DNA from: a virus
DNA length: 37,987 bases
Reading direction: 5' to 3' (one strand)
IMG/VR virus record: IMGVR_UViG_3300020455_000039
Coordinates: 1 to 37,987 of that record
Shown in pieces: positions 1 to 37,987 of this stretch. Numbering within the stretch: the stretch's first letter is position 1; every line of letters starts with the position of its first letter. The position numbers and the translations under genes were made by a program. The notes under the pieces were generated by a model that saw only the letters and a program-made list of their open reading frames with translations, ran no database searches and was not told the DNA's origin.

Positions 1-291
1 GGTTCTCTGAAGGTTCTGATTAATACTGATAAGGGTTCAAACGATTACACAATTCAAATAGATGATGGCGGTAATTGTAATATTCAAGTAGATAACGGGC
101 AGATTAACCTAGTGACTGGTGGTTCAGGTAATGATATTAACATTGTTTCATCAGGTGATATTAATATGAGTGCTCAGCAAGACCTGAATGTTAAAGTTCT
201 AGGGGATCTAAGTGAAGATGTCGAAGGTAAACAAACAACTCAGGTAACAGGCAATATTGACATTGACGGAAGCCGTATCGACTTAAACTAG
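1..291 (+). CDS. Baseplate hub/tail-needle protein, C-terminal part (T4 gp5-like), 5' truncated
   Basis: An open frame runs from the first base to a TAG at 289-291 (96 residues, no start in the window). It is made of short alternating polar/hydrophobic strands with Gly/Asn/Asp turns (GDINMSAQQDLNVKVLG, then EDVEGKQTTQVTGNIDIDG). This is the look of the intertwined beta-helix ending T4 gp5 and VgrG spikes, including the typical VEG-x-Q-T-T-x-V-x-G-N ending. In T4 phages the gp5 trimer forms the membrane-puncturing needle under the baseplate, and a PAAR protein caps such needles; a PAAR gene lies at 10608. No lysozyme domain is visible because the N-terminal part is outside the window. The family call rests on this repeat pattern and on the baseplate neighbours. 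Confidence 0.75.
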   Translation, partial: GSLKVLINTDKGSNDYTIQIDDGGNCNIQVDNGQINLVTGGSGNDINIVSSGDINMSAQQDLNVKVLGDLSEDVEGKQTTQVTGNIDIDGSRIDLN

Positions 292-322
292 GAGACCTCC
301 TGTAAGTAATCTTTTAGATACT

Positions 323-418
323 ATGACACTAGAGGACTCAAACGGTTCCTATGGATTTCGTATTAAAAATTTTTTCGTATGGATAAAACAACTCAAAAGT
401 CGGAAGGAGATTCTATGA
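323..418 (+). CDS. Possible 31-aa micro-ORF overlapping the next gene
   Basis: ATG at 323, stop TGA at 416-418, overlapping by ATGA the ATG (415) of the next gene, the usual coupling in this genome. The product is basic, with an aromatic stretch (FRIKNFFVWIKQLKSRK). No good ribosome-binding site sits directly upstream; the only purine-rich run, near 291-295, is about 28 nt away. It fills an otherwise empty gap between the hub gene and the 415 gene. The coupling geometry is the only positive evidence, so it may not be translated. Confidence 0.3.
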   Translation: MTLEDSNGSYGFRIKNFFVWIKQLKSRKEIL

Positions 419-648
419 CTCAATACAAGGGAAAAGACAACTGGAAGAATATGATATCGTATGAAATAGATAAGATGAATAAAGATAGTTATGGTCGTAT
501 GATTAAAGAAGGTACAACTTCAGATGAATACTGGGATCAAGAAGAAAAGGATCTTAATGAATCATACAAAGAAAGCGTTAGACAAAGAGAAGAACGACAA
601 GCACGAATAAATAAAGCAAGGATCACTAAAGCACCGAAAGTATTTTGA
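415..648 (+). CDS. Small charged hypothetical protein (77 aa)
   Basis: The ATG at 415 is chosen because AAGGAG (404-409) lies just upstream; an in-frame ATG at 379 has no ribosome-binding site. The product is highly hydrophilic, with many Lys/Glu/Arg and a C-terminal half that looks alpha-helical and coiled-coil prone (ESYKESVRQREERQARINK). It has no signal peptide or membrane segment and I do not recognise it. It is followed after 1 nt by the next small gene, so the small genes between 415 and 998 are probably one transcription unit behind the hub gene. Confidence 0.7.
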   Translation: MTQYKGKDNWKNMISYEIDKMNKDSYGRMIKEGTTSDEYWDQEEKDLNESYKESVRQREERQARINKARITKAPKVF

Positions 649-649
649 T

Positions 650-853
650 ATGTATTTTATTATAACTGTATGGATTACACTATTCTCAGGACCAGCAGTA
701 CACATTGAATCTGTTATGCAATTTCAAGATACTTGGGAGTGCCACGAATACATTTCAGAAAACAAGATGGCATTACTTTTACCTCATATTGAGACTTATG
801 GGGATGATCTAAAAGGATTTGAATTCTATTGTGAGAACAGGTGGAATGATTGA
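650..853 (+). CDS. Small exported or membrane-anchored protein with two cysteines (67 aa)
   Basis: The N-terminus is hydrophobic (YFIITVWITLFSGPAV) and ends near residue 18 in a small-residue stretch that could be a signal-peptide cleavage site or a membrane anchor. The remaining ~48 residues are polar and hold two cysteines (Cys30 and Cys60) that could form a disulfide in the periplasm. Small exported proteins with a cysteine pair are common among unassigned genes of marine T4-like phages. Function is unknown; acting at the host envelope is an inference from the signal sequence. The start lies 1 nt after the upstream stop, and the stop overlaps the next gene by 8 nt. Confidence 0.65.
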   Translation: MYFIITVWITLFSGPAVHIESVMQFQDTWECHEYISENKMALLLPHIETYGDDLKGFEFYCENRWND

Positions 854-998
854 TTTCAGTATTGTATTATTACAAATGGGGATTGTAGGTTTCTTTTATA
901 CCCTCTTTATATACTTTTGTACGATTACTGAGAACTGGCTTTTCTTTTGGGTGTGTCATATAGTAATACTGTGCTTAATGATTATAGGGTACGCCTAG
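846..998 (+). CDS. Very small membrane protein (50 aa)
   Basis: ATG at 846 overlaps the end of the preceding gene by 8 nt (ATGATTGA). Stop TAG is at 996-998. Almost the entire product is hydrophobic: one segment at about residues 5-25 (IVLLQMGIVGFFYTLFIYF) and a second at about 30-48 (WLFFWVCHIVILCLMIIG), separated by a short polar turn with one Glu. It is therefore a probable two-pass inner-membrane protein. Pairing with the exported gene just upstream suggests a joint role at the host envelope, for example in lysis control or superinfection exclusion, but nothing in the sequence fixes that. Confidence 0.6.
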   Translation: MIDFSIVLLQMGIVGFFYTLFIYFCTITENWLFFWVCHIVILCLMIIGYA

Positions 999-1049
999 GA
1001 AAAATTTTTTAATAGGTATCGAGGGTTTGTGAGTTTGCGTATGCGGCGG

Positions 1050-1057
1050 AATAAATA
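1050..1057 (+). promoter_or_regulatory. Late-promoter-like box, variant AATAAATA
   Basis: AATAAATA followed by G, 8 nt before the ATG at 1066, in the only gap (999-1065) before the enzyme island. It differs from the T4 late consensus TATAAATA at the first base. No Shine-Dalgarno sequence lies between box and ATG. Assigned by similarity to the consensus boxes elsewhere in the window. Confidence 0.45.
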
Positions 1058-1065
1058 GATATATT

Positions 1066-2010
1066 ATGAAACAACCAATTACTGGCGAGTATGTATCTGA
1101 AGGCGGTTCACAACCGATCACAGGTACAGGCGATAAATCAACGAAGTTAGGTTCGGCATATAATAATGCAGAAAAAGGTGTCACCAAGAATGATGGTTCA
1201 GGTGGTACACAAGCAGATTTGAGACAATGGTCTCAGTATATGATGTTAGACGAAAACTCTCGCTATCCTGCAAAAGAAGAATACAACAAAATTTCAACTC
1301 ATTATGAGGCACCGATGGAAGGTGTGTATGAAAAAACTAATGCAAAGCGTTGGCCTTTATTGTATTCAGGTGATCTGTTAAAATATTGTGATCTGATGGT
1401 TCGCAATCACTCAGGATCAAATAATGTCATGTTATTACAATCGTGGTGGTCATCAATGTCGCCAGGTGATATTCTACCCAATCATACACACACTTACACC
1501 TTACCTTGTCGTACAGTATCAGGTATTGTTTACGAACAGCAAGATTATCCATCATCTAATAAACCGAGAATTAATCTTGTAATGAGACCGTTAGGTCAAC
1601 AACCTGTTATTATGGAACCTCGTTTTGGTATGTCTATCTTTATGGAAGGTACAACTGAACACTGGACTCCTCGTTATGAAGGTAAGCGTGTTCGCCGTTG
1701 TCTCGCTTTTGATTATGCAATACTTGATCAATGGCCGTGTGATTGTCATACAAGAAAAAATGGTATCTGTATTCGTTGTGTACATTATAAGATAGATAGA
1801 TTTAACTTTCCTGTATTTGCAACTACGGTGACAGAAAAAGAATTATATTATAAACAAAATCTATTTCAAATATTAGAAGCAGGTTTGTTTAAACCTAATT
1901 CAGAACCAATTGTTTTACATAGTAAGAAGGATCACTATCGAAGAGGGTGGCGTGAAGATGAAGGTCGTAAGAAAGACTTAACAGCAAAAACAGGAGTATT
2001 TCCAAGTTGA
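1066..2010 (+). CDS. Fe(II)/2OG-oxygenase-like jelly-roll protein with C-terminal Cys cluster (paralogue 1)
   Basis: This 314-aa protein has a core resembling the phage 2OG-Fe(II) oxygenase fold: HTH (His140, His142) followed by RTVSGIVY, then EGTTEHWTPRY (His199) and Arg-rich RVRRCLAFDY. It fits the pattern His-x-His, SG-x-x-Y, distal His, Arg seen in that superfamily. After the core comes CDC-x7-C-x2-C (Cys225, 227, 235, 238), which looks like a metal-binding cluster. The first ~50 residues are low-complexity Gly/Thr/Ser. The next gene is a paralogue sharing SGSN/TGSN, SWWS, H-x-HTY, SG, HWT, FDY and C-x2-CVH in the same order. The substrate is unknown. The fold call is an inference from motif order; a non-enzymatic cupin-like virion protein is the alternative. 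Confidence 0.6.
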   Translation: MKQPITGEYVSEGGSQPITGTGDKSTKLGSAYNNAEKGVTKNDGSGGTQADLRQWSQYMMLDENSRYPAKEEYNKISTHYEAPMEGVYEKTNAKRWPLLYSGDLLKYCDLMVRNHSGSNNVMLLQSWWSSMSPGDILPNHTHTYTLPCRTVSGIVYEQQDYPSSNKPRINLVMRPLGQQPVIMEPRFGMSIFMEGTTEHWTPRYEGKRVRRCLAFDYAILDQWPCDCHTRKNGICIRCVHYKIDRFNFPVFATTVTEKELYYKQNLFQILEAGLFKPNSEPIVLHSKKDHYRRGWREDEGRKKDLTAKTGVFPS

Positions 2011-2894
2011 TTGATTACAATAAAATATCAATATATGATTTTGCACCCGTAAAGGATTTAGTATCACCAGATGAAGAACCTAAGCGTGAGGTTGAAAATA
2101 GTTATGACGCCGTAAATGCTCAGGTTCGATACACACATAGAAATTATACAACAAGAGATATAAGACCAAATAAAACTTATAGAAGATATACAAAACAAAC
2201 AGAATTATATTTTGATGACCCTAGTATGAATCATAAAAGCGAGGGTTGGCAAATTATACCAGATGACCACCAAGTACGAACTAATACAGATGGTATTGTA
2301 CAAGAGAAAAATTATAGTATGATTGCACCAAGTGATGAAGGTGGTCCTATGCAAGGTGAAATACGAGATTGGATTGAAGAAAAAATAAAGTTGCATACAG
2401 GCTCTAATGATATATTACATTTAAGAAGTTGGTGGTCTATACTTACAAATGATGTTGCAGTTCCTGTACACTCTCATACATATCAAACAAAACGAAGAAC
2501 CATATCAGGTATTATGTGGACTAAAGGTGATATTTGTCCTCTATATGTTCAAAATCCTGGCGATCAAATACCTGATAAGATAAACAATGTGCCTGGTCGT
2601 TTAGTTATATTTGGTAGTAATACAAATCACTGGACAGATCCTTATCCCCACCGTAATGTAAGGGCAGGTATCTCTTTTGATTATATGATCAATGATCAAG
2701 ATTGTTGCTCTTGCCAAGGTGAACAGTTTTGTTTTCGTTGTGTTCATTTAGTAAAAAATTTGAAAAAGGTAGGTATTCAAAATATCTATTCAGGTGGTAG
2801 CACTACTGTAAAATATGAGATGAAAGATAATAAAATAGAAGAAGCAAAGGGACCTGGACAGTCTCAATTAAAGAACATACCAGAGTATAAATAG
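2007..2894 (+). CDS. Fe(II)/2OG-oxygenase-like jelly-roll protein with C-terminal Cys cluster (paralogue 2)
   Basis: A 295-aa paralogue of the upstream gene. Shared landmarks are TGSNDILHLRSWWS, HSHTY (His155, His157), RTISGIMW, NTNHWTDPY (His208), VRAGISFDY and CC-x-C-x5-C-x2-CVH (Cys233-245). The start is TTG at 2007, overlapping the upstream TGA as TTGA; the next in-frame ATG is residue 74, too far in for the family length, so a coupled TTG start is likely. The ~110-residue N-terminal part does not match its sibling and is Tyr/Arg-rich. The stop codon lies inside a TATAAATA late-promoter box for the next gene. The predicted activity is Fe(II)/2-oxoglutarate-dependent hydroxylation; the substrate is not inferable. 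Confidence 0.6.
   Translation: MIDYNKISIYDFAPVKDLVSPDEEPKREVENSYDAVNAQVRYTHRNYTTRDIRPNKTYRRYTKQTELYFDDPSMNHKSEGWQIIPDDHQVRTNTDGIVQEKNYSMIAPSDEGGPMQGEIRDWIEEKIKLHTGSNDILHLRSWWSILTNDVAVPVHSHTYQTKRRTISGIMWTKGDICPLYVQNPGDQIPDKINNVPGRLVIFGSNTNHWTDPYPHRNVRAGISFDYMINDQDCCSCQGEQFCFRCVHLVKNLKKVGIQNIYSGGSTTVKYEMKDNKIEEAKGPGQSQLKNIPEYK
2886..2893 (+). promoter_or_regulatory. T4-type late promoter box TATAAATA, 5 nt before an ATG
   Basis: A perfect TATAAATA followed by G overlaps the TAG stop of the preceding gene and ends exactly 5 nt before the ATG at 2899. In T4 this element occupies roughly -13 to -6, which would put the transcription start on or within a base or two of the A of the ATG. No Shine-Dalgarno sequence is present. 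Confidence 0.75.
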
Positions 2895-2898
2895 TGGT

Positions 2899-3993
2899 AT
2901 GGCTGATAACGAAGAAACATATATCACACGATACGGAGAAGAACTAGGTAAAGGCTGGTCACAAGCAAAGACAGGAAAGAAAGAGTTAGACGATCACTTT
3001 CAAGATATTTACGATATGGCTGCCTTATTAGATGAGTCTAATAAAAGACCTAACGAACCGTATATAGATAAGACAACACTGGCTGCTGTTGATCCTGTAT
3101 TCTACACAGGTGGTAGTAGAGATGACACAGGCACTTGGGTAGAGGATGGTACTGAAAGTGTCGAAGGTCTAGGAATACGAGAACCTGAAAAAGCAGGTAA
3201 ATGGGAATGGTGGGGTTTAGAAACTGCTGCTGGTCTCAGACAATTATTTACTCATTCAAAATACAAATTACCTGAACATAATAAGGATGATTTACTTGTA
3301 GTTGGTGCAGGTAGAGGTGCGACTGGTTTCTTTTTAGGTGATACAGGCCTTTCTAATAATAATGGTATATTTAAAAATATTACCATGGTTGAAGAGGATG
3401 AAAACTTAGTTAAGTATTCAAATAGTTTAATTACAAAAGCAGGTATTACAAATGTTAAATCTGTACAAAATAGATCAATAGAAGAACCGTCACCAAGAAC
3501 TGTTGGTTATGATGAGATGGTCTCTAAACAATATGATGTAATTATTGCCACACTTCCTTTCTCTAATCAACAAAAAGGTGTTTACTATATTAATCAACAA
3601 GTCAGAACATTAAGAGGCGAAATAGAAAGTGGCAATGGATATCCAGGTGGTGCTTGGCCTTTAGGTTCAGGTAATACTGATTTCTATACAGATATAAAAA
3701 AGTTTGAAGATAAATGTTATGATGAAAATTTTAATAGACATAGTGTTTTATTTACTAAAGCAAATAAACTTTTAAAACCTAATGGACTATTAATAACTGT
3801 TCATCATACACACGCCAGCGATATAGATACTTTTTCAGATATGATATCTCAAGGCAATTTATCTTTAGAATACCATACTATGATTGATAAAGGTATGGGC
3901 GCTCGGTCAATAGCAAGACATTTCTTTTTAAGAAGGGTATTAGTATCTACAACAAATTCAAATATGTGGATAATGGCTTGTAGAAAAAAATAA
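2899..3993 (+). CDS. Class I SAM-dependent methyltransferase
   Basis: A 364-aa protein with a Rossmann methyltransferase core in the C-terminal two thirds. Motif I is LLVVGAGRGATGFF (~132-145), the SAM-ribose acidic strand is ITMVEEDE (Glu165/Glu166), motif IV is YDVIIATLPFSNQ (~212-224, close to the N/D-PPF type of HemK/RlmG-like enzymes), and then KLLKPNGLLITVHH. The ~115-residue N-terminal extension contains LDESNKRPNEPYIDK and WWGLETAAGLRQL, which I do not recognise. The NPPF-like motif suggests methylation of a planar or amide nitrogen, for example in protein, RNA or a small molecule, but the target is unknown. Its own late-type box sits directly upstream. A 14-nt gap precedes the carbamoyltransferase. 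Confidence 0.8.
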   Translation: MADNEETYITRYGEELGKGWSQAKTGKKELDDHFQDIYDMAALLDESNKRPNEPYIDKTTLAAVDPVFYTGGSRDDTGTWVEDGTESVEGLGIREPEKAGKWEWWGLETAAGLRQLFTHSKYKLPEHNKDDLLVVGAGRGATGFFLGDTGLSNNNGIFKNITMVEEDENLVKYSNSLITKAGITNVKSVQNRSIEEPSPRTVGYDEMVSKQYDVIIATLPFSNQQKGVYYINQQVRTLRGEIESGNGYPGGAWPLGSGNTDFYTDIKKFEDKCYDENFNRHSVLFTKANKLLKPNGLLITVHHTHASDIDTFSDMISQGNLSLEYHTMIDKGMGARSIARHFFLRRVLVSTTNSNMWIMACRKK

Positions 3994-4007
3994 ATTATTT
4001 TATTATT

Positions 4008-5549
4008 ATGTTTTTAGGTATGCACATTGGGATCCATGATTCCAACATTTCACTTTATAAGGATGGTAAGACTTACTATGCTAAGTATGAAAGGCATAGT
4101 AATATAAAGCACGGCGCTGGTAATATACAATGGATAGTTAATACTTTAAAGCGTTGGGGGGTAAATGATCCTGCAAATGATATTAAACACATAGTAAGTT
4201 GTTGCTCATTTTATGAAGATCCTGAATGGCAAGAAGGCGAGGTAACCTTCTATGGTGGTTCACCAACAACCGACTATTCTCAACACCATAATATTTTTGA
4301 TAGCACAGTAATTGATCCTCTATTATTGAATAACTTTAAAGTCATTAGAATATTAAAGACACAATGGAAAGCAAAAGTAGAAACAATAGATCATCACGAA
4401 GAACACAATCATAGCACATTTAGGAACTATAAAAACTTTTGTCTCGATGGTAAAGGTACAGGTAATAACTATGCTTTAATTGAAGGTAAAAGACTTCAGA
4501 TAGGTAAAGATGGCTGGCCATTTGGTAGTTATCTTACAAGAATAGGATTACATATGGGTTTGCAACATGGCGCTGAACCCTGGCACCAGATACTTGATTC
4601 TCTAGATATGCCTGGTAAGATTATGGGTCTACAAGCATATGGTAATGTTTCAGAAAAGTATAAAGATTTAAAAGATATTAATTTAATACAGGCTGTTGCT
4701 AGTCAAAAAGATCCTGGGTTTTACAATAAAGAGTGGTTAGACTTTGTAGCAACAGCACACGACACACTTGTTAAAGAAAACTTACAAAGATTTAGAGATA
4801 ACTTTAAACCAGGTGAAACTATAAGTTATACTGGTGGTGTTGCTTTAAATGTAGTTGCAAATGATGAAATTAAAAAAGAGTTTGATATTAAGATACCACC
4901 ACATTGTGGCGATGAAGGATTATCATTAGGTGCATTAATCTATCTAAGTAGAATATATGACTTTGAAGTTAAACTAGATAACTTTCCTTTTTGTCAAGAT
5001 GATGAACTACCTTGGGATGAAGTATGTTCTCATACAATTAAATCTACTGCCGAGGCACTTGCAAGAGGTAAGATAGTAGGTTGGTATCAAGGTCATGGTG
5101 AAATAGGACCTAGAGCATTAGGTAATCGCTCTATACTTATGGACCCTACAATTAAAAATGGTAAACAAAAGATAAATCAAGTTAAGAAACGAGAACCTTG
5201 GAGGCCATTTGGTGCTAGTGTTAAACAAGATCAAGCACATAGATTTTTTGAAATGACTGATAGTCCTTTTATGATGTACAATACAAAAGTTAAATACTCT
5301 GGTATACCAGCGGTTACACATAGAGACGGTACTTGCAGACACAATACGGTAACACCTGAAATGAATCCTGCATACTACGAACTATTAGATCAATTTGAAA
5401 GATTAACTGGTGTGCCTGTATTATTGAATACCTCTTTAAATTTACAAGGTGGTCCCATTTGTGGTAAAAGAGAACAGGCTATAAAATTATTTAACGAAGC
5501 AAAACAATTAGATCAATTAGTGATAGGCAGTAAAACATGGACAAGATGA
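4008..5549 (+). CDS. NodU/CmcH-family carbamoyltransferase
   Basis: 513 aa, close to the usual length of the family, with both domains. The N-terminal Kae1-like (ASKHA) domain has the GMHIGIHDSNISL opening, the metal-binding DHHEEHNHSTF (128-138), LDGKG (147-151), LGLQ-type IMGLQAYGN and SYTGGVALNVVAN. The C-terminal YrdC-like carbamoyltransferase domain has YQGHGEIGPRALGNRSIL, EPWRPFGASV and PVLLNTSLNLQGGPI. Such enzymes make carbamoyl-adenylate from carbamoyl phosphate and ATP and pass the carbamoyl group to a hydroxyl, usually of a sugar or antibiotic (NodU on Nod factor, TobZ on tobramycin). Homologues are known in marine T4-like phages; decorating a surface glycan is the likely role here (inference). 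It overlaps the sulfotransferase gene downstream. Confidence 0.93.
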   Translation: MFLGMHIGIHDSNISLYKDGKTYYAKYERHSNIKHGAGNIQWIVNTLKRWGVNDPANDIKHIVSCCSFYEDPEWQEGEVTFYGGSPTTDYSQHHNIFDSTVIDPLLLNNFKVIRILKTQWKAKVETIDHHEEHNHSTFRNYKNFCLDGKGTGNNYALIEGKRLQIGKDGWPFGSYLTRIGLHMGLQHGAEPWHQILDSLDMPGKIMGLQAYGNVSEKYKDLKDINLIQAVASQKDPGFYNKEWLDFVATAHDTLVKENLQRFRDNFKPGETISYTGGVALNVVANDEIKKEFDIKIPPHCGDEGLSLGALIYLSRIYDFEVKLDNFPFCQDDELPWDEVCSHTIKSTAEALARGKIVGWYQGHGEIGPRALGNRSILMDPTIKNGKQKINQVKKREPWRPFGASVKQDQAHRFFEMTDSPFMMYNTKVKYSGIPAVTHRDGTCRHNTVTPEMNPAYYELLDQFERLTGVPVLLNTSLNLQGGPICGKREQAIKLFNEAKQLDQLVIGSKTWTR

Positions 5550-6289
5550 ATTATCTTATAGTTTCGCCAGTTAGGTCTGGTAGTTCTTGGTTGAATAGTG
5601 TTTTAGAAACACACTATAAACTTTATAATGTAGGTGAAACACTTTGTAAAATTAGTCCCGATTTTGTAGAAGATGATCAGTCAACACTTAAAGCAAAGTA
5701 TCACGACCATCAAGTATCAGATGGTTACAGAAAAAGTATGGTAAAAATGTGGAGTGAAGAACTTAGAAATCTTCCTAGAAATGAACAGATAGATTTTATT
5801 GCTGAGAAAAAACCTATTGTTGCAAAATTCACACCTTGGGATCTATATGAAGATGAGAAACTAGATGGTCGTTTAGGTAATGGATATAGATTAGAAGTAT
5901 TACAAGAAAAGTGGGCACCACTAACAACAATATTTTTATATAGAAAAAATCTAGTAGAACATTTTTTATCTTTCTTAGCATTTCATCAAACAGGTATAGG
6001 TAATGCAACTAGTCAATTTATGCAATATCAAAGACCTGTTTCTGATTTTACTGATAATTGGATTACATATCATAAAATGCATATGGAGTTTATGGATAGG
6101 TGTTATAGAGATCATAAGTTTGACTATACTGTGGCCTATGAAGATTTATTTACTATGGATGAGTTGTGTGGTATACCATTAAAACAATACGAAGGACAGT
6201 TTACTTTTAAACTTAATAAATATACTAGAGAAGAAAAGGATGAGGTAATCAGGAGAACTGGTTATAGTGAAAATTATGAAATACATTGA
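5537..6289 (+). CDS. PAPS-type sulfotransferase family protein
   Basis: 250 aa. The N-terminal strand-loop-helix LIVSPVRSGSSWLNSVL (~7-23) is the 5'-phosphosulfate-binding loop of sulfotransferases. LTTIFLYRKNLVEHFLSFL (~131-149) matches the 3'-phosphate-binding region (Arg followed by a Ser about eight residues on). The protein would move a sulfuryl group from PAPS to a hydroxyl or amine, perhaps on a glycan, downstream of carbamoylation. Two starts are possible: ATG 5537, with AGG about 8 nt upstream, and ATG 5546, which forms ATGA with the upstream stop. The sequence is diverged and the acceptor is not inferable. Some phage members of this fold may bind rather than transfer. Confidence 0.78.
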   Translation: MDKMNYLIVSPVRSGSSWLNSVLETHYKLYNVGETLCKISPDFVEDDQSTLKAKYHDHQVSDGYRKSMVKMWSEELRNLPRNEQIDFIAEKKPIVAKFTPWDLYEDEKLDGRLGNGYRLEVLQEKWAPLTTIFLYRKNLVEHFLSFLAFHQTGIGNATSQFMQYQRPVSDFTDNWITYHKMHMEFMDRCYRDHKFDYTVAYEDLFTMDELCGIPLKQYEGQFTFKLNKYTREEKDEVIRRTGYSENYEIH

Positions 6290-6893
6290 TTTAATAAATG
6301 AGCAAGAAAAGAATGACTCTTGGTTCTTAAAGTTTTGTAAGAACTGGTTATTCATACATGAAGTTAATGCCATGCCACCAGTAGAAGGTAGCAATGGTAA
6401 ATACTTTTATATACTTAGAATATTTCCATTTGGTTTTATACCAATACTCAATCACCTAGTAATTAATATAATCTACAATGATTATACAGACTATCATAAT
6501 CACCCGTGGAGGATGTACACACTTATACTATGGGGCGGATATAAAGAGATTATAATAAACAGACATACAGGAGAAAAGACTATCAAGAATAGGCGGCCTG
6601 GTTCGTTTAATGCAGATACCAAACTAGATGATTTTCATAGAATAGAATTATACAAAGATAAAACCATTTCTATAATGTGGAAAGGTTTTAAATATTTAGA
6701 CCCTAAATCTAGACAGAGGAGTTTTGAATTCTTTGTAGAAGAAACTGGTGAGACTATGCCAAGTTATAAGTACTGGGCAAGAAAAGGTTGTACTCGTCAG
6801 CAACAATTGGATGGTGTTAAGGTTTGGTATCCTAGAAAGTGGTTAGTACCTGGTATAGTTAAAAGGTGGTTTGATTATTACAATGGTAAGTAA
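6267..6893 (+). CDS. Cupin-like protein of a marine phage family (208 aa)
   Basis: A central DYHNHPWRMYTLILWGGYKE (His77, His79, then the GGY turn) and a later DDFHRIEL (His124) give the two-motif His pattern of a cupin/jelly-roll metal site. Small cupin proteins with an HxHPW...ILxGGY signature occur in marine phages without assigned function. A short hydrophobic segment (FPFGFIPILNHLVINIIY, ~53-70) precedes the barrel. The start is GTG 6267, 11 nt after AGGAG (6251-6255); ATG 6276 is an alternative. Last gene of the rightward enzyme island, converging on the leftward operon. It may be an isomerase, dioxygenase or sugar-binding protein. Confidence 0.65.
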   Translation: MKIMKYIDLINEQEKNDSWFLKFCKNWLFIHEVNAMPPVEGSNGKYFYILRIFPFGFIPILNHLVINIIYNDYTDYHNHPWRMYTLILWGGYKEIIINRHTGEKTIKNRRPGSFNADTKLDDFHRIELYKDKTISIMWKGFKYLDPKSRQRSFEFFVEETGETMPSYKYWARKGCTRQQQLDGVKVWYPRKWLVPGIVKRWFDYYNGK

Positions 6894-6917
6894 GGATCAA
6901 TGATCTTATACATATGG

Positions 6918-6953
6918 GTGTAGTTCCCTCAGAATAGGGCTAGATACCTACAC
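6918..6953. terminator. Possible bidirectional hairpin between convergent genes
   Basis: GTGTAG (6918-6923) pairs with CTACAC (6948-6953), and an inner CCCT (6926-6929) pairs with AGGG (6936-6939). It lies just after the rightward stop and over the last codons of the leftward gene ending at 6940. There is no clear U-run on either side, so intrinsic termination is only a possibility suggested by its position. Confidence 0.3.
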
Positions 6954-7647
6954 AGGATATATTACTGGCGATGGATCGTCTCTCGCCTTCACCTTCAAAT
7001 GGATACACTAAATGGTTTATGTGTAGTGGAAACAACACTAATTTTCCTACTACTGGCTGTACCAAACTTGTTCCTGAAAATTTAAATCGTTCTATCTCGT
7101 CTATTGATGTTGTCGGATCAGTCATAAAACATAAATGACCATCTGTAATACCATTTAAATCAAAATCTCTAATAAATCCTTTTGTCTCATACATTTCTCT
7201 ATCAGGACTAATCGTTTCTAATTGTTTTGGCACTTTTGTCCATAATACAGTTGCAAATCCTGGGGCTTGATTAGGTACATTATGACAATGAATAGGATTG
7301 TAATCACCCTCGTATTGATGAACTGACCATATATCTTCAGTCTTTATCACTTTATCAGAATAATTATTTTGGGAAAGAATAGAAAATTCTTGAATATATT
7401 TTTTACTTAATTCGTGAGTTAGGTCTGTATATTCTTTTATGATAGGTTCTTCTTGCTCTAAGTAAAGTTGAAATCCTTTTTTAATAACACCTGCAAGAGT
7501 TGGGGCAGCATTATGGTTAAATTTATACTTCTTATCATCAGAAACTTTATCTAATAAATCATTTAACCCATCAACCATATCCTGAGGGATCATAGTTTCT
7601 AGAAATAGTGCCTTAGGTATAATTTCTTTTTTATATTCTAAATACAT
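6940..7647 (-). CDS. Phage 2OG-Fe(II) oxygenase (putative)
   Basis: 235 aa from the ATG at 7647, chosen because it lies 1 nt after the upstream gene's TAA; an in-frame start at 7686 would overlap that gene by 38 nt. The catalytic region has WSVHQYEGDYNPIHCHN (His120, His122), a beta strand with LWTKVP, GHLCFMTDP, then VVGKLVLFPLHINHLVYP (His212) and ERRSIASN (Arg224). This fits the TIGR02466-type phage oxygenase pattern of H-x-H, the FP strand, distal His and Arg for 2-oxoglutarate. The N-terminal ~100 residues are helical. It is last in the leftward operon, beside a prolyl-hydroxylase-like enzyme. The substrate is unknown. Confidence 0.78.
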   Translation of the reverse strand: MYLEYKKEIIPKALFLETMIPQDMVDGLNDLLDKVSDDKKYKFNHNAAPTLAGVIKKGFQLYLEQEEPIIKEYTDLTHELSKKYIQEFSILSQNNYSDKVIKTEDIWSVHQYEGDYNPIHCHNVPNQAPGFATVLWTKVPKQLETISPDREMYETKGFIRDFDLNGITDGHLCFMTDPTTSIDEIERFKFSGTSLVQPVVGKLVLFPLHINHLVYPFEGEGERRSIASNISCVGI

Positions 7648-7648
7648 T

Positions 7649-8305
7649 TTATCTAAATGGCGGTCCGTTAAACCAAGCAACAGCACTTAATCGTGTGCCT
7701 TTTGTGACCGGTGTCACCTTATGTCTAATAAAAGATGGAAAAACTAATACTGCACCTCGTTCTCTAAATCTCTCATTTGTCCATGTTTGTAATTCGCTTG
7801 TTTGACTATGTTTAGGTAAGTCTGTAAAGTACATATTGCCACCTTCATAATCTTCACTATTTGATAATTGTATTGATACACTTATTTTTCTACACATACC
7901 AATCATACTTTCATCAGGTGTTTCATTGATAGCATATTCTTGTTTATTAGGTGATAAAACTTTACTAGCAAAATGATCAGAGTCACCGTCTATATGCCAA
8001 TCGTAATGTTGATTTAAACCATATTTTGTGAACTGTATATTTTCTATTTGTCTTACATCAAAACGCCAGCCTGCTTCTTCATTTGCCTTATTAACAAAAG
8101 GTCTTACACATTCATAAATATCTTCACCATGTAACCAAGATATACGACTTGCTCTAACTTTATCATCTTTTGAATATGTTTGATTTTCGTTTTGATGAGT
8201 TGCGACTTGCTCTTGTGCTTCAAGACCTCTTTTAACCAAGAAATCACAGCGCTCTTTTGAGAGGCCGTGTTCACCTGTAAATACCCAGCAGATATTTCTT
8301 AACAT
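7649..8305 (-). CDS. PKHD-type 2OG-Fe(II) oxygenase (prolyl-4-hydroxylase-like)
   Basis: 218 aa with the complete facial triad. HYDWHID gives His104 and Asp106, FIRHKVTPV gives His195, and TRLSAVAWFNG supplies the 2-oxoglutarate-binding Arg205. ISVSIQLSNSEDYEGGNMYF is the characteristic central strand-turn of the P4H/PKHD class, and RGAVLVFPSF precedes the distal His. The enzyme should use Fe(II), O2 and 2-oxoglutarate to hydroxylate a substrate, possibly a peptidyl proline or another amino acid. Homologues are common in marine T4-like phages and are usually of unknown target. It starts 3 nt after the small gene upstream. Confidence 0.92.
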   Translation of the reverse strand: MLRNICWVFTGEHGLSKERCDFLVKRGLEAQEQVATHQNENQTYSKDDKVRASRISWLHGEDIYECVRPFVNKANEEAGWRFDVRQIENIQFTKYGLNQHYDWHIDGDSDHFASKVLSPNKQEYAINETPDESMIGMCRKISVSIQLSNSEDYEGGNMYFTDLPKHSQTSELQTWTNERFRERGAVLVFPSFIRHKVTPVTKGTRLSAVAWFNGPPFR

Positions 8306-8308
8306 AAT

Positions 8309-8512
8309 TTATCCATAACCATCACTTTTCTTTATTAACAATCTACTTAAAAAAGTAGAAGAACCAGAATACTCGGCGTCAAAAGCATTCTTCAATAATA
8401 TATATAACGGATAAAATAAAGGTATTCTAATAACTCTCTTACCTCTTACAAGTAATATATACCAGAACCAACTACCTTCTATATGGCTAAATCCTACACA
8501 ACCTTTAATCAT
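8309..8512 (-). CDS. Small hypothetical protein, partly hydrophobic (67 aa)
   Basis: The product opens MIKGCVGFSHIEGSWFWYILL and has a basic, aromatic and hydrophobic middle (RVIRIPLFYPLYILLKNAF). It ends in an AEYSGSSTFLSRLLIKKSDGYG tail. It may associate with membrane, but no clean transmembrane helix is obvious. It sits between the tRNA-Pro and the PKHD oxygenase in the leftward operon, with a 3-nt gap to the latter. I do not recognise a family. Confidence 0.6.
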   Translation of the reverse strand: MIKGCVGFSHIEGSWFWYILLVRGKRVIRIPLFYPLYILLKNAFDAEYSGSSTFLSRLLIKKSDGYG

Positions 8513-8525
8513 ATCTTACTTTCAT

Positions 8526-8624
8526 TATAATACATGGTCGGAGTGCCAAGATTTGAACTTGGGACCCCCTGGTCCCAAACCAGGTGCGCTACCAGGCTGC
8601 GCTACACTCCGACTATGTATTATA
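8526..8624. repeat. 20-bp inverted repeat enclosing the tRNA gene
   Basis: The left arm 8526-8545 and right arm 8605-8624 are complementary except at one position (8536 against 8614). Nine base pairs belong to the tRNA itself (GTCGGAGTG) and ten more, TATAATACAT, lie outside it. In the transcript the 5' leader and 3' trailer would pair and extend the acceptor stem. Each arm also contains TATAAT, reading inward towards the tRNA from both sides. The right arm overlaps the stop codon of the gene at 8620. Confidence 0.85.
8535..8611 (-). tRNA. tRNA-Pro(UGG) with encoded CCA
   Basis: On the minus strand the acceptor stem CGGAGTG/CACTCCG pairs in all 7 positions. The D-arm is GCGC...GCGC, the anticodon stem CCTGG/CCAGG encloses the loop TTTGGGA (anticodon TGG), and the T-arm CCAAG-TTCAAAT-CTTGG is perfect. 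The discriminator A and CCA are encoded (8535-8538). Total length is 77 nt. It lies inside the leftward operon between two small protein genes and would read CCN codons. The flanks form an unusual extension of the acceptor stem, described separately. Confidence 0.96.
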
Positions 8625-8853
8625 GATAATATATCAATAGTCCTAAAACACTAGAACTAAAGGTACAAATATTTGTGGTTACGATTGCATATTCTTTCCA
8701 AGATATACCCACACTAAACCACAAGGCACTTGCTGTCATTAATATAATACTACTTAATGGATGTATATCTACGGCAGCAAAAAATACTCCTAGAATAACA
8801 GCAACGGTACCTGCCCATTTTAAATATGTTATATTTTTTGTTTCTGATTTCAT
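8620..8853 (-). CDS. Small multi-pass membrane protein (77 aa)
   Basis: Three hydrophobic segments are visible: WAGTVAVILGVFFAAV (~13-28), LSSIILMTASALWFSVGI (~33-50) and NICTFSSSVLGLLIYYL (~61-77), with KSETKNITYLK at the N-terminus and SWKEYAI between the second and third. The pattern KW-GT-ILG-A-D-P...LW-GI-WKE-N recalls a recurrent small membrane protein of marine T4-like phages, whose role is unknown. The start forms TAATG with the stop of the 18-codon micro-ORF upstream; the stop lies in the inverted repeat beside the tRNA. Confidence 0.7.
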   Translation of the reverse strand: MKSETKNITYLKWAGTVAVILGVFFAAVDIHPLSSIILMTASALWFSVGISWKEYAIVTTNICTFSSSVLGLLIYYL

Positions 8854-8909
8854 TAACTCAGTATCATATAAACTAATACTACTGGTAGAGTAAGTAAAAT
8901 TATTTCCAT
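8853..8909 (-). CDS. 18-aa hydrophobic micro-ORF, coupled on both sides
   Basis: ATG at 8909 overlaps the upstream gene's stop as TAATG, and its own TAA overlaps the next gene's ATG at 8853 as TAATG. A good ribosome-binding site, GGAGAAGG, lies before the start, inside the end of the upstream gene. The peptide (MEIILLTLPVVLVYMILS) is one short membrane-spanning helix. It fills the whole gap between neighbours, which argues for real translation, either as a micro-peptide or to couple the flanking genes. Confidence 0.5.
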   Translation of the reverse strand: MEIILLTLPVVLVYMILS

Positions 8910-9103
8910 TATCCTTCTCCTCTTAAAATTTTTAAATCTCGATGAGCATTTTTCAAAGCACTTGATAAAAATCCTACCATGTAAAATGCCCTATCACTAT
9001 TTGTTTTATAATTTAAGAATTGATCTTTAGATTTACTTTCACCAGTACCAAACATATAATTCATTATATCTTGATCGGTTGTTCCTGTTAAGTATCTACT
9101 CAT
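8909..9103 (-). CDS. Small hypothetical protein (64 aa)
   Basis: Opens MSRYLTGTTDQDIMNYMFGTG and continues with Lys/Asp-rich sequence and a likely helix (RAFYMVGFLSSALKNAHRDLK). No known domain or membrane segment is visible. Its first 8 nt overlap the end of the 41-aa gene upstream, with GGAGAAGG as ribosome-binding site. It belongs to the run of tiny leftward genes behind a sigma70-like promoter, the kind of position where T4-like phages keep host-takeover or regulatory proteins. Confidence 0.65.
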   Translation of the reverse strand: MSRYLTGTTDQDIMNYMFGTGESKSKDQFLNYKTNSDRAFYMVGFLSSALKNAHRDLKILRGEG

Positions 9104-9221
9104 TTGCCTTCTCCTCTAAACATTTAAAAGCATATTTTTCTGCCTGATCTTTAGACATACCTTCTTCAAGACCTTCTTCATACTTATCTTCTAAAAATGT
9201 CTCAATATAATAACTACTCAT
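9096..9221 (-). CDS. 41-aa acidic small protein
   Basis: ATG at 9221 overlaps the upstream stop as TAATG, after GGAGGAC; TAG is at 9098-9096. The product is acidic (ETFLEDKYEEGLEEGMSKDQ...) and ends CLEEKANE. DQAEKYAFKCLE looks like one amphipathic helix. Overlap at both ends and a strong ribosome-binding site make it a convincing small gene. No family is recognised. Confidence 0.65.
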   Translation of the reverse strand: MSSYYIETFLEDKYEEGLEEGMSKDQAEKYAFKCLEEKANE

Positions 9222-9409
9222 TAGTCCTCCATTTCCATTACATCTTCGATTGTTAGATTAATCGAACTTGCAACTCTTTCAATTTTATCGCCTATCAGGT
9301 TTTCATCACCCATATAAGCGCCAGCAAGAATAGCATTGTATTCTGCCTTTAAGTTTTTTAATTCAGCCATTGTTGACTGAATATTTACATCTTCATCAAA
9401 ATTTGACAT
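9221..9409 (-). CDS. Small acidic helical protein (62 aa)
   Basis: MSNFDEDVNIQ, then a probable helix MAELKNLKAEYNAILAGAY, then ENLIGDKIERVASSINLTIE and the acidic end DVMEMED. It is preceded by AGGACTAAA directly before the ATG, the same leader as two other genes of this operon. Coupled by TAATG to the 41-aa gene. It shares the opening MSNF with the next gene upstream but not the rest. Function is unknown. Confidence 0.65.
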   Translation of the reverse strand: MSNFDEDVNIQSTMAELKNLKAEYNAILAGAYMGDENLIGDKIERVASSINLTIEDVMEMED

Positions 9410-9425
9410 TTTAGTCCTCTTTCTG

Positions 9426-9608
9426 TTAGTGGTTAATAATTACCATGTTTGTTAATTTTCTAATAAGACCGTCTAGGTCTAAATCGTACACATGGTCGTA
9501 AGCGTCTTTTTTTAGTTGTTTAGCATAATCTAATTTTTCAATCAGATTTTTACATTCTTTAAATTCTCTATGAACTCTATAAATTGTCTTGTATTGAAAA
9601 TTACTCAT
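9426..9608 (-). CDS. Small hypothetical protein (60 aa)
   Basis: MSNFQYKTIYRVHREFKECK starts a largely helical, charged protein (KNLIEKLDYAKQLKKDAY) with a hydrophobic end LTNMVIINH. There is no signal peptide. The start overlaps the upstream gene's stop as TAATG. After its stop a 16-nt gap carries the AGGAC ribosome-binding site of the next gene. Function is unknown. Confidence 0.65.
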   Translation of the reverse strand: MSNFQYKTIYRVHREFKECKNLIEKLDYAKQLKKDAYDHVYDLDLDGLIRKLTNMVIINH

Positions 9609-9760
9609 TATGCAGCCCTCACTAAGTCTTTAATTAATTCAATTTTTCTTTCAATTTGTAGTTTCTCATCAAATGTTCCACTATATGTTTGACCGGTTGA
9701 ATTTTCCCAAAGTTTCTTGGCAAATTCAAATTGTCTTTTATATTGCATACTATATTTCAT
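9608..9760 (-). CDS. First gene of the leftward operon, small basic protein (50 aa)
   Basis: ATG at 9760 is preferred because AGGACTAAAA precedes it and a sigma70-like promoter lies about 30 nt upstream. The longer in-frame start at 9826 lies upstream of the promoter and would add an unlikely hydrophobic leader. The 50-aa product is helical and basic (MKYSMQYKRQFEFAKKLWE...FDEKLQIERKIELIKDLVRAA). A role in early takeover is inferred from position only. Confidence 0.65.
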   Translation of the reverse strand: MKYSMQYKRQFEFAKKLWENSTGQTYSGTFDEKLQIERKIELIKDLVRAA

Positions 9761-9793
9761 TTTTAGTCCTTTTGTTTTTGTTAATATACGATT

Positions 9794-9822
9794 ATTATAC
9801 ACTAGGGAAACTACGAAAACAA
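9794..9822 (-). promoter_or_regulatory. Sigma70-like promoter of the leftward operon
   Basis: On the minus strand, TTGTTT (9822-9817), a 17-nt spacer, and a perfect TATAAT (9799-9794). The expected start point near 9787 gives a leader of about 27 nt carrying AGGAC before the ATG at 9760. Host-type -35/-10 elements suggest early expression, unlike the late-type boxes on the other strand. Confidence 0.7.
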
Positions 9823-9890
9823 GCAAAAAATGGATAAAAACCGAGGGAAAACGGACTTTCTTTCGTTTAGAATCAATAACTTAGAAAAAT

Positions 9891-9949
9891 CGCAGAAAAC
9901 TGCGAAAAATTAGTAAAAATGACGGAAAACTGCGAAAAATTAGTAAAAA
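9891..9949. repeat. 25-bp direct repeat with hairpin in the divergent region
   Basis: Two identical 25-bp copies, 9895-9919 and 9925-9949, start 30 bp apart; each reads GAAAACTGCG followed by AAAAATTAGTAAAAA. The first copy overlaps a perfect hairpin, CGCAG-AAAA-CTGCG (9891-9904). It lies between the leftward sigma70-like promoter and the rightward late box. It could be an operator, a replication or recombination site, or a short duplication. The rest of 9823-9968 holds no gene. Confidence 0.8.
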
Positions 9950-9968
9950 AAGACACTCTGGAAACTCT

Positions 9969-9976
9969 TATAAATA
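9969..9976 (+). promoter_or_regulatory. T4-type late promoter box TATAAATA, 6 nt before an ATG
   Basis: A perfect TATAAATA followed by G ends 6 nt before the ATG at 9983. It opens the long rightward structural block and no other candidate promoter is visible for it. No Shine-Dalgarno sequence lies between the box and the ATG. Confidence 0.75.
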
Positions 9977-9982
9977 GTGAAT

Positions 9983-10153
9983 ATGACGGATCCTTGTTAT
10001 GACGGCGTGAATTTTTACGAATCACGCAATTTTGTGTGGAATTTAATACTAGAAAGACACGAATATATCGTGGAAGTAGTAAATCCTAGTATTTTACTTG
10101 AAAGATCCGTAAAAATAACAATCGAGGGTGTTACCTTCGGAACAAGGAGATAA
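9983..10153 (+). CDS. Small hypothetical protein (56 aa), first gene of the structural block
   Basis: ATG 9983 to TAA 10151-10153. The product (MTDPCYDGVNFYESRNFVWN...VVNPSILLERSVKITIEGV...) looks beta-rich and has one cysteine. The start is directly behind a late box, so it would be read from a leader of almost no length. AAGGAGA at its 3' end is the ribosome-binding site of the next gene. No family is recognised. Confidence 0.6.
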   Translation: MTDPCYDGVNFYESRNFVWNLILERHEYIVEVVNPSILLERSVKITIEGVTFGTRR

Positions 10154-10155
10154 AA

Positions 10156-10263
10156 ATGGATAATATTATCAAATTTTTTAGAGATGGATTAGAAGTATTT
10201 TGGCCTAAATCTAAAAAAGTAGTAAAAAAGAAGAAAAAAACAACTAAGAAAAAGAAAAAGTAA
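10156..10263 (+). CDS. 35-aa poly-lysine-tailed small protein
   Basis: ATG at 10156 follows AAGGAGA. A short amphipathic start (MDNIIKFFRDGLEVFWP) runs into a tail in which nearly every residue is Lys (KSKKVVKKKKKTTKKKKK). The tail should bind nucleic acid or acidic surfaces, and the N-terminus could sit on a membrane or protein. A strong ribosome-binding site and tight spacing to both neighbours support a real gene. Function is unknown. Confidence 0.6.
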   Translation: MDNIIKFFRDGLEVFWPKSKKVVKKKKKTTKKKKK

Positions 10264-10265
10264 TT

Positions 10266-10418
10266 ATGGCAAAGGTATCAAAGCACTTTGGTCAAAATTC
10301 AGGGCATACTCCAACATATAAGGGTAGTTCTCAAGGCAGAAAACCCATAACGAGTACAATGAATAAGTCCAAAAAGAGATCATTTAAAGCATATCGTGGT
10401 CAAGGTAAAAGGCGTTGA
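10266..10418 (+). CDS. Small basic protein (50 aa)
   Basis: ATG at 10266, 2 nt after the previous stop; stop TGA 10416-10418 overlaps the next gene's TTG as TTGA. The product is Lys/Arg/Ser/Gly-rich with no hydrophobic core (KHFGQNSGHTPTYKG...GRKPITSTMNKSKKRSFKAY). It may be a disordered nucleic-acid-binding or virion peptide. With the lysine-rich gene before it, it forms a pair of very basic small proteins ahead of the baseplate genes. Confidence 0.6.
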   Translation: MAKVSKHFGQNSGHTPTYKGSSQGRKPITSTMNKSKKRSFKAYRGQGKRR

Positions 10419-10624
10419 ACGGACAGTTCGTTATCAAAATAGGTACAGATTTATTAGAGTTTTCTAATTATAATGATATTCCTGATAAGTTTGATAATGT
10501 AATTATTTTTAAACCTGAATTTCCTGATGCTCCACATAGTGAAGAGGATCACGAATTCATAGCAACTTTCGATTCTAAACTAAAAGAATTGATGAAGAGA
10601 GAGACTAATGCCAGCGGTAACTAG
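10415..10624 (+). CDS. Small hypothetical protein preceding PAAR (69 aa), TTG start
   Basis: TTG at 10415 overlaps the upstream TGA (TTGA). There is no in-frame ATG before the conserved-looking part, and AAGG lies upstream. The protein (FVIKIGTDLLEFSNYND...FKPEFPDAPHSEEDHEF) looks like a small alpha/beta fold with an acidic C-terminal half ending in a helix. Its end overlaps the PAAR gene by 17 nt, so the two are co-translated. Its place between hub and PAAR suggests a baseplate assembly role, but no family is recognised. Confidence 0.65.
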   Translation: MNGQFVIKIGTDLLEFSNYNDIPDKFDNVIIFKPEFPDAPHSEEDHEFIATFDSKLKELMKRETNASGN

Positions 10625-10898
10625 AATAGGGGATGCAGATGTTGCTCATTGTAGCGGTATGACTCGGGCCCAAGGTTCGGGTAATGTATTTGCAAATGGC
10701 ATAGCAGTTTCTAGACAAGGGGATAATAACACAGGTCACTTATTACCTGGTGTTCCTTGCCCCTCACACTCAGCACCTATTGCTTCAGGATCATCTACTG
10801 TTAAGGTAAATAATAAGGGGTGTGGTCGTGTAGGTGATGGTATATCAGGTTGTACATCTGTGGCTGCAGGATCTTCTAATGTATTTGCAGGAGGATAG
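10608..10898 (+). CDS. PAAR-domain tail-spike tip protein
   Basis: 96 aa, the normal size of a stand-alone PAAR protein. It has the opening MPAVTRIGDADVAHCSG, GNVFANGIAVSRQGD, HLLPGVPCPSHSAPI, GSSTVKVNNKGCGRVGD and GCTSVAAGSSNVFAGG, the repeating pseudo-threefold turns of the PAAR cone. His and Cys residues (His14, Cys15, His44, Cys50, His53) supply candidate metal ligands at the tip. In T4 (gp5.4) and type VI secretion, PAAR sharpens the needle formed by gp5/VgrG, so it should sit on the hub protein whose gene ends at 291. A late box follows directly. Confidence 0.93.
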   Translation: MPAVTRIGDADVAHCSGMTRAQGSGNVFANGIAVSRQGDNNTGHLLPGVPCPSHSAPIASGSSTVKVNNKGCGRVGDGISGCTSVAAGSSNVFAGG

Positions 10899-10908
10899 AG
10901 GTATCCAA

Positions 10909-10916
10909 TATAAATA
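10909..10916 (+). promoter_or_regulatory. T4-type late promoter box TATAAATA, 5 nt before gp25 ATG
   Basis: A perfect TATAAATA followed by G, ending exactly 5 nt before the ATG at 10922, in the 23-nt gap after PAAR. No ribosome-binding site lies between box and ATG, so a leaderless gp25 transcript is predicted; read-through from upstream could also use the GGAGG at 10890-10894. Confidence 0.75.
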
Positions 10917-10921
10917 GAAGT

Positions 10922-11344
10922 ATGGCATACAACTACACAAACTCTACGGGAACTAAAAGAAATACTAAAGTATGGAAAGATTTGAATTTAAATTTTACAA
11001 GTCACCCAACAACAAAAGATGTTATAAAACTTGAAGGTGTAAATGCTGTAAAACGAAGTGTAAGAAATCTCATTAATTTAAATCATTATGAGAAACCTTT
11101 TCACCCAGAAATAGGATCAAATGTAAGAGACCTTTTATTTGAACCTATGACACCACTTACTGAAGTCTTTTTGGCTAAGAAGATTGAAGAAGTTTTAATA
11201 AATCACGAACCTAGGGTTAGGTTGGTGAGAGTAAATATTAATTCTAATCCAGATCAAAATAGATATAGAGTTTGGATTGAATTTTATGTTGTTAATCATC
11301 CTGAACCGGTTCAGGTCGAAACATTTTTAGAGAGACTAAGATAA
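10922..11344 (+). CDS. 25: Baseplate wedge protein gp25
   Basis: 140 aa, close to T4 gp25 (132 aa). It contains the family landmarks KRSVRNLINLNHYEKPFHPEIG, VRDLLFEP and the C-terminal strands RVWIEFYVV. This is the gp25/GpW-type (lysozyme-like in name only) fold that joins gp6 to the tail sheath and is shared with TssE of type VI secretion. It is followed after 1 nt by gp6, the conserved T4 order, and preceded by PAAR and a late box. Confidence 0.94.
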   Translation: MAYNYTNSTGTKRNTKVWKDLNLNFTSHPTTKDVIKLEGVNAVKRSVRNLINLNHYEKPFHPEIGSNVRDLLFEPMTPLTEVFLAKKIEEVLINHEPRVRLVRVNINSNPDQNRYRVWIEFYVVNHPEPVQVETFLERLR

Positions 11345-11345
11345 T

Positions 11346-13262
11346 ATGGCTACAACAACTAGTGCTAACGAAACAAAAAAATTACAGGTTACAGAATTAG
11401 ACTTTGATCAAATCAAAACTAATCTTAAAAACTTTTTAAGAAATCAAGCAGAGTTTGCTGATTTTGATTTTGAAGGTTCTGGAATGTCAGTTCTTCTCGA
11501 TCTACTTTCTTACAATACACACTATTTAGGATTTAATGCTAATATGTTAGCGAATGAAATGTTCCTTGATAGTGCAGCTTTAAGATCAAGTGTAGTATCA
11601 TTATCTAAAATGTTAGGTTATACTCCTGCTTCAGCAATCGCACCTGAGGCCGATATTACTGTTGTTTTAGCAAATGCGTCAGGCGCTTCGGTAACAATGC
11701 CTGCAGGAACAAAATTTACATCAACTGTTGGCGATACACAATATACCTATGTAACCAATTCAGACAAAACAATAACACCTCAAGATAGTGTTTACACATT
11801 TTCAAATGTAAAAATTTATGAAGGCACTAGAATAAATTTTCAATATACAGCAGATAGTAATAATGAAGATCAAAGATTTATAGTTCCTAATTCTAATGCT
11901 GACCTGACAACATTAAAAGTTGAAGTACAAAATTCTTCATCAGATACACGATCATTTACATATTCAAAAGCAACATCATTAACCGGTGCAGCTTCAGACA
12001 CTAGAGTTTATTTTACTCAAGAAGTTGAAGATGGTAAATTTGAAGTATATTTTGGTGATGGTGCTGTAGGTAAAAAAATACAAGATGGTAATATCGTTAA
12101 ATTAACTTACATTGTTACCAACAAAACAGTTTCAAATGGTGCAAATAGTTTTTCATTATCAGGCACTATTGCAGGATTTTCTGCTCAATCAATTACAGTT
12201 AATAGTAAATCTACTGGCGGTTCAGAACCAGAAAGTATTGCTTCTGTAAAATTAAATGCACCTTTACAGTTTAGTTCTCAAGATAGAGCGGTAACAGCAG
12301 CAGATTACAAAACACTAGTAAAACAAATATATCCTGCGGCAAATGCTATTCAAGTATGGGGCGGTGAAGATAATTCTGTGCCTCAGTATGGTAAAGTTTT
12401 TATATCAGTTAAATTAGCAGATGGTTCTAATTTAACTTCAGTAGATAAAACAGATATTGAAACACAATTAGGTCAATATGCTGTTGCTTCAGTTAGACCA
12501 TCTTTAGTAGATCCTGAAACAACATTTATTGTTTTAGGTGTTAATTTTAAATATAATAGTAATTTAACAACTAAAGACTCAACAACTTTAGCAAGTGAGG
12601 TTTTAACAACACTATCAAACTATTCAACTGACTCTTTAAATAATTTTGTTGGTGTGTTTAGACATAGTGTGGTAAGTGGAATAATAGATGATACAGATCC
12701 GTCAATCGTAAGTAATATTACAACGGTAAAAGTTTATCAAAAATTCACACCTCTTATAACTTCTACTGCAAATCAAAAATATACAATATCATTTAATAAT
12801 TCAATTTATAATCCACATAGCGGTCATAACTCTGCGGCTGGTGGTGTTGTTTCAACAACAGGTTTTAAATTAAACAATGATAATGTAGTTGAATATTATT
12901 TTAATGATGATGGTGCTGGTAATATTAGATTATACCACTTAGACAATGGACAGATAACTTATGATAATAATAATTGGGGTACTGTAAACTATGATACAGG
13001 TGAAGTAGTTATATCATCAGCAAGAATAACTGCTGTCTCAGAGGTCGATGGTGCTGTTTCAACACAAATTAGAGTTACCGTAATACCAAGATCAAATGAT
13101 ATCGCACCCGTAAGAGGTCAAGTTTTAAATATTGATACAGCAAATTCAACAGTAGAAGGCACAGTTGATACAATAGAAAGTGGATCAACTTCTTCTGGTG
13201 TAGGATATTCAACTTCAACTAGTTATTCTTCCTCTGGTGGCAGCACCGGCGGTACATACTAA
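11346..13262 (+). CDS. 6: Baseplate wedge protein gp6
   Basis: 638 aa, near the length of T4 gp6 (660 aa), and directly behind gp25 as in T4-like phages. The N-terminal part has DFDQIKTNLKNFLRNQAEF, FEGSGMSVLLDLLSYNTHY and FNANMLANEMFLDSAALRSS, the baseplate J/gp6 signature that forms the inner wedge ring. The middle has SIASVKLNAPLQFSSQDRAVT and AADYKTLVKQIYPAANAIQVWGGED. The C-terminus ends in a Ser/Gly/Thr-rich tail (~610-638) not usual for T4. gp6 dimers form the iris that holds the hub and opens at contraction. Confidence 0.93.
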   Translation: MATTTSANETKKLQVTELDFDQIKTNLKNFLRNQAEFADFDFEGSGMSVLLDLLSYNTHYLGFNANMLANEMFLDSAALRSSVVSLSKMLGYTPASAIAPEADITVVLANASGASVTMPAGTKFTSTVGDTQYTYVTNSDKTITPQDSVYTFSNVKIYEGTRINFQYTADSNNEDQRFIVPNSNADLTTLKVEVQNSSSDTRSFTYSKATSLTGAASDTRVYFTQEVEDGKFEVYFGDGAVGKKIQDGNIVKLTYIVTNKTVSNGANSFSLSGTIAGFSAQSITVNSKSTGGSEPESIASVKLNAPLQFSSQDRAVTAADYKTLVKQIYPAANAIQVWGGEDNSVPQYGKVFISVKLADGSNLTSVDKTDIETQLGQYAVASVRPSLVDPETTFIVLGVNFKYNSNLTTKDSTTLASEVLTTLSNYSTDSLNNFVGVFRHSVVSGIIDDTDPSIVSNITTVKVYQKFTPLITSTANQKYTISFNNSIYNPHSGHNSAAGGVVSTTGFKLNNDNVVEYYFNDDGAGNIRLYHLDNGQITYDNNNWGTVNYDTGEVVISSARITAVSEVDGAVSTQIRVTVIPRSNDIAPVRGQVLNIDTANSTVEGTVDTIESGSTSSGVGYSTSTSYSSSGGSTGGTY

Positions 13263-13274
13263 CATGGATGTTAA

Positions 13275-15935
13275 ATGTCTGATAGTTATTTCACATTAAA
13301 AGAAAAAATATCATCTTTAGTAAGCCAACAAGCACCTGATTTTGTAAAATCGGATCACTCTGGGTTTACAGATTTTCTTCAAACATATTATATATTTTTA
13401 GAAGCAGCCGAACTTCAACTTACAAATATTTCTGAACAGGACGAAGTATTACTAGAGTCTGATAATGTTGCTTCTTTACAAAAATTAATTTATGAGGATG
13501 CTACAGATGAAACTGGTGATACAATTATATTAGAAGAAAATAGTTTTTTATCAGCATTCAAAAATGGTGAAGTGGTTACAGGTTCTACTACTGGTGCTCA
13601 AGCAACAATATTAAGTACAAATATTTCAGATAAAAGATTGTTTATAACTTCACAATCTAGATTTAAAACTGGTGAAACTATCACAGGTGGCACTTCAGGC
13701 GCAACAGCAACGATAGGTAAATATAGAGCAAATCCTGTACAAAATATTCAACAACTTTTAAATTATGCAGATTCTGATAAAACTGTTTCAGACTTTTTAG
13801 GTGAAATGAGAAAGTCTTTTATGTCAGGTATTACTGATAATTTAGCTGTCTTAACAGATAAAAGAAAAACATTAAAAAATATAAAAGACTTATACAAAGC
13901 AAAAGGAACTAAGAAAGCAAACGAACTATTTTTTAGATTATTATTAAATGAAGAGGCAGATGTTTACTATCCTAATAGAGACTTACTAAAAGCTTCAAGT
14001 GGTGATTGGCAAACTAGAACGATTTTAAGAGCAACACAAACTGCAGGATCGCTACTCAATTTAAAAGGTCAAACAATTACAATGACAACTTCGAGTAGTA
14101 CAGCAACTGCAAGATGTATAGATGTCACCAAATTTATTTTGTCAGGAACAGAGGTATTTGAATTACAGTTAGATAAAAAATCAGTTAATGGTACTTTTAC
14201 AAATGGCGAAAATATTATAGGTATTGATAATACAGATTCGACTTTAACTGCAAAGGGTGTTATAAAAACAATTATAGGTGGATTTAGTATAACGAATGAT
14301 GGGTCTTTATATAATGTTAATGATACAATAACTGTATCAGGTGGTGGTGGAACGGATGCGTCTGCTCGTGTTGAGGCAGTCGGAGTGGGTCCATTAACAG
14401 ATGTATTCGTATCAGCAGGTGGAACAGGTTATGCTGTAGGAGACTCAGTTAGTTTTGATACAACTAACTCTGGTGGTAATACACCTGAGGCTGTGGTGTC
14501 AGTAGTTAATGGAGGTTTTGCACCTGAGACAGGCAGTATTTCAGCATACAGTATGGCTGCAGATGATCATATTGTGTTAGAAGATAATACACAATTTTTG
14601 GATCACTATGCTGGTGATAAAATTGTGCAAGAAACAGGTACGAGTGCAACAAAAGATATTACAGATATAAGAATTGTTAGAACAGGAACAGGATACAGTA
14701 AACCGCCAACAGCAACGGTAACAAGTAGTGGCGGTTCTGGTGCTTCAATACTTGCATATGGTGATGAAATAGGAAAAATTACTGAAACACTATTAATAGA
14801 TCCGGGTGTAAATTACACAGGCTCACCTACAATAACAGTACCTATTAATATGGTAAATACTGCTTTATCAGGAAATGTTACCGTTGATGAAACTTTTACA
14901 GGTGGTACATCAAGTGCTGAAGGAACGGTTACAGGATTTGCAAATAGTATAGTTTCTTTTACCGCAACATCAGGAACTCCTGTCGTAGGCGAAACAATCA
15001 CATATTCAGGTGGTACGACTGGCGTTGTTAAAAAAATAGATCCAGCTACATTAACTGCCACAACTGGCACAGTTGTTGAAACATCAGGAAAGTTTATTAG
15101 TCAAAATGGTTATGCTTCTGAAAAAGCAAAAAGAATACAAGATAGTTTTTATTATCAAGACTATTCTTATGTCATTAAGGTTGGTGAAACAATCGCAAAC
15201 TGGAGAGATTATATTAAGAAAGCAATACACCCATCGGGATTTGCTGTTAGTGGACAAGTTAGAATACAAAATAGAGTAAGTGGACAAATATCAGTTCCTG
15301 TTGAAGGTCTTATTTCTGGTCTTTCACAATCCCCATTATTCTTTACACTAGAACAATTATTCTCTACTGCATTTGGTCGTAGATTAGGAACAGAAACAGA
15401 CGGTTCTACATTAAGAAGTAATCCTGAGAGTGGTGTGGATGCAGCTGACATAGATACAGCATTGGCTGCAACAACAAGAGATATTACAGTAAAACAAAGA
15501 ATAACAGTTAAAGTTGTAGGAGATGGTGCAGATTTAGATTTCAATGTAGGTGGTACACAACAAACAATAGGGTATGCCTATGCAGGACCTAAGGTTAAAA
15601 GCACATTTTTCAATGCCACTAGTGTATTTGATGGTGTCTATAATCAGAAATCAGGAAACTTACCTGGTAATAGTTTAGCCTTTACACAATCGGGTGTTCC
15701 TGTTTCTCAAATAGGGACTGCGGCTGTAGTAAATAATCGTGCATTAACGATAGCAGAATTACAAAATGTATTTGAACAGGTGACAAACGCAAGTATTTCA
15801 GACGCAACAAAGGATACTAGTCCTTTTACTAAATGGAATATTGCAATACCTGCCTATGTTGCACCTACTAGTCTAGGATTTGACACTACTGGTACTACTT
15901 TTGATGATACCACAATAACTTTTGATAAGGCATAA
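13275..15935 (+). CDS. Large baseplate protein in gp7 position (886 aa)
   Basis: The start at 13275 lies 12 nt after gp6. The N-terminal ~60 residues (QQAPDFVKSDHSGFTDFLQTYYIFLEAAE) resemble the opening P-x-F-V-x-x-D-x-x-x-F-x-x-F-L-x-x-Y-Y-x-F-L-E of a large virion protein of marine T4-like phages. Region ~160-230 is helical (FLGEMRKSFMSGITDN...NELFFRLLLNEEADVYYP). Residues ~95-150 and ~560-620 carry GE-x-[IV]-TG-x-T-[ST]-GA repeats, and ~400-530 carry GTGY-type strand repeats. T4 gp7 (1032 aa) follows a similar position, so gp7 is a reasonable but unproven call; the alternative is a lineage-specific wedge or fibre-docking protein. Confidence 0.7.
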   Translation: MSDSYFTLKEKISSLVSQQAPDFVKSDHSGFTDFLQTYYIFLEAAELQLTNISEQDEVLLESDNVASLQKLIYEDATDETGDTIILEENSFLSAFKNGEVVTGSTTGAQATILSTNISDKRLFITSQSRFKTGETITGGTSGATATIGKYRANPVQNIQQLLNYADSDKTVSDFLGEMRKSFMSGITDNLAVLTDKRKTLKNIKDLYKAKGTKKANELFFRLLLNEEADVYYPNRDLLKASSGDWQTRTILRATQTAGSLLNLKGQTITMTTSSSTATARCIDVTKFILSGTEVFELQLDKKSVNGTFTNGENIIGIDNTDSTLTAKGVIKTIIGGFSITNDGSLYNVNDTITVSGGGGTDASARVEAVGVGPLTDVFVSAGGTGYAVGDSVSFDTTNSGGNTPEAVVSVVNGGFAPETGSISAYSMAADDHIVLEDNTQFLDHYAGDKIVQETGTSATKDITDIRIVRTGTGYSKPPTATVTSSGGSGASILAYGDEIGKITETLLIDPGVNYTGSPTITVPINMVNTALSGNVTVDETFTGGTSSAEGTVTGFANSIVSFTATSGTPVVGETITYSGGTTGVVKKIDPATLTATTGTVVETSGKFISQNGYASEKAKRIQDSFYYQDYSYVIKVGETIANWRDYIKKAIHPSGFAVSGQVRIQNRVSGQISVPVEGLISGLSQSPLFFTLEQLFSTAFGRRLGTETDGSTLRSNPESGVDAADIDTALAATTRDITVKQRITVKVVGDGADLDFNVGGTQQTIGYAYAGPKVKSTFFNATSVFDGVYNQKSGNLPGNSLAFTQSGVPVSQIGTAAVVNNRALTIAELQNVFEQVTNASISDATKDTSPFTKWNIAIPAYVAPTSLGFDTTGTTFDDTTITFDKA

Positions 15936-15942
15936 AAATAAT

Positions 15943-15950
15943 TATAAATA
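15943..15950 (+). promoter_or_regulatory. T4-type late promoter box TATAAATA
   Basis: A perfect TATAAATA followed by G, 18 nt before the ATG at 15969. Between them lies a purine-rich AGAGAGAG that can act as ribosome-binding site. This is a conventional late promoter with a short leader, in contrast to the boxes 5-6 nt from an ATG. Confidence 0.75.
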
Positions 15951-15968
15951 GTAAAAAGAGAGAGACAA

Positions 15969-18338
15969 ATGGCAAAACAATCAATTAATCTAGGATCAAG
16001 TGCAAATGATGGTACGGGTACTACTATTCGTGCTGGAGGTGATATAGTTAATGATAACTTTAATGAATTATATACTGCTATAGGAACGGGATCTAACTTA
16101 CAAATTACAGTTTCAGGTGCTTCTAACGGTCAAGCATTAATTTATAGTTCTTCAAATTCAAGATTTGAACCTGCAAACCAATCTGGTGGTCTCTCAGATA
16201 TTGTTGGTGATACTTCACCTCAACTCGGAGGAGACTTAGATGTAAATAGTAATGGTATTATATCTGCAAGTAATGGTAATATTCCTATTACTCCTAACGG
16301 ATCAGGTAAAATTATACTTGACGGATTAGACTGGCCTACAGGTGATGGCTCTGGCGGTCAATTTTTACAGACAAATGGTTCATCACAATTAGCATTTGCT
16401 ACAGTATTACAAAATGTAGCAGAGGATACATCCCCTCAATTAGGTGCAAACTTAGATGTTCAAACTAACGAAATTACTACCTCTACTTCTAATGGAAACA
16501 TAAAATTAAATCCTAATGGTACAGGTGTTGTTGAAGTAAAAGGTGATGGTTCTTCAGCAGATGGTACGGTTCAATTAAACTGCTCTCAAAACTCTCACGG
16601 TATTAAACTTGCGTCACCACCTCATAGTGCAGCTCAATCATACACACTTACATTTCCACAGACTGCACCAGTCGCTAATAAACTTTTACAAACTGATGGT
16701 TCTGGTAATTTATCGTTCTCTTCAGATTTAACCCTTGACTCATTAACAATGTCAGGTAGTGGTAATGTTACCTTTACAGCCGCAACAACACTGGCGCTTA
16801 ATGCAAACACAGGCGGTACGGTTGTTGTTAATGACGGTTCTAATAATGCTGACTTTAGAGTAGAGTCCGATAATGATACTCACATGCTATTTGTTGACGC
16901 TGGTAGTGACCATGTAAACATAAAAGCATCCGCTGATTTAGGGGGTGTGTTAAATGTTGGTGGTACAACTGTTATTCAAACTAATGACAATTCAGACACA
17001 CTTACACTTCAATCAACAGATACTGACGCAGCTATTGGGCCAAATTTAAATCTTTATAGAAATGCTGGTAATGGTGCTGATGCAGATAACTTAGCTACAG
17101 TTGCTTTTGCTGGTAATGACGATGCTGGTAATGCTACAGACTTTGCTAGAATAACTGCACAGATTGATGACGCAAGTAATGGTTCAGAAGATGTCTATTT
17201 ACACCACAGAACTATGGTGAGTGGAACAGAACGATTAAGAATGAGTTTATTACAAGCTGAAACTGTATTTAATGAAGAATCACAAGATATAGATTTCCGA
17301 GTAGAGTCCGATGGTAATGCTAATATGTTATTTGTTGACGCTGGTAATGATAGAGTTGGAATAGGAACTTCTAGTCCAACAACTACCTTATCAGTAAATG
17401 GAGTAATTACACACATAGGCGGCACAGCTTCTTCAACAAGTGATTTAACAACAGGTGGATTACATTTTCACGATAGTTCTACCTCTGCTGGTGATATTAT
17501 GCCAATCACTTTTACTCCTAGTGCAACTGCTGATAGGGCTAGAGCAGGTATAGGGTTTATTTCAGTAAATGCTGGTGGTTCGGCAGGTTTTGCGGCAGAT
17601 ATTGCTTTCTATACTAGAAGTGCCGCAGATGGTACAACATTAGGTACATCAGATGAAAGAATGAGAATTAATGCAGATGGTCAAGTACTTATTGGAGGCA
17701 CTAATGCTACATTCGGTGAACTTGGTATTACCGGTAGCAGCAACGGTGACGCAAATATTGATATGTATGCTAGTGTTGGTTCTAGTGCTCTTGGTAAAGC
17801 AGAAATATTTTTCTCTACCGACTCAAGTTCAGACCATGTATCAATAGCGTCAATAGTTGCACAACAACCAACAGGTGATCAGGCATCAAGAAAAGGTGAA
17901 ATAGTATTTAATGTGGCTGACAATGGCGGACCAGCTGCAGCTTTAACGATAGCAAATAACGGAGTAGTAAGTGGTAACTTAAACGATACTTCAGATGAAA
18001 ACTTAAAGAAAAATATTACAGATTTAGGGGCGTCAACAGATATTATTAAAGCATTGAAACCAAGAAAATTTGACTGGAAACAAACATCGGCTGGATCGAA
18101 TATTGCTGGTTTTGTGGCACAAGAGGTTGCAACAGTAATATCAGACGCTGTAGTTGGTAATGATTATATTGCTACTACTTACTATACTGAAAGTGATGAT
18201 ATACCTAATGGTTATGCGGTTGGTGATATTAAAGATCATGGCGATAAAGGTAAAGCGTTAAACACTACAGCGATACTAGCCCACGCAGTAAAAACCATAC
18301 AAGAATTAGAAGCAAGAATTACAACATTAGAGGGATAG
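15969..18338 (+). CDS. Tail fibre with C-terminal S74 self-cleaving chaperone (789 aa)
   Basis: The opening INLGSSANDGTGTTIRAGGD (residues 5-24) is a common virion-attachment motif. The shaft is beta-rich with repeated blocks: VGDTSPQLGGDLDVNSNG and EDTSPQLGANLDVQTNE, and two copies of DFRVESDxxxxMLFVDAG. The last ~115 residues form an S74 intramolecular chaperone: Ser675 and Lys680 (TSDENLKKNI) form the expected Ser-Lys dyad, followed by KALKPRKFDWK, AGFVAQEV and a C-terminal helix IQELEARITTLEG. S74 domains trimerise the fibre and then cut themselves off. The gene stands between baseplate genes, so the fibre may attach directly to the baseplate. Confidence 0.88.
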   Translation: MAKQSINLGSSANDGTGTTIRAGGDIVNDNFNELYTAIGTGSNLQITVSGASNGQALIYSSSNSRFEPANQSGGLSDIVGDTSPQLGGDLDVNSNGIISASNGNIPITPNGSGKIILDGLDWPTGDGSGGQFLQTNGSSQLAFATVLQNVAEDTSPQLGANLDVQTNEITTSTSNGNIKLNPNGTGVVEVKGDGSSADGTVQLNCSQNSHGIKLASPPHSAAQSYTLTFPQTAPVANKLLQTDGSGNLSFSSDLTLDSLTMSGSGNVTFTAATTLALNANTGGTVVVNDGSNNADFRVESDNDTHMLFVDAGSDHVNIKASADLGGVLNVGGTTVIQTNDNSDTLTLQSTDTDAAIGPNLNLYRNAGNGADADNLATVAFAGNDDAGNATDFARITAQIDDASNGSEDVYLHHRTMVSGTERLRMSLLQAETVFNEESQDIDFRVESDGNANMLFVDAGNDRVGIGTSSPTTTLSVNGVITHIGGTASSTSDLTTGGLHFHDSSTSAGDIMPITFTPSATADRARAGIGFISVNAGGSAGFAADIAFYTRSAADGTTLGTSDERMRINADGQVLIGGTNATFGELGITGSSNGDANIDMYASVGSSALGKAEIFFSTDSSSDHVSIASIVAQQPTGDQASRKGEIVFNVADNGGPAAALTIANNGVVSGNLNDTSDENLKKNITDLGASTDIIKALKPRKFDWKQTSAGSNIAGFVAQEVATVISDAVVGNDYIATTYYTESDDIPNGYAVGDIKDHGDKGKALNTTAILAHAVKTIQELEARITTLEG

Positions 18339-18346
18339 TATAAATG
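18339..18346 (+). promoter_or_regulatory. Weak late-promoter-like box TATAAATG
   Basis: TATAAATG, one base off the consensus, ends 2 nt before the ATG at 18349. GAGGGA (18330-18335) upstream could serve as ribosome-binding site for read-through. The box is too close for a start exactly at the ATG, so this may be chance similarity. Confidence 0.35.
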
Positions 18347-18348
18347 CT

Positions 18349-19887
18349 ATGGCAGAGAAAGAGTACATAGTCACCCTTAAAAAAGGTGTAAATGCTGACG
18401 AGTTCAATTCAGAGATGACAGCCAGTTCTGGCTCAGGAAATATTCCTAATCGTACAGTAGATGTCGCAAACGCAAGAACAAAATCAATCAGAAATACACA
18501 TTATGGTTTAGAAGAATCTGAAGCACAGGATCTTAAAAATGATCCTAGAGTAGAAGATGTTGAAGTTCCACCAGATCAAATTCCTAATGCTGTAATTGGC
18601 CACGATTCTACAAGAACAGGTACATACAATAAAACAACTAGTAGCACAGGTACATTTCAAAACTGGGGATTAATAAGATGTCAAAATCAAACAAATAATT
18701 ACGGTACAGGAACAACAACAAGTGATAATTATAACTTTACAGCAGACGGCACTGGTGTAGATTTCATAGTTCAAGATAGTGGTATTCAAACAGATCATCC
18801 TGAATTTCAAGATAGTGGTGGTTCTAATAGATGGTCAACTTTAAACTGGTATACTGCTTCAGGTGTTTCAGGATCTCAAAATGCAAATCACGATAGAGAC
18901 TATGATGGTCACGGTACTCATTGTGCTGGTATTGCCGTTGGTAAAACTTTTGGTCACGCTCAAGGGGCAAAAATATATGGACAAAAACTTTCAGGTTTAG
19001 AAGGAACAGGAGATACTGGTACAGGTATTTCTATTACAGACGCCTTTGATTGTATAAAAGGTTGGCATAATGCTAAGTCGGGTGCAAGTGCAGGTAGACC
19101 AACAGTCGTAAATATGTCCTGGGGATATAGTACAACTCATAATGATTTACCCTCAGCATTAAATTATCAAGGTGCTGCTAAATCAGGAACTGACATAGAT
19201 AGTTTAGCAGAATTAAGAACATTTAAATATACTGCTTTTCCAGGTTCCGCACCATACAAAACACCTTTACGAGTTGCTTCGGTTGATGCTGATATAGATG
19301 AAATGATAGACGCAGGTATACATATTTGTCATTCTGCTGGTAATAATTATTATGCTCACGATTTAACAACAGGTTCAGATTACAATAACACTTATACAAT
19401 AGGTGCTGGTACAGGATATTATAATAGAGGTTCTTCTCCATATTCAGTAAATGCTTTTAATGTGGGAAATATTGATAGTACTGCTTATAGTTCAACTCAA
19501 GATCAAAAAGCGGAAAATTCAACTAACGGACCTGCGGTAGATATCTATGCCCCAGGTACTTATGTTATGAGTGCTTGTAGTACGACAAATGTTAAAAGTG
19601 GTCAAAACTATTATGCTGATTCTAATTTTAAACAAGTTAATATATCAGGTACTAGTATGTCAGGCCCTCAGGTTGCAGGTATTTTATGTTTATTATTATC
19701 TGTAAACCCGCAACTAACACCTGCAGAATTAAAGACATTAGTACATAGTTTATGCACAACTGATAAAATCTATGATCCCGCAGATGGCAACTTTGCAAAC
19801 TGGAGAAATTTAAACCCAGGTTCTACACCTAAAAGATTTTTGTTCAATCCTTATACAGGTGCGAATGTACTAACAATAACTACTTAA
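18349..19887 (+). CDS. Subtilisin-like serine protease (S8) in the structural block
   Basis: 512 aa with the full S8 catalytic set: Asp143 (FIVQDSGIQTDHPEF), His188 (DGHGTHCAGIAVG), oxyanion Asn332 (HICHSAGNN) and Ser436 (ISGTSMSGPQVAG). The first ~80 residues (EYIVTLKKGVNADEFNSEM... DPRVEDVEVPPDQ) look like an I9-type inhibitor propeptide, normally removed on activation. No signal peptide is visible. It lies between an S74 fibre and the gp8-like gene, with a weak late box. It is either a virion component that cuts host surface protein or a maturation protease for fibres. It is not the T4 prohead protease gp21, which is an unrelated fold. Confidence 0.92.
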   Translation: MAEKEYIVTLKKGVNADEFNSEMTASSGSGNIPNRTVDVANARTKSIRNTHYGLEESEAQDLKNDPRVEDVEVPPDQIPNAVIGHDSTRTGTYNKTTSSTGTFQNWGLIRCQNQTNNYGTGTTTSDNYNFTADGTGVDFIVQDSGIQTDHPEFQDSGGSNRWSTLNWYTASGVSGSQNANHDRDYDGHGTHCAGIAVGKTFGHAQGAKIYGQKLSGLEGTGDTGTGISITDAFDCIKGWHNAKSGASAGRPTVVNMSWGYSTTHNDLPSALNYQGAAKSGTDIDSLAELRTFKYTAFPGSAPYKTPLRVASVDADIDEMIDAGIHICHSAGNNYYAHDLTTGSDYNNTYTIGAGTGYYNRGSSPYSVNAFNVGNIDSTAYSSTQDQKAENSTNGPAVDIYAPGTYVMSACSTTNVKSGQNYYADSNFKQVNISGTSMSGPQVAGILCLLLSVNPQLTPAELKTLVHSLCTTDKIYDPADGNFANWRNLNPGSTPKRFLFNPYTGANVLTITT

Positions 19888-19895
19888 AAAATGTA

Positions 19896-19903
19896 TATAA
19901 ATA
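19896..19903 (+). promoter_or_regulatory. T4-type late promoter box TATAAATA (first of two)
   Basis: A perfect TATAAATA just after the protease stop, 14 nt before the ATG of a 9-codon ORF (19918) that has AGAGAGG as ribosome-binding site, and 65 nt before the gp8-like ATG. Confidence 0.7.
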
Positions 19904-19917
19904 ACTAGAGAGGATTA

Positions 19918-19947
19918 ATGTATAACAGATTGAAAAAATCGTTATAA
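19918..19947 (+). CDS. Possible 9-aa leader peptide between tandem late promoters
   Basis: ATG at 19918 with AGAGAGG 5 nt upstream; product MYNRLKKSL; TAA at 19945-19947 falls inside the second TATAAATA box. Such a short ORF could arise by chance, but the strong ribosome-binding site and placement make a leader peptide worth noting. Confidence 0.3.
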   Translation: MYNRLKKSL

Positions 19948-19950
19948 ATA
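19943..19950 (+). promoter_or_regulatory. T4-type late promoter box TATAAATA (second of two)
   Basis: A perfect TATAAATA followed by G, 18 nt before the ATG at 19969, with TAGGA in the leader. Same spacing as the box at 15943. Confidence 0.75.
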
Positions 19951-19968
19951 GTTTATAGGAATAAAACA

Positions 19969-21429
19969 ATGGCAGCAATAATTACAAACAAATTCAGAAT
20001 AAATAATGCGGAACAATTCGTTGAATCGTTCTCAGAAGCGTCTCCGACTGCGTATTATTTGTTTATAGGTAGACCTCAGGCGTGGTCAACCGATGTGGAT
20101 GTACAAGGAAATTCAATAAATGAAGGAACTGATACTACTCCACCAACACCAAATGACGATATTTCAACTGAGTACTACTCTTATGATGAATTACTCGGTG
20201 CTAAAAAAATAACAAGTTCAGATATTAGTAATGTAATTCAACGAAGAACATGGACTAGTGGTACAACTTATGATATGTATGAACATAATATAAGTGCTTC
20301 AAATACCGCAAATAGTGGTGCAACAAATCTATTTGACTCAAACTTCTATGTAATCAACTCTGCCAATAATGTTTACAAAGTTATTGAGAATGATGGAAAC
20401 ACAGCTTCATCAAACGAACCTACTTCTACATCATCAGCTATATTTTCAACTGCTGATGGATACAGATGGAAATTTATGTATTCATTAACAACATCTGAAG
20501 CAACTAATTTTACTACTACTGACTTTATTCCTGTTTCAACTGATTCAACTGTATCTGCGGCTGCCGTCAATGGTGCTTTAGATACAATTTTAGTAGTAGC
20601 TGGTGGTTCTGGTTATACTTTAAGTTCAGGATCAACAATTTCTGCTATACCTATTCGTGGTGATGGTTCTGGTGGTATTGCTTCGGTAACAATAACAGGT
20701 GGTGCTATTTCAGCTGCTACGATAACAACTGCAGGCACTGGTTATACTTACGCATATATTCGTAATGCAGATATTATTGCTGCAACAAATGCTGCTGGTG
20801 GTGGTTCTGGTGGTAATCTAAATGTTATTATTCCACCTAAAGGTGGTCATGGTAAAGACGCTGTTAAAGAGTTAGGTGGTTTCTTTGTTATGATGAATGT
20901 TGATCTTTCTGGTGCTGAAGGTACTTCAGATATCTTGGCAGCAAATGACTTTAGACAAATTGGTGTAGTAAGAGACCCAACAAATTTTGGTACTACAACT
21001 GTTTCTAGTGCCACAACACTAAGAGGCGTTAATGCGGTATTAATTAATTCGTCACCGACACCAGGAACTTTTGTTGTTGATGAAAAAATTTCACAGGCAA
21101 CTACTGGTGCTGTAGGAAAAGTGGTTAGTTGGGATTCAACAAATAGAATTCTATATTACATACAAACAAGATTCCCAGATTGTGGTGCTGACTCTAGTGG
21201 TAATAGAACAGCATTTAGTGGAACAAATGTGATTACAGGTGCGACTTCAAGTGCAACTGCAACACCTATTGCTAGTTCTTCAACTGTAAACGCTGTTGTA
21301 TTTACATCTGGTTATTCAAATCCAGAAATACAACCTGACTCAGGTGATATTATCTATCTAGAAAATAGAGCACCAATCGCTAGGGCCTCAGATCAAACGG
21401 AAAACATTAAATTAATTATAGAATTCTAA
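19969..21429 (+). CDS. Baseplate wedge protein, gp8-like (486 aa)
   Basis: Opens AAIITNKFRINNAEQFVESF and YYLFIGRPQAW, then IQRRTWTSGTTYDMYEHNIS (~90-108) and YRWKFMYSLTTSEATNF, all typical of the gp8-type wedge protein of marine T4-like phages. T4 gp8 is 334 aa; the extra length is made by GGSGYT/GTGYTYAYI strand repeats (~205-265) and one D-E-K-I-x-x-A-T-T-G-A repeat (~368) shared with neighbouring baseplate proteins. It ends with IIYLENRAPI...ENIKLIIEF, a frequent C-terminus of this family. Served by its own pair of late boxes. The family call rests on recalled motifs, so a homology search would settle it. Confidence 0.72.
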   Translation: MAAIITNKFRINNAEQFVESFSEASPTAYYLFIGRPQAWSTDVDVQGNSINEGTDTTPPTPNDDISTEYYSYDELLGAKKITSSDISNVIQRRTWTSGTTYDMYEHNISASNTANSGATNLFDSNFYVINSANNVYKVIENDGNTASSNEPTSTSSAIFSTADGYRWKFMYSLTTSEATNFTTTDFIPVSTDSTVSAAAVNGALDTILVVAGGSGYTLSSGSTISAIPIRGDGSGGIASVTITGGAISAATITTAGTGYTYAYIRNADIIAATNAAGGGSGGNLNVIIPPKGGHGKDAVKELGGFFVMMNVDLSGAEGTSDILAANDFRQIGVVRDPTNFGTTTVSSATTLRGVNAVLINSSPTPGTFVVDEKISQATTGAVGKVVSWDSTNRILYYIQTRFPDCGADSSGNRTAFSGTNVITGATSSATATPIASSSTVNAVVFTSGYSNPEIQPDSGDIIYLENRAPIARASDQTENIKLIIEF

Positions 21430-21439
21430 GGGAAATATA

Positions 21440-24400
21440 ATGGCAACCATAACCGATTTTAATGTCAGCCCTTATTATGATGACTTTGCTGACAGTAATA
21501 ATTACCATAGAGTATTATTCAGACCTTCTTATTCCTTACAAGCAAGGGAACTTACTCAAGCACAAACTATTCTTCAAGCACAGATAGAACGATTTGGTAA
21601 CCATACTTTCAAAGAAGGTGATGTGGTTGTACCAGGATCTGTTCAAGTAGTAAATAGAGCTTCAATTAAATTAACTTCATTTACAGGAACTAGCACTTTA
21701 TCTGACTTAAAAGGTATTGTATTAACTGGTGCCACTTCAGGTGTAAAGGCAAAAGTAATAGAAACATCAGCAACTGATGGTACTGATCCTAATACTCTTT
21801 TCCTAGAATACACAAATAGTGGTTCAAATAACACTTCTACTGCTTTTACTGCAAGTGAAACCATATCAGGCACAGCAGTAATAGGCGGTGTTAGTACTAG
21901 TGTTTCTGCTGTTGTGAATACACTACATAAAGGTGTTCTTGCTAATATATCTGCTGGTATATTTTATGTTAGAGGTTTTTTTGTACAAACAGCAGCTCAA
22001 CAATTAATATTAGAAAAATATACACAATTTGCTTACTATCGTGTAGGTCTTACAATACAAGAAAAAATTAACACACCAACAGATGATACTAGTTTAAATG
22101 ATAATGCAGCTGGTTCTTCAAATGAAAATGCCCCTGGCGCTCATAGATTAAAATTTAACTTAACATTAGCAAAAAAAGCTATCGACTCAACTGATGATGT
22201 AGATTTTATTGAATTATCAAGAGTAATTAATGGTGTAGAAGTACAAAATAGAAGTAAAACTCAATATAATCAATTGGCTGATACGCTTGCAAGAAGAACT
22301 TTTGATGAATCTGGTGATTACACAATATCAGATTTCGATTTAGATTTAAGAGAAAGTGTCGCCTCAGGAAATAATAGAGGTATATATTCTGACGGTGCTA
22401 CTACTAATGAAGGTGGTACGGCTGCAACAACAAAACTGGCAGCATTGTTATCTCCTGGTAAAGCATATGTTAAAGGTTATGAAATAGAAAAAACAGGTCC
22501 GAATATTATAGACATTGATAAGGCAAGAGAGTTTAAAGATGTAAATGCTAATGTAACCCAATTTACTTTAGGTAATTTTGTTCATATAACAAATATGTAC
22601 AATGTTCCTGATATAGGAAAAGGTTTTGGTACAGGTGCAGCTGACATCAAACCATATGCAAATATAAAACTATTTGATACTGCTACAAGTTCTAGAGGAA
22701 CATCAATCGCAAATGCAAACGCTGATATAAAAGAAATCGGTCGTGCTAAATGTAGAGGGATTGAAAATGTGGCAGGTACTGCAAGTGCAAGTATATATCC
22801 TACTAGTTCAGTACATAAGGCATTCTTATTTGATATAGAAATGTTTACACACATTGAGGTAGATGGAACAATTAGTAATGCTTCTGGATTTACAACTGGC
22901 GAAATAGTAACCGGCGGAACTAGTGCTGCTTCTGGTATTGTAGAAAGTATATCAAGTGAAAATAGTGCAACTATAACTGGTGCAACAACTGCTACTCCTG
23001 TTGTGGTTACTTGCTCAGGTGGTCATAACTTTAAAGAAGGTCAAGTGGTTACGATTGCAGGTGTTTCTGGTATGACTGATATCAATGGCAACTTTACTAT
23101 TAAAAATCCTACCGCTACAACCTTTGAAGTATTTACAGACGCAAGTTCAGGTGGCACACCTGTTGCTAAAGGTTCTTCACAAACATATTCTGGTTCAGGT
23201 GCAACTGTAAAGCACGATGTGGTAGTTTTATCTAGTACTCAAGGAGAGTTTACAGAAAGTGAAACTATAACTGGTGCAACTTCAGGATATACTGCTGTTA
23301 TACAGTTTAGTGCTTTCGGTAGAAAAGGTATTAATCCAAGAAAATTCTTTGAAACTAGACAACTGTTTAGTGATGTTACCGACATTGATTTTACTGCTGA
23401 TACTACGATTGATTCAACTTATGGTGAGGTTACAACTTTAACTGGTAGTATATCAGTTGCAAATAGTGGTACTGCTGTATCTGGTTTTGGTACAAGTTTT
23501 ACTACTGAATTAGTTATCGGTGATACAATAGAATTTATAGATGACGCTGGTTCAATTACAACAAAACTTGTAGAAAGTATTGAAAGTAATACTAAGTTAG
23601 AAATGACAACTGCTGTTGGTGGTTCAGGTGTTGCAACAAAAACGATTGCAATTAGAAGAAGAGCAAAAAGACAAGAGTCAAATAAAAATAGTCCTTTATT
23701 TAAATTACCCTATACTCCTGTCAAAACTTTAAAAACGACTGCTAATAGTAATGCTTCTGACACTTCATTTACTGTAAGAAGAACATTCGTAGAAACATTA
23801 TCATCAACTGGTGGTGCAACTCTTAATGCAGCTTCTGGTGAAACTTTCCTTGCTAGTAGTAATACTGATTATGTAATGACTATTCTTTCTACTGGTGGTG
23901 GTGGATCAGGTGCTGTTGGTGATGTTATTACACCTACAATATCAGGAACAGGAACACAAACTTTAACTATCAATATGGGTAGTGGTTATAATGGTCACAA
24001 AGTTAAAATTATCGCAACAATAACTAGAAGTGCTGCTGGTGAAAAATCAAAAACTGCAAATGCGAATACAACTTTACAAGTTTCTACACAGGCAGCCGCT
24101 CAGGCAGATATAATTAATTTAGGTAAGGCAGATGTTTACGAACTTAATAGTGTTAAAATGGCAGCTGACTTTAGTACAAATGCTACTGCTTCAGATACAG
24201 ATGTTACCGATAGATTTACACTAGATACTGGACAAAGAGATAATTTCTATGATGTAGGTAGAATAATTAAAAAAGTTAATTCAATCGCTGTAACCGGTAG
24301 ATTATTAATTACATTTAAATATTACTCACACGGTGCTGGTGATTACTTTAGTGTTGATAGTTATCCAGGTGATTATGCAGATATTCAACAATACACTTCA

Positions 24401-27400
24401 GATACAACTGGAGAAATATTTAATTTAAGAGATTGTTTAGACTTTAGACCTAGAGTAGATGACGCTTCAACTATTGAATCTGGCGGACCTGATAGAGAAT
24501 TTGACGGTACTGGTGCTTCAACTTCAGATACACCTAAATTTAATAGTTTAATATTTACAGATTTAGAATACTATTTACCTAGAATAGATAAATTATATAT
24601 TGATAAATTAGGACAGTTTAGAATCAAAAAAGGTGCAGCTGCATTAAATCCTGTGGCACCTGAAGATTTAGAGGACGCTATGCACCTTTATACATTAGGT
24701 ATATCGCCTTATACTTTTGGACCTGAAGATGTACAAATAGTTCCTCAAGACAATAGACGATATACAATGAGAGATATCGGTAGATTAGAAAAAAGAATAC
24801 AAAATGTTGAATATTATACTCAGTTATCTTTATTAGAAACAGCTGCAGAAAATTTACAAATACAAGACGCAGATGGTTTCGATAGATTTAAAAATGGATT
24901 TATTGTAGACAACTTTACAGGTCACAATATAGGTGATGTTAATAATGAAGGATATAATATTGCAATGGATATGGCAAATGGTGAGGCGAGAAGTCCTCAC
25001 TTTACAGACGCTGTAACCTTAGTAGAATCAACTGATACTGGTAGTACCTCAGCTACAGATTTAACAGACGCACATAGAACTAGTAAACATTATCAGAAAA
25101 CTAGTGATTTTATTACATTACCTTATAGTGAGATAAGTATAATATCTCAACCGTATGCTACAACAACTGAAAATATTAATCCATTTGATGTTATTGTTTG
25201 GTCAGGACAAATTGCTTTAGATCCGCCTAGTGATGAGTGGAGAGAAGTAAGAAGGCAACCAGACTTACAAGTGGTTACAGACGGTGCGTTTGATACCTTT
25301 GTTGCTGGTAGAACTACAAATAGAGATGGTTCGTTTACAACAGGTACGGTATGGAATGAATGGCAAGATTTCTGGACTGGCTCAACAACTTCAACGGTAA
25401 CTGGAACAGAAGCTGCTACTACACAAAGAGATAGAGTAGATATTATAAGACGAGATACCAGAGTTAGACAAAGAAGAACTGGTATCAGAACGGACATAGT
25501 ACCACGAATAGTACAAAGAGCAAGAGGTGACAGATTAGTTAACCTTGCCTTTATACCATTCATTAGAAGTAGAACGATTACATTTACTGCAACTGGATTA
25601 AAACCAAGTACAAGAGTTTATCCTTTCTTTGATAATGTTGCAATTACAAGTTATGTAACCCCTAGTGGTGGTTCACTTGGTGGTTCTTTAATTACAGACG
25701 CTAATGGTGCTTTAACGGGAACATTCGCTATACCTGATTCAACAGTAGATTCAAATCCTAGATGGAGAACTGGAACAAGAATATTTAGATTAACTGATAG
25801 TAGCACAAACTCTAATATTTCAACCGATGTTAGAACATCCGCTGAAGCTAGATATACTGCCGAGGGTAGATTAGAGACAAGACAGGCAACTGTACATTCA
25901 ACCAGAGAAATAGAATTTAGAAGAACAAACCTAACAGGTACTCAAGAGATAACAAGAAGTAATACAGTTAGAGAATCCGTTGCTGGTACTCAATTAACTG
26001 CACCGGTGACTCAATGGCCGTTTACTTTTGATATATGGAGTATTTTAAATATTAATTTTACACCAGGTTGGTTTGATCCTCTTGCACAATCTTTTACTGT
26101 TCCTACCGATGGTGGTGCTTTTATAACTTCGGTAGATGTTTATTTTAGAACAAAAGATACTGCTGTGCCAGTAACCCTGCAACTAAGAACAATGAGTAAT
26201 GGTTATCCTACTAATCAAATTGTTCCTTTGGCAACAAAAACTTTGAATCCAGGATCAGTAAATACTTCAACTGATGGTTCAACTGCAACTAGATTTACTT
26301 TTGACGCACCTATATTTTTACCTGATACTGACGCTTTTGCTCTTGTACTACTTGCCAATAGTGTAGACTATAATGTTTATGTTGCTGAGACAGGTCAAAA
26401 AACTTTAGATTCTAATAGACTAGTATCAAAACAACCAGCTACGGGAGTTTTATTTAAATCTCAAAATGGATCTACTTGGTCTGAAGATCAAACTAAAGAT
26501 ATGAAATTTCAATTAAATAGAGCAGTATTTGATGTATCTAAAACAGGAACATTAACACTTGTAAATGACTCTACTCCTACCAGACAACTAGGGGCAAATG
26601 CTTTACAAACAACTAGTGGTTCTGCTGTTATTAGAGTTAGACAACCAAATCATGGTATGCATGGAGTAAGTAATAATGTAACCATATCAGGTGCAACTAC
26701 AACAAATAATATACCTGCAAGTGAAATAAATACTACACATACAAGTATTTCTAATATTACAATAGATTCATACGATATTACAGTTTCTACTAATGCAAAT
26801 GCGACATCAACTGGTGGTGGTTCTAATATTGTTGCAACACAAAATATGATAATGGATCAGGCAATGCTTAGTATTCAAAATATGAATTTACCTGAGTGTA
26901 CAACAAATATATTTTTAAGATCAACTAGTGGTAAATCAGTAAATGGTTCGCAAACAGAATTTTCTTTACTTGCTGCTACTGCAAAAGAACAGGTTGATAT
27001 ATTTCAAAATATATTATTTACAACACCTCAAATGGTTGCTTCAGATATTAACCAAACAAATGAAATGTCAGGTAGTAAGTCATTATTTAATACATACGAA
27101 ATATCATCTACAATAGATAATGTTTCACCTGTAATTGACCTTGCAAGAAAGAGTATTTTCTGTACTCAAAATAGAATTGATAGTCCTACTACTGGTAATC
27201 ATCCAGAGTTTGTTGCTGAAACTAAGAATGTAGGCGGTAGTTCAAGTTCTGCTTATATTACAAGACCGATAGAATTAGATAATGAGTCAACTGCCTTAGA
27301 TATCAGAATTAGTGCTAATATTAGATCATCTTCTTCGGTAGAATTGTATTATAGAGTATCTGGTGGATCTGAAACTAGAAAGATAGATGACATTGACTTT

Positions 27401-27598
27401 AAACCATTTAATTCAACTGGTGCTTCTGATAGTACAGTACCACCCGCTGAAGATTATGAAACCTTTAGTGAATACAAATATAGTGTAGCTGGGTTAGAAG
27501 GATTTACTTCATTCCAACTCAAGGCAGTTCTAAAAGGAACTAATAGTGTTTATCCACCTAGACTAAAAGACTTGAGAGGTATCGCATTGGCAGTATAA
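21440..27598 (+). CDS. Giant virion protein with DUF4815-like N-terminus (2052 aa)
   Basis: The largest gene here; AGGGA lies before the ATG. The N-terminal region (DFNVSPYYDDFADSNNYHRV, FRPSYSLQARELTQAQTILQ, QIERFGNHTFKEGDVVVPG) matches the DUF4815 type of structural protein of marine T4-like phages. The next ~700 residues include GE-x-[IV]-TG-x-TSGA repeats. Around 1000-1150 comes RPRVDD...YYLPRIDKLYIDK with a helical segment YTMRDIGRLEKRIQNVEYYTQLSLLE. Around 1330-1370 is an Arg-rich stretch (RDRVDIIRRDTRVRQRR), and the C-terminal third is beta-rich with WFDPLAQSFTV. It probably forms a peripheral baseplate arm or fibre dock in the role of gp9/gp10/gp12-type proteins (inference). Confidence 0.75.
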   Translation: MATITDFNVSPYYDDFADSNNYHRVLFRPSYSLQARELTQAQTILQAQIERFGNHTFKEGDVVVPGSVQVVNRASIKLTSFTGTSTLSDLKGIVLTGATSGVKAKVIETSATDGTDPNTLFLEYTNSGSNNTSTAFTASETISGTAVIGGVSTSVSAVVNTLHKGVLANISAGIFYVRGFFVQTAAQQLILEKYTQFAYYRVGLTIQEKINTPTDDTSLNDNAAGSSNENAPGAHRLKFNLTLAKKAIDSTDDVDFIELSRVINGVEVQNRSKTQYNQLADTLARRTFDESGDYTISDFDLDLRESVASGNNRGIYSDGATTNEGGTAATTKLAALLSPGKAYVKGYEIEKTGPNIIDIDKAREFKDVNANVTQFTLGNFVHITNMYNVPDIGKGFGTGAADIKPYANIKLFDTATSSRGTSIANANADIKEIGRAKCRGIENVAGTASASIYPTSSVHKAFLFDIEMFTHIEVDGTISNASGFTTGEIVTGGTSAASGIVESISSENSATITGATTATPVVVTCSGGHNFKEGQVVTIAGVSGMTDINGNFTIKNPTATTFEVFTDASSGGTPVAKGSSQTYSGSGATVKHDVVVLSSTQGEFTESETITGATSGYTAVIQFSAFGRKGINPRKFFETRQLFSDVTDIDFTADTTIDSTYGEVTTLTGSISVANSGTAVSGFGTSFTTELVIGDTIEFIDDAGSITTKLVESIESNTKLEMTTAVGGSGVATKTIAIRRRAKRQESNKNSPLFKLPYTPVKTLKTTANSNASDTSFTVRRTFVETLSSTGGATLNAASGETFLASSNTDYVMTILSTGGGGSGAVGDVITPTISGTGTQTLTINMGSGYNGHKVKIIATITRSAAGEKSKTANANTTLQVSTQAAAQADIINLGKADVYELNSVKMAADFSTNATASDTDVTDRFTLDTGQRDNFYDVGRIIKKVNSIAVTGRLLITFKYYSHGAGDYFSVDSYPGDYADIQQYTSDTTGEIFNLRDCLDFRPRVDDASTIESGGPDREFDGTGASTSDTPKFNSLIFTDLEYYLPRIDKLYIDKLGQFRIKKGAAALNPVAPEDLEDAMHLYTLGISPYTFGPEDVQIVPQDNRRYTMRDIGRLEKRIQNVEYYTQLSLLETAAENLQIQDADGFDRFKNGFIVDNFTGHNIGDVNNEGYNIAMDMANGEARSPHFTDAVTLVESTDTGSTSATDLTDAHRTSKHYQKTSDFITLPYSEISIISQPYATTTENINPFDVIVWSGQIALDPPSDEWREVRRQPDLQVVTDGAFDTFVAGRTTNRDGSFTTGTVWNEWQDFWTGSTTSTVTGTEAATTQRDRVDIIRRDTRVRQRRTGIRTDIVPRIVQRARGDRLVNLAFIPFIRSRTITFTATGLKPSTRVYPFFDNVAITSYVTPSGGSLGGSLITDANGALTGTFAIPDSTVDSNPRWRTGTRIFRLTDSSTNSNISTDVRTSAEARYTAEGRLETRQATVHSTREIEFRRTNLTGTQEITRSNTVRESVAGTQLTAPVTQWPFTFDIWSILNINFTPGWFDPLAQSFTVPTDGGAFITSVDVYFRTKDTAVPVTLQLRTMSNGYPTNQIVPLATKTLNPGSVNTSTDGSTATRFTFDAPIFLPDTDAFALVLLANSVDYNVYVAETGQKTLDSNRLVSKQPATGVLFKSQNGSTWSEDQTKDMKFQLNRAVFDVSKTGTLTLVNDSTPTRQLGANALQTTSGSAVIRVRQPNHGMHGVSNNVTISGATTTNNIPASEINTTHTSISNITIDSYDITVSTNANATSTGGGSNIVATQNMIMDQAMLSIQNMNLPECTTNIFLRSTSGKSVNGSQTEFSLLAATAKEQVDIFQNILFTTPQMVASDINQTNEMSGSKSLFNTYEISSTIDNVSPVIDLARKSIFCTQNRIDSPTTGNHPEFVAETKNVGGSSSSAYITRPIELDNESTALDIRISANIRSSSSVELYYRVSGGSETRKIDDIDFKPFNSTGASDSTVPPAEDYETFSEYKYSVAGLEGFTSFQLKAVLKGTNSVYPPRLKDLRGIALAV

Positions 27599-27828
27599 TG
27601 ACTAAATTAAAAGTAGAAGGACACGAAAATTTGGTAAGAGATGAAAATAGTAATGCTATAATCAATACTGATAAATCTTCATATGAAGTTTATATGAAAA
27701 AGGTAACTGCAAGAAGAACAGAAAAAGCACAAATTAGAGGTTTAGTTAGAGAAGTAAACGAATTAAGAGAAGATTTTAAAGAGATAAAAAATTTATTAAC
27801 AAAGATGGTAAATACAAATGGCAGATAG
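27598..27828 (+). CDS. Small coiled-coil protein (76 aa)
   Basis: TAATG overlap with the giant gene. The C-terminal half (~37-72) is a heptad-like helix (EKAQIRGLVREVNELREDFKEIKNLLTKMV); the N-terminal half is charged and includes NAIINTDKSSYEVYMKK. Very similar small proteins commonly follow large structural genes in marine T4-like phages, without known role. A trimerising helix that docks fibres or acts as an assembly factor is plausible. Overlaps the next gene by 11 nt. Confidence 0.75.
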   Translation: MTKLKVEGHENLVRDENSNAIINTDKSSYEVYMKKVTARRTEKAQIRGLVREVNELREDFKEIKNLLTKMVNTNGR

Positions 27829-28528
27829 AAATGTAACCACATCCAATACTCTAGAAGAGTTTAGAGTCGAGTTTAATGAACTCGCTGTAGATGTAGGTGA
27901 TATTGCAAGTATAACTGGTGCTTCAGGACAGATTGCTTCTGCTACTGATGTAATAGAGGCCGTGGTAACACTAAATAATGGTAGTGCAACTGCTGCTAGT
28001 CCTACATTTACTGGCGTTGCAAGTTTCCCAGATGGTACTGCAGGCGCTCCGTCTATCACAAATACTGGTGATACTAATACAGGTATATTCTTCGGTGGTG
28101 CGGATCAAGTAGATATAGGTGTTGGAGGCACAGGAGTTGTATCTGTAACCTCTACTGGTATGGCCGTCACAGGTAATATTACTGCGACTGGCAATATTAC
28201 AATGGGGGATGCTAATACTGATAATATTACATTTAATGCTGATGTTAATTCTAATATTGTGCCTAATTCACACGATAGTTTTAGTTTAGGTATTGATACT
28301 CAGTCTTGGCAAAACTTATATTTAAGTAATGGTATTATCTTTGAAGGAACAGGAGTTGACGCTCACGAAACAACTTTAGTGGCAACAAATCCTACTTCGG
28401 ATGCAACGGTAACTATACCTAATGAAACAGGTACATTAGTAACCACAGCGACTACCGATGCTGCTCTTGCTACTTCAACGATTTCGACAAAAGGATTTTC
28501 TATTGCTATGGCAGTAGCATTAGGATAA
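27818..28528 (+). CDS. Short tail-fibre-type protein (236 aa)
   Basis: N-terminal ADRNVTTSNTLEEFRVEFNE and LAVDVGDIASIT is the virion-attachment helix often seen in marine phage fibres. A beta-rich body follows with ASPTFTGVASFPDGTAGAPSI, NTGIFFGGADQVDIGVGG and DSFSLGIDTQSWQNLYL, ending in STKGFSIAMAVALG. The TFTG and NITATGNIT strands are also used in the two larger fibres downstream. No S74 domain is present. It could be a proximal fibre segment or connector. Confidence 0.75.
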   Translation: MADRNVTTSNTLEEFRVEFNELAVDVGDIASITGASGQIASATDVIEAVVTLNNGSATAASPTFTGVASFPDGTAGAPSITNTGDTNTGIFFGGADQVDIGVGGTGVVSVTSTGMAVTGNITATGNITMGDANTDNITFNADVNSNIVPNSHDSFSLGIDTQSWQNLYLSNGIIFEGTGVDAHETTLVATNPTSDATVTIPNETGTLVTTATTDAALATSTISTKGFSIAMAVALG

Positions 28529-28534
28529 TAAATA
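28527..28534 (+). promoter_or_regulatory. Late-promoter-like box, variant AATAAATA
   Basis: AATAAATA overlaps the TAA stop of the preceding gene and lies 15 nt before the ATG at 28550, with AGGAAAA as leader ribosome-binding site. Same first-base variant as the box at 1050. Confidence 0.45.
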
Positions 28535-28549
28535 TAATAGGAAAACAAA

Positions 28550-28888
28550 ATGGCAAACGATTTTAAAAAGGCAGTACAATCAAGTATAGGGGTTACAGCG
28601 TCACCGACTAGTTTATACACAGTACCCGCAGGTAAAACTTCAATTCTAATTGAATTGGATTTGTGTAATAAAACTAATGCGTCAGTACAATGTGGAGTTA
28701 TACTATCTCACGGAGGAAGTACAGATATTAATGTAATTAAAAATGTACCTATTCCTGCTGGTTCAACTTTAAAAGTTATATCAGGACAAAAGATAGTGGC
28801 CGAAGCAGCTGATGTTTTAAAGGTATCTTGTAGCGCGGCAAGTTCAGTTGACGCAATACTTTCAATACTTGAAGATGTTAATTCTTAA
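28550..28888 (+). CDS. Small beta-sandwich virion protein (112 aa)
   Basis: The sequence ANDFKKAVQSSIG, SLYTVPAGKTSILIELDLCN, IPIPAGSTLKVISGQKIV and VLKVSCSAASSVDAILSILE follows a family of ~110-aa proteins in marine phages lying among fibre genes. It has the periodic strands of a small beta-sandwich. It is probably a fibre-decorating or tip-attached virion protein. Cys residues at about 47, 56 and 99 could be structural. Clean spacing on both sides, with AAAGGA before the following gene. Confidence 0.75.
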   Translation: MANDFKKAVQSSIGVTASPTSLYTVPAGKTSILIELDLCNKTNASVQCGVILSHGGSTDINVIKNVPIPAGSTLKVISGQKIVAEAADVLKVSCSAASSVDAILSILEDVNS

Positions 28889-28900
28889 TAAAGGATAAAA

Positions 28901-31234
28901 ATGGGTAATTTTATAGGACCAGAACCGGTTAGAAGTTATGCACCATTGGCTGTAAAAGACGATTTCAGCGGTGATGGATCTACGACTACATTTGATTTAT
29001 CTAGAGATATAACTCCTGGTGGTCAAAATAGTTTATTGTTATATGTTGGTACAACAATACAAGAACCTGGTGTTGATTACACAATAGGTAATGATGGTTC
29101 AGGTAACCCTAGAAGAATAACATTTACCTCTGCACCAGCAAGTGGTTCAAATAATATTTTTGCTATTCATAGAGATAGAGAGACTGGAAGATTTACACCT
29201 GATGATAATTCAGTAGGTAATGGTCAACTAGAATCAACTGCTATTACAGGATTTTCTAATGTAACCGCTGCAAGTGGTGATAGTCTTTTAATATCAGATG
29301 TTTCAGATAGTGGTAATTTAAAAAAGGTAACAGCAACATCAATAGCCGCTCTTGCAAGTACAGACTTAGTAGGAGATACATCACCTCAACTTGGTGGTGA
29401 CTTAGATGTAAACGCTAATGATATTGTTTCCGCTGGTAATAATGATATTACTTTACTTCCAAATGGTACTGGTAAAGTTATTATTGATGGTAATGGATCT
29501 AGTGGCGGTGTATCTATTGATGATGGTAATATTGATATTAGAACAGCAACAGGTGTCGTATCAAAAGTAAAATTTTATTGTGAATCATCTAACGCACACG
29601 CTCAAACACTTCAAGCACAACCTCATTCAGCTGCAAGTAGTGCTGTATTAACATTACCAGTAGCAACAGGAACTCTTGTTGGTACCGGCGATACTAGTTC
29701 AGTATCAAATACAATGTTAGCAGGTTCAATCGCTGCTTCAAAACTTGCAGGTAGTATCGGTAATTCAAAATTAAGTAATTCTTCAATTACTGTTTCAGAC
29801 GGTTCTAGTTCTACTGCAATCGCTTTAGGCGGTACTGCAACATTTTCAGGTACTGCAAATGAGGTAGATGTCGCTGAGAGTTCAGGAACAATCACTATTG
29901 GTTTACCTAACGATATAGTTGTTGCGGGTAATCTAACTGTTAATGGTACTACAACAACAATAAATACAACTAATCTTGCCGTTACGGATAATTTAGTTGA
30001 ATTAAATCAAGGTCTTACTGGGGCTGCTTCTAATGATTCAGGTATTCTAATCGAAAGAGGTTCAACAGGTAATAATGCAATTATGGCTTGGGATGAAAGT
30101 GCTGATAGTTTTATACTAGGTACTACGACTGCTACAGCTTCAGATACAGGTAATTTAACTATTGCAGCTGCACCGCTTGCTGTTTCGTCAATATCTGCTA
30201 CTGAATTAGATATGGGAGATAGTCAAAAAATCAAACTAGGTGCAGGTAATGATTTAGAAATTTATCACAATGGTAATGACTCTATCATAGCAGATACTGG
30301 CACAGGCGATTTAGTTATTGCTGGTGATCAAGTGCAAATAACAAATGCGGCTGCTAGTGAAAATAAAGCTATATTTACATCTGATGGTGCGGTTTCACTT
30401 TACTATGATAATGTAAAGAAATTTGAAACCACTTCTGCTGGGGCTACAATTACAGGTGACACTACATTAACAGGTCAGTTATCTTTAGCAAATTCTCAAA
30501 AAATAAAACTTGGCAACTCTGATGAATTAGAAATTTATCACGATGGTACTAATTCTTATATTACAGAAAGTGGTGGTTCAGGAAATTTAAGACTTCAAGG
30601 ACAAACTGTTAGATTAGAAAAAGCGTCTGATGGTGAAATTATGCTTGAAGCCACTAATGATGCTGGAGTAGATATACGCTACGATGGATCAACTAAACTT
30701 GAAACTACTAATACAGGAGTTACCATAACAGGTACTGCAACTGCAACTACATTTAGTGGTTCTGGTGCAAGTTTAACAAGTTTACCTGCTGGCAATCTAA
30801 CAGGCACACTACCTGCAATTAGTGGTGCAAGTTTAACAAATTTACCTCTCGGACCATCTAGTGCAACTGCTGTAGGTGCTATAAAATATTTTGCTCTTTA
30901 TTACAAAGGTTCTGGTGGTGCTCCAACTAGTGCAAGTATAGGTAATGGAAGTGAGGTTACTCCATCGACTTATGATGTGAGTAATTTGTATTTATCTAAT
31001 AGTCCTGAATATAAGCGTAGTGGATCTTCTGCAGGACCACAAGATGTAAACAATCTTAGTTATTTAGTTCCGGGTTTTGCTGGAACAAATGATATAACAG
31101 GTAAAACAAGAGCGTCTGAATCAGGAACTTGGAGATGTATTTCAAGTACTATTTATTCTAGATTCACAACATCAGGAAACTCCGGAGGAACTTATTATGT
31201 TTCTGGCGGCGGATTATTTCAAAGGGTATCATAA
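28901..31234 (+). CDS. Tail fibre protein (777 aa)
   Basis: An N-terminal attachment domain (~20-110: FSGDGSTTTFDLSRDITPGG, LLYVGTTIQEPGVDYTIG, ITFTSAPASGSNNIF) is followed by GDTSPQLGGDLDVNANDI, as in the fibre at 15969. The shaft has NLTVNGTTTTINTTNLAVTD and GSTGNNAIMAWDESAD, nearly identical to the next gene, and two KIKLG-x6-EIYH-[ND]-G repeats. The C-terminal ~130 residues (YKGSGGAPTSASIGNGSEVT... ESGTWRCISSTIYSRF) are unlike its neighbours and probably form the host-contact tip; no S74 chaperone is seen. TAATG links it to the next fibre. Confidence 0.85.
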   Translation: MGNFIGPEPVRSYAPLAVKDDFSGDGSTTTFDLSRDITPGGQNSLLLYVGTTIQEPGVDYTIGNDGSGNPRRITFTSAPASGSNNIFAIHRDRETGRFTPDDNSVGNGQLESTAITGFSNVTAASGDSLLISDVSDSGNLKKVTATSIAALASTDLVGDTSPQLGGDLDVNANDIVSAGNNDITLLPNGTGKVIIDGNGSSGGVSIDDGNIDIRTATGVVSKVKFYCESSNAHAQTLQAQPHSAASSAVLTLPVATGTLVGTGDTSSVSNTMLAGSIAASKLAGSIGNSKLSNSSITVSDGSSSTAIALGGTATFSGTANEVDVAESSGTITIGLPNDIVVAGNLTVNGTTTTINTTNLAVTDNLVELNQGLTGAASNDSGILIERGSTGNNAIMAWDESADSFILGTTTATASDTGNLTIAAAPLAVSSISATELDMGDSQKIKLGAGNDLEIYHNGNDSIIADTGTGDLVIAGDQVQITNAAASENKAIFTSDGAVSLYYDNVKKFETTSAGATITGDTTLTGQLSLANSQKIKLGNSDELEIYHDGTNSYITESGGSGNLRLQGQTVRLEKASDGEIMLEATNDAGVDIRYDGSTKLETTNTGVTITGTATATTFSGSGASLTSLPAGNLTGTLPAISGASLTNLPLGPSSATAVGAIKYFALYYKGSGGAPTSASIGNGSEVTPSTYDVSNLYLSNSPEYKRSGSSAGPQDVNNLSYLVPGFAGTNDITGKTRASESGTWRCISSTIYSRFTTSGNSGGTYYVSGGGLFQRVS
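29930..30200. repeat. Fibre shaft module shared with 32110-32390
   Basis: This segment and 32110-32390 encode almost the same order of motifs: NLTVNGTTTT, VTDNL[VL]ELN, IERGSTGNNAIMAWDESAD, F[IL][LF]GTTTA and LTIAAAPL. DNA identity is very high over the ATTATGGCTTGGGATGAAAG region. It is a module duplicated or exchanged between adjacent fibre genes. Boundaries are approximate. Confidence 0.8.
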
Positions 31235-33078
31235 TGGGATTAGACACATATATAGGAAGAGAACCGACATTCGGTGATTTAGAAAAACAAACTATCACAG
31301 GCGATAATAGTACAACTGTATTTAATTTAGATTTTGCTGTTGGTGACACAGCACATATTTTAGTTATATCAAATGGTGTTATATTAACACCGGGAACTGC
31401 TTATTCATTAAATGGTACAGGCACTCAAATAACATATGCCGTGGCACCTTCATCAAGTCAATCACACCACATATTATACTTAGGTAAACAGCTTCAGGTT
31501 CCTTCTAGTGTAATTGACGCAAATGGTCAAGAGTTTATTCTAGACCTAGATGGTGATTCAAGTATTACAGCAGATACAGATGATAAAATAGACATTAGAG
31601 TAGGGGGATCAGATGTTGGTTTCTTTAACTCGGCAGGATTTACAACAACAGGTGTGGTAACTGCTGGAGGTTTTACAATTGGTAATGCTGTAATAACAGA
31701 AGCAGAATTGGAAATACTAGATGGTGCTTCGGTTACAACTGCTGAATTAAATGTATTAGATGGTATTCCTGGCACACTAACTGCTACAGAATTAGGATAT
31801 GTTGATGGCGTATCCTCTGCTATTCAAACACAATTAGATGGTAAACAGGCAACTATTACAGGTTCTGCAACAACTATTGATACAGAATCCTTGACTGCAA
31901 GTAGAGCAGTTGTGTCTAACAGTTCACAAAAAATTGCTGTGTCTGCAACTACTGAAACAGAATTAGGATATGTAAATGGTGTTACCTCTGCTATTCAGAC
32001 ACAATTAGACGCAAAGGCACCTCTCGCTTCACCTACATTTACAGGAACAGTTACCGCTGCGACTGCAAACTTTAGTGGTGATGTTGGTTTAACTGGTAGT
32101 GCAAACTTAACGATTGCAGGAAATCTAACAGTAAATGGTACAACGACAACTGTATCAACAACAAATACAACTGTTACCGATAATTTATTAGAATTAAATA
32201 GTGGTGCGAGTTCAAATGCGAATGACTGTGGTATTATTATTGAAAGAGGATCTACTGGTAACAATGCGATTATGGCTTGGGATGAAAGTGCTGATGGATT
32301 TATATTTGGTACTACGACTGCAAATGCAGATGGTACTGGAGATTTAACAATCGCAGCTGCACCCCTAACTGTTAGTCAACTAAATGTAGCAGATGACGCT
32401 CAAATTAGAGTAGGTGATTCTCAGGATTTATTAATATTCCATGATGGTACTAACAATCTTAGTGTTATTAGGGATGCAGGTGCTGGTGGTTTAGATATAA
32501 GAGCAAGTGCCGTGGCAATAGAAAACGATGGCGGAACTGAAACAATGGCAACTTTTGCTGTTGATGGTGCGGTCACTTTATATCACGATAATACTGCTGT
32601 ATTTGCAACAGCTGCTGATGGTATTGATGTAACCGGTAAGGTTGACGCAAGTGGTGCTATTGAGGGTGTTGGTGCTACAATCACAGGTTCTACTGAATTA
32701 ACTTCACTTGGTGTTGGCACTGCTGCTTCAGGAACTACTGGTGAGATAAGGGCAACCAACGAGGTCACTGCTTATTATTCTTCAGATGTTGCATTAAAAG
32801 AAAATATTACAACAATAGATAATGCCTTAGATAAAATTAATTCTCTACAAGGTGTTAAGTTTGACTGGACAGATGAGTACATTAACTCTCGTGGTGGTGA
32901 AGATGGATTTTTTGTTAGAAAACACGATACAGGTATAATTGCTCAAGATGTTGAAAAAGTTTTACCTGAAATTGTTGCTAAAAGAGCAGACGGGTTTAAA
33001 GGTGTCAAATATGAAAAACTTATGGGGTTAGTAATTCAGGCAATTAAAGAATTATCTAAAAAAATGGATGAGAAATAA
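31234..33078 (+). CDS. Tail fibre with C-terminal S74 chaperone (614 aa)
   Basis: N-terminal attachment domain (~17-90: ITGDNSTTVFNLDF, ILVISNGVILTPGTAYSLNG, HILYLGKQLQVPSS). Repeats follow: EAELEILDGASVTTAELNVLDG and two TELGYV[DN]GV[ST]SAIQTQLD[GA]K, then the shaft module shared with the previous fibre. The C-terminus is an S74 domain with Ser517 and Lys522 (SSDVALKENI), KINSLQGVKFDW, HDTGIIAQDVEKVLPEIV and the helix KLMGLVIQAIKELSKKMDEK. Self-cleavage after trimerisation is expected from the family. It is the second S74 protein of the window. Confidence 0.9.
   Translation: MGLDTYIGREPTFGDLEKQTITGDNSTTVFNLDFAVGDTAHILVISNGVILTPGTAYSLNGTGTQITYAVAPSSSQSHHILYLGKQLQVPSSVIDANGQEFILDLDGDSSITADTDDKIDIRVGGSDVGFFNSAGFTTTGVVTAGGFTIGNAVITEAELEILDGASVTTAELNVLDGIPGTLTATELGYVDGVSSAIQTQLDGKQATITGSATTIDTESLTASRAVVSNSSQKIAVSATTETELGYVNGVTSAIQTQLDAKAPLASPTFTGTVTAATANFSGDVGLTGSANLTIAGNLTVNGTTTTVSTTNTTVTDNLLELNSGASSNANDCGIIIERGSTGNNAIMAWDESADGFIFGTTTANADGTGDLTIAAAPLTVSQLNVADDAQIRVGDSQDLLIFHDGTNNLSVIRDAGAGGLDIRASAVAIENDGGTETMATFAVDGAVTLYHDNTAVFATAADGIDVTGKVDASGAIEGVGATITGSTELTSLGVGTAASGTTGEIRATNEVTAYYSSDVALKENITTIDNALDKINSLQGVKFDWTDEYINSRGGEDGFFVRKHDTGIIAQDVEKVLPEIVAKRADGFKGVKYEKLMGLVIQAIKELSKKMDEK
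32110..32390. repeat. Fibre shaft module, second copy (see 29930-30200)
   Basis: Second copy of the shaft module, carrying NLTVNGTTTT, IERGSTGNNAIMAWDESAD and LTIAAAPL in the same order, with a few substitutions (GFIFGTTTAN instead of SFILGTTTAT). Boundaries are approximate. Confidence 0.8.
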
Positions 33079-34796
33079 TGACATTACAAGCTTCAGGTGC
33101 TATATCATTAACTAATCTAAAAAACGAATACGGCGGTTCTTCTACAAATATTAAGTTAGGCGATTATGCGGCTAAGTTTAATGATGGTGCTCATATTGTT
33201 TATTCAGTAGGTTGGAATGGCTATCATCTCACTATTAACGGCAGTAGTATAACCGATTCAGGTGCTGCATTAGATATACTAGTATATGGTATCACCCACG
33301 ATACTAGGGTAACCTTTCTTCTAGATAGTACTGTAACCGTTCCTGTTTATTTAAGAACCACATACGGAACAGATAATACTAATTTAATTACTACTGGTGT
33401 TTCTAATAACGGTTCTAATTACAATACAAGTAGTGCTTATCACTCTGGTTCATACACACAAATCCATATATCAGATCCAGGTGCAGCTTTAGGTAATGAT
33501 GGTGCTGAATACCCACCAGCTGGCAGTGGTAATTACATTTACCTTATGACGAATCAAACACAAGTAGTTAGTGCTAGTGATTCAACAGTTGCTTACAATG
33601 TAATTCAAGTTGATCCCGAAACAAATAGAAATGTAACCATAAAACACCCTTATGTTGATCTTGCATTCCCTTCAGCTTTAAGTGGAGGTAGTGAAGATTC
33701 TTTAGTGGGTGGTGGAACTTACTACTCTTTAAGTTCTTCATCTCATCCTGGACTTGTTAGAAATGGTAAATCTATTACTATAAAAGGCACTTGTGGTGCT
33801 GTTTCACCAGGACCTGCAAGCTTTAATGGTCCTGCTAATATTGCTATTGGAATATTTGGTTATCCATTTACTTTAACAGACTCAAACAACCATACACACG
33901 GAAGAACAATTGGTACATTTGGAAATATTTACTTTAGTAAGTCTATCAATCCATTTAACAGTTGGACTTCTAATAGTGGTTCAGGTATGGCTTCTTTTTA
34001 TGCAGCACAAATGCCAACATCACCAACAAGTTCATCTTTAGGTAGTGGTTGGTCTGCAAGTTGGAGTTCTTCAGGAAGTGATTTAATTGTTACCTTAACT
34101 AATGGTACAGGTAGTGATTATTATTTAATACCTCAAAATTCGGCTAATGGTAGTAATATCTTACCTTGGAACCTTATGTGGCCTGGTAGTGATTTTCAAT
34201 ATTACTATACCCAATCCTCTAATCAACTCAATGGTGGTTCAACACAAAGATATGGTCAAAATCTTTATAGTTATCTTTTCACCTTATTATCTAATAGTGA
34301 AGGCACTAATCAGAGTTTTGCTAGTTTTCTAGCTTATCATACTTCAAATGCTGATAGAGCAGCTGTAATTGCAGATTTATTACAATTATATAATGAGTTT
34401 GATGGACAAGGTGTTAACGGTGGTGATTATAGAGATGAAGGTCTAAATGTTGGTAATGGTTATGGGTTAGCTGGACGACTTAGCAGTATTTATGCAACAG
34501 AACCTACAACAGGAACTCTTAGAATTCATGGTAGAACAGGTGGTAATGGTTATCTTGGCGGTAAAATGGTAACCACATATCAAAATTATCATACCACAAA
34601 TGTATATAGTGGACCTACATTTGGATCAAATTCTGCTCAAGGTGCTACAAATTTTACTCCAACAATAACTTATGATGGTATCTATGATGGTGCTGGAACT
34701 TCCACTTCTAGAATTGGAAATGCAAATACAAATACTGGTAGAGCAACATTAAAGTCTAATATAAAAATGTCAGAGTTCTATGAGGGTAAAGCATAA
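33078..34796 (+). CDS. Tail fibre/tip protein with ISLTNL-type N-terminus (572 aa)
   Basis: The N-terminal ~50 residues (ASGAISLTNLKNEYGGSSTN, IKLGDYAAKF) are the SGxISLxxLxxEfG docking motif found at the start of many marine phage tip proteins; the glycine-rich protein two genes on has the same motif. The rest is a unique Ser/Thr/Asn/Tyr/Gly-rich beta-structure with many aromatic residues (SDFQYYYTQSSNQLNGG, GRTGGNGYLGGKMVTTYQ). It ends ATLKSNIKMSEFYEGKA. It probably contacts host receptors, and its unique body suggests diversification. TAATG at both ends. Confidence 0.75.
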   Translation: MTLQASGAISLTNLKNEYGGSSTNIKLGDYAAKFNDGAHIVYSVGWNGYHLTINGSSITDSGAALDILVYGITHDTRVTFLLDSTVTVPVYLRTTYGTDNTNLITTGVSNNGSNYNTSSAYHSGSYTQIHISDPGAALGNDGAEYPPAGSGNYIYLMTNQTQVVSASDSTVAYNVIQVDPETNRNVTIKHPYVDLAFPSALSGGSEDSLVGGGTYYSLSSSSHPGLVRNGKSITIKGTCGAVSPGPASFNGPANIAIGIFGYPFTLTDSNNHTHGRTIGTFGNIYFSKSINPFNSWTSNSGSGMASFYAAQMPTSPTSSSLGSGWSASWSSSGSDLIVTLTNGTGSDYYLIPQNSANGSNILPWNLMWPGSDFQYYYTQSSNQLNGGSTQRYGQNLYSYLFTLLSNSEGTNQSFASFLAYHTSNADRAAVIADLLQLYNEFDGQGVNGGDYRDEGLNVGNGYGLAGRLSSIYATEPTTGTLRIHGRTGGNGYLGGKMVTTYQNYHTTNVYSGPTFGSNSAQGATNFTPTITYDGIYDGAGTSTSRIGNANTNTGRATLKSNIKMSEFYEGKA

Positions 34797-35047
34797 TGAA
34801 AACAATACATAAACATATATACTGGAAAGAAGAAGAAATTAATGGCGAGAAGAAAAAGGTTCCTTATATCTTAGGAGTAGTAAAGAAAGATGAAAACCAT
34901 ACTGTGGTATATTCACATCCAGAAGGTATGCCTAATCCGTTTTTTGATCCACCTAATTTAAGTAATGCCCGAGTTAGAGAAGATATCAAAAAAGCACAAA
35001 AAGAACTTGAAAAACTAGAGGTTCCTTTTGGACCTCATATTAAATAA
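34796..35047 (+). CDS. Small hypothetical protein between tip genes (83 aa)
   Basis: Coupled by TAATG to the tip gene before it. The product (KHIYWKEEEINGEKKKVPYILG, VVYSHPEGMPNPFFDPPNLS) has strands first and a helix at the end (REDIKKAQKELEKLEVPFG). There is no signal sequence. A chaperone or cap for the preceding tip protein is a guess based only on position. Confidence 0.6.
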   Translation: MKTIHKHIYWKEEEINGEKKKVPYILGVVKKDENHTVVYSHPEGMPNPFFDPPNLSNARVREDIKKAQKELEKLEVPFGPHIK

Positions 35048-35049
35048 CA

Positions 35050-35057
35050 TATAAATA
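35050..35057 (+). promoter_or_regulatory. T4-type late promoter box TATAAATA, 5 nt before an ATG
   Basis: A perfect TATAAATA immediately after the TAA of the 83-aa gene, ending exactly 5 nt before the ATG at 35063. No ribosome-binding site lies between the two, so a leaderless transcript is predicted for the glycine-rich adhesin. Confidence 0.75.
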
Positions 35058-35062
35058 ATATT

Positions 35063-36157
35063 ATGACAACGCCAACAGGACAAATAAGTTTTGAAAATAT
35101 AAGATCAGAGTTTGGTCGACCACAGGCCAATAACACTCTAAATTCATACTATAGCGGTGGAACTGCTCTAGGGGCACCTCTTGCAAATGTTCCTTCAAGT
35201 GGGGCAATCTCAATGTCTCAATTAAGAAATACTGCAAAAATAAGTGGCGGTGGTGATAGACACAATATATCTTCTGGTTATCCTAATGCTACTAATATAA
35301 TATTCTTTACAAATCAAGACTGTTATTCAAACACAACAGGCACTGCTGCCCTATATTTACCTGGTAGTAGAACAGGCGCAACTTCAGTAATCATTAATCA
35401 CGGCGTATATGGTCGAAGTGGTAATGGTGGAGGAGGTCAACCTGTTTCACACTCAAGTAATGGTAATGCACAACCCACAGGAGGTGCAGGTAATGGTGGC
35501 GGTGGTGGTACAGCAGTTTCAATAGGTTCTCCTGCTTTCATAGATAATAACTCAAATGTATATGGGGGATCGGGTGGCGGAGGCGGAGGTTCTGCCTACG
35601 GTGCAAATATAACAGGTGCAATTAATAATGGTATAACTTGCACATCAACAACATTTAAAGGTATTACAACAAACACTAATGGTTCTACTGCATTTACGAT
35701 AGGTTCAGGCGGCGGCGGTGGTGGCGGCGGTGCTCAACCGGGTAATATAAGTGATGGCGGTGGCGGTGGTGCAGGTGGCGGAGGTCACACAACTAACTTT
35801 GCAAATGGTAATGTAAATGTAACCACATCAGGAACACAATGTTCATCTAATGGTTCTTTCTTTAATGGTAGAATTGTAAGAATGGTATCGAATCAAGGTA
35901 ATTTTGGCAACACGCCAGGCGGTTCTGGAGGCTCTAATGGTAATGCAGGATCAGGTAGAATTGCAACAAGTGGTACTGTATCTTTTCCAGCATTAAATCA
36001 AAATGGTGTGAGTATAAGTAGTAGAGGAGTATCTGCGAATGGAGGTGCTTCTAATGGAGGAGGTGCTGGTAATTCATTCTCTGGTTATAATACATATAAT
36101 CAAACAGTACACGGTATTGCTTCAACATCAGGAACAACAAACGGGAATTTCTCATAA
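35063..36157 (+). CDS. Glycine-rich tail-tip protein, probable adhesin (364 aa)
   Basis: The N-terminal ~55 residues carry two docking motifs, GQISFENIRSEFGRP and GAISMSQLRNT. The body alternates beta segments with glycine-rich stretches at about 121-149, 168-176, 215-241, 286-301 and 326-341 (for example GGSGGGGGGSAYG, and a run of eight glycines at ~216-223). Distal adhesins of some T-even-type phages (gp38 of S16) pack such stretches as a polyglycine-II sandwich that displays host-binding loops; the arrangement here fits that design by analogy. Served by a late box 5 nt upstream and coupled by TAATG to an 80-aa gene. A general structural glycine-rich tail protein is the alternative. Confidence 0.7.
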   Translation: MTTPTGQISFENIRSEFGRPQANNTLNSYYSGGTALGAPLANVPSSGAISMSQLRNTAKISGGGDRHNISSGYPNATNIIFFTNQDCYSNTTGTAALYLPGSRTGATSVIINHGVYGRSGNGGGGQPVSHSSNGNAQPTGGAGNGGGGGTAVSIGSPAFIDNNSNVYGGSGGGGGGSAYGANITGAINNGITCTSTTFKGITTNTNGSTAFTIGSGGGGGGGGAQPGNISDGGGGGAGGGGHTTNFANGNVNVTTSGTQCSSNGSFFNGRIVRMVSNQGNFGNTPGGSGGSNGNAGSGRIATSGTVSFPALNQNGVSISSRGVSANGGASNGGGAGNSFSGYNTYNQTVHGIASTSGTTNGNFS

Positions 36158-36399
36158 TGGCAACAATAACATGGAAAGTAAAAGAGTCTAACGAAAACGG
36201 AACTCTAGTTGAATATACAGATGGTACACATACTTGTTATACAAGAATGGGTGAAACATTTACGAGTAATAGAACTAGTGGTAGTTTAAATTACGAAGAT
36301 ATTGATAAATGGTTAGCAACAAATCAAGATACAATTATTAAAATGTTTGCTGAACAGGAAGATGATGATTTTAAGGATGAAGGTGTTTTTGAATTATGA
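36157..36399 (+). CDS. Small acidic protein after the adhesin (80 aa)
   Basis: TAATG overlap with the adhesin gene. ITWKVKESNENGTLVEYTDG then a CYTRMGETF strand; the C-terminal part is acidic (MFAEQEDDDFKDEGVFEL). Probably a small beta-meander followed by a helix and disordered tail. Its coupling to the adhesin suggests a chaperone or partner, as gp38-type proteins serve in T4, but no family is recognised. Confidence 0.6.
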   Translation: MATITWKVKESNENGTLVEYTDGTHTCYTRMGETFTSNRTSGSLNYEDIDKWLATNQDTIIKMFAEQEDDDFKDEGVFEL

Positions 36400-36728
36400 A
36401 ACTAGATCCACAATTTCATCCAGATCAATCTGAAGCGAAATTGAGATACTTTGAAGAGGAACTTACCAAAAGAGTACAATACAAAGAAAAAGGTAGGTCT
36501 CTAAAACATACAGAAACTTGGAATTTTGATGATATAAATATTCAAGCAACACACACTAATTCAGAGGATAAGTTTACAGTATTATTCTGTGAAGATGGTC
36601 AGGTAACAATTAATGATGTAATATCTTTAAATCAGTCCGATATCTTAATTTGTAAACAATTAGGTAAAAATTATGTTATTAAAAATATGTATTTTGAAAG
36701 TGGAAGTATAATTCATGCCTTTATATAA
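36396..36728 (+). CDS. Cupin-like small protein (110 aa)
   Basis: Overlaps the previous stop as ATGA. The N-terminal half is charged and helical (QSEAKLRYFEEELTKRVQYK). The C-terminal half has the strands expected of a small jelly roll: FTVLFCEDGQVTIND, LNQSDILICKQLGKNYVIKN, ending SGSIIHAFI. The same order of strands (FVTSG-LNVSEG, then CLLLQKNKEYTL) ends the next protein, suggesting the two share a cupin-like fold. No complete metal-binding His set is visible, so it may be structural or sugar-binding. Confidence 0.55.
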   Translation: MKLDPQFHPDQSEAKLRYFEEELTKRVQYKEKGRSLKHTETWNFDDINIQATHTNSEDKFTVLFCEDGQVTINDVISLNQSDILICKQLGKNYVIKNMYFESGSIIHAFI

Positions 36729-37503
36729 AAAACTAGATGTAAACCAAGAATCTACAATCAATGAACCTTTACTAGAAACAACAATAGAAAAGGCAACTGG
36801 TGGTAATGTTAGAACAACTGGCACTAGATTAGTACAAAAAAATATTGTTGTTAGATGTTTACCTAACATATATTATAATACTATTGCTGAAGGTGAGGGG
36901 CCTATATTCAATAATAGTGCTGTACCTGAGTATTGTAGAACTAATTTATCTGTACAAGTAATATGGAATAATGGTATTAGTTGGACATTAGATAATGATG
37001 AAACTATTACTTTAAGACCTGGTTCTTATCAAACTTTGAATGATAAAAATAATTTTGTTATTAAGTATGGAGATGAAATACAAAAAACAAATCAAGGCAC
37101 GCTTTTAGATAATATTACCTATGATGGTGAAGAAATATATTTTCCAGGTGAATCACAATACACACAAAAAGACGCAAACTTTAATGGTGGATTTTATTTC
37201 TTTCTAGGAATTATTCACGATATTACTTATTCAGCACAGTCTTGGTATCCTAGAATTGTAAATCATTATACCAATGTAGTAGATCGTACTGTTAAAATCG
37301 TTAAAGATGATAATGCTATACAACATTTTCTATTTGTTACCTCAGGAACTTTAAATGTGAGTGAAGGACTGAAACAAAGAAACTTTAACAAAGAGTCTTG
37401 CCTTTTATTGCAAAAAAATAAAGAATACACACTATCACAAGTTGGTGATGAAATGATGAATGTTTATGAATTTAAATCTGTTAAAAAAGCCACTACTGAC
37501 TAA
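36715..37503 (+). CDS. Hypothetical protein with two possible jelly-roll halves (262 aa)
   Basis: Starts 14 nt inside the preceding gene. The N-terminal half (~45-130) is beta-rich with WNNGISWTLDNDETITLRPG, a typical jelly-roll turn. The C-terminal half (~175-262) has HYTNVVDRTVKIVKDDN, HFLFVTSGTLNVSEG and LLQKNKEYTLSQVGDE, resembling the cupin-like end of the 36396 protein. Possibly a bicupin. It has no signal peptide. Its 3' end overlaps the desaturase start by 38 nt. The function is unknown; it could serve the fibres or the lipid and surface modification genes downstream. Confidence 0.6.
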   Translation: MPLYKKLDVNQESTINEPLLETTIEKATGGNVRTTGTRLVQKNIVVRCLPNIYYNTIAEGEGPIFNNSAVPEYCRTNLSVQVIWNNGISWTLDNDETITLRPGSYQTLNDKNNFVIKYGDEIQKTNQGTLLDNITYDGEEIYFPGESQYTQKDANFNGGFYFFLGIIHDITYSAQSWYPRIVNHYTNVVDRTVKIVKDDNAIQHFLFVTSGTLNVSEGLKQRNFNKESCLLLQKNKEYTLSQVGDEMMNVYEFKSVKKATTD

Positions 37504-37987
37504 AAGAGGCCTGAATAATGTAAAACTAGCAGGTCGAGAAGCGTGGGAGTCTACCGTTTTTCAACTTTCAATTTATAGTCTTGCAATTCTTTTTTTAATA
37601 TTTTATCCAGTCAATTACATTTTAGCACCATTTACTTCTATTTCAGTTTCACTTGTTATGGGATTTGCGATAGGTATATTTTTACATAGAGGTTTTGTAC
37701 ATAAACAGTTTCAAACTTATTCATTCTTACAAAAACCTGCCTTGTTTATTGCAAGTATGGTAATGTTTACTACATCTATTCGTTGGTCTTTTGCTCATAT
37801 GTATCATCACAAATTTGTTGATACAGACCAAGACCCACACAATCCTATGAGTATAGGTCTGATAGGTTCTGCATTTCCTATCTTCTGGAATAAATTTCCT
37901 GTATCAATGCGAGATATGTTAAGACTTAAAGGTCATTTCAAAGACCCATATCATAAGTTTATGGAAAAGTATTTTGCTTTTGTAGTT
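37466..37987 (+). CDS. Fatty acid desaturase, 3' truncated by the window
   Basis: The frame opens at ATG 37466 and runs through the last base (174 codons). Hydrophobic segments lie at ~32-56 and ~57-73, followed by His box 1 HRGFVH (His74, His79), another hydrophobic segment PALFIASMVMFTTSIRW, and His box 2 HMYHHKFVDTDQDPHNP (His111, 114, 115). H-x4-H and H-x2-HH, with the D-T-D-x-D-P-H-N tail, are the di-iron signature of membrane delta-9-type acyl desaturases; the third box should lie beyond the window. The enzyme would desaturate host membrane acyl chains. The 38-nt overlap with the previous gene is long but no better start is seen downstream. Confidence 0.9.
   Translation, partial: MNLNLLKKPLLTKRGLNNVKLAGREAWESTVFQLSIYSLAILFLIFYPVNYILAPFTSISVSLVMGFAIGIFLHRGFVHKQFQTYSFLQKPALFIASMVMFTTSIRWSFAHMYHHKFVDTDQDPHNPMSIGLIGSAFPIFWNKFPVSMRDMLRLKGHFKDPYHKFMEKYFAFVV

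Follow-up and report, generated by a model that had tools for sequence, protein, structure and literature searches.

Four adjoining enzyme genes (B, C, D and E) of an uncultured marine T4-like phage fragment share one evolutionary history and are swapped between related phages as an allelic block. Because these core genes are exchanged together they probably work together, and their joint variation supports the view that they are one functional unit. The fragment, here called the window, comprises 37,987 nt (positions 1 to 37,987 of IMG/VR record IMGVR_UViG_3300020455_000039), and its nearest relatives are Pelagibacter phages. Our explanation as a whole, to which we give a probability of roughly one in three, is that B-C-D-E form a late-expressed tailoring operon acting as one unit on a component of the virion, with the upstream gene A as an optional member and the neighbouring genes G and H as a separate pair. 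The gene families, their order, the co-variation of B-E and the motif-defined late promoter were computed; the order of reactions, N-methylation of a carbamoyl group by C, the timing of expression and the virion target are what we infer.

Layout and exchange of the cassette

A sequence-only reading had placed eight enzyme genes at 1066-8305, between the C-terminus of gp5 on one side and a PAAR-gp25-gp6 block on the other. All eight reading frames are open and present, their classes are roughly as named, and both flanks are correct. We letter them A-F on the plus strand and G and H on the minus strand, and use L-numbers for related loci or contigs. The block is not a chance assembly, since its gene order and reading-frame overlaps repeat on several contigs: the co-occurrence expected among related phages was borne out by B, C, D, E and F being collinear, with frame overlaps between D and E and between E and F, in all five phages that span the region, and D-E-F is present on the remaining contigs too. 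Comparable loci (L039, L041 and L042) lack the whole A-H block. All homologues of B and C found in IMG/VR lie inside this cassette. Neither the cassette DNA nor the A, B, C, E and F proteins matched any of 50,697 phage records, so that within what was searched the set appears confined to uncultured phages. An Rfam search returned a tRNA as its only match.

Pairwise identities of B, C, D and E intercorrelate at r = 0.94-0.99 across 5-7 phages, a sample in which pairs are non-independent and L002 hardly differs from L006; against F the correlation in these phages is about 0, and against the backbone gene gp6 it is 0.4-0.7. DNA identity between the window and L005 is 93-98% across A-E but lower in the flanks, at 69-83% immediately on the left side and, in F on the right, 78%. 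L002, which is as close to the window in its backbone as L005, is only 59-81% identical across B-E and has no A. Near-identity to L005 amid diverged flanks, together with the contrast to L002, points to exchange of the block.

A fatty-acid desaturase at the right edge (37460-37987; PF00487, 3e-5), which had been named along with these genes, is a real gene cut by the end of the window; at 29 kb from the block it falls outside it, and we found no linkage that would support its membership.

Predicted activities of genes A to F

Searching each protein with Pfam and PHROGs models gave clear assignments for D, G and H and weak ones for A, B, C and E, with F matching a PHROG only. At the family level, these results support the previously suggested sulfate, carbamoyl, methyl and hydroxyl chemistry.

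Gene D (4008..5549, plus strand) is by sequence an O-carbamoyltransferase of the NodU/CmcH/TobZ type, predicted to carbamoylate a hydroxyl acceptor. It passes Carbam_trans_N (39.8 bits, cut-off 24) and Carbam_trans_C (186.8 bits, cut-off 27, 3e-55), matches phrog_1601 at 5e-124 and partially matches the NodU model (106.6 bits, cut-off 1000). Its active-site residues H129, H130, H133 and D302 and the motifs GPRALGNR and REPWRPF are invariant in five proteins, and the motifs (HHxxH-type metal site, GPRALGxR, REPWRPF) align to TobZ and 7xb6.

Genes A (1066..2010) and B (2007..2894), both on the plus strand, encode paralogous 2OG-FeII_Oxy_5-like proteins, A with a C-terminal CxC/CxxC motif. They score 25.4 and 17.4 bits, under the gathering cut-off of 27, while the L004 copy exceeds it (32.5 bits) and all seven members of the A/B family match the model at E < 0.1; B also matches phrog_81 at 2e-9, and a profile search of B against PDB sequences gave no useful match. 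Both carry an invariant HxH...H...R in place of the canonical HxD/E...H facial triad, and for this reason an active Fe/2OG site and hydroxylation are only putative; the PF13759 members of HTVC008M and S-CAM1 carry the same HxH. The tandem pair that had been described is present in the window, yet it is not a general feature: B belongs to the core, A occurs in the window and L005 only, and a second copy in L004 differs.

Gene C (2899..3993, plus strand; TLPF/TPPY motif) has a weak Methyltransf_31/MTS match in Pfam, which is backed by the class I fold found by structure matching and by a GxGxG-type motif, as for a class I SAM methyltransferase. The carbamoyl N-methyltransferase Asc-Orf2 (PDB 9l4q) heads both structure rankings (Z 16.5 vs 16.2, in effect a tie, for a poor model of pLDDT 50) and is the only PDB sequence match, a weak one (E 0.6). 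This suggests, by a narrow margin, that the nearest solved structure of C is a carbamoyl N-methyltransferase, and with it a route from hydroxyl to O-carbamoyl to N-methylcarbamoyl. The two proteins share the class I fold, and Asc-Orf2 works beside a carbamoyltransferase, as C would next to D. On the other hand, identity is 15%, the lead over other methyltransferases is small, C has about 100 additional N-terminal residues, and its activity is only predicted. A pattern-limited search of bacterial and archaeal genomes, which is weak evidence, gave no homologue of C.

Gene E (5537..6289, plus strand), whose frame overlaps that of D by 13 nt, is a predicted PAPS-type sulfotransferase. Its Sulfotransfer_3 (PF13469) score of 20.7 bits (E 5e-4) lies below the gathering cut-off of 27, although six of seven E members match at E < 0.1, and the weak call is backed by PAPS motifs and by the fold. 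The 5'-PSB loop (SPVRSGSSWL; R13, G15, S16 and W18) and the 3'-PB residues R136 and S145, nine residues apart, are invariant in seven proteins. Foldseek with the E model (pLDDT 70) gave Stf0 sulfotransferase (1tex) as best match, and all four matches at E < 1e-3, including tyrosylprotein sulfotransferase 8w5z, are sulfotransferases. Gene F (6267..6893, plus strand), which overlaps the end of E, encodes a cupin-like protein that has no Pfam match and hits phrog_4786 ('cysteine dioxygenase') at 1e-11; it is highly conserved (83-99%) and has a separate evolutionary history despite the overlap. Profile searches of E and F against PDB sequences returned nothing useful.

In the pathway that we propose, A and B would make or prepare a hydroxyl group, and D would move a carbamoyl group from carbamoyl phosphate via carbamoyl-adenylate to a hydroxyl. 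C would then methylate the carbamoyl nitrogen, E would attach sulfate from PAPS either to the same group or at a different hydroxyl, and F might act alongside or after these enzymes. B-C-D-E would be joined in related phages by additional hydroxylases, methyltransferases or sulfotransferases. A tRNA or the ribosome is a further conceivable target of the methyltransferase.

Predicted timing and the minus-strand pair

The sequence 5'-TATAAAT-3' was taken as a T4-like late signal by the authors of the Melnitz phage study (PMC9004378). In the window, a late promoter TATAAATAG (2886..2894, plus strand) overlaps the stop codon of B and lies 4 nt before the ATG of C, and it is exact at this place in 5/5 phages although the flanking sequence varies. 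A near-late promoter AATAAATA (1050..1057, plus strand), with one mismatch to TATAAATA, precedes gene A by 8 nt and is the same in L005, so that sites of the TATAAATA type are found exactly before C in five phages and with one mismatch before A in two. Across the block, one-mismatch TATAAATA sites are no commoner than chance and sigma-70-like sites no commoner than in shuffles, and for this reason we rely on conserved sites only. From these late-promoter motifs we infer that A-F are read with the late genes.

G and H had been counted in the same pathway. Gene G (6940..7686, minus strand) is an optional 2OG-FeII_Oxy_5 oxygenase of the HxH type (37.8 bits, cut-off 27) missing from L003 and L008, and gene H (7649..8305, minus strand) is a PKHD/2OG-FeII_Oxy_3 oxygenase (PF13640, 45.7 bits, cut-off 27) with a canonical HxD...H (HID ... 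RHKVTP). H accompanies the cassette everywhere, yet its divergence tracks that of gp6 (r 0.88). H and G close a minus-strand operon, which appears to be driven by a conserved sigma-70-like promoter (TTGTTT-N17-TATAAT; 9794..9822, minus strand) with hexamers identical in L002 and L005 and TAAAAT in L004. Given the separate promoter and the evolution of H with the backbone, G and H are probably an early pair of hydroxylases, with timing predicted from sequence, which merely adjoin the cassette. A single pathway is supported for the collinear, co-varying B-E but probably does not take in G and H on the opposite strand.

Candidate acceptors and relation to known systems

In our preferred reading the acceptor would belong to the phage particle, either a protein of the tail, baseplate or fibres or a sugar attached to such a protein. 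The late look of the operon, which would be read with late structural genes, leads us to prefer the virion; however, related phages use the interval between gp5 and gp25 as a general slot for cargo, so a place among late genes need not mean a virion target. Should the target prove to be the virion, phage surface chemistry would gain a new layer. In its most specific form, which we consider rather unlikely as it stands, a dedicated late operon would let this phage group attach O-(N-methyl)carbamoyl and sulfate groups to its tail or fibres, and swapped alleles would vary the chemical coats of the virions; if true, this would be particle modification of a kind not described before.

Carbamoyl and sulfate are also classic glycan decorations, for example on Nod factors, and the enzymes could instead decorate a sugar of host LPS or lipid A, acting against superinfection or against adsorption of progeny to debris. 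We regard this as possible if not probable. The nearest fold of E, Stf0, is that of a trehalose sulfotransferase, the gp5-gp25 slot of Mosig holds UDP-2,3-diacylglucosamine hydrolase-like and Asp/Arg-hydroxylase-like genes, and the authors of an eLife study (PMC8670742) report that glycosyltransferases, for example, are among the genes flanking carbamoyltransferases of unmodified contigs. Yet the late promoter motifs would be late for superinfection exclusion, and Pfam and PHROGs revealed no glycosyltransferase or lipid gene in the cassette.

It is likewise conceivable, though we lean against it, that independent genes have gathered in a hypervariable slot with no common substrate. A, G and the extra enzymes come and go between phages, F and H have histories of their own, and in the Pelagibacter phages HTVC008M and Mosig the interval carries unrelated cargo: like the window, both hold 2OG oxygenases there, HTVC008M a methyltransferase and Mosig a tRNA-Pro, but the cargo differs and neither has a carbamoyltransferase or sulfotransferase annotated in the slot. 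Against this, B-C-D-E are never apart in the sampled phages, co-vary closely and are exchanged jointly (close linkage alone could give co-exchange), and no B or C homologue was found elsewhere in IMG/VR.

TobZ, GdmN, novobiocin carbamoyltransferase and Asc-Orf2 tailor secondary metabolites; D has the first three among its nearest solved relatives, and the last is nearest to C. Tailoring of a small diffusible molecule (a nucleotide, an amino acid or a peptide metabolite) to the benefit of the infected cell or against competitors is nonetheless improbable, as the cassette has no scaffold-building enzyme (synthase, NRPS, PKS or glycosyltransferase) and late expression would leave a metabolite little time to act. 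Finally, phage-encoded carbamoyltransferases of the superfamily of D (PF16861/PF02543) carbamoylate 5-hydroxymethylcytosine, as found by MetaGPA (eLife 2021, PMC8670742), but a like role for D, with A/B or C modifying bases further, is very improbable, because at the best discriminating positions (TobZ W408, G421 and R423) D has W359, G372 and R374, with W/G/R in 6/6 D proteins, against I, C and T in the assayed DNA enzyme; a sulfotransferase and late expression also fit poorly, and no thymidylate-synthase or hydroxymethylase neighbour was seen among the genes examined in the window and its relatives, which are genome fragments.

The cassette had been put forward as a candidate for an undescribed system. 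Its parts belong to families already known, whereas no account of them as a linked set turned up in the literature and databases searched, and we found no description of phage gene sets combining a carbamoyltransferase with a sulfotransferase in the open-access literature. The same combination of group transfers decorates Nod factors, through the NodU/NolO carbamoyl-, NodH/NoeE sulfo- and NodS/NoeI methyltransferases, although the cassette has no enzymes for a chitooligosaccharide backbone. Among phages, the 'Nol-like' carbamoyltransferases of cyanophages share phrog_1601 with D and match it over the full length at about 37-38% identity. In Synechococcus phages ACG-2014d and S-SSM4 the gene is likewise in the late structural region, between the major head protein and the tail completion genes/gp3, and in other cyanophages it lies near psbA or near 2OG oxygenases; these relatives are single genes, with no methyltransferase, sulfotransferase or cupin partners, as would also be expected of independent cargo. 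Marine phage genomes contain scattered carbamoyltransferases, sulfotransferases and 2OG oxygenases that have been assigned no role, as the authors of an OM43-phage study (PMC10580990) state explicitly for sulfotransferases. In the cassette several such enzymes are tied into a single operon that shares one history, and their role thereby becomes testable through joint expression and a product read by its mass shift.

Enzyme families in the baseplate slot

All eight enzyme ORFs named in the sequence-only reading are present in the window, in the slot between the gp5 C-terminus and the PAAR-gp25-gp6 block. Family support is strongest for the O-carbamoyltransferase D (4008-5549, plus strand; Pfam E 3e-55, PHROG 1601 5e-124), followed by the 2OG oxygenases H (7649-8305, minus) and G (6940-7686, minus), which score over the Pfam cut-off. 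The 2OG-FeII_Oxy_5-like paralogues A (1066-2010) and B (2007-2894), the methyltransferase C (2899-3993) and the sulfotransferase E (5537-6289), all on the plus strand, fall under that cut-off and are backed by related copies, motifs or fold; F (6267-6893, plus) comes last, being cupin-like and nothing more specific. The record, complete at 37,987 bases, is probably a genome fragment, and its nearest gp6 matches come from T4-like Kyanoviridae: about 53% for Pelagibacter phages Mosig and HTVC008M, and 52% for Methylophilales phage Melnitz. Among the baseplate and tail genes there is also a subtilase (18349-19887, plus; PF00082, E 2.8e-31), flanked by gp8 and by a gp10-like protein with an endosialidase chaperone domain. 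The window gp25 has 140 aa (10922-11344); in its relatives the same frame extends about 258 residues further at the N-terminus (L002:16777-17973, L004:11805-13004, L005:11225-12421).

Gene order and probable block exchange of the cassette core

Searching IMG/VR with several cassette proteins returned seven other contigs from the same phage group (L002-L006, L008 and L013), of which L006 differs little from L002. All five phages that span B-C-D-E-F (the window and L002-L005) have these genes in one order, D-E-F is present on the three remaining contigs, and on every contig the end of D overlaps the start of E and the end of E that of F. Among these contigs A is limited to L005 and the window. 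L004 carries two further genes, a 2OG-type paralogue and one resembling Asp/Asn beta-hydroxylases (PF05118), L008 a tandem pair of sulfotransferases and L003 an additional methyltransferase-like gene. No homologues of B or C were found outside the cassette in the IMG/VR searches. We surveyed the slot without the cassette via 80 loci retrieved through the neighbouring PAAR gene. In L039, L041 and L042, A-H are wholly missing and a 111-aa gene lies between the retained flanks (o379 on the left, o8309 and o8620 on the right), while the more distant L086, L089 and L095 pass from gp5 to PAAR nearly directly. A tRNA-Pro(tgg) adjoining the oxygenases (8535-8611, minus) recurs in L041 and L042, which lack the cassette, and in the corresponding slot of Mosig, and is absent from L002, L004, L005, L008 and L013.

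The correlation of pairwise identities is 0.94-0.99 among B, C, D and E, 0.4-0.7 between these genes and gp6, and about 0 between them and F; for H and gp6 it is 0.88. These values are descriptive, because they come from five to seven phages and non-independent pairs. At the DNA level, the window and L005 are 93-98% identical over A-E, compared with 69-83% just to the left, 78% in F at the right and 80-95% further right. L002, which lacks A, is only 59-81% identical to the window over B-E, with a similarly close backbone (gp6 92%, vs. 90% for L005). The simplest reading of these sequences is that A/B-E moves from phage to phage as one piece, whose limits lie ahead of A and close to the end of E. 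Collinear order and shared history thus support the proposal of a single pathway for B-E, with A where present. They do not extend it to G and H, nor to the desaturase at the right edge, a real gene (PF00487; 37460-37987, plus; truncated by the end of the window; with the His boxes HRGFVH and HMYHH) lying beyond the tail genes, 29 kb from the block. Phages with only about 71% gp6 identity still share F at 97-99%, so F is either often exchanged or strongly constrained.

Predicted chemistry and timing

Both PAPS motifs of E are invariant, and at E < 1e-3 its model matches only sulfotransferases, with the trehalose sulfotransferase Stf0 on top. The C model has a class I methyltransferase fold; its sole PDB sequence match is the carbamoyl N-methyltransferase Asc-Orf2 (9l4q, E 0.6), which also ranks top in Foldseek and VIA-align, yet tied with others. 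C contains a TPPY/TLPF motif, a type found in methyltransferases acting on planar amide or amino nitrogens. A putative carbamoyl N-methyltransferase adjoining D would be chemically sensible, and we regard this as a lead. In A and B, HxH stands in place of HxD, making their catalysis putative; HxH is also seen in other PF13759 members of cultured phages.

There are eight exact copies of TATAAATA on the plus strand of the window and none on the minus strand. Before C, TATAAATAG overlaps the B stop 4 nt ahead of the ATG and is kept in 5/5 phages despite differing surrounding sequence. At three window sites (2886, 9969 and 10909) it lies 4-5 nt before an ATG, so that nearly leaderless late mRNAs would result. 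A conserved TTGTTT-N17-TATAAT site belongs to the minus-strand operon whose last genes are H and G; it is present in the window, L002 and L005 (TAAAAT in L004). Given these two elements, A-F are predicted to be late and G/H early. Upstream of the same operon, window 9830-9970 is noncoding with repeated AAACTGCGAAAAATTAGTAAAAA, and similar sequence is found in L002, L004 and L005.

Site of action and relation to known systems

We favour the virion as the target of the cassette, because of the predicted late expression beside structural genes and because relatives of D in two cyanophages lie between the major head protein and gp3. Against this, D's cyanophage relatives are also found near psbA, and the gp5-gp25 slot holds varied cargo in cultured relatives; remodelling of the envelope by the cassette enzymes is a strong rival. 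That varied content would also suit unlinked cargo in the slot, another rival, which has to be set against the collinear order and shared history of B-E. DNA modification by D, of the cytosine-carbamoyl kind, is unlikely. D aligns over the active site with TobZ and other O-carbamoyltransferases. All six D proteins have W, G and R, as in TobZ, at TobZ positions 408, 421 and 423, which an eLife 2021 study (PMC8670742) identified as best separating DNA-cytosine carbamoyltransferases from the rest; I, C and T occupy these positions in the assayed DNA enzyme. B-E, with A when present, is supported as one pathway. None of the cultured phages or papers searched showed this linked, exchanged combination; its parts all belong to known families.
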